Source: Psychromonas sp. L1A2 (GTDB lineage: Bacteria > Pseudomonadota > Gammaproteobacteria > Enterobacterales > Psychromonadaceae). Taken from it: a DNA stretch of 64,000 bases. Below the pieces are notes generated by a model. That model did no database searches, was not told the origin of the DNA, and saw only the letters and a program-made list of their open reading frames with translations. The stretch's first letter is position 1. Every line of letters begins with the position of its first letter. This document shows positions 1 through 64,000 of this stretch, one piece after another. The position numbers were made by a program, and so were the translations under genes. The DNA is taken from NCBI RefSeq assembly GCF_009828855.1, contig NZ_WUAG01000001.1:2170001-2234000 (forward strand), written 5' to 3'.

Positions 1-753
1 TTGCTTAGCAGCAGACTGTTTAAAATAATCGATATCATGTCCACCCACATTGAAATTAACCAAGGCATTATGGGTTGGAGATAACATGGCAGAAGCACCA
101 CTGGTGATTGCTATCTTCATTCCTTCTGGATCAAAGTCTGCAAAACATAATAATTGATGCGAAACTTTAAAACGCCTAAAGAAATCGTAAGCACGACCCG
201 TACTTTGTTCTCGCTTTACGTCACCCCGATAAACCCATAAAGCATTCACTAAGTGTTTCGCATTGTCCAATAGAACTAATTTAGCCAAATTCGCCATCAC
301 CGCCAAGTTTTCAACCAACACTATTTGTTTATGCTCTATGGTTTCTATTTTATTAGCATTAATATAAATACCTAATGATGAGAACGCATTAATATCTAGG
401 ATTTTTGAATTAATTTGTAAGGTGTTCAATGAATTAACTAATACAAAGTCTTTACTAACAGCCAGTGCATTGTTTTTCTCATCATTGTCATTGGCGGCAA
501 TATCAATTCTAGATTGCTGTTGTGGATAAGCATCAAATAGTAGATCAATATTCCATTGTGATTTAACTAACTGAATAATGGCTAATCTATCTTTTTCTGT
601 ATAAAGCCAGTAACCATTAACAATGCGTCCAATTCGATGCGTATCAACCACCCATTGACAACTTTTAGCCGTCTTAACTTTGCCAAGGTCAGCTTTAAGA
701 TGCTTAGCAAAGAAGTTATATTGTGTTTTATTAAAAAGGTGATCGTTCATCAT
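1..753 (-). CDS. MksG/JetD-like Toprim-type nuclease subunit (3' part cut by window edge)
   Basis: This reading frame runs off the left edge, so only the first 251 codons are present. It starts with ATG at 753, overlapping the stop of the upstream mksF-like gene in a TAATG junction, which argues for translational coupling as the fourth gene of the SMC operon. I translated it by hand. The visible product contains a segment reading VLVENLAVMANLAKLVLL and later LLCFADFDPEGMKIAI. An acidic residue in V-E-N followed by a D-x-D-x-x-G motif is what the Toprim-like DUF2220 domain of JetD/MksG nucleases shows. In Wadjet systems this subunit cuts DNA extruded by the SMC motor. The C-terminal end cannot be judged. 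Family assignment rests on motif pattern plus operon position. Confidence 0.72.
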   Translation of the reverse strand, partial: MMNDHLFNKTQYNFFAKHLKADLGKVKTAKSCQWVVDTHRIGRIVNGYWLYTEKDRLAIIQLVKSQWNIDLLFDAYPQQQSRIDIAANDNDEKNNALAVSKDFVLVNSLNTLQINSKILDINAFSSLGIYINANKIETIEHKQIVLVENLAVMANLAKLVLLDNAKHLVNALWVYRGDVKREQSTGRAYDFFRRFKVSHQLLCFADFDPEGMKIAITSGASAMLSPTHNALVNFNVGGHDIDYFKQSAAKQ

Positions 754-1994
754 TAATTCACTTTGACTACAATATCGCTATAAGACCAGTTATGAGAAAT
801 ACCCGCTAACTGTTTTCCTTTAGGCTTTATATCAATAAGCGCTTGTTGAGCATTAGTTAACTTACAGTAACTACTAAACACTAACTCAACCCAGGCAACA
901 GGCTCTATATGCTGCTTTTCAATATGCCATTCTGGTAACGCTTCTTGCCAAAAACTCACCGCAGAAACAGCCTCATTAGTGGTAATAGCTAATTCGAATA
1001 AACGTTCTGTTTGCTCTTCAAAATAGTCATAACTAAAACTCATTGGCACATTATCTAAAACTTCAACGGAAGAGGTTTCACGCGCAGAAGGTTTAGTGAC
1101 ACTATTAAGCTTACGTAATGATTGTACTATTTCTATTAAAGCTTGCTCATGCGCCGTTTCTTTAACGTTAATATAAGATTTAATCGGCATAGGCGCTGCA
1201 AATCGAAGTGATTTAGGCAAGGCTTTGTCTTCGAAGATCGTGTCATTAATTTCAAATTCAGGATGCTTATTTAAGTATCGCGCCATATTACGCAATAAAC
1301 TTGCCTGTTTTTCATCACGTCTTAATTTGAATAAGCTAAGGCGCATACTATCAATGATGAAACGCAATCTTGGTAGAGTTTGATTAAACCAGTAAATAAA
1401 GCCACTAATTTTTCGTGCTAGCTCAACAGGACAAGCCCAATTCATCCACTCGTAACACGTTTCAGGGTCTATCTGTTGCAATTCCGTTAATAACTTTTGT
1501 GCGTAGGTTAACGCGCGCTCATTTTCACGGACTTTAGCACTGATGGTAGAAACAAAGCCAAACTGGCTAGAAATCGCATAATGCATGTTATCTAGGCTAA
1601 CGTTAAGATTGTCTTTCGCTTCGTATAGGAGATCGTCTAACTGATCTAAATAATATTCAGCGTCATCTTGCTGATCACCTATCACTGACAATCGGTAATC
1701 ATTCACTGTATCTTCTAAGACATCAATGACCTTACCCATATCGGTTAACTGACGATAACTGCTTTGTTTACGCATTAAACGATTAAGCATGCGCTTAAGT
1801 TCAGCACTCACTCGATAATCACCCGGCTCATCATCAGGTCTAAGTAATGATTTTTTATGCAACGCCGCTATTTTACGCGCGTCGTCACCATCACCTTGCA
1901 CTGAGCCAAAGACATAAGCTTCTGCTAATAATTGATCATTACTGCCTAATTGACGTAATAATTCAGCAACATCTTTCGTATCATAACCGGCCAT
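753..1994 (-). CDS. mksF: MksF/JetA-like kleisin subunit of an SMC complex
   Basis: A 413-residue, largely helical acidic protein. Its length is close to MukF (about 440 aa) and it sits between an MksE-sized gene and a JetD-like gene. It has no obvious catalytic motif, signal peptide or membrane segment, as expected of a kleisin that bridges the SMC heads. The N-terminal 70 residues are compatible with a winged-helix dimerisation domain, followed by helical stretches around 80-230. Its start (ATG at 1994) overlaps the mksE stop by one base and its own stop overlaps the next start, so the operon is tightly coupled. Assignment as the kleisin is by size, composition and position; I see no diagnostic motif. 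Confidence 0.66.
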   Translation of the reverse strand: MAGYDTKDVAELLRQLGSNDQLLAEAYVFGSVQGDGDDARKIAALHKKSLLRPDDEPGDYRVSAELKRMLNRLMRKQSSYRQLTDMGKVIDVLEDTVNDYRLSVIGDQQDDAEYYLDQLDDLLYEAKDNLNVSLDNMHYAISSQFGFVSTISAKVRENERALTYAQKLLTELQQIDPETCYEWMNWACPVELARKISGFIYWFNQTLPRLRFIIDSMRLSLFKLRRDEKQASLLRNMARYLNKHPEFEINDTIFEDKALPKSLRFAAPMPIKSYINVKETAHEQALIEIVQSLRKLNSVTKPSARETSSVEVLDNVPMSFSYDYFEEQTERLFELAITTNEAVSAVSFWQEALPEWHIEKQHIEPVAWVELVFSSYCKLTNAQQALIDIKPKGKQLAGISHNWSYSDIVVKVN

Positions 1995-2617
1995 TAGAAC
2001 AACAACTCTTCTTGTTGTTGGTCTACTGTTTCTGGTAACTCAATGCGTTCAGAATCATTTAAGAACTCAATTAATAAATACACTAAATCAAAACGAGCCG
2101 TTGCAAAGTAACGACTACTTCCCGTATTTTTACGGACGAAATAACCTAACTCTTCCAATTTATGAAAAACAAACACTAACTGTTCGCGGCTTTCCAGTTT
2201 ATTGGTTTTAAAAGGTTTTATAGCCGTTAAATGACGTAACTGTTCACGTAAGGTTTGATCATGTTCAAAAGGGTCAAATAAATCATTAATGTTGATGATA
2301 GATTTAGCATGAATAGGTAAGTCTGTTTGGCTAGCTGTTAAAATCAACTCTAGAAATTCCACTAATGGACGAAACATGCCTCTGATATCAGTAAACAAAG
2401 CACTGAGTTCAGCGGTATTATGACTATCCACTTCATTGAAAGTGCAATAGAAAGCATCGGCACTGTCTAAGTAAGTTAATTGACGGTCTAGATTTGATAA
2501 AAAATCCGTAACGCGATCTTGATTCGACTGCGCTTGTAAAAACAAATATTCGTCAGCAAATCCTGTTTCACAGATAACGGCACCGGTCAGTAATTGTTGT
2601 ACTGTTTGTTTAAACAT
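1994..2617 (-). CDS. mksE: MksE/JetB-like KITE subunit of an SMC complex
   Basis: A 207-residue protein, close to MukE/MksE (about 200-230 aa). The C-terminal half (about residues 125-195) reads like a winged helix: LREQLRHLTAIKPFK, then VFVFHKLEELGYFVR, then a beta hairpin ending in FDLVYLLIEFL. KITE proteins of SMC complexes have this fold and bind the kleisin. The start is ATG at 2617 with GGAG upstream, and it overlaps the end of the SMC gene by 8 bp. It is the second gene of the mksB-E-F-G operon. Confidence comes mainly from the operon context and length. Confidence 0.68.
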   Translation of the reverse strand: MFKQTVQQLLTGAVICETGFADEYLFLQAQSNQDRVTDFLSNLDRQLTYLDSADAFYCTFNEVDSHNTAELSALFTDIRGMFRPLVEFLELILTASQTDLPIHAKSIININDLFDPFEHDQTLREQLRHLTAIKPFKTNKLESREQLVFVFHKLEELGYFVRKNTGSSRYFATARFDLVYLLIEFLNDSERIELPETVDQQQEELLF

Positions 2618-5600
2618 CTTGGCTCTCCGTCTGTGTTGTTTCAGTAGTCATTGTCGTATTATTTGTTTCTTCACTATTATTTTTTTCTTCAACATCCAAG
2701 TGTAAAGAGGCTTTTTCCACTGATTCAACAGCTAATGACTCAGCGTTTAATGTGTCAGATACTTGCTTACGTTTTAATAGCAATTCATCTAAACGCGATG
2801 TTGGAATATGCGCATGGAAAATCTTATTGTCTTTAATTTTATAATGGCGTTGATATAACGATAATATATGACGATCCGTTGAAGGAGAAGCAGATAACAT
2901 GGTAATCGCATTATCATTAAACATCGTTAATAGCAGGTCGATATTCTCTGCAGCTAACTCACCTAATTCATCTACAGGTAGAATAATTTGTGTTTGTGTA
3001 TCACTTTCGCCTCTTAACATACCTAATATGCCAGCATATAGAGACAGCATCGCTAAATAAGATAACCCAGTCGAACTGATTTTTTTAAGCTGTCTAGCAT
3101 TACGAGCATGCTTTAACTGCCCTTTCTCAGAGATAGTAAACTCAATATCAAACAACTGATGATGTGCTAATGCAAAGCCATCACTTGGTAAATAAGCAGA
3201 CAGCTTTTGCATCGCAACGATTAAATCATCCGGAATTTCACCAACACCTTCGCGTAAATCATCACGATACTTATCAAATAACTTCGCAAACTGTTGTAAC
3301 GGTCCCCAGTAATCAAGTTCTTCTTGTTTCATGACGGTATTCACATTGATATCTGCTAATGCTTCAAAATGTGCAAGTTTGGTGACATTACTTGATAATT
3401 GTTTACCAATGCTTTTAATACGACGTGCAAAGTGTTCAATGTGTTGATAAAACTCATTGATCATATTGGCGTTAACCGTCACTAATTGATACGTGTTTTT
3501 CTGTTTTTGAACGGCGCTACTCAATAAGTCTGCAATGGGATGTTGGTATTTAAATAAGCTACGCGCCCCTTTATAAATATCGTTATCCGCCACTAGCTTA
3601 ACCCAGTTTTCATACAGCTCACTATTACCGTTGTTTTTACCAAAAGCGGTATTAAATTGCGTAATTTGGCTTTGTAAGCGTTTGTCGATCACTTTGAATT
3701 GTTTGATCCAATCACCACAGAACGTGACGGTTAAATCAGCATTATTATGAGGTTCAGTATCAGATAATATTGCCTCAATACCATATTGCTCACACTCTCG
3801 CTGTGCTAAACCAAGTTGTAGCAACAAATCAGCATCATCATTTAATTGTTGTGATACTTTTTTATGTAACTTCTGCTTTTCGCTAATTAAATGAGTTTTT
3901 TCAATGGTGACATCAGATAAGTTGTTTTCAAGACCACGCTTTTGCACTTCACGGTTTTGATTCTGTTCAACCAGTTGATCACGATGAATATAACGCTCAT
4001 TCATGAATTGTTGGTATTCACGCGCTTTACGCGCCCAAACAGCACAAGCTTCAAGCTGTTCAGTTAATTCAACTCGTTGTTTAATACGTTTATCCACTTC
4101 ACCATCGGGATCTAACTTGTCTAAGGCTTGATCGCGTTGTTGTTTATAATCTTTTTGACGTGTTTTAGCACTCTCTTGAATGGACGCTAACTGCTCTTCT
4201 AATTGTTCTAATTGGCTATCACGATCCGACTCAATCACCATACGTTGATCTAGCATTTGATTGTTAAGATCAAAACGTTGTTCTTGTTGTAACGCTTTAA
4301 ACTCTTCTAATTTAACTTGTTGTTGTTTAATTTTAGTATTGAGTTTTTTAATATTATCTTCAAACGCTAACGCAGCCTGTTTTAAATAACGTTGCTTTTT
4401 AATGTCGAGGTTTTCTTGTTGCGTTTTAAACTGCTCACGTTTCAATTCTGCTTTTTGTAAGCTTTGCTTACGTTCACTGATCAGCAGTTGTTGATTATTA
4501 ATCTGTTTATTAAGTTCACTTAACTGTGTGCTTAACGCTTCACCCTGCTGATTCAAGGTGGTAATTTTTACTTCGATTTCATTTAATTTCTCACGTAACT
4601 CGTTTTCATTCAGCTGCAAGTCATTATCTTGTAGTTGGTCCAAGTCGATTTGTAATCCAAATAAACTAAGAGGAGAGTCTTGCACTAACCATTGAGGTGT
4701 TAAATCTTTGCGTGCTAATTGCTCTGCAGACAAGACTCGCCCAATATTATCTTTCCAGCCGGCAGCTTGGCTTTCATTGGTTAAGAAGTGCTGAAGTGAA
4801 TCTACTTCAGGTAATAATTGCAGTTGTAATTGTTGACGAGATTTTTTAGTACTGTCGAGTTGGCGATTGTTTTTAGTATGTTGTTCTAGTAATAAAAGAC
4901 GCTGTTTATCGAGTGTATTTAATTGTTCGTTGTCACTGCTAAGTACTTGTAATAGATCGCTTAAGTTATCTTTCACTTCAGACATATTACGTTGGTTAAG
5001 CTCAATCTCAGTTTGTAACTCAGGATCGACTTTAATGCTTTGTTGTTCCATCTCCAGCATTTTTAACTGGTTTTGTAAGGTCTGCAGATCCATATTAAGT
5101 TTTAAATAGCTTTCGTTTAATTGCTCATTTAATTTACTTAACTGACCTTGGTAAGTTTCAGAGATAATAGACAGCTGAACACTGGCTTGATCTTTTACCT
5201 TAGCGACTTGCTCATTATTACGCGCTTCATCTTTTACTTTCTGTAAGGTTAACGCTTGTAACAATGATTCGAATTTAGATTGGACTTTATTTAAGTTACC
5301 TTCAAAAGCTTCAATGATTTCATTTACATCGTTCAGTTGTTGTTGGTAACGAGGTGCGTTATCAGCTTGAAGTTGGAAACTTGCGGCATCGTTATCGTCG
5401 AATTTTAATTTATCGTCATCTAATAAATCGATACGACTTTGATCCGCTTCTATTTTAGCAGCCAGTTTACTGATGTCAGTTTGTAGTAAACTACTCTGCT
5501 CTTTTAACTGCCTATCCAATGTAGTGATTTCATCTTTGAATTGAGACTTTTGCTCACTACGCTGTGTTTGTAATGAAGAAATCGTTTGTTGATGATCTAA

Positions 5601-6425
5601 CATTTCCGCATGTAAATGCTGTAATTTCACTAATAAATTATCTAACTGCGTAAAGTCAGTTTGCCAAAGTGCAATTTTATCACTTACTTTTTGAATAGAA
5701 CGACTGGCTTGAATATCCGCTAACCACAAGCTTATATCTTGCTTATTAAGGGTTATTTGTTCTTTTTCTTCACCTACTGACCTTGCGATATGATCACTAG
5801 CAATAGCTACCAGCATTTGTTTTACCGCATCAAAATCAAGGTTCTTTTCGATGGTGCCGTTAACCACTTTATCTAAATGTGGTGTTGCTAAATCACTGAA
5901 AGCGAATCTATTTTGCAGTTGTCTGACTTCTTTAACTTTACGGCCACTGCGTAGGTTTTGAATAACTTGTCGGTATTTATCGACCCCTAAATAAACTGAA
6001 CATTCAACACCTAAGTTACGATAAACTCTTTCTACTTCAGATACGGTTAGAGGCACTTGGTTATCGCCAATAAACAGATGACTATCAAAACCACTATCGA
6101 TAAATTTAAACTGTACGCCACGTCCATCTGAACTCGCTAACGCCATACAAATCTGACCACCCGGACGTTGGTATTCATAAACCAACATACTTGAGTCTCT
6201 TGGAAGATAGTAATCGGCAAAATTCTTAGCTTGATCGACCTTACTAACGATATCACTCGGGCGCATTCCATAGAATAAAGGTAACAAACGCATTAAGGAC
6301 GTTTTACCCGCACCATTAGTCCCTTCAAGTTGAGTATGACCAGATAAATCTAACTCGTTAACTTGTCCTTTCCAAAAGCTATCGATAATAATAATACGTA
6401 ATAATTGATAAGCTTGTTGTGCCAT
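2610..6425 (-). CDS. mksB: MksB/JetC-like SMC ATPase
   Basis: A 1271-residue SMC-type ATPase. The N-terminus has an ABC/SMC head with Walker A GTNGAGKTSLMRLLPLF near residues 35-51. Two long glutamine- and lysine-rich coiled-coil stretches (about 260-560 and 600-830) are separated by a hinge-like region. The C-terminal head around 1110-1180 carries SSTGLSYLAML and a Walker B-like IILPVDELGEL. The C-terminal 60 residues are low-complexity, Thr/Glu-rich. Its length lies between typical MksB (under 1000) and MukB (about 1480). Start ATG 6425 has AAGGAA upstream. It leads the operon and is followed by mksE, mksF and the nuclease-like mksG, which points to a plasmid- or foreign-DNA-restricting Wadjet-like complex rather than plain MukBEF. 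Confidence 0.85.
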   Translation of the reverse strand: MAQQAYQLLRIIIIDSFWKGQVNELDLSGHTQLEGTNGAGKTSLMRLLPLFYGMRPSDIVSKVDQAKNFADYYLPRDSSMLVYEYQRPGGQICMALASSDGRGVQFKFIDSGFDSHLFIGDNQVPLTVSEVERVYRNLGVECSVYLGVDKYRQVIQNLRSGRKVKEVRQLQNRFAFSDLATPHLDKVVNGTIEKNLDFDAVKQMLVAIASDHIARSVGEEKEQITLNKQDISLWLADIQASRSIQKVSDKIALWQTDFTQLDNLLVKLQHLHAEMLDHQQTISSLQTQRSEQKSQFKDEITTLDRQLKEQSSLLQTDISKLAAKIEADQSRIDLLDDDKLKFDDNDAASFQLQADNAPRYQQQLNDVNEIIEAFEGNLNKVQSKFESLLQALTLQKVKDEARNNEQVAKVKDQASVQLSIISETYQGQLSKLNEQLNESYLKLNMDLQTLQNQLKMLEMEQQSIKVDPELQTEIELNQRNMSEVKDNLSDLLQVLSSDNEQLNTLDKQRLLLLEQHTKNNRQLDSTKKSRQQLQLQLLPEVDSLQHFLTNESQAAGWKDNIGRVLSAEQLARKDLTPQWLVQDSPLSLFGLQIDLDQLQDNDLQLNENELREKLNEIEVKITTLNQQGEALSTQLSELNKQINNQQLLISERKQSLQKAELKREQFKTQQENLDIKKQRYLKQAALAFEDNIKKLNTKIKQQQVKLEEFKALQQEQRFDLNNQMLDQRMVIESDRDSQLEQLEEQLASIQESAKTRQKDYKQQRDQALDKLDPDGEVDKRIKQRVELTEQLEACAVWARKAREYQQFMNERYIHRDQLVEQNQNREVQKRGLENNLSDVTIEKTHLISEKQKLHKKVSQQLNDDADLLLQLGLAQRECEQYGIEAILSDTEPHNNADLTVTFCGDWIKQFKVIDKRLQSQITQFNTAFGKNNGNSELYENWVKLVADNDIYKGARSLFKYQHPIADLLSSAVQKQKNTYQLVTVNANMINEFYQHIEHFARRIKSIGKQLSSNVTKLAHFEALADINVNTVMKQEELDYWGPLQQFAKLFDKYRDDLREGVGEIPDDLIVAMQKLSAYLPSDGFALAHHQLFDIEFTISEKGQLKHARNARQLKKISSTGLSYLAMLSLYAGILGMLRGESDTQTQIILPVDELGELAAENIDLLLTMFNDNAITMLSASPSTDRHILSLYQRHYKIKDNKIFHAHIPTSRLDELLLKRKQVSDTLNAESLAVESVEKASLHLDVEEKNNSEETNNTTMTTETTQTESQDV

Positions 6426-6802
6426 GGAAGTTCCTTGTTAACTAAAATATGTGAAAGAAAAGAGAAAAATACTGCATTGTTTTGGCAGTATAAAAATTCG
6501 ACGCAAAAAACTCGTCAATTTATCGTTCTTAATCAATTTTGTCGACCAGTTTTCGGTCAGACATTGCGTTAATTTGATTAATTGCAGGTTATCTAATCAA
6601 TCCTTTTAAAACTCAAATACAAACAACACTATAAATTCAAATATAAAGCTAGATTCTAATTGATATCAAACTCAATACCATCGTAAGTTGACGATTAGGA
6701 CTAAGTAACCTCAATAACGGATAAGTAAAACGAGATAGGATGGTTATCCAGAATCTAGACTCAATAATAAACAGTACTAAATAAAATGTTAATGGTTGAC
6801 AA
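6426..6802. other. Intergenic gap between mksB and the DUF1415 gene
   Basis: 377 bases, AT-rich. Apart from the candidate promoter near 6500 I see no gene, RNA or strong hairpin. The stretch 6570-6800 has no evident structure. Confidence 0.6.
6487..6518 (-). promoter_or_regulatory. Candidate sigma70 promoter for the mks operon
   Basis: On the minus strand a TTGACG -35 box (6513-6518) is followed by a -10 region reading TTTATA or TATACT (6487-6494), with spacing of 18 or 20 bases depending on which hexamer is used. It lies about 60 bases upstream of the mksB start. The match is good but the spacing is slightly long. Confidence 0.45.
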
Positions 6803-7345
6803 TTAACTTTTAACCAATAGACAACTCGCTAATAAATCAGCAAAAAATGGGCTGCCCTTCTTGTTTAGAAACTCGATATTTCTGTCAGGAATAGCATCAA
6901 CATCAGGATGCGCTGCAATTGCTTTTTCCATGCTACTTTCTCGAATAATATGTAAAGTTGGATAAGGTGAACGGTTACTGTAATTTGATGCGGCTTCTTC
7001 CGGATCACCTTCAAAGCAATAATCAGGATGAAAATGTGCTAACTGGTAAACTCCTTCGTAGTGACTCATTTGTAACAGATGATTTGATAAATACACAAGA
7101 TCCAGAAAACTATCAAAACCGCTACAGGCTTCACTCAAAATCAATAAGGTAGTTTCAGTCTGTTCATTATTATCCAAAAAAACACACTCTTCTGTTAAAC
7201 GCTCTAATACGCCTTCTATTTCAGTACTATTTTCTTCACAATAACGAATGCTACCGCGATCCACTTCTTTTTTAGCAAAAGGACAAATATTGTATTTCAC
7301 AATCACTTTATTAACCCACGCTTGAGTACTACTTACTACGTCCAC
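6803..7345 (-). CDS. DUF1415 family protein
   Basis: A 180-residue soluble protein of the DUF1415 family, whose function is unknown. Recognisable family features are an N-terminal W-V-x-K-V-I followed by NICPFAKKEV, a central LAHFHPDYCFEG and NRSPYPTLHIIRE, and a late HPDVDAIPDRNIE. I keep the GTG start at 7345 because AAGGGAA lies 7 bases upstream and the family begins close to the W-x-x-K-V segment. It is a single-gene unit between the mks operon and a patatin gene, both also on the minus strand. Confidence 0.82.
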   Translation of the reverse strand: MDVVSSTQAWVNKVIVKYNICPFAKKEVDRGSIRYCEENSTEIEGVLERLTEECVFLDNNEQTETTLLILSEACSGFDSFLDLVYLSNHLLQMSHYEGVYQLAHFHPDYCFEGDPEEAASNYSNRSPYPTLHIIRESSMEKAIAAHPDVDAIPDRNIEFLNKKGSPFFADLLASCLLVKS

Positions 7346-7383
7346 AATGTTCCCTTATTCTTACTAACAGCAAGCTTTTAGAT

Positions 7384-7455
7384 TGCTTACTTAGTTAATT
7401 AGTTACTTATCAACTTACTTAGCTACTTAACTACTTAATAACTTGTTTAATGCTG
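7384..7455. repeat. Degenerate short tandem repeat (ACTTAnTT-like)
   Basis: Between the patatin and DUF1415 genes, variants of TTACTTAGTTA/ACTACTTAATA recur six to seven times at irregular spacing of 8-13 bases. It is imperfect and short, and a role in transcription or mRNA structure is not evident. Confidence 0.4.
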
Positions 7456-7487
7456 TCTATTTAAAACGAAAGACTTATCAACAACAT

Positions 7488-8423
7488 TTATTTACTGACT
7501 AACTGCTGATTATTATTCAAAATCTTTTCTGCGCTCTTATAGCCAAGGTCGATCATCTCTCTTGCTCGGTCGAACTCTAGTGTGCCACAAGCATTACGTG
7601 CAATAACAATATTATAATCCGCTGGATAAGCGGCTAGCTTTAAACGTGCAATCGTACTTTGCATTGCATCAAAGGCTTGATCTGCAATATCGTAAGCTTC
7701 TAAGCTTGAAGGTTTAGGCACTATGCCACCTAAATTATCACTCAACTGTTTTATATAATGTCCAATCTTCTGCTGAAAAGATAATTCGTCAACACTGGTG
7801 ATTACTTCACTAAGCGTGTCCGGGTCAGGACAATTATGATTCATTTCACCACCTAAATTGACGGCAATAGTACGGTCAGTGTGATCACTAAAAGTAGGGG
7901 CAATAGGTACAGGGTTTAAGACTCCGCCATCAATAAGTTGCACCCCTTTTCTTAAAACAGGTGTAAAAAACAATGGTAATGATATAGAAGCTCGAATCGC
8001 ATCAAATAAACAACCTGAGTTTATCCAAACTTCTTTTTCATTTTCAATATCAGCAGCGACGGCAGTGAATTTAAGCGGTAATTCTTCTATTAACTGATCA
8101 CCCAATAATTCTCTTAGCGTATCAATTATTTTATCACCACGTAATAAACCACTCGACGTCCACGAAATATCTAACAATGAAACAATCGATAGTTTATCTA
8201 AGCCACATACCCACTGTTCGAATTCATCTAACTTCCCTGCGGCAAAAACACCACCAATAAGTGCGCCAATTGAACAGCCTGAAATAGATTTAATTTGATA
8301 ATCATTATCTACTAACCATCTTATAATACCGATATGAGCCATGCCTCTAGCACCTCCACTACCCAGTACTAGTGATATGTTTTTATTAGACGTAGAAGTC
8401 GTTCCCGTTATATCGATATGCAT
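7488..8423 (-). CDS. Patatin-like phospholipase (RssA/YchK type)
   Basis: A 311-residue patatin-family lipid acyl hydrolase. It begins with the oxyanion-hole motif GSGGARGMAHIG (about 21-32), has the nucleophile elbow GCSIG (about 49-53) and the catalytic Asp in LIDGGVLNPVPI (about 165-176), so the Ser-Asp dyad is intact. There is no signal peptide, so it is probably cytoplasmic or inner-membrane associated, as for the RssA subgroup. Start ATG 8423 has an AGGCTTTTT upstream. It is monocistronic and divergent from the DUF2913-like gene. The natural substrate is unknown. Confidence 0.85.
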   Translation of the reverse strand: MHIDITGTTSTSNKNISLVLGSGGARGMAHIGIIRWLVDNDYQIKSISGCSIGALIGGVFAAGKLDEFEQWVCGLDKLSIVSLLDISWTSSGLLRGDKIIDTLRELLGDQLIEELPLKFTAVAADIENEKEVWINSGCLFDAIRASISLPLFFTPVLRKGVQLIDGGVLNPVPIAPTFSDHTDRTIAVNLGGEMNHNCPDPDTLSEVITSVDELSFQQKIGHYIKQLSDNLGGIVPKPSSLEAYDIADQAFDAMQSTIARLKLAAYPADYNIVIARNACGTLEFDRAREMIDLGYKSAEKILNNNQQLVSK

Positions 8424-8667
8424 AAAAAGCCTTAGAATAATGAAGTGTAATTAGTTTAAAGAAATTTACCGCTATTATGAAGTTTTTAAGTGACTTTAAT
8501 GAAAGCAATACCCTATATAGCTTGGATTTTAACGGATCTTCCGTACTCTTTTGATCATCGCTGTCCGTTTATCATCAAATAGTAGTAATTAGCTTTTCTT
8601 TACTTGTCCCTATGTTGTTACCCTGTCATACTTTTAACCTTATAATTTTTTCATTAGTAGGATCATC

Positions 8668-9312
8668 ATGACTAGTTTTTCAACATCAATTCATCACGTC
8701 GTTACCAGTGCACTAGCAGACTTAAATGAAGCACAGTTAAAAGGTAAAATACCAAAAAATCCGCTTAGTGAAACGCATTTCCTAGCCGCTTGGACGACTA
8801 ATGCCATTAAGAAAAAACGTTTTGAAAGTGATGTGGTACCGACTTTAACAATATGGCAACGTAAAGCACGTAGCTTAGGTAAAAATGCAGCGTTAGTTGA
8901 AACATTTACTGCCATTAAACAAAGCTATGAACATGTTTTTAATGAAGCGTTAACCCCAAAGATCGTTAACAAAGATCAAGTTATCGCGCTTTGTGACAAA
9001 TTAACTGAACAACAATGGATGGTTAATACAGACTTAGAAGTGGGTGAAAAGTTGAATCGCCATAGTGGCGGTCAAGCTTCAATGATCATATGTAGTGCTG
9101 AATTTGAGTCTCATTTTGAAGAGGGTATATTAGTTAAACCAATCAGTTTATATATTCGTGGGGATGTTACTGAAGCTCTGCAATCCGCTTTTGATCAATC
9201 TCTTTTATTATACAAAGTCACTGATTACAAATCTAAAGTAAAATATCATGGGGAATACATCATTTATCCAAATAATAACGGTGACTTTTTACCTGAGCTA
9301 TTAGAAATCTAA
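8668..9312 (+). CDS. Conserved hypothetical protein, probable DUF2913 family
   Basis: A 214-residue protein without signal peptide or membrane segment. The C-terminal part (SLYIRGDV, then KVTDYKSKVKYHGEYIIYP) resembles what I recall of DUF2913, a gammaproteobacterial family of unknown function; the N-terminal HFLAAWTTNAIKKKRF also fits. Start ATG 8668 has TAGGA upstream, and a TATAAT hexamer at 8641-8646 is a possible -10 box. The stop codon abuts the ATG of the next gene directly, so the two are probably co-translated. The family name is from memory and could not be checked. Confidence 0.6.
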   Translation: MTSFSTSIHHVVTSALADLNEAQLKGKIPKNPLSETHFLAAWTTNAIKKKRFESDVVPTLTIWQRKARSLGKNAALVETFTAIKQSYEHVFNEALTPKIVNKDQVIALCDKLTEQQWMVNTDLEVGEKLNRHSGGQASMIICSAEFESHFEEGILVKPISLYIRGDVTEALQSAFDQSLLLYKVTDYKSKVKYHGEYIIYPNNNGDFLPELLEI

Positions 9313-10704
9313 ATGCTTAAAGGTCAACAAAGTGCTTTATTGAGTGAGCAAGAATTACAACTATTGTTGAATGACAAGCAAACTCAAGAAAGTTCTGTGT
9401 TTCCACTTTATAGTATGATTGAAAACGCTGTATTTGTTGATATTACTTACCATACTATCCCAGATGTTGAAACGCTCACGCTGCTATTAAGTACTTGTCC
9501 ATTAGGTAGCGGAGTCATTTTAACTGAGCTTATTGAACAGAGCCCCCACTGTCACTCCCTATTACAATTATTGAAAGAGCGTGCCGACATACATATATTT
9601 TGGTTAGGTGAGTTGCCCAGCATGGCAATTGACTTACCGCATTTCGATTATTGTCAAGAAGATGAAAAGTTAATAGAAAGTGTTGAATACTGGAAGATTT
9701 TCAGTAACAGGTTATTTGAAGACTGGTTAAACAGTTATCGTGTTGGGCTCATCTGTGAAACACCTTATTGCCTTCAAGCTGAGCAATTAAATGGCTTAAA
9801 TAATATTACCTTTTATAGCACTCAACAGTCACTTAATGAAATGGGTAATTTACAATTATTAATGATCAATTTAAACACACCTCAACTACGTTTAATGGAA
9901 GTATTAAATAATTTAATTAGTCTTAATCAACGCCCCTTTTTATTATTATACGGTGATATACAGGCCAACTTAAGCCATGCCTTATATGATTTAACTAATA
10001 GTCTCGGTTTTCCTGTGTTAGCAAGTTTAAGAAAGACGCCGACGACACAACAATTACGCCATATATTGATCACATTGTTTTCTAAGATTTATCTTAAGCA
10101 TCTCGTTCAAAAACAAATTGAAAACTTATCTGAACAACCACTTTTTGTTTTGGATAATATTAATGGGATTAATGAAAAAGACATCAAATCTATTTTTTGC
10201 CCTTATGGTTTAAATAAAAATCAGATGTTAAACCTGAAAAGTGCAGCTCATGTACGAAAGATCATCAATGTACAAAGTATATTTGATTGGTTTCCAGATG
10301 GGTTTAATCGCGATCATGCACTGATATTAATTAATGAACTAGGTTGTAGTGATAGCCAAATCGATTTGTATTTAAAGTATCCTCAATCGATTGTTAAACC
10401 CTCATCTATGTTTTCATTAATTGTCATGGCTAGATTAAACCAATCTCGTGTTTACTGGTTGGTTGAAGAAGCACAAAATTTCTCCATTGATATGTTAATG
10501 TTTCTACCTATTTCGGATATAATATTGAGTAAGGCACTGGCAACAGAGCTACTCGATACACCCTCTCAATATTTATTAGACTTCATTGAAGAAGCTCGTC
10601 AGCAAAATATTAGGTTAGGTATTGCCATGGAATATAATAGTGTAAGCGTGAATGCTCTCTCACTATATGGCATTGAGTTTATTATTGATCAACGAACTAC
10701 TTAA
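9313..10704 (+). CDS. Uncharacterised protein with degenerate receiver-like and EAL-like regions
   Basis: A 463-residue cytoplasmic protein. I do not recognise it by overall sequence. Residues about 150-255 read like a receiver fold that has lost its acidic pocket: RVGLICET, then LLMINLNTPQ, RPFLLLYGD and VLASLRKTPTTQQLRHIL, where the usual phospho-Asp position is Asn-Leu-Asn. Residues about 360-460 (IVMARLNQSRVYWLVEEA and the end ALSLYGIEFIID) resemble the last strands of EAL domains but lack the E-A-L signature and metal ligands. If so, it would be a non-catalytic binder or partner of c-di-GMP signalling. The following gene is a diguanylate cyclase, which fits. Domain reading is tentative. 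Confidence 0.55.
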   Translation: MLKGQQSALLSEQELQLLLNDKQTQESSVFPLYSMIENAVFVDITYHTIPDVETLTLLLSTCPLGSGVILTELIEQSPHCHSLLQLLKERADIHIFWLGELPSMAIDLPHFDYCQEDEKLIESVEYWKIFSNRLFEDWLNSYRVGLICETPYCLQAEQLNGLNNITFYSTQQSLNEMGNLQLLMINLNTPQLRLMEVLNNLISLNQRPFLLLYGDIQANLSHALYDLTNSLGFPVLASLRKTPTTQQLRHILITLFSKIYLKHLVQKQIENLSEQPLFVLDNINGINEKDIKSIFCPYGLNKNQMLNLKSAAHVRKIINVQSIFDWFPDGFNRDHALILINELGCSDSQIDLYLKYPQSIVKPSSMFSLIVMARLNQSRVYWLVEEAQNFSIDMLMFLPISDIILSKALATELLDTPSQYLLDFIEEARQQNIRLGIAMEYNSVSVNALSLYGIEFIIDQRTT

Positions 10705-10743
10705 TTAATTCAATATCTTACGTTTAAAGTTTATTCCCATAAA

Positions 10744-10761
10744 AATAATAATAATAATAAT
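10744..10761. repeat. Short (ATA)n trinucleotide run
   Basis: Six uninterrupted ATA/AAT units in the 119-base gap before the diguanylate cyclase gene. Such runs can vary in length, but nothing shows that this one does. Confidence 0.55.
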
Positions 10762-10823
10762 GTTTATATTATTAATAGATGACTTTATAGTTAATAACAT
10801 AATAAAAATAATAAGACTCAAAT

Positions 10824-12845
10824 ATGACATTAACACAACTCTCTGCCGAACTTCAGCCTAAAAAAGAAGTCTTTTGGGACAATATTTTTAAACGTTTCGC
10901 TTGGATGTATGCGATTACTGCGATTCTTTTAGCATTAATAATTGGCTATGCATATCAGCAATACACTCAAAATTTAGAAGATAAAATGCTGTCGCAAGAA
11001 CAAGCGTTTGTTTCTTCAACCACTCAAGCATTACAACAAGAAATGCAAACCCAATTAAAAATATTGCAAATGGTGACTCGTTCAAAAGCATTAAGCAGTT
11101 TTATGGAAAATGGCGATCCAACTAGTCAACAAGGGTTAGAAAAGTTATTCATTAATTTAGCCATTACTTTTCATCGATATGACCAAATAAGATTGATCGA
11201 TATGCAAGGTAACGAAGCAATACGCATGAATTACCATACTGATGACGCGCATATAGTAGCGACAAAAAATCTACAAAATAAACATTACTCAAAATATTTC
11301 CAAGAAGGTATCAAACTTTCTAAAGGTCAAGTCTATGTTTCACCGATGGAATTAAATGTTGAATATGGTGAGATAGAAATTCCCTATAAACCTGTTGTTC
11401 GCTTTGTAACCCCTATAATAAATGATAAAGGGGAGAAGTTAGGCTTAATGGTGATGAACTATTTGTCCACTGAGTTATTACAGAACTTCCGAGATCAAAT
11501 GGAACTTCGAATTAGCGGGCAAGGCATGCTTATTGATCCTGATGGACACTGGATGAGCAATCATGATAGAAGTAATGAATGGGGTGGTAGTTTAGAAGAT
11601 ATCGACCAAAAATTTGAAAATTTATACCCTTCTGCTTGGCCAATGATAGACAGTAATGAAGAAGGTATCCTAAAGTCTAAGAAAGGCATATTTCGCTACG
11701 TTTCAATTAAGCCTTTTAGTTTAAACAGTATTGGTAAATATGTAGCTGAGCAAGATATCAATTTGTCAGTAACACAACAATCAATTGCAAATAATGATTG
11801 GAAATTAGTTATTTTCTTACCAAACGAAACTATCCGAGAACAGTCATTCTTTTTTACTACCTTTGGACAGTTCACGGTTACTTTTATATTCCTTGGTTCT
11901 GCTGCGATCTTATTTTTAATACTACTTTCATCTGAACAAAAGCGTCGTCAACAACGTCAAGATTTATTGATCAAAAATGAGTTAAGTGATTTGTATGAAA
12001 ACTCTCCATGTGGTTATCATAGTTTAGATAAACACGGTATCGTGCTTAAAATCAATCAAACTGAATTAAATTGGTTAGGTTATTCTCGCCAAGAGGTGAT
12101 AGGTAAACATTTTTCTGATTTCTTAACTGCAAAAAGTACAGGGGTATTTGACGCTTTTCTCGCACAACTTCAACATGATAAAAGTGTCGAAGGTGTTGTA
12201 CTTGAAATCCAATGTAAAAATGGTCATACCTTCTTTGTATCAACTTCTGCGACTTCAATACTTGAAAAAGGGCATTTTGCTATCGCACGAACGTCTACTT
12301 TTGATATTACCGATAGAATTAAACTGGAAGAACGTCTTGCTTATATCGCAAATACCGATGTATTAACCGGTATCAGTAACCGTCGTCATTTCTTCCTTCA
12401 AGCTAATGAACGTTTAAAAAAAGACACAGAAATTTCTGTACTAATGCTAGATGCGGATCACTTTAAAAGAGTCAATGATGTGTACGGACATGATGTTGGA
12501 GATGACGTATTAAAAATGATTGCATCAACCTTAAGGTCGATATTACCCAAAGAGGTTATTTTAGCGCGTTTAGGCGGTGAAGAATTTGTCATCTTAGCGT
12601 CAGATCTAAGTGCTGAAAAAGCATTCAAACTTTCTCAAAAGATTTGTATTGTGATGGAGAACACCCCTATTTCTGTTAATAATAAAGCAGATATTAATAT
12701 CACATTATCAATTGGTACAGCACAACGCATTGCTTATGATGAAGAAATTGATGAAATATTAAAACGCGCAGATATCGCTTTATACCAAGCTAAAACGACG
12801 GGGCGTAATAAAGCCATACAATCAAGCGAACTTCTACCAATCTAA
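10824..12845 (+). CDS. Membrane-bound PAS-GGDEF diguanylate cyclase
   Basis: A 673-residue protein that should make c-di-GMP from two GTP. A first membrane helix (about 28-48) and a second (about 350-370, ending FLILL) enclose a 300-residue periplasmic sensor region of the Cache type. A cytoplasmic PAS domain (about 388-500) with the SCGYHSLDKHG/GYSRQEVIGK pattern follows. The GGDEF domain (about 505-665) has DVLTGISNRRHF, DADHFKRVNDVYGHDVGD and an intact active site RLGGEEF. The upstream inhibitory I-site RxxD is replaced by PKEV, so product inhibition at that site is unlikely. The gene lies 119 bases after the degenerate EAL-like gene on the same strand. The shine-dalgarno is weak. Confidence 0.9.
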   Translation: MTLTQLSAELQPKKEVFWDNIFKRFAWMYAITAILLALIIGYAYQQYTQNLEDKMLSQEQAFVSSTTQALQQEMQTQLKILQMVTRSKALSSFMENGDPTSQQGLEKLFINLAITFHRYDQIRLIDMQGNEAIRMNYHTDDAHIVATKNLQNKHYSKYFQEGIKLSKGQVYVSPMELNVEYGEIEIPYKPVVRFVTPIINDKGEKLGLMVMNYLSTELLQNFRDQMELRISGQGMLIDPDGHWMSNHDRSNEWGGSLEDIDQKFENLYPSAWPMIDSNEEGILKSKKGIFRYVSIKPFSLNSIGKYVAEQDINLSVTQQSIANNDWKLVIFLPNETIREQSFFFTTFGQFTVTFIFLGSAAILFLILLSSEQKRRQQRQDLLIKNELSDLYENSPCGYHSLDKHGIVLKINQTELNWLGYSRQEVIGKHFSDFLTAKSTGVFDAFLAQLQHDKSVEGVVLEIQCKNGHTFFVSTSATSILEKGHFAIARTSTFDITDRIKLEERLAYIANTDVLTGISNRRHFFLQANERLKKDTEISVLMLDADHFKRVNDVYGHDVGDDVLKMIASTLRSILPKEVILARLGGEEFVILASDLSAEKAFKLSQKICIVMENTPISVNNKADINITLSIGTAQRIAYDEEIDEILKRADIALYQAKTTGRNKAIQSSELLPI

Positions 12846-13280
12846 GTAATTATCAAGTCATTTATGCTTGTTAAAATGAATCCTAGCTTCGTTGTTGATT
12901 TTGTAATGAGAATAATTAGTTACTGCAATCAACGCCTTGCTATCATTCATTTTCCTTAACGCCTAAACAGACCATTTACTTATCCAGATCATATTAGTAC
13001 CATTTCTATAATAGAATAAATGAGTAATAGCCTCTCAAGCTGTCACGACACCGACAATAGTTAACAATCAATAGTCACTTTAAACAGTTACTATTGATTT
13101 TCTTCAATAAAATCTTCGTCATTTTTTAATTGTTAACGCTAGAGCACAGAACCTCAAAACAGAACCTGAAAAATGCCAATCCGTCTCTAAGGTTGATCTC
13201 ATCACATTCTTTATTCGTATAATTTTTGATTGCATATTATTTTTGATATTTTTTGAATTTTTTGAAATGGAATTGTAAAA
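12846..13280. other. Intergenic gap before the photolyase cluster
   Basis: 435 bases. It holds a strong hairpin at 13066-13099 (listed separately) and the AT-rich 5' region of cry-DASH with GGAA upstream of its ATG. I see no small gene. Confidence 0.55.
13066..13099. other. 10-bp stem-loop upstream of cry-DASH
   Basis: AATCAATAGT at 13066-13075 pairs perfectly with ACTATTGATT at 13090-13099; after one mismatch a further ACT/AGT pairs, leaving a 6-base loop. A short T-rich tract follows, so it may be a weak terminator or a structured leader element. Confidence 0.5.
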
Positions 13281-14726
13281 ATGAAACGTACATTATATTG
13301 GGTAACCCAAGATCTTCGAATCGCTGATAATGCAGCGCTTCAATTGGCTAGTCAAAGTAATGAGTTGATTTGCGTTTACACCATTGATAAAAAATGGTTT
13401 CAAATAAACAAGTTTCAATCTAGACCCTTAGGTGAAAAAAGATGGCAGTTTCTTCAAGCCAGTCTAAATGACTTTAATCAACGTTTATTAGCACTCGGAC
13501 AAAAACTTTATATCGTTTATGGCGATACCCTTTCGAATTTGAATAAAGTCTGTGAACAATTTCAAATAACGGATCTCGTTACCACCAAAGTCCCAGGTAC
13601 CGATGAAAACAGATTACTATCTAAACTCCATACACTTAACCCTGAGTTAACAATTAACCAAGTAGATCAATTCACTTTGTTTACAGAAAATGCCTTACCG
13701 TTTGAAATTAACAATCTACCAGCAAGTTATTCAAAGTTTAGAAAGGTTATGTCCGATATCACTATTCAACAACCTAGCTCAACCGTGAACGCATTACCTT
13801 GTATGTTCCAATCAACACCTTCAGTGACACTTTATGAACTTGAGTCTTCGCCAGCTTCAATAATAGGTAGACCTAAACAAGGCCATATTTTCAAAGGTGG
13901 TGAACAGCAAGGATTAAAACATCTGAAACAATACTTTACATCAGAAAATCCAAGCATTTATAAAGAAGTTAGAAATAACCTAGCGGGTTGGGGAAATAGC
14001 AGTAAATTATCACCATGGATTAACCACGGCTGCCTTTCTACGCGACTAATAATGCATCATATTAAGCACTATGAGCAGACAGTAGAAAGTAATAAATCAA
14101 CCGAAACTTTATACCTTGAACTATTATGGCGAGAGTATTTTCAATGGGTTCACTTTAAAGTTAATGAAAAGATGTATCAATTTAAAGGACTTGTTAAGTC
14201 ACCTCCCCTTACAACATTTTATCCAGAACGATTTAAAAAATGGTGTTTAGGTAAAACACCATATCCTTTGGTTAATGCTTGTATGAATGAACTAAGGCAC
14301 TCAGGGTATTTGAGTAATAGAGGAAGACAGATTGTTGCAAGTTGCTTAGTTAACGAACTCAGTATCGATTGGCGATATGGTGCAGCATGGTTTGAAGAAC
14401 ATCTAATTGATTATGATGCGGCTATTAATTGGGGTAATTGGCAATATATTGCAGGCGTTGGTGTTGATCCACGTGGAGGACGTCATTTTAATATTAAAAA
14501 ACAAACCAACACGCATGATCTTAATGGTGATTATCAAGCTAAGTGGCTAGATAAAAGTAGTAACACAGCTTATTTAGATCAAATACTAGACTCTGTAGAT
14601 GCCTCTGATTGGCCTATTTCCTCAGATTCGGCAACAGTAAGCTCAGTAGCAGCAAGCTTAACAACAGCAAGTCCAGTTAGCAGAAACAACGTTAAATTAT
14701 TAATGACATCGCTAGTGAAACAATGA
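13281..14726 (+). CDS. DASH-type cryptochrome
   Basis: A 481-residue photolyase/cryptochrome flavoprotein. Residues 1-135 form the antenna-binding alpha/beta domain (start YWVTQDLRIADNAAL). The FAD-binding helical domain includes LLWREYFQWVHFK, NACMNELRHSGYLSNRGRQ and INWGNWQYIAGVGVDPRGG followed by FNIKKQ, which is the DASH signature. DASH proteins repair cyclobutane dimers, mainly in single-stranded DNA, using blue light with FAD and MTHF. The Ser/Thr/Ala-rich tail of about 50 residues is likely disordered. The start is supported by GGAA 9 bases upstream. The last four bases overlap the next gene (ATGA), indicating translational coupling. Confidence 0.92.
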   Translation: MKRTLYWVTQDLRIADNAALQLASQSNELICVYTIDKKWFQINKFQSRPLGEKRWQFLQASLNDFNQRLLALGQKLYIVYGDTLSNLNKVCEQFQITDLVTTKVPGTDENRLLSKLHTLNPELTINQVDQFTLFTENALPFEINNLPASYSKFRKVMSDITIQQPSSTVNALPCMFQSTPSVTLYELESSPASIIGRPKQGHIFKGGEQQGLKHLKQYFTSENPSIYKEVRNNLAGWGNSSKLSPWINHGCLSTRLIMHHIKHYEQTVESNKSTETLYLELLWREYFQWVHFKVNEKMYQFKGLVKSPPLTTFYPERFKKWCLGKTPYPLVNACMNELRHSGYLSNRGRQIVASCLVNELSIDWRYGAAWFEEHLIDYDAAINWGNWQYIAGVGVDPRGGRHFNIKKQTNTHDLNGDYQAKWLDKSSNTAYLDQILDSVDASDWPISSDSATVSSVAASLTTASPVSRNNVKLLMTSLVKQ

Positions 14727-16240
14727 ATAGAATGGACGAGCAACTCGCCAAGAAACCATCGGTCAACGTGGTATGGTTAAAGCGTGATCTCAGATTAACG
14801 GACCATCAACCTCTGAATCATTCTATTGAATCTGGTTTAACAATTTTATATTACGTATTTGAACCTTTTTTAATTAACGACCCTCATTACGATCTACGTC
14901 ATTGGCGTTTTGTGTTGCAATCAATACAAGATATCAATGATCAACTTAATCAATTTAACTCTCAAGTCTATGTTCACCATGGTCATGCTATCGATGGCCT
15001 CAGTCACATCCAACAATTATTTACTATCACAGGGTTATTCAGTCACCAAGAAACTGGCTTATTGTCAACGTTCGAGCGAGACAAAGCAGTTAAACAATGG
15101 TGTAAAATACAACATATTCCATGGAAGGAAAGTAAATCCGGCGCCGTAACACGCGGCAAAGAAAATAGAGTAGGCTGGGATAATGATTGGCGCATGATCA
15201 TGAGAGATGCTTTATCTAAACCTCAGTTATCTGATACAACGCTTGTTAGTCATCAACCATTAGATCAACTTCCTCAATCAATATTGCCTGCTGAATGGTA
15301 CGCAGAAGATCAACATATGCTGACAGGTGGAGAACGTTGGGCGCAGAAAATATTACAATCCTTTCTAAAAGATCGAGGTAAAAACTATCATTTTAATATT
15401 TCTAAACCACAAGCAAGTCGAAAAAGTTGCTCTCGATTATCGCCTTATTTAGCGTGGGGAAATATCAGTTTAAGACAACTTTATCAGGTCATATTAATAA
15501 AAAGATCTGAAACTGGGTGGAAACGACCAATTGATGCTCTTGCCTCTCGACTTCATTGGCATTGTCACTTTATACAGAAATTTGAAAGTGAACATGAAAT
15601 GCAATGGCGTCCAGTTAATAGAGCCTACATAGGTTTCAGTTACCCAGAAGATCATTGTGGTCTAAGTATTGAAACGCGATTAAACAAATGGAAGGCAGCG
15701 CAAACAGGTTACCCACTTGTCGATGCTTCCATGCTTTGTTTAATCAAAACCGGTTATATAAATTTTCGTATGCGCGCGATGTTAGTGAGTTTTTTATGTC
15801 ACCACTTATTAGTTGACTGGCGTTTAGGTGTAACCCATCTAGCCGCCCTGTTTCTCGATTTTGAACCGGGCATTCATTATCCGCAGTTTCAAATGCAGTC
15901 AGGCGTCACCGGTACCAACATTATTCGCGTTTATAACCCTGTCAAACAATCTTTAGACAAAGATAAAGACGGGATATTCATCAAAAAATGGTTACCGAAA
16001 TTATCAGAGTTGCCCAAAGAAATTGTTCATACACCTTGGTTGTTAACATCAATGGAAGAACAACTCTATCAATTTAAACTCGATGAAACCTACCCTTTAC
16101 CCATGGTCGATATTGATGAGACAGGTAAAATTGCTCGAGATTTATTGTGGGGTTTTCAAAAACGAACTGATAGTAAAAATGAAGGTGCGCGTATCGTTGC
16201 AAAACATGTTCGTAAAAAGAAAACCATTAAAAAAACCTAA
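14723..16240 (+). CDS. Cryptochrome/photolyase family protein (FAD-binding)
   Basis: A 505-residue flavoprotein of the photolyase superfamily. The N-terminal domain reads VVWLKRDLRLTDHQPL; the C-terminal domain has YPLVDASMLCLIKTGYINFRMRAMLVSFL, split here by WRLGVTHLAALFLDFEPGIHYPQFQMQ, and SGVTGTNIIRVYNP. These are the FAD-binding elements. The pattern differs from DASH and from classic CPD photolyase and matches the group often annotated as 'deoxyribodipyrimidine photo-lyase' in Vibrio-like genomes; substrate is therefore uncertain. It overlaps cry-DASH by four bases and precedes the DUF2256 gene by 68 bases. Confidence 0.85.
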   Translation: MNRMDEQLAKKPSVNVVWLKRDLRLTDHQPLNHSIESGLTILYYVFEPFLINDPHYDLRHWRFVLQSIQDINDQLNQFNSQVYVHHGHAIDGLSHIQQLFTITGLFSHQETGLLSTFERDKAVKQWCKIQHIPWKESKSGAVTRGKENRVGWDNDWRMIMRDALSKPQLSDTTLVSHQPLDQLPQSILPAEWYAEDQHMLTGGERWAQKILQSFLKDRGKNYHFNISKPQASRKSCSRLSPYLAWGNISLRQLYQVILIKRSETGWKRPIDALASRLHWHCHFIQKFESEHEMQWRPVNRAYIGFSYPEDHCGLSIETRLNKWKAAQTGYPLVDASMLCLIKTGYINFRMRAMLVSFLCHHLLVDWRLGVTHLAALFLDFEPGIHYPQFQMQSGVTGTNIIRVYNPVKQSLDKDKDGIFIKKWLPKLSELPKEIVHTPWLLTSMEEQLYQFKLDETYPLPMVDIDETGKIARDLLWGFQKRTDSKNEGARIVAKHVRKKKTIKKT

Positions 16241-16308
16241 AATAACAACTATAAAGCACCGACCTTAGAGTAAAACCATAAAACAAAACAATAAAATAGA
16301 CGAATGCA

Positions 16309-16482
16309 ATGCATAAAAAATTATTACTACCACATAAAACGTGTGTTACGTGTGAAAAAGACTTTTCCTGGCGTAAAAAATGGAAAACATGTTGGGATAG
16401 TGTTCTGTATTGCTCAGAACGTTGTCGTAGAAACAAAAAAACATTAAGTAACGTAAAACCTAACAAACTAAAAATAAGCTAA
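16309..16482 (+). CDS. DUF2256 zinc-ribbon-like small protein
   Basis: A 57-codon gene read directly from the sequence. The product has two C-x-x-C-like pairs: KTCVTCEKDFSWRKKW, then LYCSERCRRNKK, the hallmark of DUF2256, a tiny putative metal-binding family that commonly accompanies photolyase/cryptochrome genes. I use ATG 16309; the earlier ATG at 16304 is in another frame. It lies between two photolyase-family genes on the same strand, so it is probably part of the same transcription unit. Function is unknown; a helper role in light-dependent repair is an inference from context. Confidence 0.85.
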   Translation: MHKKLLLPHKTCVTCEKDFSWRKKWKTCWDSVLYCSERCRRNKKTLSNVKPNKLKIS

Positions 16483-16552
16483 ACAGTGAACCTAGCGGTA
16501 ATTAATGCGACCTTCATTCTAGTTTTAAAGCGTAATAAAATAAGGAAATACC

Positions 16553-18103
16553 ATGCAAGCCAAACACCTCAGACTGATATTAGGTGATCAGCTTAATGCT
16601 ATGCACAGTTGGTTCAAGCAAATCGATGATGATGTCATCTATGTCATTGCAGAGCTTCACCAAGAAGCCAGTTATACTAAGCACCACATCAAAAAGATAA
16701 CTTCATTTTTTGCAGCAATGGCTGATTTTGCTCAAATGCTTGAAAGCAAAGGCCATCGTGTCTGTTACCTAACGTTAGATGAGTCGAGCCAATATCAAGA
16801 CCTTCCACATTTAATAAAGTCATTAGTCACTCACTACCAATGTGAAAGTTTTACTTTTCAACGACCTGATGAGTATCGTTTATGGTCACAACTAGGCAAT
16901 CTTCCCGCTCAAGATGGATTAACGGTTTATGAAGCGGACAGTGAACACTTCCTGTTACCTTTTGACCAATTACCACAACATTTTCAAGTAGCAACACATG
17001 TCAGAATGGAGAATTTTTACCGTTTTATGCGTAAAGAGTTCTCTATTTTAATGGAGGGAACAAAACCCGTTGGCGGTGCATGGAACTTTGATTCAAATAA
17101 TCGACAAACATTTAAAAAAGCAGATCTGAAGGTTATCCCTAAACCATTAATATTCACTAACCCCGCTGAAGCCTATTTACGGCGTATTAAGCATCACAAG
17201 ATCAAGACGATAGGATATGAATCAACCAATGTTGATTACCCAATAAATCGTCAACAATCTTTACAATTACTCGACTATTTTTGCCAATATCAGTTGCCTA
17301 ATTTCGGTAACTTTCAAGATGCAATGACCGTCGCCTCTCCATACGCTTGGAGCTTATATCACTCGCGTCTCAGTTTTTCATTGAACTGTAAAATGATCAA
17401 TCCCATGGAAGTCATTCAATCCGCTTTAACGGCTTATCAAGCGTCAGAGGGTAAGATTACGATTTCCCAGATTGAAGGATTTATCAGACAGATATTAGGC
17501 TGGCGGGAATATGTCAGAGGTATGTACTGGATGAACATGCCGAACTACGCACAACAAAATGCATTATCCGCAAATCGAGACTTACCGACCTTCTTTTGGA
17601 ATGCAGATACAAAAATGCAATGTTTGAAAAGTGCTATTTCACAGTCGCTTGAACATGCTTATGCGCACCACATTCAGCGCCTTATGATCACGGGTAACTT
17701 TGCTTTATTAGCAGGCATAGACCCTAACCAAGTTGATGACTGGTATTTAGGCATCTATATTGATGCTATCGAGTGGGTAGAACTACCTAACACGCGCAGT
17801 ATGGCCCTGTTTGCAGATGGTGGCTGGATTGCAACTAAACCCTATGCGGCAAGCGGTAACTATGTCAATAAAATGAGTGATTACTGTAAAAGCTGTCGTT
17901 ATAACGTCAAACAAAAACTAGGCGAAGATGCTTGCCCATTAAACAGTTTGTATTGGAATTTTATTGATCAGAATTATGAGCAGCTTGCCTCAAATCACCG
18001 AATGAGTTTCCCTATCCGTAATTGGGGTAAGCTAGACCCAAATCAAAAAATAGAAATTAGAGAAAAAGCCAGTTCACTATTAGAGAATTTAGATAATTTA
18101 TAG
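16553..18103 (+). CDS. Fe-S bacterial cryptochrome/photolyase, (6-4) photolyase PhrB type
   Basis: A 516-residue member of the FeS-BCP/PhrB group, which repairs (6-4) photoproducts and contains FAD, a ribolumazine antenna and a [4Fe-4S] cluster. The N-terminus LRLILGDQLNAMHSWF is typical. Four cysteines at 357, 445, 448 and 461 have spacing 88-3-13, identical to the cluster ligands known from Agrobacterium PhrB (350, 438, 441, 454). The FAD region includes GWREYVRGMYWM and WVELPNTRSMALFADGGW. Start ATG 16553 has AAGGAAA upstream. Third photolyase-superfamily gene in the island. Confidence 0.93.
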   Translation: MQAKHLRLILGDQLNAMHSWFKQIDDDVIYVIAELHQEASYTKHHIKKITSFFAAMADFAQMLESKGHRVCYLTLDESSQYQDLPHLIKSLVTHYQCESFTFQRPDEYRLWSQLGNLPAQDGLTVYEADSEHFLLPFDQLPQHFQVATHVRMENFYRFMRKEFSILMEGTKPVGGAWNFDSNNRQTFKKADLKVIPKPLIFTNPAEAYLRRIKHHKIKTIGYESTNVDYPINRQQSLQLLDYFCQYQLPNFGNFQDAMTVASPYAWSLYHSRLSFSLNCKMINPMEVIQSALTAYQASEGKITISQIEGFIRQILGWREYVRGMYWMNMPNYAQQNALSANRDLPTFFWNADTKMQCLKSAISQSLEHAYAHHIQRLMITGNFALLAGIDPNQVDDWYLGIYIDAIEWVELPNTRSMALFADGGWIATKPYAASGNYVNKMSDYCKSCRYNVKQKLGEDACPLNSLYWNFIDQNYEQLASNHRMSFPIRNWGKLDPNQKIEIREKASSLLENLDNL

Positions 18104-18117
18104 AAGGTTATTAACTG

Positions 18118-18195
18118 TTTATTACTGCATTTATAGCATCGATTTAGAACACTTAGATTAAGATAATAGGTTCAGATAATAAATGCAGTAATAAA
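18118..18195. repeat. Perfect 16-bp inverted repeat with 46-base loop
   Basis: TTTATTACTGCATTTA at 18118-18133 is the exact reverse complement of 18180-18195. It starts 15 bases after the PhrB stop codon. It may act as a processing or termination structure for the photolyase operon or be a remnant of a small mobile element. Confidence 0.7.
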
Positions 18196-18256
18196 GTCAT
18201 TAAAAACCACTCAAACTGTTAAAGTGTCTTATTCCTATCATTATTTATAGGTAAGC

Positions 18257-18799
18257 TTATAACAATGCATCTTTAATCTGCTCCATTAAATATGTTTCTC
18301 GTTTAATGGATAACCCCTGCTTTGTATCATTTTTAATAGTATTTAAATTATGATTAATAGCATCATCAATATCTACCCAACAAACCTTCATGCCATTATT
18401 GATTTCATAATCTTCTAGCTTACTATCACCAAGTTGATCAGCAATTTCACAGGTAAAGCAGTAAGAAAGCATATGCATCATTGAATATTCAGGATAATGT
18501 TTGTCACTTTTGTGTGGGCGATACTCTTCATATAACCCAAACTCATTGATATTGTTTATATCAAGCGCCCCAGTTTCTTCACTTAACTCCCTCTTTAGTC
18601 CTTCAATCAACTCCTCCCCTTCATCAACACCTCCACCAGGAAGTGAGTAGTCGTTATAACGCTGAGTGTACATTAACAAAATTCTATTATTTTTAATGAC
18701 AATGGCGCGAGTAGCAATACGGGTAAAACTATCAGGATGATCTGGGGTTAAATCAATTTCAGTAATCGCTGGGTGAACCACCCGTTTTAATAAACGCAT
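18257..18799 (-). CDS. Nudix hydrolase
   Basis: Nudix family pyrophosphohydrolase acting on a nucleoside diphosphate-linked compound; substrate unknown. The Nudix box is complete: GGGVDEGEELIEGLKREL followed by SEETGAL (G-x5-E-x7-RE-x2-EE-x-G). I prefer the ATG at 18799 (product MRLLKRVVHP..., about 180 aa) because AGAG precedes it and the family usually begins near there. The frame stays open to an ATG at 18871 and a TTG at 18880. It is convergent with the photolyase island and separated from the next plus-strand gene by nearly 1 kb. Confidence 0.82.
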   Translation of the reverse strand: MRLLKRVVHPAITEIDLTPDHPDSFTRIATRAIVIKNNRILLMYTQRYNDYSLPGGGVDEGEELIEGLKRELSEETGALDINNINEFGLYEEYRPHKSDKHYPEYSMMHMLSYCFTCEIADQLGDSKLEDYEINNGMKVCWVDIDDAINHNLNTIKNDTKQGLSIKRETYLMEQIKDALL

Positions 18800-18981
18800 A
18801 ACATTCTCTAAATAAAGTAAATTGCTTACCAAGTTAATGGCGTTAAGCAATTTAGGAAAAAGACTGCGCATACTACGCAATTACTAATAGATAAAACAGG
18901 GTTGTGTTAATGAGATTAATTGCTTACCAAAAAAGCTAAAGACATTAGGCCATAAGAAAGACTAAGCAAAGCAGCAAATGT

Positions 18982-19008
18982 ATTTTTCTATTTTTCTATT
19001 TTTCTATT
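18982..19008. repeat. 8-bp tandem repeat (TTTTTCTA)n
   Basis: Three full copies of TTTTTCTA plus a partial copy in the leader region between the Nudix and SDR genes. It is homogeneous, so slippage is possible. Confidence 0.7.
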
Positions 19009-19042
19009 TGATAATTTATGAGTTAATCCATCACGTTATCTT

Positions 19043-19066
19043 TTTATTTATCTAGTGATAAATAAA
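19043..19066. other. 10-bp stem-loop
   Basis: TTTATTTATC and GATAAATAAA are perfect complements around a TAGT loop. All but two of the base pairs are A-T. Its role is unknown. Confidence 0.5.
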
Positions 19067-19510
19067 CGAATAAACAACACCATTAATGTTAAGTTCTCTA
19101 TCACTTACTCAATAATCGAATTCAAATTAATAATTGTCATTTCCTTTAACATGCCTTTATGTTGAACAAATAGAGTCTTAATTCTTGAGGCTTAGATCAC
19201 AATTCACAGATGAAAATAAAGCATTTAACTAATTTTAATTGTTTATAAAACAAGCAATTATGCATTTTAATTAAATGACACAACTCATCATACTCGCTCT
19301 TGTACATTATAATTAACAACTTTTAAAACTCAATATAAATCATTTAAATACAATAACTTAATTAATAAATAAAATATAATAAACAAACGTTTAACAATAA
19401 TGTAAATCAACTTTACTGTTTAGTTTTCAACCGTTTTTTTATTAAGTTAACTATAAAAAAGTTACCTGAATGGTAGTGAAGATTAGAAGAATACAATTTT
19501 ACAAATGCAT

Positions 19511-19526
19511 TATTTGTAATACAATA
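19511..19526. promoter_or_regulatory. Palindromic motif TTGTAATACAA (copy 1)
   Basis: TATTTGTAATACAATA contains the palindrome TTGTA-A-TACAA. The same 16 bases occur at 27931-27946 upstream of fbp. It lies 228 bases upstream of the SDR start. This suggests a shared transcription factor site, but I cannot name the regulator. Confidence 0.45.
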
Positions 19527-19539
19527 CTACTGAGTCTAA

Positions 19540-19580
19540 GATTGATATTTATTCGAACTATATGACAGTGAATATCAATC
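19540..19580. other. 10-bp inverted repeat
   Basis: GATTGATATT at 19540-19549 is exactly complementary to AATATCAATC at 19571-19580, with a 21-base loop. It sits in the SDR leader, about 175 bases before the start codon. Confidence 0.55.
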
Positions 19581-19753
19581 AAATAAAAGGTAGTCACCTT
19601 TGTTGATAAAATGGCAAGACAGACATTGTGCACATAGAATCGCAATTTCTTCTTTAATACCAACATTTATGTCAGCTTATCTTTGCAATATTTGACTGCC
19701 TCCTTAATGCCCATGGCATAACTATCTATTAACTAGTCAATGAGAATATAAAC

Positions 19754-20509
19754 ATGTCTAAAAAAATTGCTTTAATCACTGGTGCTACTGGTGGAATCGG
19801 TTTTGCAGTTGCTAAACGTCTTGGTCAAGATGGTTACACAGTTGTTCTAAACGGTATCGAAGATGAAATTGGCGCACAACGTGTTGCTGAACTTAAAGCG
19901 GAAGGTATTGAAGCTGAATACTACGGTTTTGACGTAACAAACGATGTTGCAGTAACTGAAAACGTTAATGCAATCGGTAATAAATACGGTCAAATCGATG
20001 TTGTTATCAATAACGCTGGTGGTTTAGGTGGTCGTAGTCCAATCGAAGAAATGACAACTGAATTCTTCCGTTTTGTAATGGCGCTTAACCTTGACAGTGC
20101 GTTCTTTGTTTCACGTGCTGCGATTCCATTCTTGAAGAAAACTGAAGGTGGTTCAATAATCAACTACACTTCAAACGCTGCATGGAATGCTGGTGGTCCA
20201 GGTGCTGGTATCTACGGTACATCTAAAGCTGCGGTCCATACTTTAACTCGTGCATTAGCTAAAGAACTAGCACCCGCTGGTATTCGTGTAAATGCTGTAT
20301 CTCCAGGTACAATTGATACACCTTTCCACCAACAAATTAAAGATACTAAACCAGAAGTTTTCGCTTCTTGGAAAGACAGCATTATGTTGGGTCGTTTAGG
20401 TCAACCTGAAGACGTTTCTGGTGTTATCTCTTTCTTAGTAAGTAAAGACGCTGCATTCATCACAGCTGAAACGATTCAAATCGGTGGCGGACAAGCTCTA
20501 GGTATTTAG
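19754..20509 (+). CDS. Short-chain dehydrogenase/reductase
   Basis: A 251-residue classical SDR, cytoplasmic, NAD(P)H dependent. It has the cofactor motif TGATGGIG (9-16), NNAG (86-89), and the catalytic triad Ser140, Tyr154 and Lys158 (YGTSK). The C-terminal PGTIDTPF and GGG-x-ALGI are typical of FabG-, glucose dehydrogenase- or acetoacetyl-CoA reductase-like members, so the substrate cannot be stated. Codon choice is visibly more biased than in neighbours (Gly mostly GGT, Arg mostly CGT), which suggests high expression. It is monocistronic, with an unusually long structured upstream region and a strong terminator after it. Confidence 0.88.
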   Translation: MSKKIALITGATGGIGFAVAKRLGQDGYTVVLNGIEDEIGAQRVAELKAEGIEAEYYGFDVTNDVAVTENVNAIGNKYGQIDVVINNAGGLGGRSPIEEMTTEFFRFVMALNLDSAFFVSRAAIPFLKKTEGGSIINYTSNAAWNAGGPGAGIYGTSKAAVHTLTRALAKELAPAGIRVNAVSPGTIDTPFHQQIKDTKPEVFASWKDSIMLGRLGQPEDVSGVISFLVSKDAAFITAETIQIGGGQALGI

Positions 20510-20580
20510 TCGATACAGTTAATGTAGACAACCTATAAGCGTTAAAATTTATTTGTCATAATAAGTTTTAATGCAAAATA

Positions 20581-20612
20581 AAAAAGCCACATAATTGATT
20601 ATGTGGCTTTTT
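20581..20612. terminator. Bidirectional rho-independent terminator
   Basis: AAAAAGCCACATAA pairs perfectly with TTATGTGGCTTTTT around a TTGA loop. It has a T-run on both strands and separates the SDR gene (+) from the convergent trmK gene (-). Confidence 0.92.
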
Positions 20613-20705
20613 TATTATTTTAAATGCCTTCGAAAATATAATAAACGAATCACACTAGATTTTAGTTACTCACATTTTAGGCTAATTAACTAACCTATTT
20701 CACTC

Positions 20706-21401
20706 CTAAAATAACTTATGATATAAAGCTTGATAGTCAGACAATGCAGATTGAACTAATGGTTCAGCATCTACATTAGCGCTAACAATACGTTGATAGT
20801 GTGTAATCAACTTAGCAAGATATTGCTGATGCTCATAATGAAGTTGCCACAACTGGTCCCCTATTAAAGTAAGTTCCCCACCTTCTACTTGATTGATTAA
20901 CATTAACTCATAACCACGCTTATTTTCGATCACTAGCTGCTCTTGCTTTAATTTGAAATTTAACTCAATCAATGCACGACGCAATTTATAAGTATGGTGT
21001 ACTGGGCATAAAAGAAAGTCGATATTCAACCCCGCATAACGACTCATTAAACGGGTTAACATTTCAACCATTAATTCGCCACCAACACCGCTAATAATAA
21101 CCAATTGATTAGCTTGAAGTTGATTTTCTTTATAACGATCAAATAATGGTAATTGAGCGACATCTTCGCAACGTGTTTGCCACTTAGCATCCATGGGTAA
21201 ATGATGGCCGTAAGTTATTAATTTATCGTGTAATTGATTAATAATATCTGGAACAACATCAACAAAATTAACTTCTTTGATGACATTGTTGGTTAATATT
21301 TTAATCCCCAATAAGCCATGGTCACAACAACAATCCCAGACTAGGTCATAATGGCTATCCACCATTTCAGACAGGCTTAATAAACGTTTATTTATTTTCA
21401 T
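20706..21401 (-). CDS. trmK: tRNA (adenine(22)-N(1))-methyltransferase TrmK
   Basis: A SAM-dependent methyltransferase of the TrmK (COG2384) family that methylates A22 of tRNAs. Near the N-terminus it shows RLLSLSEMV and WDCCCDHGLLG, the SAM-binding motif I with the family's characteristic C-D-H-G. Further on are VIISGVGGELMVEML and CPVHHTYKLRRAL. About 231 residues, which is normal. I take the ATG at 21401; a TTG two codons earlier also reads in frame. It lies downstream of tex on the same strand, separated by a short tandem repeat region. Confidence 0.85.
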   Translation of the reverse strand: MKINKRLLSLSEMVDSHYDLVWDCCCDHGLLGIKILTNNVIKEVNFVDVVPDIINQLHDKLITYGHHLPMDAKWQTRCEDVAQLPLFDRYKENQLQANQLVIISGVGGELMVEMLTRLMSRYAGLNIDFLLCPVHHTYKLRRALIELNFKLKQEQLVIENKRGYELMLINQVEGGELTLIGDQLWQLHYEHQQYLAKLITHYQRIVSANVDAEPLVQSALSDYQALYHKLF

Positions 21402-21470
21402 TTTCAATTAGGTCGTTTTGTTAAATATTATTTTTTAAAAAATAGGTTTACTTATTATTTGAATCCAAGC

Positions 21471-21530
21471 ATTTAAATTACTTTGATATTTAGGTTACTT
21501 TGATATCTAAGCTACTTTCATATTTTAGTC
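21471..21530. repeat. 17-bp tandem repeat, about 3.5 copies
   Basis: Units at 21471-21487 (ATTTAAATTACTTTGAT), 21488-21504 and 21505-21521, with a partial fourth copy, differ by only a few bases. It lies between the tex stop and the trmK start. Confidence 0.8.
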
Positions 21531-21544
21531 TCCGTCATAGAAAC

Positions 21545-23746
21545 TCATGTCGGTTGTTGAATTGCTTTCATGGTTAATGCTATCCGTTTGCGTTCAACAT
21601 CGACACTCACTATTTTTACATTAACAATCAGCCCTACTTTTACTATTTTATGTGGGTCATCCACAAAGCGATCGCTGAGCATAGAGATATGCACTAAACC
21701 ATCTTGATGGACTCCCAAATCAATAAAAGCACCAAAGTTAGCGACATTAGTGACAACACCTTGTAATAATTGGTCTACTTCTAAATCACCTATCTTATGA
21801 ATACTTTGATCAAACTGAGCCCTTTGAAATTGATCTCTTGGGTCACGACGAGACATTTTTAATATAGTCATCACATCTTGATATTGTTGCTGTAAGGTTT
21901 CACCACTCACTGCATGTTGTCCGTTACTTGTTGGTAAAGTTAATTCGATGGTGTCAGATGCTAACACCACTTCTTTCAATGTTTTACGGTTAAAAGTAGC
22001 GAGGGCCTTAGCGGTTGCATATTGCTCAGGATGTAAAATAGTCTCATCTAAACAATTATCGCCACCCGTTACCGTTAAAAAACCGACAGCTTGTTGAAAT
22101 GCTTTCGCGCCTAAACGAGGTACTTTTTTTAATGCATCACGTGAATTGAAACGCCCATTTAACTCTCTATATTCAACGATATTATTAGCTATCGTCGCAT
22201 TGAGTCCGGCGACATGTGTTAACACACAATGTGAAGCCGTATTGAGGTCAACACCGACTTTGTTAACACAATCCTCTACTACAGCCTGTAAACGACTCGC
22301 TAATAGTTTTTGTTGAACATCATGCTGGTATAAACCGACACCAATTGCTTTTGCCTCAATTTTAACCAGTTCTGATAACGGGTCTTGTAAACGTCGAGCA
22401 ATAGAAACAGCACCACGTAACGTCACATCAAGTTGAGGAAATTCATCTGCAGCTAATTGCGAAGCGGAATAAACCGACGCACCTGCTTCACTCACTGAAA
22501 TCGCCTGAATATCATAATCAAGTGACGTCAAAATATCAGCAATAAATTGTTCACTTTCACGAGAGGCGGTGCCGTTACCAATAGCAATTAACTCTACTTT
22601 GTATTGTTTAATAAGCTTACTAACCGTCTGTTTAGCTTGTTCTGTTTGTAATTGTGGTTGATGTGGATAGATGGTCGCTGTATCTAATAACTTACCTGTT
22701 TTATCGACAACCGCTAATTTACAACCACTTCTAAAGCCTGGGTCTAAGCCTAATGTCACTTTTTCACCTGCCGGAGAAGCCATCAATAAAGCACTTAGAT
22801 TATTAGCAAATTGTTCAATAGCTTCTGCATCAGCTTGTTCTTTTAACTGCACCAAAAATTGCTTTTCAAGGCTAACTAATAGCTTTGTACACCATGCAGT
22901 ATTAATCACTTTGCGATGCCATGATGTTTGTTCGTCTTTACTGAGGTAAACATTCAAATGTTTAGCAATCAAGGTTTGACAATAACTATACGATTTCTTA
23001 TCTTTTTGGAAGGGATCCGCATCAATTTTTAAGCGTAAAAACCCTTCAGACTTACCACGTAACATGGCTAAAACTCGATGTGCTGGTAAGCGATTTAAAC
23101 GCGCACTAAATTCAAAGTAATCTTTAAATTTTATCGCTTCATTAATTTTAGATTTAACAACTGTTGAAGTGAACATAGCTTGCTCAAATAAATGCTGTTT
23201 TAGTAAACCAAGTAACTTAATATCTTGGGTTATATTATCAACCGCAATCGCTAAAGCCCCTTCTAAAACCTCTTCATTGTTTGTAAAGCCATGTTTAACA
23301 TTAATGTAACGTGCTGCAATTTGTTCTAAAGGTTGTTTAGGGGATGCCCATAATTGTTCAGCTAAACGCGTTAAACCAGCATCTGCAGCGAGTTTTGATT
23401 TGCTTACTCGTACCGATTTAAAAGGGGTATAACAATGCTCTAAACTTACTTTATCTTGAATTGATTGAATTTCTTTTTTCAGTGATTCTGTTAATTTACC
23501 TTGGCTCTCAATCGCTTTTAATATGCTGGTTTTACGCGTCGATAACTCTCTAAAGTAACTCAATTTAGACTCTAATAAGCGTAGTTGATTATCATCCAGT
23601 GACTGTGTTAAATGTTTACGGTAACGCGCAATGAATGGCACGGTATTGCCATCATCTAATAATTGAATTGCACTTTCGGCTTGTTTAGTGTTGATTTGAC
23701 ACTCTTTAGCTAAGAGTTCGGCAAGTTGGAATGTAGATGATGGCAT
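21545..23746 (-). CDS. tex: Tex-family RNA-binding transcription accessory protein
   Basis: A 733-residue Tex (YhgF) protein, slightly shorter than the usual 770-780. N-terminal helical region with VPFIARYRKHLTQ (near 33-45), a YqgF/RNase H-like domain starting at TLGLDPGFRSGCKLAV (about 331), helix-hairpin-helix repeats including LNATIANNIVEYR and VPRLGAKAFQQAVGFL, and a C-terminal S1 RNA-binding domain (VVTNVANFGAFIDLGVHQDGLVH, split here: VVTNVANFGAF then IDLGVHQDGLVHIS). Tex binds nucleic acid and influences transcription; its precise role varies among species. It precedes trmK on the same strand. Confidence 0.93.
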   Translation of the reverse strand: MPSSTFQLAELLAKECQINTKQAESAIQLLDDGNTVPFIARYRKHLTQSLDDNQLRLLESKLSYFRELSTRKTSILKAIESQGKLTESLKKEIQSIQDKVSLEHCYTPFKSVRVSKSKLAADAGLTRLAEQLWASPKQPLEQIAARYINVKHGFTNNEEVLEGALAIAVDNITQDIKLLGLLKQHLFEQAMFTSTVVKSKINEAIKFKDYFEFSARLNRLPAHRVLAMLRGKSEGFLRLKIDADPFQKDKKSYSYCQTLIAKHLNVYLSKDEQTSWHRKVINTAWCTKLLVSLEKQFLVQLKEQADAEAIEQFANNLSALLMASPAGEKVTLGLDPGFRSGCKLAVVDKTGKLLDTATIYPHQPQLQTEQAKQTVSKLIKQYKVELIAIGNGTASRESEQFIADILTSLDYDIQAISVSEAGASVYSASQLAADEFPQLDVTLRGAVSIARRLQDPLSELVKIEAKAIGVGLYQHDVQQKLLASRLQAVVEDCVNKVGVDLNTASHCVLTHVAGLNATIANNIVEYRELNGRFNSRDALKKVPRLGAKAFQQAVGFLTVTGGDNCLDETILHPEQYATAKALATFNRKTLKEVVLASDTIELTLPTSNGQHAVSGETLQQQYQDVMTILKMSRRDPRDQFQRAQFDQSIHKIGDLEVDQLLQGVVTNVANFGAFIDLGVHQDGLVHISMLSDRFVDDPHKIVKVGLIVNVKIVSVDVERKRIALTMKAIQQPT

Positions 23747-23949
23747 ATTATTATTCTTTATATATTCAGATAATTAGCCATTATATTTATCACACTTTGT
23801 TACTTTGTTCGATGCGATTTTATTGTTAAGGTTAATAACCTGATGATTTAGTCAATTTATGGCTAAATTTAATGTTAAAAGTCTGTTTTCAATGCTTATA
23901 TTTGAAAATGTAATAAGGTTATTCCTGAATATAAATATCGGAGTCGTTG

Positions 23950-24960
23950 ATGATCAAGTTCGCAGTAATTGGTACTAATTGGATCACAGAAAAATTTATT
24001 CAAGGCACACTAAATCCTCCGCAAGGCAATAAACAGGTGATGAAATTAAGCGCCGTTTATTCTCGAGAATTAACCAGGGCACAAACATTCGCTGAAAAAT
24101 TTCCTGTCGTTGGTTCTATCATTGAAACTTTCGATGATTTACAACAACTTGCGACTTCAACTAACATTGATGCGGTTTATATAGCCAGCCCTAACTCTCT
24201 TCATTATCAACAAAGCAAGTACATGTTGGAGAACGGTAAGCATGTTATATGCGAGAAACCATTAAGTTCAACTTACCAAGAAGCAATAGATCTCTATAAA
24301 ACAGCCAAAGAAAACAATCTTATTTTCTTTGAAGCTTATATGACAGCCCACTTACCTAATTTTACTGTTATTCAAGATACACTGGCTAAGTTAGGCCAAA
24401 TTCGTAAAGCACACATCCATTATTGTCAGTATTCATCTCGATACCCTGCTTACCTAGAGGGTAAAAAGCCGAATACTTTTGACCCTGATTTTTCTAATGG
24501 ATCGATTATGGATATTGGTTATTATTGTGTTGCTTTAACTACTGCTCTCTTTGGCAAACCACACGCTGTTAAAGCACAAGCGGTTCTATTAGATTCAGGC
24601 GTGGATGGTTGTGGTAGCGTACTATTAGATTATGGCGATTTTTCTGTGACGATTGATCATTCTAAAATATCGGCGTCAAACCAGTTTAGTGAAATTCAAG
24701 GTGAAGCAGGTTCATTATTGATAAAACATGTGGGTCAATGTCAACAAATAATTCACCAGGATCATGCTTTACAGTCTGAAGCTGATTTAACAAAACCTCA
24801 ATCTGACAACAGTATGTCTTATGAAAGTATTGCATTTGTTAAGCAAATTACCAATGCAGAAATAAGTCCTATTTTTGAACAACGCTCATTACTAACTGCT
24901 CAAATAATCAATGAAGTACGTAAACAGACAGGGATAGTATTTCCAGCAGATAAAGAATAA
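23950..24960 (+). CDS. Gfo/Idh/MocA family oxidoreductase
   Basis: A 336-residue NAD(P)-dependent sugar- or diol-type dehydrogenase. The Rossmann start is IKFAVIGTNWITEKF, and the family motif CEKPLSSTYQEA contains the EKP lysine. The C-terminal domain carries GSIMDIGYYCVAL with the usual Gly-Asp-x-x-x-Tyr/His pattern. Substrate unknown. I use ATG 23950 because GGAG lies 6 bases upstream; a TTG one codon earlier is also in frame. It is divergent from tex and followed by a small mobile-type repeat, so it is probably monocistronic. Confidence 0.87.
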   Translation: MIKFAVIGTNWITEKFIQGTLNPPQGNKQVMKLSAVYSRELTRAQTFAEKFPVVGSIIETFDDLQQLATSTNIDAVYIASPNSLHYQQSKYMLENGKHVICEKPLSSTYQEAIDLYKTAKENNLIFFEAYMTAHLPNFTVIQDTLAKLGQIRKAHIHYCQYSSRYPAYLEGKKPNTFDPDFSNGSIMDIGYYCVALTTALFGKPHAVKAQAVLLDSGVDGCGSVLLDYGDFSVTIDHSKISASNQFSEIQGEAGSLLIKHVGQCQQIIHQDHALQSEADLTKPQSDNSMSYESIAFVKQITNAEISPIFEQRSLLTAQIINEVRKQTGIVFPADKE

Positions 24961-24975
24961 CGCTAATAAATAACT

Positions 24976-25179
24976 GATTAACCTCAACTCTGGTTAATGA
25001 AAGTGCAATTATATTTAAAATCAGAAGGTACTATTGTTTACTATGCAGTGCCGTTAACTTTGTGTAGTTCAAGGCGAATTATTGAAGCAATAACGGATTA
25101 TTGAGAAATAATTTAACGCAGAAATCCGCTAAAACAGCGGTGTTGTATCGCTTTGCTTATCCAGAGCTGAGGTTGATTA
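24976..25179. mobile_element. MITE-like element with terminal inverted repeats
   Basis: A roughly 204-base non-coding element. The left end GATTAACCTCAACTCTGG and the reverse complement of the right end (AATCAACCTCAGCTCTGG) match at 18 of 22 positions when extended into the following bases. It contains an internal TTATTG-AAG-CAATAA palindrome. No transposase is present. Clear target duplications were not seen. It fills most of the gap between the oxidoreductase gene and the next minus-strand gene. Confidence 0.65.
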
Positions 25180-25265
25180 TATGAATAAGGAATGAATTAA
25201 ACACTCAAGCCATTCAACTATTTGTGAATGGCTCACCTTCTTTAATCATTTTTAATATAGATGGT

Positions 25266-25604
25266 CTAACGTCCAAAGTATTGATCAATCATCGCTTCTA
25301 AATTATTTTCCAGCTGATCTTCAAAGTGCTCATAACTTTCACCCAGTACAGTGAGATACTTTTCTGCTTGTTCTTGGGTCAATGCTTTATTATTAAGTTG
25401 GAAGTTTATTTCGCCTAAGGTTTTATCGATACGAGGTTCAATAAACCACTTCAAATACTCTACTGAACAAGCTTGTAATTGCGTTTGTGCAAATAAACAA
25501 AATTCAGTAACGTGCTCCATGCCATCTGGACCTAGAGATCCTGGTTCAATTCTGAATATTACCGTCATTTTTCTATTGTCTGGAAAAGCATTAGTCGCTG
25601 ACAT
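25266..25604 (-). CDS. Conserved hypothetical protein
   Basis: A 112-residue acidic soluble protein; I do not recognise the family. It starts with ATG 25604 preceded by AAGGATC, a good ribosome binding site. The sequence MTVIFRIEPGSLGPDGMEHV near the N-terminus looks like a folded alpha/beta domain, and the C-terminus (residues 75-110) is a glutamate-rich helix. No signal peptide, no metal motif. It is followed downstream by nothing on its strand and lies 130 bases after a thioredoxin-like gene on the same strand. Confidence 0.7.
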   Translation of the reverse strand: MSATNAFPDNRKMTVIFRIEPGSLGPDGMEHVTEFCLFAQTQLQACSVEYLKWFIEPRIDKTLGEINFQLNNKALTQEQAEKYLTVLGESYEHFEDQLENNLEAMIDQYFGR

Positions 25605-25734
25605 TTTGATCCTTAAAATGTGTATTTAAATCATCACTTAAACTGCAACAGCAAAATGAAAAGGTGAGTAAAGAATTCATAACAGTTAAAATGGAAAAAA
25701 TACAATAGAGTAGAAACACAATAAAGAAAACGTA

Positions 25735-26100
25735 TTACAGTAAGTTTTTAAAAGTACTTGCAAGTTTTGTTAAATTATCCAGTGAAATCACTTCTACATT
25801 ATCACTACTGACAATTTGTCCTTTCAATACCAAGATAGTACGAGGATACCCGTGCCCGCCTAGTTGCTCAATTAATGCTTGATAGTCAGCATCAATGTAC
25901 ACTCTATTCTCTTTTTGAGCTGTTAATTGTAATACTTCTAATTGATTTTCTGCCATAAGGTTCGAAAATGCTTGAATATTAATTTGTTGCTCAGTGCAAT
26001 CAGAACACCAGTTAGCCAGAACATTTAATACAAAACTGTGTTTGTTTTGTACTTTTTCATAGAACTTAGCCGGTGAAATAGAGAGTAAAGTATTAGACAT
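25735..26100 (-). CDS. Thioredoxin-like protein with WCSDC active site
   Basis: A 121-residue thioredoxin-fold protein. The active site is NWCSDC (two cysteines with Ser-Asp between, unlike the WCGPC of TrxA), and the cis-proline element is GYPRTIL. There is no signal peptide, so it should be cytoplasmic. The unusual dipeptide between the cysteines suggests altered redox potential. I use ATG 26100; the TTG four codons earlier is in frame but less likely. Spaced 130 bases from the hypothetical gene after it. Confidence 0.8.
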   Translation of the reverse strand: MSNTLLSISPAKFYEKVQNKHSFVLNVLANWCSDCTEQQINIQAFSNLMAENQLEVLQLTAQKENRVYIDADYQALIEQLGGHGYPRTILVLKGQIVSSDNVEVISLDNLTKLASTFKNLL

Positions 26101-26392
26101 AATATTTTCCAAAATAAGATTAAGAATATTCGCTGTCAGTCATCATATTCAGTAATGGTTTACATTGTAAATAAAAAATAGCATATATGTACCAATTATC
26201 TATCCTAAATTCGAATAATAAGTGCTATCTATTCACATGAAATTAAACGTATTTATTATATTTTGTCATCAATTATCATTTAAAGTAGCAAATATAAACT
26301 TAACAATATTCACATCATGTTTTTAATACATTACAAAACAGAGTTTGTTATACTGCGCGATTATTTTATAGCGTACAAATTAGGGTGTGATT

Positions 26393-27685
26393 ATGAGTGT
26401 TGATGCAGCAGGTTTATCTGCAAATCTATTAAAAGCAGTTAAAGCATGTGGTTATTCAAAACTAACCCCAATCCAACAACAAGCGATTCCAATTATTAAA
26501 GCGGGCCACGATGTATTGGCAAGTGCACAAACCGGAACAGGTAAAACAGCAGCATTTACGTTACCTTTATTGGATATTTTAGCTAAAAATCAACCTGACA
26601 ATATTGGTCGTTCTCGTACCATCAAAGTACTTATTCTCACACCAACACGAGAGTTAGCCTTACAAGTAGCAAAAAATGTTGAACAATATAGTCAATTTCT
26701 ACCTTTAACATCCGGTGTCGTCACAGGCGGTGCAAACGTATCTCCACAAACATTAATGTTAAAACAAGGTGTTGATGTTTTAGTAGCAACACCAGGACGA
26801 TTGATTGAACATGTTAATGCAAGACAAGTCGATTTAGCACATATCAAGCATTTAGTATTAGATGAAGCTGACCGTATGTTAGATATGGGTTTTTTAACAG
26901 ATATTCAACAAGTTACCGACATCATTAAACAAAAGCATCAAACATTAATGTTTTCTGCTACTTTCTCAAATAAAGTAAAAACACTGGCGAATAAGTTATT
27001 ACATACACCTAAAAATATTGAAACGTCTAAACAGAACTCAACCTCAGGTAAAGTAAAGCAGCAAGTTTACTGGGTCAGTGAAGTACGTAAACGTGAATTA
27101 TTGTCTGAATTGATTGGTGTGAAAAACTGGAAACAAGTCTTAGTTTTTGCAGGCACGAAAGAAAGTGCTAATTTACTAGCGCAAGAATTAAAGTTAGATG
27201 GTATTAAAGCCGCGCTTTGTCATGGCGATAAAACACAAGGTGCTCGTAATAAAGCGATTCAACAATTTACAGAAGGTAGTGTTCGTGTACTAGTTGCAAC
27301 TGATGTTGCTGCTCGTGGACTAGATATTCCAGATTTACCGCATGTTGTTAATTTCCACTTACCGTTTTTAGCAGAAGATTATGTTCATCGCATAGGAAGA
27401 ACAGGTCGAGCAGGCAAGAGCGGTCATGCAATTTCATTAGTTAGCCCTAAAGATGAGCAATTTTTAGATAACATTGAATCGCTGATCGGCAGAAAGTTCG
27501 ATCGTATTGTATATCCTGGATATGAATTTGATAGTGCAACGGAAGTACAACAGGATGGTAAAACGTTCAAAAAGAGCCGTTATAAAGCGACACAAGAACG
27601 TAATCAATTAATAGAAAAACGTAAGTCAGAAAGTAAACCTTCTGTTGTACGTAAAGCAAAAAATAAAGCGAGAAAAGCAAGATAA
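26393..27685 (+). CDS. DEAD-box RNA helicase (RhlE-like)
   Basis: A 430-residue ATP-dependent RNA helicase. The full motif set is visible: Q motif YSKLTPIQQQAIP, Walker A AQTGTGKTAAF, PTRELA, TPGRLIEH, DEADRMLDMGF, SATFS, ATDVAARGLDIP and HRIGRTGRAGK. The lysine/arginine-rich tail (about 390-430) probably adds RNA binding. Cold-adapted bacteria use such helicases in ribosome assembly and mRNA unwinding. ATG 26393 is chosen because AGGG lies 7 bases upstream; GTG codons just before it are in frame. A TATACT hexamer at 26349-26354 is a plausible -10 box. Confidence 0.92.
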   Translation: MSVDAAGLSANLLKAVKACGYSKLTPIQQQAIPIIKAGHDVLASAQTGTGKTAAFTLPLLDILAKNQPDNIGRSRTIKVLILTPTRELALQVAKNVEQYSQFLPLTSGVVTGGANVSPQTLMLKQGVDVLVATPGRLIEHVNARQVDLAHIKHLVLDEADRMLDMGFLTDIQQVTDIIKQKHQTLMFSATFSNKVKTLANKLLHTPKNIETSKQNSTSGKVKQQVYWVSEVRKRELLSELIGVKNWKQVLVFAGTKESANLLAQELKLDGIKAALCHGDKTQGARNKAIQQFTEGSVRVLVATDVAARGLDIPDLPHVVNFHLPFLAEDYVHRIGRTGRAGKSGHAISLVSPKDEQFLDNIESLIGRKFDRIVYPGYEFDSATEVQQDGKTFKKSRYKATQERNQLIEKRKSESKPSVVRKAKNKARKAR

Positions 27686-27720
27686 GCCTTTTAACTCCTT
27701 TCGTTAAAATAGCTTTAGTC

Positions 27721-27747
27721 ATCTTCCCTTAGTTATTAAGGGAAGAT
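27721..27747. terminator. Strong hairpin downstream of the DEAD-box gene
   Basis: ATCTTCCCTTA and TAAGGGAAGAT form an 11-bp perfect stem with a 5-base loop, 36 bases after the helicase stop. The T-run afterwards is poor, so it may be an inefficient terminator or an mRNA-stabilising 3' structure. Confidence 0.55.
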
Positions 27748-28044
27748 AACTCATATACAGATAATCTCACCATTAAATATCGCCTAATTTATATACAAAT
27801 AAAGCAAATAACAACGACCCCTTCCCATTAAAACTAAATTAAACCTAATGTTCCTGTGATCTTGTCATTATTACTAGTAAGGTAAAAAGACATAATCGGT
27901 GTTGCATATGACATAGAAACATCAATTATTTATTTGTAATACAATAGGCCTGATAAATCAATTAATCAGAACTAGCTCACACCTTTTGACAAGCAACTTT
28001 TATTATTTCCATTATAATAAATCCCAACACTTATTGGAGAAAAT
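27748..28044. other. Intergenic region upstream of fbp
   Basis: About 300 bases without a gene. It holds the shared palindromic motif at 27931 and, nearer to fbp, TTGACA (27987) and TATAAT (28014), whose 21-base separation is too long for a standard promoter pair. Confidence 0.5.
27931..27946. promoter_or_regulatory. Palindromic motif TTGTAATACAA (copy 2)
   Basis: The same 16 bases TATTTGTAATACAATA seen upstream of the SDR gene at 19511. It lies 98 bases upstream of the fbp start, a suitable place for an activator or repressor site. Confidence 0.45.
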
Positions 28045-29049
28045 ATGATCACTTTAGGCGAGTACATAATTGAAAAACAGCATGATTTCCCAGAAGCTAG
28101 CGGGGAATTAACAGGTTTATTAGGGGCAATTCGTTTAGCTTCTAAAATTGTTAACCGTGAGATTAATAAAGCAGGTATTGCCAATATTATTGGCTCAACC
28201 GGTGTTGAAAATATTCAAGGTGAAACACAACAAAAACTAGATTTATACGCAAATGATAAATTCAAAGCAGCATTAGAAGCACGCGGAGAAGTTTGTGGTG
28301 TCGCTTCTGAAGAAGAAGATGATTTTGTAAGCTTTGACAGCGCTCGTGGCGTAAACAGTAAATATGTTGTATTGATGGATCCTCTCGATGGTTCTTCTAA
28401 TATCGATGTCAATGTTTCAGTGGGTACTATCTTCTCAATATATAGACGTATTAGCCCTGTCGGCACACCCGTTATTCTTGAAGACTTCTTACAGCCTGGT
28501 ATTAAACAAGTTGCTGCAGGTTACGTTATTTATGGCTCTTCAACGATGCTTGTTTATACAACAGGTAATGGTGTTCATGGCTTTACATGTGATCCTTCTC
28601 TAGGTGTCTTCTATTTATCACATGAGAATATGAAACAACCGACGACAGGAAAATGTTACTCGATTAATGAAGGTAATTATTTAAAATTCCCATTGGGTGT
28701 TAAAAAATACATTAAATTCTGCCAAGAAATAGTCCCTGAAGATAACCGTCCTTATACATCTCGTTACATCGGTTCATTAGTCGCAGATTTCCATCGTAAC
28801 TTATTGAAGGGAGGCATATTTATGTACCCTTCTACTGCACAAGCACCTGAAGGTAAATTACGTTTATTATATGAATGTAATCCTATTGCATTCTTAGCTG
28901 AGCAATCAGGTGGTATCGCAAGTACGGGCTCTAAGCGTATTATGGAAATTGACCCAACTGAACTACATCAACGTGTACCATTCATGTGTGGTAGCGCTGA
29001 TATGGTAAAAGCAGCTGAAAAAATGATAGAAGATAATCCTGAAGATTAA
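28045..29049 (+). CDS. fbp: Class I fructose-1,6-bisphosphatase
   Basis: A 334-residue FBPase, the key gluconeogenic phosphatase converting fructose 1,6-bisphosphate to fructose 6-phosphate. Metal-binding residues are visible in ASEEEDDF and [15 protein letters not shown]; substrate motifs [20 protein letters not shown] (split: [18 protein letters not shown]) and the late [17 protein letters not shown] are intact. Length is as usual. The start is supported by TTGGAG 7 bases upstream. It is monocistronic with its own terminator. The upstream palindromic motif may link its control to the SDR gene at 19754. Confidence 0.96.
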
Positions 29050-29089
29050 TTTCATTTAATTATTCAGTAGATACCTATATCACTAGATA

Positions 29090-29120
29090 AAATACCAAAC
29101 AACTGTTTGGTATTTTTTTA
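29090..29120 (+). terminator. Rho-independent terminator of fbp
   Basis: AAATACCAAAC and GTTTGGTATTT form an 11-bp stem around AACT, followed by a run of T. It lies 40 bases after the fbp stop. Confidence 0.92.
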
Positions 29121-29403
29121 TTTTCATTTTATGTAGTGATAAATTGCCTGGAATGTTTAACGTAATTAGTATTAAATATTATTCAATAAAGATAAAATAA
29201 AATGTTTAAATGGGTGATGTTAGCAAGTTAATAATCAATAAAAATAGAACAGAAAAAATGTATTGCATATATTGAACGACATATCTAATTTGTATGATTT
29301 ATTACTTTATTTTAATCTTTATTAAAAGAAATAAAATAGTGAATATCAACACTAAATCAAAACAATCAACTAGTATAAAATATCTAAATATATTTTTTCT
29401 AAA
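29121..29403. other. AT-rich intergenic stretch
   Basis: About 280 very AT-rich bases between the fbp terminator and the stop of the small YjfB-like gene. I see no gene or clear structure. Confidence 0.5.
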
Positions 29404-29589
29404 TTAAATAACCGTATCTATTTTATTCCCTTTACTACCTTCAGGAATTGGAGGAATAGACTCTAACAACTGTGTTGCATGACGCTCTGTTTGATCTATA
29501 TTTTTTTTATGTAAACTAATATTTACAGTATCTAGCGTGTTAATTTTAGTTTGCTCTGTCAATACACTAGCAAGCACTTTGATATCCAT
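29404..29589 (-). CDS. YjfB-type small putative motility protein
   Basis: A 61-residue protein. The pattern MDIKVLASVLTEQTK at the start, a central NISLHKKNIDQTERHATQLL and the end GNKIDTVI resembles the YjfB family (Pfam 'putative motility protein', PF14070), which typically begins MDI, has a helical middle and ends in an N-I-D motif. The start ATG 29589 has a strong ribosome binding site, AGAGGAAAG, which supports it as a real gene. In other bacteria the family is flagella-associated; no flagellar gene lies nearby. Family assignment by recall. Confidence 0.65.
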   Translation of the reverse strand: MDIKVLASVLTEQTKINTLDTVNISLHKKNIDQTERHATQLLESIPPIPEGSKGNKIDTVI

Positions 29590-29666
29590 AACTTTCCTCT
29601 GATTTAAATGGCCTCTAATTATTTATCGGCAAAGAGATAATTTTCTTAAGTTATACTTTTACTTTG

Positions 29667-29854
29667 ATACCCTCAATAACTTATTTCTTCGTTGTAAACC
29701 TCCTAAAAATAAAAAATTATAGTATTAACAATTTTAAGTTCATTCTCCGACAGACGATTAACGAAGTTAATCTTTGAAAGGGCTCAATTTACGCCTTAAA
29801 CTAAGTCATTCTTACAACTGAAAATTTAGATCACTTATTTACTCTAATCGGTAT
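29667..29854 (-). mobile_element. MITE-like element, copy A
   Basis: About 188 bases, colinear with copy B (32970-33191) but inverted. The outer ends read ATACC, and the TAAATTT-AAAATTTAGAT region matches. The core of about 57 bases (around 29742-29798), with its GATTAAC-GAA-GTTAATC palindrome, is nearly identical to copy B. No coding capacity. The end next to 29667 is shortened relative to copy B. Confidence 0.75.
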
Positions 29855-30178
29855 TAATTTAATTTTTAATTCCTGCCACAACATTTAAAGGTAAATTCAA
29901 CACCAACAATGTCCCGATGACTATAGCAATAACAACTTAAACACCAATGTTAAGGAATAAAATTTTATTGATTTTAACCATACGGGATTCTTTTAGATCA
30001 TTTTTGTTTTATTATTTGGGTTTTAATGCAAAAAGAGTATCAATATTTATAATAACTTAAAGTTATTCAATTGAAATTCTGTTGCGTTAATATTGCAAAG
30101 CAAGCTATCGTCAACGAAGCAATTCAGGATGATAATGATCAATCTTTATACTGACATTAAACATTATTTTAATTTTAT

Positions 30179-30192
30179 TGTGATAGATCACA
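30179..30192. promoter_or_regulatory. Palindrome TGTGATAGATCACA
   Basis: Arms TGTGAT/ATCACA with a 2-base centre, 88 bases upstream of the DUF2057 start. It looks like a CRP half-site pair, but the spacing is two bases too short for a canonical CRP operator, so the binding protein is uncertain. Confidence 0.35.
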
Positions 30193-30280
30193 TCTTGATA
30201 TACCAAAGCGCTTAATGATCTGTCATATTGATGTCATTTATACGATTTATTTTGATCAAACACTTTAATTAGGAAAACAC

Positions 30281-30850
30281 ATGAAATTCACAGGATTATT
30301 TTTAACATTAGCAATCAGCCCTTTTGCTTTTTCTGGTGAGATAGTGGCAAGCAAGGACATCCAAGTATTAGCATTAAATGGAGCAAAAGTCTCAGGTTCA
30401 TTTTTAAGCGTAAAAAACATCAAAGCCGAAGACGGTAATCAACAAGTTGTTGTTAAGTATTCAACTAACTTTAGAGATGGAGGCTTATTAGAAAGTAGAC
30501 CTTATATCCTGACTGTTGATGTTCAAGGAAAAACCGAAATAACCACTAATAAATTATATAGTTATGCACAAGCATCTCAAAAGTTAAGAACAGGGCTAGA
30601 GTGGTTCGTGGAAAATGAAAAAGAACAATATCAAGTTAAGACGGCAGAACAACTAAAAGGAGATGGCTTTATTCCTTATAGTGATATTGAAGGTTTAGTT
30701 AGCACTTATAATAATGACAATGATCTCGAGGTGACTTCAAACTCGGTTAAGAAAATAACAACCAATAGCTTAATCCAACAATATAAAGCTGCTGATATTG
30801 AACAGAAAAAACAATTTAAAATGTGGTTAATAAATAGCGAAACAAAATAA
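30281..30850 (+). CDS. DUF2057 (UPF0319/YccT-type) secreted protein
   Basis: A 189-residue protein with an N-terminal signal peptide (about 1-18, ...LAISPFAFSG) and so periplasmic. The following VASKDIQVLALNGAKV and the R-P-Y-I-L-x-V pattern match the DUF2057/UPF0319 family, which includes E. coli YccT. Function is not settled. Start ATG 30281 has TAGGAAAA upstream. It is the first of three plus-strand genes enclosed by the two inverted MITE copies. A TGTGAT/ATCACA palindrome upstream may regulate it. Confidence 0.78.
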   Translation: MKFTGLFLTLAISPFAFSGEIVASKDIQVLALNGAKVSGSFLSVKNIKAEDGNQQVVVKYSTNFRDGGLLESRPYILTVDVQGKTEITTNKLYSYAQASQKLRTGLEWFVENEKEQYQVKTAEQLKGDGFIPYSDIEGLVSTYNNDNDLEVTSNSVKKITTNSLIQQYKAADIEQKKQFKMWLINSETK

Positions 30851-31015
30851 TCAACTAACCAATTTTTTTAAAATCCTTTTTAATTCTTTTATATATTATA
30901 AAAGCGTTAAAAAGGTAAAAACAACCTTCAATTAATACTTATTATGCTTCTGTTTTTAAGAGCTTTAATCCTAATTTTGTAAACTTAATAGATAAGATAA
31001 CACAAGGAGATTCAT

Positions 31016-31609
31016 ATGGTCACTGTTGAGACCCCTGCGAGCTTCCAATGGAACGATACCAATAGTCATTGGGTAAAAAACTATTTGATGCCTAAGAGTG
31101 ACTTACTAACAACACTGACTGATGGAATTGACTTAGATCTTAATGATATGAGCGAGGATAAGTTTAAGCAACTTTGTCAATTACTAGAGACATCAGCTGA
31201 AGGTCGAGAACTACGTAATAAAATGTTTAAAGCTTGGCGTAGTAAAAAATCACGAGATAGTGATAACGGAAAAAAATTATTTACCTTCAATCTTTCTATA
31301 AAAGCCGGTGAACAACTTAAAAAAGTAGCAAAACAAGCTCCTTTAAATCAAACGTTAGAAGCGCTCATCTTTGCAGGTAACACGAGCAGTAAAAATGATG
31401 AGAAATTACAGCAACAGCTTAAGCAATGTAAGATTGAAAATAAACGTCTTCAACAGCAACTAAATGATGTACTCCAAAAAACACAAACAGTAGATGACGA
31501 TGCTGAAATTGAATCGTTAATTAACTCAGACCTACAAGTTACCGAATTAGCTAAGTTAGAGAAATCAAAGTTAATAAAGCAAATTTTAATGTTAAAAAGA
31601 AAGAACTAA
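31016..31609 (+). CDS. MatP-like ribbon-helix-helix protein
   Basis: A 197-residue soluble protein. Residues about 75-120 (AWRSKKSRD, then KKLFTFNLSIKAGEQLKKVA and a following helix) look like a ribbon-helix-helix DNA-binding motif. The order of a basic helix, RHH strand and helices resembles MatP, the Ter macrodomain protein, as does the early HWVKNYLMP. A coiled coil follows (about 130-160) as in MatP. It is longer than MatP (about 150), with extra N- and C-terminal segments. The AAGGAG site upstream is excellent. Similarity is by eye and weak; it could be another RHH protein. Confidence 0.5.
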   Translation: MVTVETPASFQWNDTNSHWVKNYLMPKSDLLTTLTDGIDLDLNDMSEDKFKQLCQLLETSAEGRELRNKMFKAWRSKKSRDSDNGKKLFTFNLSIKAGEQLKKVAKQAPLNQTLEALIFAGNTSSKNDEKLQQQLKQCKIENKRLQQQLNDVLQKTQTVDDDAEIESLINSDLQVTELAKLEKSKLIKQILMLKRKN

Positions 31610-31785
31610 TTTTTACTGGCACATCCTTGTTCAACTATAGAAATAGCAATAATAATAAAAATCCTCATTAAACGGTACAAAAACACATCTATTATTTTGT
31701 GTTATTTTGTCTTTTATATGATATTTTCTATATAGTTAAAAACAATCTCTCGATACTGTTTAGCTAAAAACAAGGATGTTTTGTA

Positions 31786-32946
31786 ATGAAAATCAATAAT
31801 AATTCACTGCTTAAACTCACTATTTTATCCGCTTTACCTACCATTTCAGTACAAGCTTCTGAACTTAATTATTTGTATAAAGATCAACGTACTATGGCTA
31901 TGGGTGGCGCAAATGTTTCAGTAGGAGGTTATAGTAGCTCTCTTTTCTCAAATCCTGCTGGTATCGCAAAAGTAACCAATAAAGATGATTTAACCATTGA
32001 ATTCTTTACCATACAAGCAAGTGGCGGAAAGGATACAGGCCCATTTGTTAGTGATTTAAATGATGCAATAGATACAGATGACCGTTTTGAAGTAGCTAAA
32101 ACAATTGCCAATTATTCAGGAAAGTCCATACATGCAGACGCCTCAAATTATAGCTCTATCACGAAAAATAGTGATCAATATGCTTGGTCACTTGGTTTAT
32201 TAACTGCAGTTGATGCTAACTTCACTCCCTATGCAGATGAAGTTGAAATACAAGCTAGATCTTATGGTGGTTTAACTGGTGCGTTTACTTATACTTTTCA
32301 GCCTTCAAGAGCAGGAGAACTTTCACTAGGCTTTGGTTTAAAAATCATTACACAACAATCTTATGAAGGTGTATTAACTGCAATAGAATTAATATTTGAA
32401 GATGATATAACCGGAAAAATTAAAGACGACTTACAAGATGATGGTGTAGCAACAAGTGCGGATCTAGGGTTTATTTATCAGTTAAATACAAATATGAAAC
32501 CTTCTTTTGGTATGAGTATACTTAATATCGGAGAATTAGATTTTGATGGCCATTATGGGTCACAACCCATGACGCTTAACTTTGGAGCCTCTATTCAGCC
32601 CCAATTGGTTTTTTCTAAGCACACGGTTATTGCTATCGATTATATCGATGCTTTAAATGCGAGTAAAACAAGATATTATGATTCATCCACTGGTAGCTTT
32701 GCTTCAACTAAAAATAATGACTTTGAAGATAGACTCCGCATTGGTATTTCTGCTCGCGTATTTGAGAATAGATGGTCAGCATTAGATTTGTTGACGGGCT
32801 TATATCAAGGGTCTTACACAGCAGGCTTCACTTATAATGCAGATATATTCAGAATTGGTTTCGCTACCTATGAAGAAGGCGTTAACTCATTACGTTCAAC
32901 TGAAACCGATCGTCGTTATAATTTAAGTGTAGGTATTACTTGGTAA
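31786..32946 (+). CDS. TraF_2-type outer membrane beta-barrel protein
   Basis: A 386-residue protein with a signal peptide (about 1-25, ending VQASE). It has the start of a mature barrel protein of the TraF_2/OMPP1-like group: AMGGANVSVGGYSSSLFSNPAGI, split here as AMGGANVSV and SSLFSNPAGI. Alternating beta strands run to the C-terminal aromatic YNLSVGITW, a typical outer-membrane-barrel ending. The family name derives from 'conjugal transfer TraF', but no conjugation genes are near, and members are widespread chromosomal barrels of unknown cargo. Start supported by AAGGA. Last gene in the MITE-bounded segment. Confidence 0.78.
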   Translation: MKINNNSLLKLTILSALPTISVQASELNYLYKDQRTMAMGGANVSVGGYSSSLFSNPAGIAKVTNKDDLTIEFFTIQASGGKDTGPFVSDLNDAIDTDDRFEVAKTIANYSGKSIHADASNYSSITKNSDQYAWSLGLLTAVDANFTPYADEVEIQARSYGGLTGAFTYTFQPSRAGELSLGFGLKIITQQSYEGVLTAIELIFEDDITGKIKDDLQDDGVATSADLGFIYQLNTNMKPSFGMSILNIGELDFDGHYGSQPMTLNFGASIQPQLVFSKHTVIAIDYIDALNASKTRYYDSSTGSFASTKNNDFEDRLRIGISARVFENRWSALDLLTGLYQGSYTAGFTYNADIFRIGFATYEEGVNSLRSTETDRRYNLSVGITW

Positions 32947-32969
32947 GTATATGATATTTTAAACTTATA

Positions 32970-33191
32970 ATACCGGTTACATTAAATATGTTATCTAAAT
33001 TTTGCGCTGGAAAAACAGTTCCATTCAAGGCGTAAATTGAACCTTTCAAAGATTAACCTCGTTAATCGTCTATCGGAGAATTAACCAAAAGATGTTAATT
33101 CTTTAACCGCTGTTTCCTTTACGAAATTTACAACGAGGAAGTGGGCTGTTTTAACCAGTAAAATAGATAAGCTATTTATTTTGATTGGTAT
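32970..33191 (+). mobile_element. MITE-like element, copy B
   Basis: About 222 bases. Ends: ATACCGGTTACATTAAATA at the left and the complement of ATACCAATCAAAATAAATA at the right, with TTATCTA conserved inside, giving terminal inverted repeats of about 33 bases. It contains the same core as copy A, including GATTAAC-CTC-GTTAATC. It has no open reading frame of note. It begins 24 bases after the TraF_2 gene. Confidence 0.8.
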
Positions 33192-33225
33192 AAGTAAACT
33201 ATATAACTGAATAACCAGCTTATGT

Positions 33226-33265
33226 AAAAAAGGGAGCGCTAACATTAATTAGCACTCCCTTTTTA
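33226..33265. terminator. Bidirectional rho-independent terminator
   Basis: GGGAG/CTCCC and GCTAA/TTAGC stems with one mismatch, flanked by A6 and T5 runs. It separates the MITE-bounded plus-strand genes from the minus-strand operon that begins with pfaR. Confidence 0.9.
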
Positions 33266-33378
33266 TATAAATCGACTTATCTTACAAGCACCGCTATTTG
33301 TTATAACCACCACAAGTAATAAGTAACCTTGATTAGCATAACCGAACTAAGTCAGTGATAAAAAGTCGCTCATTAATA

Positions 33379-33897
33379 CTAAGTATTCCATGGATTACTT
33401 GGATCGTATTTAGGTTCATCTTTTTCTGGTTTATTAGTATTTATTTTATTATCTCGCATTGGGTGTTTACTCCCTTGACCACTACGCTGGTCTGAATGAC
33501 GATGACGACTTTGTCGTTTATCATTTTCACGCTCTTGGAATGCAGATGCAGCTTTAGCTTGAGACAACTCAATGGACTCAATGGTTAGTTTCATTGGAGA
33601 TAGAGGCACAATACCATGCTCAAAACCACGTTCCCTAGGGTTCAAATGAAATTCAACTTCATTAGGTTTTGGCATGCGTTTAAAACGATATAAATAAAAG
33701 CTCTCTAATTTTAAGCGAGCCCACTCTGTTTTTTGTAAAAACTTTAAACTTCCTTTAATCGTTGGGTTGATATCAAAGCATTTGAAGCGTGTTGCAGCAA
33801 ATAAAATTTTCCAACCATAATGTTCAACTAATTCAGTCAATAAAATTTCAGTTTTTAAACCGTGAAGTGGATTATTTTGTTGTAATTCAGCAGACAT
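33379..33897 (-). CDS. DUF2132 (VF530-type) protein, paralogue 1
   Basis: A 172-residue protein. The first 75 residues are the VF530/DUF2132 domain: NNPLHGLKTEILLTELVEHY, then SLKFLQKTEWARLKLESFYL. The family is reported as a small DNA-binding-like helical fold; role unknown. The remaining region is unusual for the family: a Lys/Arg/Gln-rich tail and a final YDPSNPW. The paralogue at 34504 ends in the same YDPSNPW motif. It is the last gene of the minus-strand run downstream of pfaD, so it could be read through from the pfa operon. Ribosome binding site weak. Confidence 0.8.
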   Translation of the reverse strand: MSAELQQNNPLHGLKTEILLTELVEHYGWKILFAATRFKCFDINPTIKGSLKFLQKTEWARLKLESFYLYRFKRMPKPNEVEFHLNPRERGFEHGIVPLSPMKLTIESIELSQAKAASAFQERENDKRQSRHRHSDQRSGQGSKHPMRDNKINTNKPEKDEPKYDPSNPWNT

Positions 33898-33991
33898 TTG
33901 TATTTGTATTCCTAAGGGTAAATCGATAAATCATTTATGTTACTGACTTATTATATCAGGCGATTTAAAATAAGCGTAACTTGCTTGACTG

Positions 33992-34450
33992 TTAAATTGA
34001 AATAGTTAGTTTCATATCAATATGCTCAATGTCATCTTCATCATAAGGCTCAGAAGTAGTAACAAACCCAAGTGATTGATAAAAGGTTTGTAAATGGGAT
34101 TGTGCTGAAATTTTAATAACGGGCACTTGCATCTCTTCATTTACAAATTCAATTGCTTTTTTCATTAGCTTTTTAGCTAAACCCTGATTACGTGAATTTT
34201 CAGCAACAACAACTCGGCCTATAGCAACATCAGGATCAGACAAACCAGCGGGTAAAATTCGGCAATAAGCGACTAGGTCATCATCTTCTTCTGATATGAG
34301 TAGAACATGAATTGATTTTTGATCTAGATTATCCATATCTGAATAAAAGCACGTTTGCTCTAGTACAAATATATCTTGTCGTAGTTTTAAGACTTGATAT
34401 AACCGTAAAGCTGATAGCTCTGAAAAAAACTTAACTTCCCAAGCAAACAT
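33992..34450 (-). CDS. elaA: ElaA-type GNAT N-acetyltransferase
   Basis: A 152-residue GNAT protein of the ElaA group. LYQVLKLRQDIFVLEQ near the start and the acetyl-CoA-binding motif A (IGRVVVAENSRNQGLAKKLM, split: IGRVVVAE, RNQGLAKKLM) followed by QSHLQTFYQSLGF are characteristic. Substrate unknown. The start ATG 34450 has AAAGGAA upstream. It lies between the two DUF2132 paralogues in the gene run after pfaD. Confidence 0.86.
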   Translation of the reverse strand: MFAWEVKFFSELSALRLYQVLKLRQDIFVLEQTCFYSDMDNLDQKSIHVLLISEEDDDLVAYCRILPAGLSDPDVAIGRVVVAENSRNQGLAKKLMKKAIEFVNEEMQVPVIKISAQSHLQTFYQSLGFVTTSEPYDEDDIEHIDMKLTISI

Positions 34451-34503
34451 TTTCTATTCCTTTTTCTAATGCTAATGCATATACACAAGCTTAATAAGCT
34501 GTT

Positions 34504-34929
34504 TTATTTAACGCCCCAAGGATTACTTGGGTCATAAACTGGCTCTTCTTTAATCGTACTTACTTTGTCATAAATACGGTATTTACATGCGATATCAACA
34601 CGATCGATTAATGCATCAGTAATCGCATTAGGTTCTCCAGGCGATTGTTCTTCCGGAATGTTACGATCTCTTGGCGGTTTGGCTAAAAATTTAGGCTCAG
34701 GATATGGGTACGCTTTAAATTCATATAAATAAAACACCTCTACTTTTTCACGAGCCCATTGGTTATTGCGTAAAAATTTAGACGTTGATTTCATCCCAGT
34801 ATGAAAGTTAAAGCGATCAATACAAAGCGCTTCACTTAAACCAGGCCAAGTATAATGGTCTGATAGTTCAGTCAGTAACACTTCAAGCTTCAAACCAAAT
34901 AATGGATTGTTTTGTTTTTTAACGGTCAT
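34504..34929 (-). CDS. DUF2132 (VF530-type) protein, paralogue 2
   Basis: A 141-residue protein with a diverged DUF2132 domain (NNPLFGLKLEVLLTELSDHY, then SKFLRNNQWAREKVEVFYLY), followed by a Pro-rich middle and the same C-terminal YDPSNPW as the paralogue at 33379. The shared tail and domain order imply a duplication, with elaA now between them. ATG 34929 has AAGG upstream. It starts 30 bases after the pfaD stop codon, so it is likely to be transcribed with the pfa genes at least in part. Function unknown. Confidence 0.78.
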   Translation of the reverse strand: MTVKKQNNPLFGLKLEVLLTELSDHYTWPGLSEALCIDRFNFHTGMKSTSKFLRNNQWAREKVEVFYLYEFKAYPYPEPKFLAKPPRDRNIPEEQSPGEPNAITDALIDRVDIACKYRIYDKVSTIKEEPVYDPSNPWGVK

Positions 34930-34959
34930 TTAATGCCTTATTAATAATTGGATCGTACT

Positions 34960-36606
34960 TTATGGTGTTACAAACGAATGCTCAGGTTGATAATTTAATA
35001 AGCTACTATGGACTGAAACACCTTGGTAGCTGAGTTGGTTTATTCGTGCTAAATAGGCAGCACCGGTTAACAAGTGTAAAGCGATATCAACCGCTTTACG
35101 CTGCTCATAATCAGATAAATAAGACTCTTTTACCCAACTATTAAACGCACCTAGACTCGGGCCTGCCCATATTTGATAATCCATTTCACGTCCTTTTTCG
35201 CCAATATTTGACCAACGTGATGATAGGCCTAAATACCAACGGAATATCAGCGCCATTTTACGTTTAGGGTCGTTGATTGCTCTTGCCAACATGTCCGAAT
35301 CTCGCTCATGGAAAAATGCTTTGGTTATTTCCCAAACCTGATCTAAATTTTGACGGAATATTTGTTTTTCTATTTTTTCACGCTCAAGTGTTGGGATGTC
35401 TTCGATACTTGCATAGTTACTATATAATTCATAAAGCTTATTCGCTCGCATAGCAAACATAGAACCACGTTTTACCACTTGTAATTTAACACCCATTTCA
35501 AACATATCAGCAGCAGGTGCCATGGTGACATCCGCCATTTCAACATTGGCTAATAATTTTCTAGTGTGTTCTGACGCACCTGCTTCTACACAAGCTTGGT
35601 TCACCGAACCTAATACGATATAAGCCGCTCCCATATTATAGGCAGCGAGTGCAGACTCAGGTGTTCCAATACCGCCACCCGCACCAACACGCAGCGGCAC
35701 CACATAGTTATATTTAGCTTGAATTTGATCTCGCTGTTTAATAATAGTCGGCAGTAACGTTAGAAATGGACGGTTATCCGTGTGCCCACCAGAATCAGCT
35801 TCTGCAGTAATATCATCCGCCATCGGCACTTTTAGCGCGAGCTCAGCTTGTAATGCTGTTATTTTTCCTGCTGCTAATAACTTATCCAGAAACTTTTGTG
35901 GTGCCGGTGACATGAACTTCTCAGCCACTTCAGTACGTGATATTTTGGCAATCACTTTATTATTAATATTAATACTACCGTCTGCATTTTGTGACAGCCC
36001 TGCAACACGGTAATGCACAATATGTTCAGTTAAAGCCAAAAAAGCCGATGCTTCAACAGTATTAACGCCTAACTTTAAGAAACGTTCAACGGCGCCTGAT
36101 TCTAATGCTTCTTCACTTGGAGCATGAATTAAGTTCACCGCAAAAGGACCGTTAGGTAATGCTGTTTGAATACGTTTAATAGAGTCTTCAATGACATCAG
36201 GAATTAACCCAGCAGCACCGAATGAACATAAGAAACCCGCTTGGCCTAAGGCAATAACTAATTCAACGGAAGCAATACCATTTGCCATTGCACCACCATG
36301 GTAAGCATATTTTACGTTGTGTGCCTTTTTAAAGGTTTCACTGCCTAATTCTTCTGCTTTAATCGCTTGTGCAAAAGCAATGACTGAGCTTTGTGCCTGT
36401 GCATCATTGTTGGTGTTCGCAAGCTCATGACATACCGCAATATCATTTTGTAATTTAGCAAAATAGAGCGGTTTATCTATCGCCAATAATGCTTTCTTTA
36501 AACTTGTTGCATCTTTTTTTAAGTTCGCTTCTTTAACAGACCAGTTCCAATCTACATTCGCTTTATTAATGCTGATCAATGGTGTTTTATTCACTGCTTG
36601 CGTCAT
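34960..36606 (-). CDS. pfaD: PfaD enoyl reductase of the PUFA synthase
   Basis: A 548-residue flavin-dependent enoyl reductase of the PUFA synthase complex, related to 2-nitropropane dioxygenase. Central TIM-barrel motifs: AYHGGAMANGIASVELVIALGQAGF (split: HGGAMANGIAS, ALGQAGFLCSFGAAG), FAVNLIHAP, TEADSGGHTDNRPF and the FMN phosphate-binding GAGGGIGTPESALAAY. Length matches PfaD. It starts 12 bases after the pfaC stop, with AAAGAGAA upstream. Known role: it reduces the enoyl-acyl chain in each cycle, in trans to PfaA-C. Confidence 0.96.
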   Translation of the reverse strand: MTQAVNKTPLISINKANVDWNWSVKEANLKKDATSLKKALLAIDKPLYFAKLQNDIAVCHELANTNNDAQAQSSVIAFAQAIKAEELGSETFKKAHNVKYAYHGGAMANGIASVELVIALGQAGFLCSFGAAGLIPDVIEDSIKRIQTALPNGPFAVNLIHAPSEEALESGAVERFLKLGVNTVEASAFLALTEHIVHYRVAGLSQNADGSININNKVIAKISRTEVAEKFMSPAPQKFLDKLLAAGKITALQAELALKVPMADDITAEADSGGHTDNRPFLTLLPTIIKQRDQIQAKYNYVVPLRVGAGGGIGTPESALAAYNMGAAYIVLGSVNQACVEAGASEHTRKLLANVEMADVTMAPAADMFEMGVKLQVVKRGSMFAMRANKLYELYSNYASIEDIPTLEREKIEKQIFRQNLDQVWEITKAFFHERDSDMLARAINDPKRKMALIFRWYLGLSSRWSNIGEKGREMDYQIWAGPSLGAFNSWVKESYLSDYEQRKAVDIALHLLTGAAYLARINQLSYQGVSVHSSLLNYQPEHSFVTP

Positions 36607-36617
36607 TATTTTTCTCT

Positions 36618-39600
36618 TTAAGCTTCAACAATACTCAGGACAATATCTTTCACTTGGTAAATACGTAAACCATCTTTCGATAAGTTTGCATCCCCTACTA
36701 AGCACACTTCTGAGTCGGTTGTAATAATTTCTGTAAGATGAATATCTAAACTCATCTGTTTATTTAAAGGTGTAATTTGTCCACGGTATTTCCACGCCAC
36801 TTTTGTATTAGACGTTGTAAAACGAGGATTCTTAAATTGTTTCCCTAGGTCATTTGTCAAAGCATAACATTGTAATAGCTCAATGATAGCTTCAACACCT
36901 AATGAACCAGGCATAACCGGATCTTGATGAAAATGATAACGGAAGAACCAATCACTGGCATCAATAGTACGTTCACCATAGATGTAGGCGAGTTTATGGT
37001 CACCACCACCTTCTACAATGCTCACGGTATCAACGAAGTTTAATTGCCCACCAGCAAGTCGATATGCAGGTTTTTTCTCGTCTACTGTAAACAGGTTATG
37101 TTGTTTGTTCGTTAAATCAATTTGTTTGATTTTTGCCTGTGGTATTTTGTGGTTAACAAACCAAGGTAAGGTGACCTTACCGTTGTCGATGCCAAGTTGA
37201 TTGGTTAATGAGTCAGCACTAAAATATCCAAACACAGCACCACCACGGTAAATAGTTTCACCGTCGACACTCAAATCAAAACTAAAACTTTGAATGATCG
37301 CCCCACCTGCCATGCTTGTTGATAATAATACTGATTTATTGACAATGGTTTTACCACGTAAATCAATACGTTTAACTAACTCACCGTGACCATCTAAATT
37401 ACGGAAATACAGGTCTTTATCTGGGTATTTTAATGTGGTGCCCATGTAAGCGGATATAAAGCCATTCGGTTGTAATGCAATTTCCATTAGTAATGAATAA
37501 GGCATCCAATCTTGATGAGTATTTTTAGTAAAGTACCAAGCATCTTCAGGTACAACATACTCAGCAACACAGCTAGAAGGCGTTTTAAAGTCCATACGCT
37601 CTCCTTGCACATCGATGACTTGTGTTACCACTTGCAAGTCACCACAGGGCGTTCTTGGTGGTGTTCGACCTTGGTAAACATCAAAGTCAGGACCAAAACA
37701 CTGACTAATATCACCAGTAGCAAATTCAAATAGATGCCACGGCGTAAACGGCACACTGTCAGGGGTTCTATTTTGTCCTTGTATTAATGGCGCTTGGAAA
37801 TGCTTTATAGGCACGACACCTTTGTTAGTCGCTGCCGTCAAATCAGACTCAACACGCATCAGAGGTCGGTCAACATGTACAAAAGGTTTAATACCACGTT
37901 CATCTGGTGTGTCTAAACTCAACAACTCACCACTAAGTGACGACTCTATATTTTTATTGAGTGAGCTACTTTGAGATTGTTTATTTACAGGTGATTGACC
38001 AATCAGCATGACGTTAGTAGGTAATTCCACTGGACATGGGCTGTTCTGGACTTGCTCTTTAATTTCCATACAGAGGTTTTTAAAGTCAACAACCACCTTA
38101 CCATCAAGGATAATATCTATATTAGCTTTAATAAAAGGACGTGGAGACATCCCGATATCAGTCACTTCCATACGGTAAGTTAATGTATTAGTTTGCGGTC
38201 TCACTTGGCCTCGACAACGAACCGTTTGAGCTTCACCAGCCATAGGTTGAAAACGTGCATTATTAACCTGTCCATTCATACCTAACCACAACATAAAGAA
38301 CATCGCCATTTGCCCACAACCTTCAGACATGAGAGAGCCGGCCATCACTTGATCATCTTTAAAATGACAAGGGAAATACCAGTGTTCTGGCGACAGTTCT
38401 TTTTGACCTTCTAATAAACCTAAGCCCCAATGACCGCCATTTCTATCAATCTTAGTAATGCGTTCGATCATTAAGAATTTTTCAGATGAAAACTTCAATG
38501 ATGGATTACGACCTTGTTGATCATAGGCATCACCAAAACATCCTTTGATATCACCCTGTACGAGCTTCAACATCTCTTGGTAGTTATAGTGTGTTTGTGT
38601 ATTGTGAATTAACGGTGTAAATACTGATTTTTTAGCCGCATCTAATTGAGCTTTATCCGTTGCAGTACTGATCACACCTTTCCCGTCTGCTAACTCTTCA
38701 TCGGTAAAGAACCCTGCACAGCCATTACGCATGATCAGTACTTTTTTATCGCCAACATAACAATCGTAATGGAAGAAAAACAACAATTGCTCGCCATTTT
38801 TAGCGTAAGAATCAATATGAATTTCATAACGTAGCGTTTGACCGCCAAAGGCCATCTCTTCTAAAAAAGTCAGTTCACAATCTAATAAACGATAAACGCG
38901 CTCGCCTTTGTTTTGAAAGTCGATGCCAATATAAGAGATAAGCATTAAATCACACTGTCCAGATTCAACCGACACTGACCATGGAATTTGTCCATCAATT
39001 AAAAAAGGTGCATCTAATGGAATGTCATACTCTGTAAACATCGATGCTTTTTTATATTGATGTGTCTTCGCATCAAGTTCAGTAACGCGGCTTACTAATA
39101 AATAATCTGTCGTCGGTAAACGAACACGACGTTTATAGGTATCAATCACACTATATTCATCACCAAATACTTTCCCAATATCCCCTTCAGCAAATTCAAC
39201 AAGTTGAGCAGTATCAAACACCACTTTTGTTGGTTTATTGTATTGCTCTATTAATTGTAAATCAGGGTATTGATAACCACTCTGCCCTTGAATAGCGATT
39301 ACACCTAACGGCTTTATCGTTTCTTGAGGTTCAGTCATCACAGACGCTTGTTGCTGATGCTCTGTAAATTGATGTTGTAAAGGTTGAGGCTGTATAGGTT
39401 GATCTTTTATAGATTGAGGCTGTAAAAGTTGAGAACCGATATCAGACTCTTGTAAATTACTTTCAACTTCACCAGCAGAAACTTGTGCTTGTAGTTTAAT
39501 TAAACTCGAAATCTGTTTTTCTGCCATAAAGCGCGCACGTAAAAACGCCTGGTGGGTTTGACTTTGCTGTTTAATAGTATGACTGACATTAGTAAATACT

Positions 39601-42596
39601 GTATTTTCAGAGGTCAATTCTGTTTTATTTAACTTGCTTGTATTGTTCGAAGCAGCCTCAGTTAAAGGAGATAGTTGTACTTTTCTTGGCATTTTTTCAG
39701 TCACTTTTCTTTGCATTTTTTCAGCCATAGGATCAACATTAGAAATATTAAAATTAGGTTTAGTGTTTGAATCAATTTGTTTGTCGAGCTTATTGCCAAA
39801 CTTATCATTAAATTTGTGTTGGATTTGTATCACCAATGGGTTGTGTTGTTCTTTACAAATGGAATCAAATATTGATTTCCCACCTAACGTCACCTTTTTA
39901 ATTAAGCTCGGTTTGCTGATAGCGTCAGACTTTGCAATGATCGGTTTCGTCGCATTGCTATTTGAAAGAATGAGATGCGCAATACTGTTGTCCATGCCTA
40001 AACCGTTGATAGCCAAGAAGTTAGATGATGATGCGTTTTTAACGGCTAACACACTAGCAATTAAACTCACCATGCCCGATGCGTTATAACAATGTCCTGC
40101 AGTTTGTTTAGACGACACAATAGCGGCATTTTTATAATGATTAGACAGTGTTGAATATTCATTCGTTAACTGATGTTGGTTACCCACAGCAAAAGCTTCA
40201 ACTTGTGTGACTTGCTCTGGCGTTATATCTGCTTGTTTTAATGTGCGCGTAATCAGTTGATCATTCGCTGTTTGATTACTATTTAACGTGCTGTTATTGA
40301 TAGTAAACAAACAAGCTTCAATGTTGGCGTAAACACCTTCACTGGTAACAGCTTGATTGGCCTTATTACTGGCTTTAAGAACGATTGCCCCTGCACCTTC
40401 ACCCACTAACCATTGAGATTGCTGTTCCGGCGTTGAAGTAACTGATGCATTTTCAGAAACAGGGTTAAAGCGTTGTCTTAGACTGATATTTTCAAAACTA
40501 CCCGCAAGATCAACACTTGCGATCACCACCGCCTCTACATCGGTTGTTTTTAATAAATTATCAGCAATATCAACACATTTATAAACAGAGTTTTCTTCGC
40601 TTGATACGGTGAATGCAGGGCCACTAAAGTCCCATAATGCTGAAATCCTAGAGGCCATGATGTTACCAATAAAGCTAGTATATTGGTTTAACTGAGCAGG
40701 TTCATTAATGCTTTGTTTACTTATATTAATCAGTTCAGTTAATTGTTGATCGTTAAGCTCAATACCTTGATCCAATAAACTTTGTTGAATTTGACTGTGT
40801 AAATTCACTCTTCCTCGATATTGATGTAAGTCTAGCTCTAATCCCATCGCCACTAATACCGCAACATTAGTTCCCGGAATTACCTTTGCATCTTTAAGTG
40901 CATTATCGGCGACCTTCATCATTAATAATTGCTGAGGAATTAAGCTGTCTTGATCATTGGGTGGAATTTTGAAACGTAAGAAATCAATCTCAAAGTCGCT
41001 TACATAGTTACCTAATGGTGCGTTAGACAAACCGACCTTATTTAACACTGATTTTTGTTGTTCTATTCCCTGCCATCTCTGCTTAGGTAAGGCTTTAAAA
41101 GCGTTTTGATTGCTTGTTAATAAGCGTTGATAATCAATGAGGTTGTCTATCGAACCAAAATGACAATCCATCCCAACAATGGCAAGCTTATCGACTTTAT
41201 TTAATATTTTGTCATTACTTGTATTAGGTGTGTCGCCAGCTTGTAGAACTAGATGTGCATTACTACCGCCAAATCCAAAGACACTCACTCCAGCAGTTGG
41301 TTTATGCGTATTTTCAGGCCAATTAATAGTGGTTGTCGGAATTTGTGCCGCTGAGAAATAAGCTTGTTGCGTAGAAATTGCATTATCAACATTGATAGTG
41401 GCCGGAATCACTTTATTGTTTAGAGCATAGATGGCTTTCGTCATTGCAGGCATACCTGCCGCCGTTAACAAATGACCAAGGTTTGATTTTGCTGAGCCCA
41501 ACAAAGGTTTATGATTATATTGACTAAAATACTGCTCCATAGAGCTTAACTCTACTTTGTCACCTTTTGGGGTACCTGTCGCATGACATTCAATATAATC
41601 AACATGTAATGGGTCTATCTGCGCATCTTTATAAGCTTCTTGATAGGCTAACACCTGCCCTTTGCTATTCGGGCTAAGGACAAACTCCCCTTTACCATCA
41701 TTGGTTAATGCGCCACCTTTAATGACGGCATAAATATTATCACCATCTTTAATGGCATCACTATGTCGCTTAAGCAACATCATGCCCGCTCCCTGTCCAG
41801 CAAATAAGCCTTGAGAGTCTTTATCAAAAGGCGCATGTCGGTTATTTTCAGGAAACGCTTGGAAGATAGAAAAGCCCATATTAACAAACAATGAATCAGC
41901 AGCAGACACCGCACCTGCTAACATCATATCTGCTTTACCTGTTTGCAAATAATCACAAGCTAATTTTACGCTATAACATGAAGATGCACAGGCTGCGTCT
42001 AACGCAAAGTAGTTACCACCTAATCCATTAACTTGCGCCAATAAAGCTGCAGGGTAACCAGCAACTAATGCATTTTCTGCTGAGACTTGTTTAGTTTCAG
42101 CATAGGCGTTTAGCAATATGTTTTTATGTACCGTCTGTTGTAAAGCAAGTTCAACTACATCACGATACAAATCCATGAACAAATAATTAGATTGCTTAGT
42201 AGGAAAAGATAAATTCCCTAAAATTAAGCCACAATTTTTTAATCGTTCACTTTGCCAATATCCAGCATCTTGCAGCGCACGTTTCGTTACATATAAAGAC
42301 CATTGATGTAAATCATCTAGTTGATTTAAGTCCTGCGCCTTAATGTTCGCAGAGCCTTTGTTTGATAGATATTCGGCTGCATCAAAGTGAAAGTCACGGA
42401 TATAACCGCCATACAAACAGTAATACTTATCACTTTCGCCCTTCTTACCCAAATATTGTTCAGGCTTAACGCCTAACTCCGCTTCAGTGATAGGTGTGCG
42501 GTTATCTTTCTGTTGTAATAACTGCTGCCAAAACTCTTCTGGAGCGCTTGAGCCAGGAAATAAATTAGCGATACCTATAACGGCGATGTTTTCCAT
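36618..42596 (-). CDS. pfaC: PfaC: KS-CLF-dehydratase multidomain subunit
   Basis: A 1992-residue PUFA synthase subunit. Residues 1-450: ketosynthase with active Cys203 (DAACASS), His in ECHATGTPKGD and GHLLTAAGM. Residues about 470-900: chain-length-factor-type domain, in which the Cys position is replaced (VSSEENSV). After a Gln/Lys-rich linker (about 940-1120) come paired hot-dog folds of FabA type: one with CHFKDDQVMAGSLM (His1411) and one with YHFHQDPVMPGSL (His1888); each is preceded by a half without this motif. Two dehydratase-isomerase modules are thus visible. Start ATG 42596 with AGAGAG; it follows pfaB by 9 bases. Confidence 0.96.
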   Translation of the reverse strand: MENIAVIGIANLFPGSSAPEEFWQQLLQQKDNRTPITEAELGVKPEQYLGKKGESDKYYCLYGGYIRDFHFDAAEYLSNKGSANIKAQDLNQLDDLHQWSLYVTKRALQDAGYWQSERLKNCGLILGNLSFPTKQSNYLFMDLYRDVVELALQQTVHKNILLNAYAETKQVSAENALVAGYPAALLAQVNGLGGNYFALDAACASSCYSVKLACDYLQTGKADMMLAGAVSAADSLFVNMGFSIFQAFPENNRHAPFDKDSQGLFAGQGAGMMLLKRHSDAIKDGDNIYAVIKGGALTNDGKGEFVLSPNSKGQVLAYQEAYKDAQIDPLHVDYIECHATGTPKGDKVELSSMEQYFSQYNHKPLLGSAKSNLGHLLTAAGMPAMTKAIYALNNKVIPATINVDNAISTQQAYFSAAQIPTTTINWPENTHKPTAGVSVFGFGGSNAHLVLQAGDTPNTSNDKILNKVDKLAIVGMDCHFGSIDNLIDYQRLLTSNQNAFKALPKQRWQGIEQQKSVLNKVGLSNAPLGNYVSDFEIDFLRFKIPPNDQDSLIPQQLLMMKVADNALKDAKVIPGTNVAVLVAMGLELDLHQYRGRVNLHSQIQQSLLDQGIELNDQQLTELINISKQSINEPAQLNQYTSFIGNIMASRISALWDFSGPAFTVSSEENSVYKCVDIADNLLKTTDVEAVVIASVDLAGSFENISLRQRFNPVSENASVTSTPEQQSQWLVGEGAGAIVLKASNKANQAVTSEGVYANIEACLFTINNSTLNSNQTANDQLITRTLKQADITPEQVTQVEAFAVGNQHQLTNEYSTLSNHYKNAAIVSSKQTAGHCYNASGMVSLIASVLAVKNASSSNFLAINGLGMDNSIAHLILSNSNATKPIIAKSDAISKPSLIKKVTLGGKSIFDSICKEQHNPLVIQIQHKFNDKFGNKLDKQIDSNTKPNFNISNVDPMAEKMQRKVTEKMPRKVQLSPLTEAASNNTSKLNKTELTSENTVFTNVSHTIKQQSQTHQAFLRARFMAEKQISSLIKLQAQVSAGEVESNLQESDIGSQLLQPQSIKDQPIQPQPLQHQFTEHQQQASVMTEPQETIKPLGVIAIQGQSGYQYPDLQLIEQYNKPTKVVFDTAQLVEFAEGDIGKVFGDEYSVIDTYKRRVRLPTTDYLLVSRVTELDAKTHQYKKASMFTEYDIPLDAPFLIDGQIPWSVSVESGQCDLMLISYIGIDFQNKGERVYRLLDCELTFLEEMAFGGQTLRYEIHIDSYAKNGEQLLFFFHYDCYVGDKKVLIMRNGCAGFFTDEELADGKGVISTATDKAQLDAAKKSVFTPLIHNTQTHYNYQEMLKLVQGDIKGCFGDAYDQQGRNPSLKFSSEKFLMIERITKIDRNGGHWGLGLLEGQKELSPEHWYFPCHFKDDQVMAGSLMSEGCGQMAMFFMLWLGMNGQVNNARFQPMAGEAQTVRCRGQVRPQTNTLTYRMEVTDIGMSPRPFIKANIDIILDGKVVVDFKNLCMEIKEQVQNSPCPVELPTNVMLIGQSPVNKQSQSSSLNKNIESSLSGELLSLDTPDERGIKPFVHVDRPLMRVESDLTAATNKGVVPIKHFQAPLIQGQNRTPDSVPFTPWHLFEFATGDISQCFGPDFDVYQGRTPPRTPCGDLQVVTQVIDVQGERMDFKTPSSCVAEYVVPEDAWYFTKNTHQDWMPYSLLMEIALQPNGFISAYMGTTLKYPDKDLYFRNLDGHGELVKRIDLRGKTIVNKSVLLSTSMAGGAIIQSFSFDLSVDGETIYRGGAVFGYFSADSLTNQLGIDNGKVTLPWFVNHKIPQAKIKQIDLTNKQHNLFTVDEKKPAYRLAGGQLNFVDTVSIVEGGGDHKLAYIYGERTIDASDWFFRYHFHQDPVMPGSLGVEAIIELLQCYALTNDLGKQFKNPRFTTSNTKVAWKYRGQITPLNKQMSLDIHLTEIITTDSEVCLVGDANLSKDGLRIYQVKDIVLSIVEA

Positions 42597-42605
42597 AAAT
42601 ACTCT

Positions 42606-45536
42606 CTATGATACTAAAACTGAAGCCGTCAGTTTCTTAACGGGACGTATTAACGAACCACTAAAAAAGGACTGGCAATTAACTGGGTAACCAAGGCTGA
42701 TTAAAGGCGCGATGGTTTTTAAAATAGCGCTGTAGTCATCTAAATTTTTCTGATTAACTGATAAACAAGTAACAGGCTTCACTTGTTGCTGATTTTTTAG
42801 AATACGCTCAATCCATGTGCTTAAGGATTTACCTGCGCCCATTTCTATGAAAACTGTTTCGCCTGCTTTGGCCATGCTGTTTATTAAACGCGGAAAATCA
42901 ACTGGTTCTGTTAAGCATTTACTAATACTGACTGCAATTGCTTTTTCAGTGAGAGGCACAGGCAAATAACAAGAGCTTGAATACAACTGAGTTGATATTT
43001 TATGTTTAACCGGTAATGAATAGAGTTTTTGCATATTCTCATATTCACTTTTAGCCAAATCACAATGAATGATATTAGGGACATTTAAAGCAATCGCACG
43101 TACTTTTAATTGTTCAGCTAGTTTAAGACATTGTTCAGGATCACCTGCAATAACAAGGCTGTCATCAGTATTAACAATGGTAATATAAACACGTGGAAAT
43201 AAAGTAATAAGCGATTCAACTTGCTCAACGGTTGCCTTAAGGTGATAAGACTCCCACAGTGGTTTGTTGTTAGTCGCACTCTCATTCACATGACAAACGC
43301 CATCATCACTATCTGTAGTTGAAATAGTTGAAATAGTTGAAGTAGTTGAAGTCTTTGTAGTAGCTGTCCTCGTTGCGACTGTAGGAGAAATAGGGACAGA
43401 AACTCCCCATGCACTTTCTAAACGCTTTAAAGTCCCTGAAAGCTGCTCTGTAAAAATGCGGCTTTCACGTAATCGTTGACTCATTTCCTGAGGTTTTTTC
43501 CAACAATCAAGCGCTGCAAACATGCTTACCTCTCCCATGCTATAGCCTGCAGCACAGGTCGCCTTTATTTGTAATTGTTGTTGCCATATTGTCGTTAGTA
43601 GACAAGCATAGCTGACGCCTGCTTCTGCAATATTAGCGAGTTCTGAACGCAGTGATTTTTCAAGCTCAGCCGATTGACTATAGTTAGGTTTACTTATTAA
43701 ACGTGGCGTGATTAATTGATCTTGCAGGCTAAAAGCTAAATCATCGCTGATATTTAATAGTGCTTGATAGGCTTCGGGGAACAAACGTAACAAGTCTTTG
43801 CCCATATTGACATATAACGCCCCCACTCCTGGGTAAACAAAGCTCAGCGGTTGCTGTTGTTTGTTTGCTGTTCGGCGAATAGGCTTAGCACTAAAATAAC
43901 TACCGGCTGGTGTTTTCCATGGTTTATTCCATGGTGTTTTCCATGGTTTATTATTGTCTAATGAACTTGGGATGCCAGATAATGCTAACTGTAGTTGTTT
44001 TTTTAATGTCGAAAATGAACAAGCTAATAACACAACACAGTAACAGTGATCATCAGTACCAGATTCAGCTTCACTGGTTTCTACAGATGATTGATGTTGA
44101 TATAAATGCTCTGCATATTGACGCGCAGCAAATTGTTTAAATAGTGCTAAATTTTTAAGTTCACCATACGGCTTTGAAGACAGACCTTCGTTCATCTTTT
44201 CATGTAACAGATCTTCAGAGAGTAGATCATCAGATAGCAGCGCTTCTTTTAATGTGTCGATTAGCTGTTCAATACTTTGAGCACTAAAAATAACCGGCTT
44301 TATAGCTTGTTGTGCAAGAAAGCCATTGTTGATGGCATTCTGTTTCGATGATGCACTTTCAGAGTCGGTACTTTGCTTTAAAACCTCATGATCTTTTGAA
44401 AGCAGTATTAGTTGATGCGATGAGTCTTCGATATGACTCACAGCCATATAACGCTTAGTACTCTTTTCAGCTAACACGCTTTTAGATAACTGGTTTTTAG
44501 ATAGCGTTTTAGATAGCAATGCTTTAGAAAATAAGTAACTAGTAGAATCCGCTAAGCAATAAAAACCAGAGGCTTCCCAACGTGCTTTGATTAATGAATT
44601 ACCTTCTTCAATCACACTTTGTTTAGAGCCTAAACGATAATACTGATCTAAACACAAGACAGATGAAATCAAAGAGATCATTGCAGCAAAATGACCTGAT
44701 GTGTTTTCAATACAATCAACACTTGTTAGTAATGTCGGTTTGTTTGTAAGTAAACTAGGTTTTAACGTTTCTGGGGATATTGCATTAGTTACATCATTAG
44801 TGACATCATGATTTACGTTATCATCTACTTTACACCCTACTCCATAAGATGAAGCATTAAGGCTTTCAAATGCCAGTAAGCATTGATATTGATGTTCTTT
44901 ATTGGTTTGATCCGTTAAAGATGACGTTGTTAATAACGATTCAATTTGATCAGGCTGCAACTGATTGCCAGCGATAAAGCCTTGAATATGGTCAGAGATA
45001 ACATTTAATTTGTTGCCATTAACGCAAGATGAATGCGCATTAATTTCTGCATAAACATGGCATAAACTCAGCTGCTGAAGAGATTGAGCTGTTTTTTTAG
45101 CTTCCGTTAGCAATGGTTCAGTCATTCTGACATCTGTTAGTAGCGATTTAGCACACACTAAAACAGCAGCAACGCCATCCCGTTGTAATTTATTAATAGA
45201 TAATATGACAACAGCACGTTTATTATTTTCACTTCGCTGATAGGCCGTTAACAAAGCATCATTCAATGACAGTGCATTGATTATATTAGCAAACGCAACT
45301 CCGATTCTATTGATAAGATCATTTGAAGATCCGTTTAATAAAACAAGTTCAACGTCTGAAGCGACTAAGTGATTGGTATTTAATAAACGTTCAAGCAATA
45401 AATTAGTATCATCAACAAGGCCAAGATCATCTTGCTTTATAAGTGTGATCGGCTTATTGCTATAAAGATGGTAATCGAATGCATCAATCCCTTTGACTGA
45501 AGCAAAACTTACCTCCAAACCAATCACTACTAACAT
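42606..45536 (-). CDS. pfaB: PfaB acyltransferase subunit
   Basis: A 976-residue subunit with a degenerate ketosynthase-like N-terminal part (about 1-330) lacking a catalytic Cys motif, and an acyltransferase domain (about 560-960) with nucleophile Ser666 in GYSMGEVSMFAALD. PfaB influences the final PUFA product (EPA or DHA). Linkers are low-complexity: a 24-base DNA duplication near 43912-43950 gives the protein pattern NKPWKTPWNKPWKTP, and there is a Thr/Ile-rich run near 43320. The protein is long for PfaB, mainly owing to these linkers. The start lies 2 bases after the pfaA stop; its ribosome site is only AAGG at 13 bases, so coupling is likely. Confidence 0.95.
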   Translation of the reverse strand: MLVVIGLEVSFASVKGIDAFDYHLYSNKPITLIKQDDLGLVDDTNLLLERLLNTNHLVASDVELVLLNGSSNDLINRIGVAFANIINALSLNDALLTAYQRSENNKRAVVILSINKLQRDGVAAVLVCAKSLLTDVRMTEPLLTEAKKTAQSLQQLSLCHVYAEINAHSSCVNGNKLNVISDHIQGFIAGNQLQPDQIESLLTTSSLTDQTNKEHQYQCLLAFESLNASSYGVGCKVDDNVNHDVTNDVTNAISPETLKPSLLTNKPTLLTSVDCIENTSGHFAAMISLISSVLCLDQYYRLGSKQSVIEEGNSLIKARWEASGFYCLADSTSYLFSKALLSKTLSKNQLSKSVLAEKSTKRYMAVSHIEDSSHQLILLSKDHEVLKQSTDSESASSKQNAINNGFLAQQAIKPVIFSAQSIEQLIDTLKEALLSDDLLSEDLLHEKMNEGLSSKPYGELKNLALFKQFAARQYAEHLYQHQSSVETSEAESGTDDHCYCVVLLACSFSTLKKQLQLALSGIPSSLDNNKPWKTPWNKPWKTPAGSYFSAKPIRRTANKQQQPLSFVYPGVGALYVNMGKDLLRLFPEAYQALLNISDDLAFSLQDQLITPRLISKPNYSQSAELEKSLRSELANIAEAGVSYACLLTTIWQQQLQIKATCAAGYSMGEVSMFAALDCWKKPQEMSQRLRESRIFTEQLSGTLKRLESAWGVSVPISPTVATRTATTKTSTTSTISTISTTDSDDGVCHVNESATNNKPLWESYHLKATVEQVESLITLFPRVYITIVNTDDSLVIAGDPEQCLKLAEQLKVRAIALNVPNIIHCDLAKSEYENMQKLYSLPVKHKISTQLYSSSCYLPVPLTEKAIAVSISKCLTEPVDFPRLINSMAKAGETVFIEMGAGKSLSTWIERILKNQQQVKPVTCLSVNQKNLDDYSAILKTIAPLISLGYPVNCQSFFSGSLIRPVKKLTASVLVS

Positions 45537-45538
45537 GG

Positions 45539-48500
45539 TTAAGCGCTAGCCTTAAATAACTCACTTAAACTTGCACTGCATGTAACTTCTGCAGCGGTTA
45601 TTTTACTGATGATTTTATTATTTTGATCAATCAATAACAGATCAGCAAATACACTTTGTCCGGTTGTTTTAATGATATTGAGTTTTATAAAGAAAAATTC
45701 ATCCACTTTCACTTCTCGGAACACCTGCCAAGCTGCAGTACTGGTAGGTAAACTACCCGATCCCATCTGCTTACTTGTCCATACCAACATCGCTTGATAA
45801 ACCAAGTCATTGGCAAAAACATTGCTTTCTTCAAGTAAAAACTCACCCTGAGCTTGAGTAACTGATTTATCAATAACACATTCCAGTAATAAGCCTGAAT
45901 CATCTAATTGATGAATATGCTTAATACCTTGTAGACTCAGACCATGAAATAAACTGCCATCAACGTATAATGATGCTGCTTGTACAGATTGTTTTTTAAC
46001 GAGTTTAGGTAAAATACCTTGATATGTTAATGGTGTATTTTCAACTAATGGTTTAGCAAGATTCACCGTACTTTTATAATGAAAAACAGGTTTACCTTGT
46101 TTATTTTCACTGCCCACCGTCACTTCAATACGTAAAGTATTGTCAGATTCTTTGATTGTTTTGCTGTTAAGCACTTTATGATCGAGGATCTTAGTATCAA
46201 TAACATATTCACCAGCCTGTGAGCCGTCAAAAACAATACCTTTAAACAGTTTAAAGTCTTCAATACCTTGATACTGATATTCTGGGTATAAGCTCTCACA
46301 GGTTGATTTTAACCATGCAATAGCACAAACCGTTGGTAAGACTTGCTGACCATCAATTTTGTGATCGACTAACAAAGCATTATCTAAATGATTAAAGGTT
46401 TTAATCTGTTGATGACTTGATTCTCTCACTACATTTTCATTATCAGCCTTTTGATCAACAATACTTTGATCCACAATACTTTCGCTATCAGTACCTGACA
46501 TATCAGTTCCCACAACAATCTGCACACAACGATTATGTTTAGCCGCTAATTCACTGACTAATAAGCTTGCGCCAGATTGTACAGGGATAATATAAACACC
46601 ACGTTCATCAAACATACGTTTAAGTTCAGGTGTTACCATCCCGCCATCCCAAGGACCCCAGTTGAAACTTAATACCTGCGTTGTTGGGTATAACGCCTTA
46701 AATCGGTAAGCCGCTTTATTAAGGATCTCATTAGCAATTGCATAATCTGACTGAGCTGGATTGCCATAAAAACCGGCAGCAGATGAAAATAGTACTAGAT
46801 GCTTAAGCTTTTCTAACTCACAACAAGCTAATAAGGCATTCAATCCTTCGATTTTAGTGTTATAAACTTGGTCAAATTCCGCTAATGTCTTTTGTTCGAT
46901 AAGCTTATCAGCCAACACCCCTGCGCCATGTATAACACCAGTAATTGGTCCCCATAAATCACAGATAGGATTAATAGCCTGTTGAAGCTTTTCTTTGTCA
47001 CATACATCCGCAGAAACATATTCAGCAATACCACCTAATGTTTCAATCGCTTGTAATGTTTGTGTGATTTCTCGATTAGCTAATACAGGTCTAATCATCT
47101 GCTTAATTAATTTAGGACTTGGCTTTTCACCACTATTTATTAGGTGTTGCATTGCTGCTTTCTTTAAATAACCTTCAGTGGCACTACTTAATGACCAATT
47201 ATCTTCTTGCGCTTGATAACGAGAGCGACCTAGTAAAATAAATTTACATTGATACTGCTTAGCAATTTCAATAACACAATGCGCTGTCACCCCTTTTGCG
47301 CCGCCGCTAACCAGGAAGACTGCATCTTGATCTAATTGATTTCCACTTTCTAATTGATAACTATCTGTTTCTTTTGCAACTAAAGATAAGCGTCCTTCAG
47401 TGTTGAAACCCACTTCAACTGGCAGACATTGTTTATCATTTAATTCACCAACGACAATCTTCGCCACTTTATTGGCATTATATTTAGTGGGAATATCTAC
47501 AATACGGCAAAACACATTATCCCATTCATGCGCTAACGTTTTTACTAACCCAGATAAGCCACCTTGTACAAGATCTGCTTTTTTATCAATATTCTGAGTA
47601 GCAAAATCACCACCTTGGCGTGTTAACACTAAAAACGATGCACGGTCACCGTTATCTTTTTCATTAATGTTTTGATTAAGCTTAGTTAGCTTAGCCAATA
47701 AGAAAGCCAACTGTAAGCCTTTCTTATACTGACTCTCAAAGGCAATGCCTTCTACAGCCGTTTTAGGATGTAAATAGATAACTGACAACCATTGCGCTTG
47801 TGTTTGTAATATCTGGTTTAATGTTTGCTCAGTTAACTCAGATAAACTCACCTGTAAAATTGATTTATTAAAGGCTTTAGTGATTTTACTTTTTACCCAA
47901 CTCGGCGTTAATACGGTAACTGTCCAACCTAATGCTGATAATTCGTTAGCTGTTGCTACTCCACTATCTAATCCATCATTTACTAATAGCAGATGTTTGT
48001 TTTCAACACTTGAGTTAATACACTCAAGTGCAGCAAGCTTTTTTATTTCCACCGTTGCACTTGGTGAAGGATCTAGCACAATCGATTTTTCTGGTGTTGG
48101 CTTAACAGGTGTTTCTTCATTCGCAACATTCAATGAACAATGAGCATTCACTATTGGACCTGTTTGTACTGATTGCATATAACAAATGATTTCATCCAGA
48201 GTCCGCATTTGCGATAACTGCTCAGCATCTAATTCTGGTAAGTCGGTGATTTCATCTTGTACTGCGCCTAGAATCTCAACTCGTTTGATAGAGTCGATAC
48301 CTAAGTCCGCTTCCATATCCATGCTTAGTTCTAGCATTTCAGTTGGATAACCTGTTTTATCCGCCACTACTGATAACATTGTCTTTTCGATAGTTTGTGT
48401 ATCGATAGACGACGTTGCACTAGCAACATTTGATTCAATATTAGTCGTTGTATTAGTAGGATTAACAGCATCTATAGAGCTAACAACAACAGATCCCATT

Positions 48501-51500
48501 ACTGAATTCATGTAAGTGACGATCTCAGCTAAGGTACGCATTTGTGATAACTGCTCAGCGTCTAATTCTGGTAAATCGGCGATTTCATCTTGCACCGCCC
48601 CTAGAATTTCAACACGTTTAATAGAATCGATACCTAAGTCTGCTTCCATATCCATGCTCAATTCAAGCATTTCTGTTGGGTAACCTGTTTTATCCGCCAC
48701 TACTGATAGCATTGTCTTTTCGATAGTTTGTGTATCGATAGACGACAATGCACTAGCAACACTTGATTCAATATTAGTCGTTGTATTAGTAGGATTAACA
48801 GCATCTATAGAGCTAGCAACAACAGATTCCATCACTGAGTTCATGTAAGTGACAATCTCAGCTAAGGTACGCATTTGCGATAACTGCTCAGCATCCAATT
48901 CTGGTAAATCGGTGATTTCATCTTGTACTGCACCTAGAATCTCAACTCGTTTGATAGAATCGATACCTAAGTCCGCTTCCATATCCATGCTTAATTCTAG
49001 CATTTCAGTTGGATAACCTGTTTTATCCGCCACTACTGATAACATGGTATTTTCAATAACGTTAATGCCGATTGCTTGTGTATCGATAAATGACGTTGAA
49101 CTAACAACTGGTGATACTGGATTAGACACAACAGATCCCATCACTGAGTCCATGTAAGTGACGATCTCCGCTAAGGTACGCATTTGCGATAACTGCTCAG
49201 CGTCTAACTCTGGTAAATCGGCAATTTCATCTTGTACCGCCCCTAAAATTTCAACGCGCTTTATAGAGTCGATACCTAAGTCTGCTTCCATATCCATGCT
49301 TAATTCCAACATTTCTGTTGGGTAACCTGTTTTATCCGCCACTACTGATAGCATAGTGTTTTCAATAACGTTAATGTCGATTGCTTGTGCATCGATAAAC
49401 GACGTTGAACTAGCGACAGTTGATACTGTGTTAGCCGTTGCATTAGTAGGATTAACAGCACCTGCAGAGCTCGACACAACAGTTCCCATCACTGAATTCA
49501 TGTAAGTAACGATCTCCGCTAAGGTACGCATTTGTGATAACTGCTCAGCATCTAATTCTGGTAAATCGGCGATTTCATCTTGCACCGCCCCTAGAATTTC
49601 AACACGTTTGATAGAATCGATACCTAAGTCTGCTTCCATATCCATGCTCAGTTCCAACATTTCTGTTGGGTAACCTGTTTTATCAGCCACTACTGATAAC
49701 ATAGTATTTTCAATAGCTTTTGTATCGATAGATGTAGCTGAATTAACAACAGTTGATGCTGGGCTAGAGATAAAAGATCCCATCACTGATTTCATGTAAG
49801 TGACGATCTCAGCTAAAGTACGCATTTGTGATAATTGCTCAGCATCTAACTCAGATAAATCGGCGATTTCATCTTGCACCGCCCCTAGAATCTCAACACG
49901 TTTAATAGAGTCAATACCTAAGTCCGCTTCCATATCCATGCTTAGTTCTAGCATTTCAGTTGGGTAACCTGTTTTATCAGCCACTACCGATAACATAGTC
50001 GTTTCAATAGCTTTTGTATCGATAGACGATGTTGAACTAGCGATGGATGATGCAGTATTAGCAGAGCTCGACACAACAGATCCCATCACTGAGTTCATGT
50101 AAGTGACGATCTCCGCTAAGGTACGCATTTGTGATAACTGCTCAGCGTCTAACTCTGGTAAGTCTGCAATTTCATCTTGCACCGCCCCTAGAATCTCAAC
50201 ACGTTTGATAGAATCGATACCTAAGTCCGCTTCCATATCCATGCTTAGTTCCAACATTTCTGTTGGATAACCTGTTTTATCAGCCACTACTGATAACATA
50301 GTGTTTTCGATGGCTTGAGCTGAGCCTCTTAATGCACCACTTAATGGCACCACTTCGTCATTCCGTTTGTTAACTGGCTGAATATCAACTGATGGTTTAG
50401 CTTGAGCGGATTGAATGGTTTGATGTGTAGCTTGTAACTGCTGTTGTAAATTTAAGGCATTAACAGGCGTTGCTTGTGGTGTACTTTTTGAAGTAGTTGG
50501 TGTCGTTGTTTTACCATTTTCACTGGCATTTGAAGCAGCATCATTCGAAATAACATCATGACTTTGAGTATTTGATACCGTATTCAACATTTGTTGCATA
50601 TTATCAGTTTGATTATTCAGATACGTTTCATGAACACGCAATGTTTCCGTTTGGAAATCATGATACATCGCTAACGTTCTATCTAACCCTTCCGGTAATG
50701 TTTGTTGACCCGCTTGTGCTGCTAATACACTTTTAAAAGTATCGGCATATTGATTCGGCCCTTCCAAGTAAGCTTGGTGTACGGCCAGTAATTCAGATTG
50801 ATGCTTAACAAATTGATCGACACTATTTTCTATACTTGAAGCTAATTGTTGATTGTCATTATTAGCTGGTGCACTTTCTTTAATGGACGAGCCTTGAATC
50901 GATGAAGGTTGATTCACTAACGGCTGACCTTGAGCATCAACATAAACGATCTTTTCTACAATTTTTTCAACCACTATCTCTTTAATCACTTCTTTTACAA
51001 TGGGTGTTGATGGTTGTGTATTAGAGATTTTCCAGTTATCAGTTAAACCATCTTCAAAAACTTTTTTAGTTTTAGGACTAACATAAGAGGCGCCTGATAG
51101 CTTCATGGCTAAAGGTGACTTTTTAGGTGCAATGGTTGGACGAGCAATGGCAGAGTATGGGTCAATATTATCCAGTTCTACACCTAATACTGCTAATTGA
51201 ATAGCCGCTTGACGTAATTGTAAATCAGCACTTTGTTTAGCATTGCTATTGGTTGCAATGCTAAACACGTCTGCTTTATCTCCTAAAATATTATCAACAA
51301 GTCGAGTCAGCACATTTTTAGGGCCAAACTCTACAAAAATACGTCCACCAGCATCGTATAAATTATTAATTTCTTTACTAAATTGTACTGACTGTAAAAT
51401 ATGTTCTTTTAACGATGTTTTAATAGCCGCTTGGTCTTCACTATGTGCTTCACCAGTCGCATTTGCATAAACAGCTACCTTAGGTTTGTTAAAAGTGACA

Positions 51501-53956
51501 GAATCGATTGCTTTAGCGAATGGTTGTTGTGCATGTGCAACCAAAGGAGTGTGGAATGCAGCAGAAACAGGCAATGCAATAACCTTAAAGCCATTGTCAG
51601 TTAACTGTGAAGTGGCTGTCGCCATTGCTTCACTGCTACCCGCAATCACTGCTTGATTATTCGCATTATAGTTCGCGATACTAACATCTTTGATTGTTGA
51701 AATTTGCAGTTCAATCTCTGCGACATTACCAATGACTGCAGCCATCGTTCCGGCATCAAGATCACTGTTTTGCGGTGATGACATTGCTTGGCCACGCGCC
51801 ATCGCTAAGGCCATGTAATCAGTTTCTGAAATAACCTCTGCTGCCCATAATGCAGTTAACTCACCAAAACTATGACCCGCCATAAAATCAGCTTTAAAAC
51901 CTGCTTGCTTAAAGGTATTAAATAGACCAACAGAGAAGCTACCAATAGCCGGTTGTGCATACTGTGTTAAACGTAAATCCAACTCCTGCTGAGATCTTTT
52001 TTGATCGTCGAACACAGGAATGGGATAAACTATATTCGATAAATTAGCTTGGCCAGCTTGATGGAATTGTTGATCAATCGACACCTGACTTGCCATCATA
52101 CTTGGGAAATGACAAACCAATTCGCGTCCCATATTGACATATTGCGAACCTTGACCTGAGAATAAAGCTACGACTTTACCGGCTGTTTTTAATCCCTGTT
52201 CTCGATAGTAAATACCGGTTGGCGTTGACCACTCTTTACTCTGTTCAGTTTTTAATTGTTTAATAATTTGTTCAAGCATTTGTTTAGCTTGTGTTGCATT
52301 TTTTGCTACAAAGCCACAACGAACGTGATCTTCTTTGATCTTTTTAACTGGATGAGAAACAACTAACTGGTTAAACGCATAAGGTTGCAGTTCAACATCA
52401 ACATTGATCGCCTTTAATTCAGCTTCAATCGTATTAATTAAGTCAGCTTTGCTATTCGCAGCGATTAAGAATGATTGTGCAACTTCATTTAAACGATAAG
52501 CACCCTGTTGAGTTGACGTATATTCTTCCAACACTAAATGGAAGTTAGTACCACCAAAACCAAATGAACTAATACCTGCTTGGCGTTTTATACCATCAGC
52601 ACGAGGCATCCAAGGGCGCGTTTCAGAGTTGATATACAGGGGAGTATTTTCAATGTCTAAGTTTTCATTAGGTTTATCAACGTTAATGGTCGCTGGTAAT
52701 ACTTTATGGTGCAATGCCAGTGCTGCTTTGATTAAACCTGCTGTCCCTGCAGCTGCTTTAGTATGACCAACTTGTGATTTAACAGAACCCAATGCGACAT
52801 GCTGTTTTTGATCATTATTCTCACTAAACAGTAATTCTAAACCTCGGAACTCAGCAGCATCACCTGCTTTAGTCCCCGTACCATGGGCTTCGATTAATCC
52901 ACACGTTCTTGGATCAAAACCAGCATCTTGATAAGCACGCTTTAAGGCTTTTAATTGCCCTTCTGGACGTGGTGCATAAATAGATTTAAATTTACCATCA
53001 GACGAACTACCAATACCTTTAATCACTGAGTAGATACGGTCGCCATCGCGTTCAGCATCTTCTAAACGTTTTAATGCAATCATCCCCACGCCTTCACCGA
53101 TCATCATACCGTTTGATTTATCATCAAAAGGACGAATACAATCGCCATCCGTGAACGCAGGTGTTTTAGAGAATGACATGTACATGAAAGGCGAGTTATC
53201 ACAACAGATACCGCCTGATAACATCATATCTGAACGATATTCCAAAAGGTCTGACACCGCCATTTTAATAGCCGCTAAAGAACCGGCGCACGCAGCATCA
53301 ACCACACAGTTGGTGCCACCTAAGTTAAAACGGTTAGCGATACGCCCCGCAATAACATTACCTAACATGCCTGGAAATGAATTTTCTTCCCACGGAATAT
53401 AAGCACTTTTAAATTTGTCAACAATGATATTGGTATCTTCAGCATTTAAGCCAGACGCTTTTAATACTTTTTCTAATACCGGACCTTGCAAGCGAGACAT
53501 TAATTGTCCGCCCTGCTTTTGACCGCCGCCAACACCTAATGTAATACCCATTCTATCGCGGTCAAAGCTACTTTCTTCACTGACACCCGCATCTGCTAGT
53601 ACGTCACGCGCAACCACTAATGCCATTAACTGTGTAATATCGGTTAATTCTAATATGTTCGGCGGTAAGCCAAACTCCATTGGGTCAAAGTCAATTTCAG
53701 GTAAGAAACCACCACGTTTACAATAACTCTTATCCGCTTCTTTTTTATCAGCTGAATAATAGTCATCGATCGCCCAACGATCTTCAGGTACATCTTGAAT
53801 GCCATTAACAGAGTTAACGATGGTATCCCAAAATTGTCCAAGGTTTTTACTCTCCGCAAAAACCGAAGCCATACCAACAATTGCAATCGGCGTTTCTTGT
53901 AAGCGAGAGTTAATACGCTTATCTGACGCGGTGTTGGTGGTTTGCTTTTTTGACAT
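45539..53956 (-). CDS. pfaA: PfaA: KS-MAT-(ACP)7-KR-DH-like PUFA synthase
   Basis: A 2805-residue PUFA synthase backbone. Domains: ketosynthase (about 15-490; Cys223 in DAACAGSL, His in EAHGTGTKAGD and GHTKAAAG), malonyl-CoA:ACP transacylase (about 610-950; Ser696 in GHSFGELTALW), seven acyl carrier proteins (phosphopantetheine serines 1249, 1350, 1448, 1564, 1667, 1778, 1889, each in LGIDSIKRVEILG), ketoreductase (about 2200-2480; SGGAKGVTAH, SDYAIANEI), and a C-terminal hot-dog region with an H-x3-G-x4-P motif (HKIDGQQVLP near 2530). I choose ATG 53956 (MSKKQTT) because GGAG lies 8 bases upstream; an ATG 6 codons earlier lacks one. Second gene of the pfaR-A-B-C-D run. Confidence 0.97.
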   Translation of the reverse strand: MSKKQTTNTASDKRINSRLQETPIAIVGMASVFAESKNLGQFWDTIVNSVNGIQDVPEDRWAIDDYYSADKKEADKSYCKRGGFLPEIDFDPMEFGLPPNILELTDITQLMALVVARDVLADAGVSEESSFDRDRMGITLGVGGGQKQGGQLMSRLQGPVLEKVLKASGLNAEDTNIIVDKFKSAYIPWEENSFPGMLGNVIAGRIANRFNLGGTNCVVDAACAGSLAAIKMAVSDLLEYRSDMMLSGGICCDNSPFMYMSFSKTPAFTDGDCIRPFDDKSNGMMIGEGVGMIALKRLEDAERDGDRIYSVIKGIGSSSDGKFKSIYAPRPEGQLKALKRAYQDAGFDPRTCGLIEAHGTGTKAGDAAEFRGLELLFSENNDQKQHVALGSVKSQVGHTKAAAGTAGLIKAALALHHKVLPATINVDKPNENLDIENTPLYINSETRPWMPRADGIKRQAGISSFGFGGTNFHLVLEEYTSTQQGAYRLNEVAQSFLIAANSKADLINTIEAELKAINVDVELQPYAFNQLVVSHPVKKIKEDHVRCGFVAKNATQAKQMLEQIIKQLKTEQSKEWSTPTGIYYREQGLKTAGKVVALFSGQGSQYVNMGRELVCHFPSMMASQVSIDQQFHQAGQANLSNIVYPIPVFDDQKRSQQELDLRLTQYAQPAIGSFSVGLFNTFKQAGFKADFMAGHSFGELTALWAAEVISETDYMALAMARGQAMSSPQNSDLDAGTMAAVIGNVAEIELQISTIKDVSIANYNANNQAVIAGSSEAMATATSQLTDNGFKVIALPVSAAFHTPLVAHAQQPFAKAIDSVTFNKPKVAVYANATGEAHSEDQAAIKTSLKEHILQSVQFSKEINNLYDAGGRIFVEFGPKNVLTRLVDNILGDKADVFSIATNSNAKQSADLQLRQAAIQLAVLGVELDNIDPYSAIARPTIAPKKSPLAMKLSGASYVSPKTKKVFEDGLTDNWKISNTQPSTPIVKEVIKEIVVEKIVEKIVYVDAQGQPLVNQPSSIQGSSIKESAPANNDNQQLASSIENSVDQFVKHQSELLAVHQAYLEGPNQYADTFKSVLAAQAGQQTLPEGLDRTLAMYHDFQTETLRVHETYLNNQTDNMQQMLNTVSNTQSHDVISNDAASNASENGKTTTPTTSKSTPQATPVNALNLQQQLQATHQTIQSAQAKPSVDIQPVNKRNDEVVPLSGALRGSAQAIENTMLSVVADKTGYPTEMLELSMDMEADLGIDSIKRVEILGAVQDEIADLPELDAEQLSQMRTLAEIVTYMNSVMGSVVSSSANTASSIASSTSSIDTKAIETTMLSVVADKTGYPTEMLELSMDMEADLGIDSIKRVEILGAVQDEIADLSELDAEQLSQMRTLAEIVTYMKSVMGSFISSPASTVVNSATSIDTKAIENTMLSVVADKTGYPTEMLELSMDMEADLGIDSIKRVEILGAVQDEIADLPELDAEQLSQMRTLAEIVTYMNSVMGTVVSSSAGAVNPTNATANTVSTVASSTSFIDAQAIDINVIENTMLSVVADKTGYPTEMLELSMDMEADLGIDSIKRVEILGAVQDEIADLPELDAEQLSQMRTLAEIVTYMDSVMGSVVSNPVSPVVSSTSFIDTQAIGINVIENTMLSVVADKTGYPTEMLELSMDMEADLGIDSIKRVEILGAVQDEITDLPELDAEQLSQMRTLAEIVTYMNSVMESVVASSIDAVNPTNTTTNIESSVASALSSIDTQTIEKTMLSVVADKTGYPTEMLELSMDMEADLGIDSIKRVEILGAVQDEIADLPELDAEQLSQMRTLAEIVTYMNSVMGSVVVSSIDAVNPTNTTTNIESNVASATSSIDTQTIEKTMLSVVADKTGYPTEMLELSMDMEADLGIDSIKRVEILGAVQDEITDLPELDAEQLSQMRTLDEIICYMQSVQTGPIVNAHCSLNVANEETPVKPTPEKSIVLDPSPSATVEIKKLAALECINSSVENKHLLLVNDGLDSGVATANELSALGWTVTVLTPSWVKSKITKAFNKSILQVSLSELTEQTLNQILQTQAQWLSVIYLHPKTAVEGIAFESQYKKGLQLAFLLAKLTKLNQNINEKDNGDRASFLVLTRQGGDFATQNIDKKADLVQGGLSGLVKTLAHEWDNVFCRIVDIPTKYNANKVAKIVVGELNDKQCLPVEVGFNTEGRLSLVAKETDSYQLESGNQLDQDAVFLVSGGAKGVTAHCVIEIAKQYQCKFILLGRSRYQAQEDNWSLSSATEGYLKKAAMQHLINSGEKPSPKLIKQMIRPVLANREITQTLQAIETLGGIAEYVSADVCDKEKLQQAINPICDLWGPITGVIHGAGVLADKLIEQKTLAEFDQVYNTKIEGLNALLACCELEKLKHLVLFSSAAGFYGNPAQSDYAIANEILNKAAYRFKALYPTTQVLSFNWGPWDGGMVTPELKRMFDERGVYIIPVQSGASLLVSELAAKHNRCVQIVVGTDMSGTDSESIVDQSIVDQKADNENVVRESSHQQIKTFNHLDNALLVDHKIDGQQVLPTVCAIAWLKSTCESLYPEYQYQGIEDFKLFKGIVFDGSQAGEYVIDTKILDHKVLNSKTIKESDNTLRIEVTVGSENKQGKPVFHYKSTVNLAKPLVENTPLTYQGILPKLVKKQSVQAASLYVDGSLFHGLSLQGIKHIHQLDDSGLLLECVIDKSVTQAQGEFLLEESNVFANDLVYQAMLVWTSKQMGSGSLPTSTAAWQVFREVKVDEFFFIKLNIIKTTGQSVFADLLLIDQNNKIISKITAAEVTCSASLSELFKASA
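48185..50310 (-). repeat. Tandem array of seven near-identical ACP-coding units
   Basis: Seven copies of a DNA segment with the same ACP core occur head to tail inside pfaA. The phosphopantetheine Ser codons are centred near 50211, 49908, 49614, 49266, 48957, 48624 and 48291, giving spacing of 303, 294, 348, 309, 333 and 333 bases. The cores, about 80 codons each, are almost identical in protein and differ mostly at synonymous positions. Linkers are Ser/Thr/Val-rich. The last two linkers share a similar sequence of some 35 residues, a recent duplication. Confidence 0.97.
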
Positions 53957-53994
53957 TATTTTCTCCAATGGCATTACTATTAATTTGCTGAATT

Positions 53995-54828
53995 TTACTG
54001 TTCACTCAACAAATGAAATCTGCTTAAAAATTCATTATAATTTGCCGCTAATAAACGACGAATATGGAAAGGTGCGTGCTTTAAAACATGTTTCATATAA
54101 CGTCTTGCAGCATCCGCTTCATCGTCTTGATATAAATCCACATAAACCCACTGACTGTCAGGATCATTAGCGATTAATAGGCGATGTTGCTTAATATTTT
54201 TTTCTGACTTTATATCTGACTTTTTATCCAATTCAGGCAACGTTGTTACGCTCACTTGCACGACATCTGAACAGGTTAAGCTACGTGTTTTCGCTGTCCG
54301 AGCGTGATTAGCAAGCTCACTGCTTTGTTCTTTGTTCAGTTCTTCGAGGCGCAATTGATTTAGGACTTCTAACATAGCTTGTGGATTAACCACTGAATTC
54401 ATTACTTTGTCGGAAGTATTATCTTGAATCGCAACGCTTACCTGTTGCTCAAGCTCAATCAATTCACCAGCCGGATCAATATCGGCTAATTTAGAAACAC
54501 CATGTCGTTTCAGACAACGTTGTAAGCCTGCACGGGAAGTATTTTCATTAATAAATTGACGACACACTTTTAATAACTCGTCGAGTGAGAGCATCAAATG
54601 GGTACGTAATTGCACTACAACGTATTGTTGTTGCAAGGTAAGTGTTGTTTTAGAATGTTTTGGGATATGAGAAGCATCTTCAAGCGTTTCACGTTGACGC
54701 CATTTACGCACAGTAGATTCAGATATTTTTAAAAGGCGTGCTAATACTGCCGTCGGCAATTCAGAAGCGCGAATAAAAGCTCTTATTTCTGGAGTGGTTG
54801 TTGCGTTTTTATGCTGCTTGACAGTCAA
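53995..54828 (-). CDS. pfaR: PfaR-like regulator of the pfa locus (transposase-type HTH)
   Basis: A 277-residue protein just upstream of pfaA on the same strand, the position of the positive regulator pfaR described in Shewanella and relatives. The N-terminus (about 15-80) has an IS481-like helix-turn-helix: ELPTAVLARLLKISESTVRKW. The middle is acidic and flexible; the last 70 residues contain WVYVDLYQDDEADAARRYMKH. The frame begins with a TTG at 54828; no ATG lies near it and no clear ribosome binding site precedes it, so translation initiation may be weak or the true start lies elsewhere. It ends 38 bases before pfaA. The role is inferred from position and family. Confidence 0.75.
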   Translation of the reverse strand: MTVKQHKNATTTPEIRAFIRASELPTAVLARLLKISESTVRKWRQRETLEDASHIPKHSKTTLTLQQQYVVVQLRTHLMLSLDELLKVCRQFINENTSRAGLQRCLKRHGVSKLADIDPAGELIELEQQVSVAIQDNTSDKVMNSVVNPQAMLEVLNQLRLEELNKEQSSELANHARTAKTRSLTCSDVVQVSVTTLPELDKKSDIKSEKNIKQHRLLIANDPDSQWVYVDLYQDDEADAARRYMKHVLKHAPFHIRRLLAANYNEFLSRFHLLSEQ

Positions 54829-54862
54829 TAGATTAAGTTCACTAAAACAAAAATGTAAGGCT

Positions 54863-54891
54863 AATATACACAGGTATCATGCCCTATACAA
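54863..54891 (-). promoter_or_regulatory. Candidate promoter of pfaR
   Basis: Minus-strand TTGTAT (54886-54891) and TATATT (54863-54868) are separated by exactly 17 bases and lie 35 bases upstream of the TTG start. With the FNT terminator before it, this would be the promoter driving pfaR and possibly the whole pfa run. Confidence 0.5.
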
Positions 54892-54977
54892 TCTACCGAT
54901 ACTTTTAATTGGCTTAATACTAGGTACTTCATATTAAAAGATAAAAATCAGCTTTATATTTATGCTCTATTAAAATC

Positions 54978-55011
54978 AAAAAAGGCCCCATAACGTTAAT
55001 CATGGAGCCTT
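54978..55011 (-). terminator. Terminator of the cynS-FNT operon
   Basis: A stem of AAGGC/GCCTT plus CCAT/ATGG with one mismatch, followed on the minus strand by TTTTTT. It lies 70 bases after the FNT stop and separates that operon from pfaR. Confidence 0.85.
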
Positions 55012-55080
55012 CCGAATATTATTTATTTTATCTTGTAACCTATTTAGTAAAGAAAATTAAATAAGCTGTGATTAAAAAAA

Positions 55081-55902
55081 TTAAACACGGTTTAACACTT
55101 TACGAGTTGCAGATGTTTTAACGTGCGTGTAGTACAACGGTAAACCAACTAATAATAAACCACCTGCTAAATTACCCAATACCGTTGGAATTTCATTCCA
55201 TAGTAAATAATCGTAAACAGTGAAATCACCACCCATGATCATTGAGAATGGGAATAAAAACATATTAACAATTGAATGTTCAAAACCCATGTAAAAGAAC
55301 AACATAACTGGCATCCACATTGCCGCCATTTTACTACCTGCTGAAGTAGAAATTAGTGCACCAACAACGCCCATTGACACCATCCAGTTACATAACATGC
55401 CACGTATAAAGATAGTAAACCAGCCACTGATGCCGTGTTCTTGATAACCTAATGTACGAGATTCACCTATGCTACTTACTTTAGCAGCGATAACACCACC
55501 ATCTGCTGAGTAACCATAAGTTAAGATGAATGACATGAAAAATGCCGTGGTCATCGCCCCAGCGAAATTACCAATAAACACTAATCCCCAATTTCGCATA
55601 ACACCCGAAAGCGTCACACCCGAACGTTTATCAAGTAACGCTAACGGTACTAAAGTAAATACACCTGTTAGCAAGTCAAACTTCATTAGATACAACATAA
55701 TAAAACCAACAGGGAACAAACAAGCTCCTAATATTGGACTACCGGTTTTTGTTGCAACTGTGATAGCAAATACCGCTGCCAGTCCCAAAATAGCGCCAGC
55801 CATAAATGCGCGTATTAACGTATCCTTAGTTGACATGAAAACTTTTGATTCTCCAGTATCAACCATTTTTGTAACAAATTCTGTAGGTTCTAAATATGAC
55901 AT
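55081..55902 (-). CDS. FNT-family (formate/nitrite) channel
   Basis: A 273-residue inner membrane protein with six predicted transmembrane helices, of the FocA/NirC family. Recognisable elements are AFMAGAILGLAAVFAITV, FPVGFIMLYL, GNFAGA, RGMLCNWMVSMGV (with NWMV in the family's N-x-x-V position) and GFEHSIVNMFLFPF. It is encoded 134 bases downstream of cyanase in the same direction, before a terminator. The channel could carry formate, nitrite or a related monovalent anion; with cyanase next door, cyanate or bicarbonate are attractive candidates, but this is inference. Confidence 0.9.
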   Translation of the reverse strand: MSYLEPTEFVTKMVDTGESKVFMSTKDTLIRAFMAGAILGLAAVFAITVATKTGSPILGACLFPVGFIMLYLMKFDLLTGVFTLVPLALLDKRSGVTLSGVMRNWGLVFIGNFAGAMTTAFFMSFILTYGYSADGGVIAAKVSSIGESRTLGYQEHGISGWFTIFIRGMLCNWMVSMGVVGALISTSAGSKMAAMWMPVMLFFYMGFEHSIVNMFLFPFSMIMGGDFTVYDYLLWNEIPTVLGNLAGGLLLVGLPLYYTHVKTSATRKVLNRV

Positions 55903-56036
55903 AATTTTCTCACTTTTAAGTTTGGTAAGTGTTTATATAAAATACATTAATAAATCACTTACCTTTATATTCAACGTACTTGTTGAGGAACAATCCTTGC
56001 GTACCTATCTTCAATTTCTTAATCTATTTAAAAATT

Positions 56037-56477
56037 TTACCAAGCTTTATAAGGCAAAAACTTTCCATTAAGCGTAACAATCACTCGATCTCCTTTAGGA
56101 TCTTCTTGTTTGTCTACATCCATTGTAAAATCAATAGCACTCATGATGCCATCACCAAATTTTTCTTGAATAACTTCTTTTAACGTATCGCCATAAACAC
56201 CAACAACTTCATAAAGGCGGTAAATTAATGGATCTTGCGGTACAGCCTTATCCCATTCCTTTGTTGGGTTCTCAAGCAAAGTCGCTTTGCTATCTATCGG
56301 TAAGTCTAAGTATTTAATCAATTTATCAGCAGTTTCTTCAGTAAAACTGTTCATACCTAAGCAAGCAGAGGTCGTCCATACAATAGACATACCTATCGCA
56401 TCAGAAATAGCTTCCCACGTTAGCTCTCTGTCTTTTTTAATTGCAAATATTGCTTCAGTTACATCAATTTTTTTCAT
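56037..56477 (-). CDS. cynS: Cyanate hydratase (cyanase)
   Basis: A 146-residue cyanase that converts cyanate plus bicarbonate to ammonia and two CO2. N-terminal POU-like helical domain (about 1-75), C-terminal catalytic domain. Catalytic residues Arg87, Glu90 (IYRLYEVVG) and Ser113 (IMSAIDFTMD) have the same 3 and 23 spacing as Arg96, Glu99 and Ser122 of the E. coli enzyme. Length close to the 156 aa of E. coli CynS. Start ATG 56477 with AAGGAAA. First gene of an operon with an FNT channel; expression probably depends on the sigma54 promoter at 56650 and the divergent activator. Confidence 0.96.
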   Translation of the reverse strand: MKKIDVTEAIFAIKKDRELTWEAISDAIGMSIVWTTSACLGMNSFTEETADKLIKYLDLPIDSKATLLENPTKEWDKAVPQDPLIYRLYEVVGVYGDTLKEVIQEKFGDGIMSAIDFTMDVDKQEDPKGDRVIVTLNGKFLPYKAW

Positions 56478-56649
56478 TTTGTTTCCTTACTGTTTTTATT
56501 TACCGTTTTATAATGTGTGAAATAGCACGGTAATTAAGATTAAACCGCCCGATAATGGTGCAAAAATATTAACCAATATTATCTAACGTCTCGCTCTACC
56601 ACTGCTAACAACCTTCTTTATTAAATTAGTAGTTGTCTGTTTTATAGAT

Positions 56650-56665
56650 TGCATTAAGTATGCCA
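56650..56665 (-). promoter_or_regulatory. Sigma54-type promoter for cynS-FNT
   Basis: Minus-strand TGGCATACTTAATGCA: a perfect TGGCA -24 element and TGCA at -12, with GG-N10-GC exactly. It lies about 170 bases upstream of cynS, implying a long 5' leader. Confidence 0.65.
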
Positions 56666-56741
56666 ATAGACAAGAAAGCATTAACTTATTGTTTTTTAAT
56701 TAATTTAAAAATACTTAATGGAATAAAAAACCACGAAAAAA

Positions 56742-56753
56742 CGTTGAACAACG
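56742..56753. promoter_or_regulatory. Palindrome 1, candidate activator site
   Basis: CGTTGAACAACG is a perfect inverted repeat, 77 bases beyond the -24 box of the cynS promoter, a suitable place for an enhancer-type site. Confidence 0.5.
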
Positions 56754-56770
56754 ATTTACAGTTGCTAACA

Positions 56771-56786
56771 CGACGAAATATCGTTG
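56771..56786. promoter_or_regulatory. Palindrome 2, candidate activator site
   Basis: CGACGAAATATCGTTG, with arms that match palindrome 1 (CAACGA-like) at all but one position. It immediately precedes the plus-strand sigma54 promoter, so it could mediate autoregulation as well. Confidence 0.45.
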
Positions 56787-56790
56787 ACAC

Positions 56791-56806
56791 TGGCTTAATA
56801 GTTGCT
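56791..56806 (+). promoter_or_regulatory. Sigma54-type promoter for the activator gene
   Basis: TGGCTTAATAGTTGCT: TGGC at -24 and TTGC at -12 with GG-N10-GC. It is 47 bases upstream of the activator start codon, suggesting autoactivation. Confidence 0.6.
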
Positions 56807-56852
56807 TTGTCATAAGCTATTAATTTTGGATATAAAATAAGGCTGTACTTAT

Positions 56853-58703
56853 ATGTTGAACCAACTGTTCTTAAACGCTCCAACGGCCATGTTACTGATT
56901 GACCCGATCAACAACCAAGTATTGGCAGTTAACCAATTAGCTGAAGAAATATTTGGATTAAACGAAAGGGATTTAAAACAAAAGAAAGTCACTCAGCTAT
57001 TCCAAAGCTGCATAGACAAGTTACATTTATTTACACAACAAGTGTTAGCTCAAGGTTCAGCTTGGAGTAGTGATTTGTTTATCGATATAGCACATAAAAC
57101 TATACATTTAGGCATCAATGCCACTCAATTAAAGAGTCATATTTTATTGAGTTGTGAAGACAGTCATATAACCTTTAAGCGACACTTTAACGCAATTATT
57201 GAATCTAATTATCAATCTGGTTTTTTTCATTGGAATAAAGATGAAACTATTTTTGAGCAAATAGAACGACAAAATCAACTTTTACTGACAGCCGTCGGTG
57301 ATGGTATATACGGTGTTGATTCGCAAGGTAAAACCACTTTTGTGAATGCAGCTGCGGAACACATTCTGGGTTGGACTAAACCCGAATTAATGGGTAAGAA
57401 AATACATGACATTATTCATCACTCACACCTTAATGGCAGTCACTATGAAGTACATACCTGCCCTATTTATGAAGCTTTTAATGACGGAGCCGTACACAGT
57501 GTTGATAACGAAGTATTTTGGTCGAAAACAAACAAACCGATTCCAGTGGAATATACCAGTACCCCACTCACTGAAGAGGGTTCTTTAATCGGTGCGGTCG
57601 TTATCTTTCGAGATATCACCGAGCGTAAACGAACTCAAGATAAACTATTAACAGCACTAAAAGAAGTTGATGCCCTTAAACAACGCTTAGAGATGGAAAA
57701 TGCTTATCTACTTGAAGAGATAAATGCAGATTTTAATCATCAATACATGATTGGTAAAAGTATTAAAATCAAACATATGATGAACCAAATCGAATTAGTC
57801 GCCCCCACTAATGCCAATGTGTTAATTATTGGAGAATCGGGTACAGGTAAAGAGCTTATTGCACGATCCATCCATGAAGCGAGTCAACGTAAAGTAAGGC
57901 CACTCATTCGCGTTAACTGCGCAGCCATTCCATCAGAATTATTTGAAAGTGAATTTTTTGGCCACGTTAAAGGCGCTTTCTCTGGGGCAATTACAGATCG
58001 AGTAGGCCGCTTTGAGTTAGCCGATGGCGCCACTATCTTTTTAGATGAAGTAGGCGAAATACCACTACAACTACAAGGTAAATTATTACGAGTATTACAG
58101 GAACAACAATTTGAACGTGTCGGTGAGTCTAAAACACGCCATGTTGATGTGAGAGTGATTGCAGCAACCAACAGAGATTTAAAAAAGTTAGTTGAAAAAA
58201 ACAAGTTTAGAGAAGATCTGTATTTTAGGTTAAATGTATTCCCTATTAAATCACCGCCATTACGAGAACGAATGGATGATTTACCTTTATTAGTAAAACA
58301 CTTCATCGATAAGATTTGTTTACAACTCAATCAATCAATACCTAAAGTCCCTTTATCGCAAATGCAATATTTACAAGATTATGCATGGCCGGGCAACATT
58401 CGTGAACTTGAAAACATTATAGAGCGCCAGGTTATTCTGTCTAAAAGTAATAAATTGAGTTTTGATTTTTTAGGCAGAGAAACAAATATAGAAAGCCGTA
58501 CTGTTAGCCGAAACCTTAATACCAATGTGATCAGTGCAATACAACATAAACAATTGGAGAAAAGTAATTTAGAACAAGCTTTAAGGGATTGTAATGGAAA
58601 AATTTATGGTGAAGATGGTGCAGCAGCATTACTGGGATTAAAGCCCACAACGTTAAGCTCTAAATTAAAAAAATATGCTATCAACCGACTCGTATTTGTT
58701 TAA
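56853..58703 (+). CDS. PAS-domain sigma54-dependent activator
   Basis: A 616-residue enhancer-binding protein. Two N-terminal PAS domains (about 1-110 and 145-260; second with GDGIYGVDSQGKTTFVNAAA, split: GDGIYGVDSQG, TFVNAAAEHILGW), a coiled linker, an AAA+ domain (about 300-530) with Walker A GESGTGKELIA, a sigma54-contact loop GAFSGA (Ser instead of the commoner Thr), Walker B IFLDEVGEI, and a C-terminal Fis-type helix-turn-helix (LGLKPTTLSSKLKKY). There is no receiver domain, so it probably senses a ligand or redox state through PAS. It is divergent from cynS-FNT and is the likely regulator of that operon. Confidence 0.92.
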   Translation: MLNQLFLNAPTAMLLIDPINNQVLAVNQLAEEIFGLNERDLKQKKVTQLFQSCIDKLHLFTQQVLAQGSAWSSDLFIDIAHKTIHLGINATQLKSHILLSCEDSHITFKRHFNAIIESNYQSGFFHWNKDETIFEQIERQNQLLLTAVGDGIYGVDSQGKTTFVNAAAEHILGWTKPELMGKKIHDIIHHSHLNGSHYEVHTCPIYEAFNDGAVHSVDNEVFWSKTNKPIPVEYTSTPLTEEGSLIGAVVIFRDITERKRTQDKLLTALKEVDALKQRLEMENAYLLEEINADFNHQYMIGKSIKIKHMMNQIELVAPTNANVLIIGESGTGKELIARSIHEASQRKVRPLIRVNCAAIPSELFESEFFGHVKGAFSGAITDRVGRFELADGATIFLDEVGEIPLQLQGKLLRVLQEQQFERVGESKTRHVDVRVIAATNRDLKKLVEKNKFREDLYFRLNVFPIKSPPLRERMDDLPLLVKHFIDKICLQLNQSIPKVPLSQMQYLQDYAWPGNIRELENIIERQVILSKSNKLSFDFLGRETNIESRTVSRNLNTNVISAIQHKQLEKSNLEQALRDCNGKIYGEDGAAALLGLKPTTLSSKLKKYAINRLVFV

Positions 58704-58990
58704 GGTAAAAAATTAGTTGCTTAACCTCAATACTGTATCAATTTATTTGTCAGGAATTAAGGCTACTTATATTATTGATTATAAAAAAGACCAAAGGTGG
58801 ATATAACAATATACCCACTCCCTTTGCTCCTAATCTAACTTTCTATCAAACTACTAACTATGAGTATAAACCGCTATATCTCTAAAACTATTATAACTCT
58901 ACATTATTACCTATCTAGAGATCTTAACGTCTAAGTTCTATGAAGTGGGTAATAGTGTCATTAATTGAAAAGTTAATTAGTAACTAACCA

Positions 58991-59878
58991 TTATTTTTTC
59001 AGTTTTAACTCTGCACTGTAAATCAAGTCATCACAAATTAACGTGAGTGTTTTGAAGTCTTTAAATATCTCAAGGTCAACACTATCGAATAACCAAATAG
59101 AGAACACAAAATCAGAATCGATGGTTGCTCGAGCAAATGGATTTATTAGCCCTACTTTTTGATAATCATTAATACCTAATGCTGCTTCACAAGAACCGTG
59201 TTTTTCATTTCTTAATTTTGCTTTTTGCTCACTGTTATATAATGTTTGATCAATTTTAAACATTAACGTCGGAATACCTAACTCTGTGATAAGAATGAAA
59301 TCGCCAAAATCTCCTTCTTTTGAATATCCAGGAACACTACTCCAATCACGCGTTTTAGATTTAAGTAACAGTTTAGGTATTTCAGGTAACGTCTTAGGCA
59401 TAGTACTAAGAAAAAAGCGTGTCGACGGAGTAATTGACTGATCGACATTATTCCAATTTGACATCAGTAATAATGAGCCTCCAACAATCATAATAAATAA
59501 AGCACTTAATGCTAACTTCAACTGTCCTGCAATTTTAGAGACATCTGAGTCAGCAGTCAGTTTACGAATTTGTGCATTAGCTTCATCCAAACAATCTGTT
59601 TTAATTCTAATTTCTTCGATCAACTGAAGAACTTGAATCTTTAATGATTCCGGATCTAGTGTCGTTTCATCGACGGCAACTTCTTTAGAAGGCAAATAAA
59701 CAAAATGCTCGTTACCTCCACCGTTCATTACTTTTTTATAAGCAATATGAACAATTTTAAATAATTCACTCGAGCCAGATTTATCTGGATGGATTTTAAG
59801 CGATAACAATTTGAATTGTTTTCTGATCGCTTTATTTGACCAAGAGTCATTTGTCCCTAAAATATCATGGTTATTCAT
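58991..59878 (-). CDS. J-domain protein with one membrane helix
   Basis: A 295-residue protein. Residues 1-50 look like a truncated J domain: ILGTNDSWSNKAIRKQFKLL then SLKIHPDKSG with the HPD tripeptide, so it may engage DnaK. A coiled segment (about 85-110) and one transmembrane helix (about 121-140, LALSALFIMIVGGSLLLM) follow, and the C-terminal 150 residues form an unknown domain, possibly periplasmic. I do not recognise the C-terminal domain. The start ATG 59878 is chosen by position of the J domain. Monocistronic. Confidence 0.75.
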   Translation of the reverse strand: MNNHDILGTNDSWSNKAIRKQFKLLSLKIHPDKSGSSELFKIVHIAYKKVMNGGGNEHFVYLPSKEVAVDETTLDPESLKIQVLQLIEEIRIKTDCLDEANAQIRKLTADSDVSKIAGQLKLALSALFIMIVGGSLLLMSNWNNVDQSITPSTRFFLSTMPKTLPEIPKLLLKSKTRDWSSVPGYSKEGDFGDFILITELGIPTLMFKIDQTLYNSEQKAKLRNEKHGSCEAALGINDYQKVGLINPFARATIDSDFVFSIWLFDSVDLEIFKDFKTLTLICDDLIYSAELKLKK

Positions 59879-60237
59879 TTTAATGAGGCACTTATTAGCT
59901 AGGTATTGGGATTAATGATTCAATATGACGTTTATTATTTTTGTCATTATTAAACCATCATTTCACATCTTAATTGAGATCCATTTTTACTGAACTGATT
60001 GTGACACTCAGAAACGCTAAAATCAAAAAAATAACCATAAAACAAATAGATATCTTAAAAAATAAATGAAAAACATCATTTTATAATATAATTACTTCTT
60101 TATGATTAGAAAAATAATGAAATATCTAAGATAAAGAAGTGCAATAAAAAGCATTGAAAAAAATGTGCAAATTTTAGAAATCGCAAAGAATCGTAGAAAG
60201 TAAGTTTTAAAGGGAATCACATAAAATAAATAACAAC
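59879..60237. other. Intergenic gap between J-domain protein and PpiC
   Basis: 359 very AT-rich bases. I see no gene, terminator hairpin or repeat that I can support. Confidence 0.5.
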
Positions 60238-60516
60238 TTAAGTTCTATATAACACTTTGACTACATGCCAACCATGCTTTGTTTTTACGAGGTGTGGGGT
60301 GATTAATTCAGCAGTAAAACAGACTTTATCAAAAGCAGGTACCATTTGACCTTTTTTGAATTCGCCTAAATCACCCCCTTTTTTGCCTGACGGGCAAGTA
60401 GAATACTTTTTTGCTAACGTTTGAAATTTAGCGCCCTTCTTTAACTGAGCAATTATATCTTCTGCTTTATCTTGATGCTTTACTAGAATGTGAAGTGCTG
60501 ATGCAGTTTTTGCCAT
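60238..60516 (-). CDS. ppiC: Parvulin-type peptidyl-prolyl isomerase
   Basis: A 92-residue stand-alone parvulin. [20 protein letters not shown], then [21 protein letters not shown], split here as [14 protein letters not shown], and QMVPAFDKV, with the final [10 protein letters not shown], is a complete PpiC domain. No signal sequence, so cytoplasmic. Length matches E. coli PpiC (93). Catalyses cis-trans isomerisation of prolyl bonds. Confidence 0.95.
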
Positions 60517-60586
60517 GATTTAAATCTCTTTTCGGAAATATTACTAGGCACAATTATACCTGCATTTTCCCTAATAACTATTATTC

Positions 60587-60605
60587 AGTGATAATTATCA
60601 TTAGC
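60587..60605. promoter_or_regulatory. Fur-box-like sequence upstream of ppiC
   Basis: AGTGATAATTATCATTAGC, containing the palindrome TGATAATTATCA. It matches the 19-base Fur consensus at about 13 positions by hand count. It lies 71 bases upstream of ppiC. Confidence 0.3.
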
Positions 60606-60674
60606 TATGATCTATCAACAGTACTTAAATAATATGGAAAATGTTCACTAAAAATAAATTTATAAAGAGTCTAA

Positions 60675-60809
60675 TTAACGTGGCTTAGAGTTAATAACAT
60701 TTTTGATAAAGTAATATGCGATATAACCTATGATACCAGTTGTACTTACAATAACAGCGACACCTGCTGCGACTACTGGATCATTTATTAACATAGAGAA
60801 AAATTCCAT
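60675..60809 (-). CDS. 44-residue single-span membrane protein
   Basis: Short gene read by hand: product starts MEFFSMLINDPVVAAG, continues with one hydrophobic helix (about 10-35) and a positively charged end NSKPR. The perfect AAGGAG ribosome binding site 8 bases upstream and a clean open frame argue it is expressed. It resembles DUF3149-type mini membrane proteins in size and layout, but I am not certain of the family. Function unknown. Confidence 0.6.
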   Translation of the reverse strand: MEFFSMLINDPVVAAGVAVIVSTTGIIGYIAYYFIKNVINSKPR

Positions 60810-60992
60810 TCTTAGCTCCTTAATGACATTGCTGTGACTAATAAAGTTTACCTAGTAACTACAATGTATTTAAAGAGCACTCACAACTTTGATTTGAATC
60901 AGGATAATGTCGGATTAAAGCATTAGGAGTAAATAGAAGTAGTAATGTGTGATCGATTCCAGAATTTTAATTTTAAAGATTCTTTAGTACTT

Positions 60993-62150
60993 TTATGTAT
61001 CAATAATCGAATAATTCTGAGTAAACGATTGTTTAGTGTCAGTAACTAAAATGACAATAGCGATTAAACAAGCGAAGCTAGACATTAAAAAAGGCCAATG
61101 CAGAGAGAAATAATGAGCAATAAAACTTGCCATTAATCCAGCTAAAACGCCAGCCCATTTCCCCCACGCATCAAACCGTCCGAAAAATAATCCTGCTTGA
61201 TGTTGTTGTAATTGTTGGGTGAGTAATAAATGTAAACCGCTATAACAAAGCAACATACCTAATCCAAATAACAGACGGTAATAGATAAGACTATCCATAT
61301 TCTGTAAACTAAATTGTCCCATACAAGCTATCCCTAATAGAGAAAAGCCGAATAAACTTTGCTTTTGTGCCGATAAAGTTAATTTCCCGATAAAAAAGAC
61401 AAATAATAAATACACAAGATGAGGCAAACTATAATAAAACCCAATTATGCTATCACTAATTTTTCCTAATGTTTGTACATAAGGTAAGAAATAGGGAAAA
61501 GTGACCACCATTGAAAAACAAAATAGAAACTGTAAAAAAAGTAATTGAGTAACAGTATTTTTTTGGTTTTTCTGATTGTTTAAGTGAACAATTGTTCTAC
61601 TTTTTAAATCGTCTCTTTGCAAAAACAGGCTCACTAACAATGCACTCAAAGGCAGTAAGGATAAATAACGATAAATATTTAACGGTTCAGCTATTTGTGT
61701 AAATAACCCTAATAAGATAGGACCAGTCACTAATGCTAAACGAGCTGAAAATTGAGTTAAATTAAGACTTTTAGCTAATGCTAAGCCTTTATATTGGCTA
61801 CTAAGGTAAGCATTTGAGGCAGCAAGTGTTCCGCCGCTAATGCCTTGTACTATTAAACCAAAACAAAATAGCCATAAATTATCTGCAAACCCTGATAATA
61901 AAAAACCAATTGTTAGTCCACCTTGCGCCCTTAATAACGACTTTTTCTTACCATATTTATCTGCAAAACGCCCCCACCAAGGAGCAGTTAAAGCAGCACA
62001 CAAAGGTGGAACAATAAACATAACACCTATCAAGTATTGCGATTCACCTTCAACCAAACTGTCCAACATTCTCGGCATAAATAAAGGCATACCTAATGCA
62101 GTAAAAGCGGTTAAAAAATGACAAAATAAAACAATATAAACAATGCGCAT
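60993..62150 (-). CDS. Major facilitator superfamily transporter
   Basis: A 385-residue inner membrane protein with about 12 transmembrane helices. The MFS signature WGRFADKYGKKKSLLRAQGG, split: GRFADKYGKK, is between helices 2 and 3, followed by LIVQGISGGTLAA. It is divergent from a ferric-siderophore binding protein gene with a Fur-like box between, so siderophore export or uptake of a siderophore-type compound is likely. Drug efflux is the alternative. The Fur box is on the binding-protein side, but this gene could share the region. Confidence 0.8.
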   Translation of the reverse strand: MRIVYIVLFCHFLTAFTALGMPLFMPRMLDSLVEGESQYLIGVMFIVPPLCAALTAPWWGRFADKYGKKKSLLRAQGGLTIGFLLSGFADNLWLFCFGLIVQGISGGTLAASNAYLSSQYKGLALAKSLNLTQFSARLALVTGPILLGLFTQIAEPLNIYRYLSLLPLSALLVSLFLQRDDLKSRTIVHLNNQKNQKNTVTQLLFLQFLFCFSMVVTFPYFLPYVQTLGKISDSIIGFYYSLPHLVYLLFVFFIGKLTLSAQKQSLFGFSLLGIACMGQFSLQNMDSLIYYRLLFGLGMLLCYSGLHLLLTQQLQQHQAGLFFGRFDAWGKWAGVLAGLMASFIAHYFSLHWPFLMSSFACLIAIVILVTDTKQSFTQNYSIIDT

Positions 62151-62363
62151 GGCGTACTCTAAATTAAAAATAAGGTGATCTTTTGGTTATTGATATATAC
62201 CCGTTACCATTCAAAGTGCAAAATCCAGAAAGCGGCGAAGTCAACAGGTGCTAGGTCGAAAGAGAAAGATCTAACGAATATTGTATTTAAATAATGTGAA
62301 AATTCGTAGATTAATAAATACAAACAACCTGCATACCCCATAAAATCTAATGACATCATACCC

Positions 62364-62382
62364 GATAACAGTTATCATTTTC
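62364..62382 (+). promoter_or_regulatory. Fur-box-like sequence
   Basis: GATAACAGTTATCATTTTC matches the Fur consensus GATAATGATAATCATTATC at about 14 of 19 positions by hand count. It lies 14 bases upstream of the binding-protein gene, which suggests iron-dependent repression. Confidence 0.5.
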
Positions 62383-62395
62383 ATCTTATTGTTAA

Positions 62396-63298
62396 ATGGA
62401 TTTAAAGATGTTCTTTCGCTTACCTTCAATATTATTAGCCCTGCTACTCATTTTTTTTAGTTTTCAAGTTAACGCCGTCACTATTAAACACCAATCAGGC
62501 ACACTAACACTTGAGAAAACTCCTAAGCGTATTGTTGTATTGGCTTTCTCGTTCGTCGATGCACTTGCTATTGCAGGCGTTTCTCCAGTTGGTATCGCCG
62601 ATGATGGCGATAAAACACGGATCATTAAAAGTGTTCGAAACCTCATTAGTGATTGGAAATCAGTTGGATCTCGTTACCAACCTAGTTTAGAAGCAATTTC
62701 AGCTCTTAAACCTGATTTAATCATTGCCGATAGTGGTCGCCATAGCTCTATATATAGTGGTTTATCACTTATAGCACCAACATTGATGCTTAAAAGTAGA
62801 GGTATAACTTACCGTGAGAATTTAATAGAAGTACAAAAAATTGCAGCTGCCATTGATAAAACTGAAGTCGTAAATTTACGATTGAAACAACACTACCAAC
62901 TAATGTCTGATTTTAAAGATCAACTTAATACAGAAGAAACATATCAGTTTGCCATTATCAGCGACAAAGGAATGTGGATGCATAGTCAATATGCTTATGC
63001 AGGCAGTGTTATTAAAGCATTAGGATTAAGCAGTTCGTTAATAAACAATTCCAAAAAAGCTTACTTACAAACAAGCTTTGAGCAATTTTTGAAAACAAAC
63101 CCAGATTGGTTATTTGTAGGGAAATATACTGAAACAACCGTTATCGATAAATGGAAAAAAAATCCACTTTGGAAGTTATTAGCTGTCGCAAAATCAGGCC
63201 AGTTAATTACAACATCTCCCAATATATGGTCATTAAGCAGTGGTGTTTTAGCTGCTGAAGCAATTGCAAAAGAAATTACTGAGCTCAATAACAAATAA
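62396..63298 (+). CDS. Ferric-siderophore/heme ABC transporter substrate-binding protein
   Basis: A 300-residue periplasmic binding protein of the FecB/FhuD/BtuF type (class III, two lobes joined by a helix). It has an N-terminal signal peptide (about 5-27, ending FQVNA), followed by the family start LEKTPKRIVVLAFSFVDALA and SLEAISALKPDLIIADS. No lipobox is visible. I report ATG 62396; ATG 62408 is in frame with a GGA 7 bases upstream and is an alternative. Its partner permease and ATPase are not in the window. It binds a ferric chelate; the exact siderophore is unknown. Confidence 0.85.
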   Translation: MDLKMFFRLPSILLALLLIFFSFQVNAVTIKHQSGTLTLEKTPKRIVVLAFSFVDALAIAGVSPVGIADDGDKTRIIKSVRNLISDWKSVGSRYQPSLEAISALKPDLIIADSGRHSSIYSGLSLIAPTLMLKSRGITYRENLIEVQKIAAAIDKTEVVNLRLKQHYQLMSDFKDQLNTEETYQFAIISDKGMWMHSQYAYAGSVIKALGLSSSLINNSKKAYLQTSFEQFLKTNPDWLFVGKYTETTVIDKWKKNPLWKLLAVAKSGQLITTSPNIWSLSSGVLAAEAIAKEITELNNK

Positions 63299-63350
63299 TA
63301 CTTAGGTATTTAGGTCGATTTAAGCACGGTGTAACTACATTATGATTTCA

Positions 63351-63377
63351 GCAATGAAAAATCTTAACTTTCATTGC
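63351..63377. terminator. 9-bp hairpin downstream of the binding-protein gene
   Basis: GCAATGAAA and TTTCATTGC pair around a 9-base loop, 53 bases after the stop codon. There is no T-run, so termination is uncertain. Confidence 0.4.
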
Positions 63378-63785
63378 AAGCCAATAATTTTTAGACAATG
63401 TAAAGCTGCTACTCCTGAAACGAGATATCTATCTAATTGTCCCTAATGGCTGAGATAAATCTGCTTTATTAAAAGCCATCTCGCTCTGTATTAACAAGCA
63501 CACCAAGAAAGTAGCTTTGAATAATTAACATTTGATCAAATTAATTAATAAAAAAAGTAAAAGCCTACATATTTTCCCCCAACCTCCTATTACTGCTGAT
63601 GGTATTAAATTATTAAAAAAGAGGAAAGTAAATTATTAAAATGATATCAATAGCTTAAACCATTTCACAGTCAACTTTAAAAAATGTTTTTGGTTTAAAG
63701 GCAATTATTATGAATGAGCCGATCATCAATAAACCCACCTTCATCTATTTACAAAACAATAGTTAATAAACCTTGCGAAATAAAT

Positions 63786-63804
63786 GAAATTGATTATCAT
63801 TAGC
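63786..63804. promoter_or_regulatory. Fur-box-like sequence at the right edge
   Basis: GAAATTGATTATCATTAGC matches the Fur consensus at about 15 of 19 positions by hand count. No gene follows within the window; it probably controls an iron gene starting beyond 64000. Confidence 0.5.
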
Positions 63805-64000
63805 TTTTAGTTAATGCAGATATTATTTATCACTAAAACACTGGTTGTTCGTAAATCTATCCTCAAATTCATGAACATATTAATAGATAAACAAAGGTTT
63901 TAACTTATGCCGTTTTCCATTAATTATTGATGTATAACGAGTAAAATTAATCATAATTTAAATGCAACCACATAAATTTATTTGTTGTTAATTTTAATGC

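Follow-up and report, generated by a model that had tools for sequence, protein, structure and literature searches.

An FNT channel in place of the ABC importer beside a CynF-type activator in Psychromonas sp. L1A2

Many microbes can draw nitrogen from cyanate. The E. coli cyn operon has a LysR regulator, CynR, and an MFS transporter, whereas the Psychromonas locus has a sigma54 activator and an FNT channel. Common to the two is a cyanase gene with a linked transporter gene and a regulator (PMC6627978). Divergent from the cynABDS genes of Pseudomonas pseudoalcaligenes is the gene for CynF, a Fis-type sigma54 regulator essential for cyanase expression; a cynF mutant has no cyanase and is unable to use cyanate, and ammonium represses this system, which serves cyanate assimilation (PMC6627978). 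Nitrate and nitrite transporters of this organism may import cyanate too (PMC6627978). In nitrifiers, FNT genes (focA/nirC) beside cynS have already been proposed as cyanate importers, and most cyanase-encoding genomes of the Nitrospirales have an ABC transporter or NirC, with 9.5% having both (PMC10753782, PMC12342949).

The Psychromonas locus shares with cynFABDS of P. pseudoalcaligenes CECT5344 the divergent Fis-type sigma54 activator, the cyanase within the operon and, ahead of the structural genes, a putative sigma54 promoter, and differs in its importer, which is an FNT channel rather than the ABC system CynABD (PMC6627978). With the cynS–focA/nirC pairs of Ca. Nitrososphaera gargensis and Nitrospira, from other phyla, it shares an FNT gene adjoining cyanase, whereas the sections of those reports consulted mention neither a CynF activator nor an operator, nor a gene for a kinase/phosphatase (PMC10753782, PMC12342949). 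A preliminary description of this DNA had treated sigma54 control of cyanase as unusual and the module as possibly undescribed; both halves have precedents, in CynF, already known to be essential for cyanase (PMC6627978), and in nirC/focA beside cynS in nitrifiers (PMC10753782, PMC12342949). New, as far as the literature searched extends, is the replacement of the ABC importer by FNT under the CynF lineage with the operator arrangement unchanged.

Organization of the cyanase–FNT locus

Encoded leftward in the window (the whole 64-kb stretch of DNA analysed) are cynS (56037–56477, minus strand) and, 3′ of it, the gene for an FNT-family anion channel of 273 residues (55081–55902, minus strand). 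The 146-residue cynS product contains the Pfam domains Cyanate_lyase and CYNS_N and matches NCBIfam cyanase PRK02866 at 206 bits (cut-off of 150). Its triad of Arg87, Glu90 and Ser113, whose E. coli equivalents are catalytic, is complete, and the cyanase is intact. The channel comprises a full-length Form_Nir_trans domain (9.9e-64) and is followed by a predicted intrinsic-terminator-like hairpin of 15 pairs (54980–55013, minus strand). Divergent from these genes is that of the activator (56853–58703, plus strand), in which Pfam domains PAS, PAS, Sigma54_activat and HTH_8 form a PAS-PAS-AAA+-Fis architecture. Its sigma54-contact loop reads GAFSGA instead of GAFTGA, and rpoN is encoded in the same genome. 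With its intact cyanase, FNT channel, terminator and divergent activator, the locus is as first described.

The regulatory region

Preceding cynS is a predicted sigma54 promoter, TGGCATACTTAATGCA (56650–56665, minus strand), and on the activator side is a sigma54-like element of uncertain nature, TGGCTTAATAGTTGCT (56791–56806, plus strand). Neither score was equalled in 300 shuffles of the intergenic region. Across the whole 64 kb, sigma54-like sites with at most one mismatch number 30 against 28 expected, which is chance level; motif matches were therefore rejected as stand-alone evidence, and the case for the promoter is one of conservation. The cynS-side promoter is kept in all 14 FNT-type loci examined, that of Psychromonas among them. 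On the activator side, GG-N10-GC is retained in five of nine aligned loci, and the other four retain TGG and TTG without the GC. Since relatives do not consistently keep the GC at −12, it is doubtful that the activator gene has a sigma54 promoter of its own; of the two opposed promoters first described, conservation backs the cynS-side one. For cynF of CECT5344, in contrast to this sigma54-like element, a putative sigma70 promoter is reported (PMC6627978).

Between the two elements are three putative activator operators of the form ACGA-N4-TCGT, the first of them 83 bp away from the promoter, at 56733–56744 (one mismatch), 56751–56762 (two mismatches) and 56773–56784 (exact), rather than the two related palindromes originally noted. 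Their spacings, 17–18 and 21–23 bp, are common to relatives. This triple operator beat all 200 single-base shuffles in 36 of 37 activator loci (16 FNT, 21 ABC; the count omits duplicates L132 and L155, and also L148 and L164), and a sigma54 promoter lies 73–99 bp from it in 34 of the 37, of both FNT and ABC kinds. As the spacing was derived from the first loci seen, only the 14 loci added after the motif was fixed (L302–L352; 12 ABC, 2 FNT) constitute an independent test, and all 14 pass. When up to four mismatches were allowed, a scan of 230 loci (3.07 Mb, partly overlapping) gave the triple operator in 42, of which 38 have a CynF-type activator and four lie beside near relatives. The sections of PMC6627978 consulted make no mention of such an arrangement in CECT5344.

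Within the Psychromonas genome, exact AACGA-N4-TCGTTG occurs at a single place on contig 2 (in two registers) against four and two for the reversed control, so no wider regulon is drawn. Located between promoter and operators is an IHF-like site, AAACAATAAGTTA (56682–56694, minus strand), which differs from WATCAANNNNTTR by one mismatch. At an equivalent distance such a site is present in 12 of 14 FNT-type and three of nine ABC-type loci, one-mismatch IHF matches being frequent in these AT-rich regions.

ABC and FNT importers beside the activator

CynABD is absent from the Psychromonas cyn operon and FNT stands in its place, making the locus a variant and not a plain cynFABDS cluster. A survey of cyanase loci in a sample of the phylum gave 71 cyanase matches, of which one (G794, a broken fragment) was omitted, leaving 70 loci, one of them without a cynS ORF. 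All 18 loci with a CynF-type activator have exactly one importer: 12 ABC (from seven families) and six FNT (from four), with none having both or neither. Over all 70 loci, 18 have FNT only, 20 ABC only, one both and 30 neither, the last figure being an upper bound because several of the stretches break off where a contig ends; loci without the activator account for 12 FNT and eight ABC. Fisher tests gave P = 0.007 for importer exclusivity and P = 4e-6 for the association of activator with importer, kinship among loci being ignored in both.

At the level of the order, FNT is near cynS at 30 of 44 cyanase loci. A scan of contigs in public genome records matched at least 590 FNT relatives, of which the 80 best were kept; two of these lacked an FNT ORF that passed the filter, leaving 78 loci. 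In this set cynS lies near FNT at 37 loci, in several gene orders, and is its commonest metabolic neighbour, against ten loci with NirB-like genes, four of which exceed 50% identity. Given the pairing at 30/44 and 37/78 loci, chance neighbourhood was rejected. On the FNT tree, cynS linkage changes 24 times, and supported branches force at least 14 of these changes.

A search for the activator in 369 genomes of the class (three candidates scored per genome) returned 27 matches. The nine best (at least 634 bits) are all beside cynAB(D) or FNT–cynS, and the other 18 have no such neighbour within the stretches examined, some of which stop at contig ends. In a tree of 44 activators, cyn-linked members split from the others with moderate support (87/86, 87/90; midpoint root), and FNT-type members are placed among cynABDS-type ones. 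The FNT label requires two changes, both forced by well-supported branches: ABC and FNT importers replace each other beside CynF-type activators, with at least two exchanges, whose direction varies with the root. By its grouping with cynABDS-linked activators among these 44, the Psychromonas activator is assigned to the cyn-linked CynF type. A search with its N-terminal domain reached only close relatives (26 matches among 167 candidates), and a motif scan without a positive control found no gltBD or hemE neighbours in 21 loci.

Encoded elsewhere in the genome are other candidate importers, a CynX-like permease scoring 336.9 bits (below the family cut-off of 406) and a CynA-like binding protein (32–37% over parts). 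A Nit1C-type cluster is also present, under a paralog of the activator.

Role of the channel

The channel belongs to the fold family of FocA/NirC and retains the FocA-type pore residues Thr79 (Thr91 in FocA numbering), Asn172, Phe202 and His209, and it differs in having Leu78 for FocA Phe90 and Phe67 for FocA Leu79. It falls below the curated equivalog cut-offs of both FocA (125.8 against 290.1 bits) and NirC (47 against 293 bits). Eleven pore positions are identical across all 123 related FNTs, whether cynS-linked, nirB-linked or neither, and also in a nirB-linked paralog (53%) that the Psychromonas genome itself encodes. As the pore is the same whatever the neighbouring gene, it is uninformative as a substrate test, and the FNT sequence gives no argument for cyanate.

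The activator is of the kind that controls a cyanate ABC pump elsewhere, which suggests that FNT does the pump's job here. The locus is probably a CynF-type, sigma54-dependent cyanate assimilation operon with an FNT channel as importer instead of CynABD. The best reading is still the one originally put forward, a module for the putative uptake and the degradation of cyanate with a dedicated sigma54 activator. The activator would bind the three tandem operators (56733–56784), with an IHF bend at 56682–56694 possibly aiding activation, and the activated sigma54 RNA polymerase would start at the promoter (56665–56650). Cyanate would be the inducer, and cynS and FNT would form a single leftward transcript ending at the hairpin (55013–54980). 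Cyanate admitted through FNT would be converted with bicarbonate by cyanase to ammonium and CO2, supplying nitrogen.

Unlikely, by comparison, is a channel mainly for nitrite that travels with several nitrogen-assimilation genes, in an operon co-induced under nitrogen limitation, with cyanate entering via the CynX-like or ABC permeases. Relatives of FNT do occur beside nirB (of 130 FNT loci, six have nirB but not cynS next to them and 55 lack both), the nirB-linked paralog has the same pore, other candidate importers are present, and the cyanobacterial FNT NitM takes up nitrite without inhibition by cyanate (PMC4390861). Against this, cynS outnumbers NirB-like neighbours in the best-80 set, and each of the 18 loci of the activator lineage in the phylum sample has an importer, ABC or FNT but never both.

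Very unlikely is a detoxification module in which FNT serves for efflux or equilibration and not as a nutrient importer. FocA passes formate in both directions (PMC8914244) and the Nit1C-type cluster accompanies the operon in this genome, but the published CynF system is an assimilatory one repressed by ammonium (PMC6627978). The ABC transporter at the same position is moreover described as an uptake system. Least probable is delivery of bicarbonate, the co-substrate of cyanase, instead of cyanate: among solved structures the channel matches best to LCIA (‘Low-CO2 inducible protein’), a Chlamydomonas bicarbonate channel, but this match is weak (82.9 bits) and followed by formate transporter 3kly (64.4 bits), FNT occupies the CynABD position of related loci, and cyanase itself releases CO2.

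Adjoining FNT at 71 of the 78 loci (from the 80 best relatives, out of at least 590) is a gene for a fusion of PP2C and a Ser/Thr kinase; in the contrast between kinase and activator among FNT loci, some genomes are duplicates and at least one locus (L148) stops at a contig end. Nothing relevant to a PP2C/kinase–FNT–cyanase unit was found in the literature searched. It is possible, though somewhat less likely than not, that channel and fusion go back to an ancient pair of genes, in which reversible phosphorylation gates the anion channel and to which cyanase (sometimes nirB) has been added repeatedly. On this view the kinase/phosphatase gene would have ceased to adjoin the channel in the Psychromonas lineage, and a CynF-type activator, of the sort that otherwise accompanies ABC-type cyn operons, would have taken over control.

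The case for FNT as a cyanate carrier previously rested on gene proximity in nitrifiers. That a single regulator lineage occurs with one importer or the other, and at no sampled locus with both, is indirect evidence of a stronger kind and opens the question to direct test. Up to 30 of the 70 cyanase loci sampled have neither kind of importer nearby. The triple operator provides a sequence signature for locating this regulon, and the pairing of FNT with a kinase/phosphatase suggests that bacterial anion channels may be under phosphorylation control.

Genes of the putative cyanase operon

At the core of the locus are three genes, assigned by gene call and domains, whose positions agree with the preliminary description: the FNT channel gene (window 55081–55902, minus strand), cynS (56037–56477, minus strand) and the activator gene (56853–58703, plus strand). 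The cynS product passes curated cyanase models, matches solved cyanases and retains Arg87, Glu90 and Ser113, bearing out the claim of a catalytically intact enzyme. A terminator-like site lies 3′ of FNT, as proposed, and none was found within the 134-base cynS–FNT gap (55903–56036). Placed in this gap, just upstream of the FNT start, is a perfect 8-bp inverted repeat (GGTAAGTG / CACTTACC, loop of 24 bases). In loci L148 and L069, a distant cyanase (48–50%) adjoins an FNT 90–91% identical to that of the window; the cyanase gene may have been swapped at these loci, with its neighbour kept in place.

Elsewhere in the window are a large polyunsaturated fatty acid synthase gene with seven LGIDSIKR carrier-protein motifs (45539–53974), which we take to be PfaA-like, and, next after it, a regulator-like gene (53995–54828). 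The genome (2 contigs, 4.34 Mb) encodes sigma54. Its closest activator paralog (47%; L254, contig 2 of G000, 114796–130646) is divergent from a Nit1C-type cluster that encodes a Nit6803 nitrilase together with radical SAM, MSMEG_0572 and GNAT proteins; PMC11049912 describes this layout for cyanide assimilation under NitA in Pseudomonas.

A triple operator shared by FNT and ABC loci

In an alignment of nine intergenic regions, the promoter on the cynS side is conserved, and so are an IHF-like site and three ACGA-N4-TCGT operators, rather than the two related palindromes first described. In 14 FNT-type loci, the operators lie 82–98, 100–115 and 122–137 bp from the promoter; the IHF-like site lies 31–33 bp from it in 12 of these 14, and 33 bp from it in three of nine ABC-type loci. 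Across both types, 36 of 37 loci have a triple operator that outscores every one of 200 shuffles, the exception being L250 (equalled by 2 of 200), and all 14 loci added after the motif was fixed pass the same test. At up to four mismatches it occurs in 42 of 230 loci (3.07 Mb), 38 with this activator and four with near relatives, and once in the window; L245, L250 and L315 (3 of the 37) fall outside this limit. The triple operators of the ABC-type loci L313 and L327 read on both strands, and a fourth site may be present there. Related activators away from cyn genes (L251, L252, L255 and L256) likewise have ACGA-N4-TCGT operators, so this operator is a feature of the wider activator subfamily.

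Of the opposed sigma54 promoters proposed, the cynS-side one is conserved in the aligned loci, whereas the sigma54 identity of the activator-side element is not. This sigma54-like element directly abuts operator 3, a placement that would suit autoregulation; the published cynF has a putative sigma70 promoter (PMC6627978).

Exchange of putative importers under one activator lineage

Three candidates were scored per genome in a search of 369 class genomes for the activator, giving 27 matches in 23 genomes; the nine best adjoin cyn genes and the remaining 18 do not, within the stretches examined. The N-terminal regions of 25 cyn-linked activators share invariant Pro18, Asn27 and Trp127, with Trp71 in 24. 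The sigma54-contact loop reads GAFSGA (window 57972–57989), an unusual variant; the nine FNT-type activators compared at this position all carry Ser instead of Thr, and two others compared have GAFTGA.

In a tree of 44 activators, 16 FNT-type rows are placed among nine cynABDS-type rows. Branching away from the other 15 is the activator of genome G755, which has activator, FNT (63% identical) and cynS in a different order. The tree calls for two or more exchanges of importer; it has a midpoint root, and support for the cyn-linked group as a whole is moderate (87/86, 87/90), so either importer may have come first. Family f196 itself has an ABC version (G1083) and two FNT versions (G755, G1023).

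A phylum sample of 398 genomes, 70 with cyanase, was surveyed at 70 loci within 5 kb of cynS (identity thresholds: ABC 45%, activator 47%). FNT, cynS and activator occur together in 6 of the 70, and FNT without activator in 12; ABC loci number 12 with activator and 8 without. The remainder have both importers without activator (1), neither (30) or no ORF (1).

The module is not undescribed in its parts: CynF–sigma54 control of cyn genes (PMC6627978), FNT beside cynS, and the ABC-or-NirC alternative beside cyanase in Nitrospirales (both PMC10753782, PMC12342949) appear in the available parts of these papers. Neither the combination, FNT replacing CynABD under CynF, nor the triple operator was found described in the literature covered, which included few subscription papers.

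The FNT group and its neighbours

Window-type FNTs are set off by an identity gap in 394 order genomes (49 copies at ≥69%, the next at ≤56%). Thirty of the 49 have cynS nearby; among the other 19, a PP2C phosphatase–Ser/Thr kinase fusion gene adjoins FNT in 14 and NirB is nearby in four. In public records, the best 80 of at least 590 relatives gave 78 loci with an FNT ORF. Within 7 kb each side, the fusion gene is present in 71 of these 78 (for example, L051:5995–7716 and L110:7150–8862) and cynS in 37. The placement of cynS varies (upstream, between, downstream or convergent). Other recurrent neighbours are activators and NirB (9 loci each) and generic ATPases that match CynD (14), and no further family occurs in more than five of these loci.

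Mapped onto the FNT tree, linkage to cynS switches 24 times, and supported branches force at least 14 of these switches; shuffles give 41. Linkage is therefore inherited in part, and in part has arisen or disappeared many times. Among cynS-linked FNTs, the fusion gene is near 49 of 51 without activator versus 8 of 18 with it, a contrast that counts duplicates and whose Fisher test ignores relatedness. It does not adjoin the window's own FNT; one homolog lies about 180 kb from it, with no FNT beside, and another adjoins nirB. No description of an FNT–kinase/phosphatase–cyanase unit was found in the same literature, again with few subscription papers.

Further candidate cyanate importers are encoded in the window's genome. 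In P. pseudoalcaligenes, according to the available part of PMC6627978, unlinked cynX plays no part in cyanate transport and nitrate/nitrite transporters may carry cyanate. In the mechanism we propose, cyanate would be the signal, perhaps sensed through the activator's N-terminal region; the activator would then occupy the operators, cynS–FNT would be transcribed by sigma54, and cyanate would enter the cell, with ammonium formed from there.
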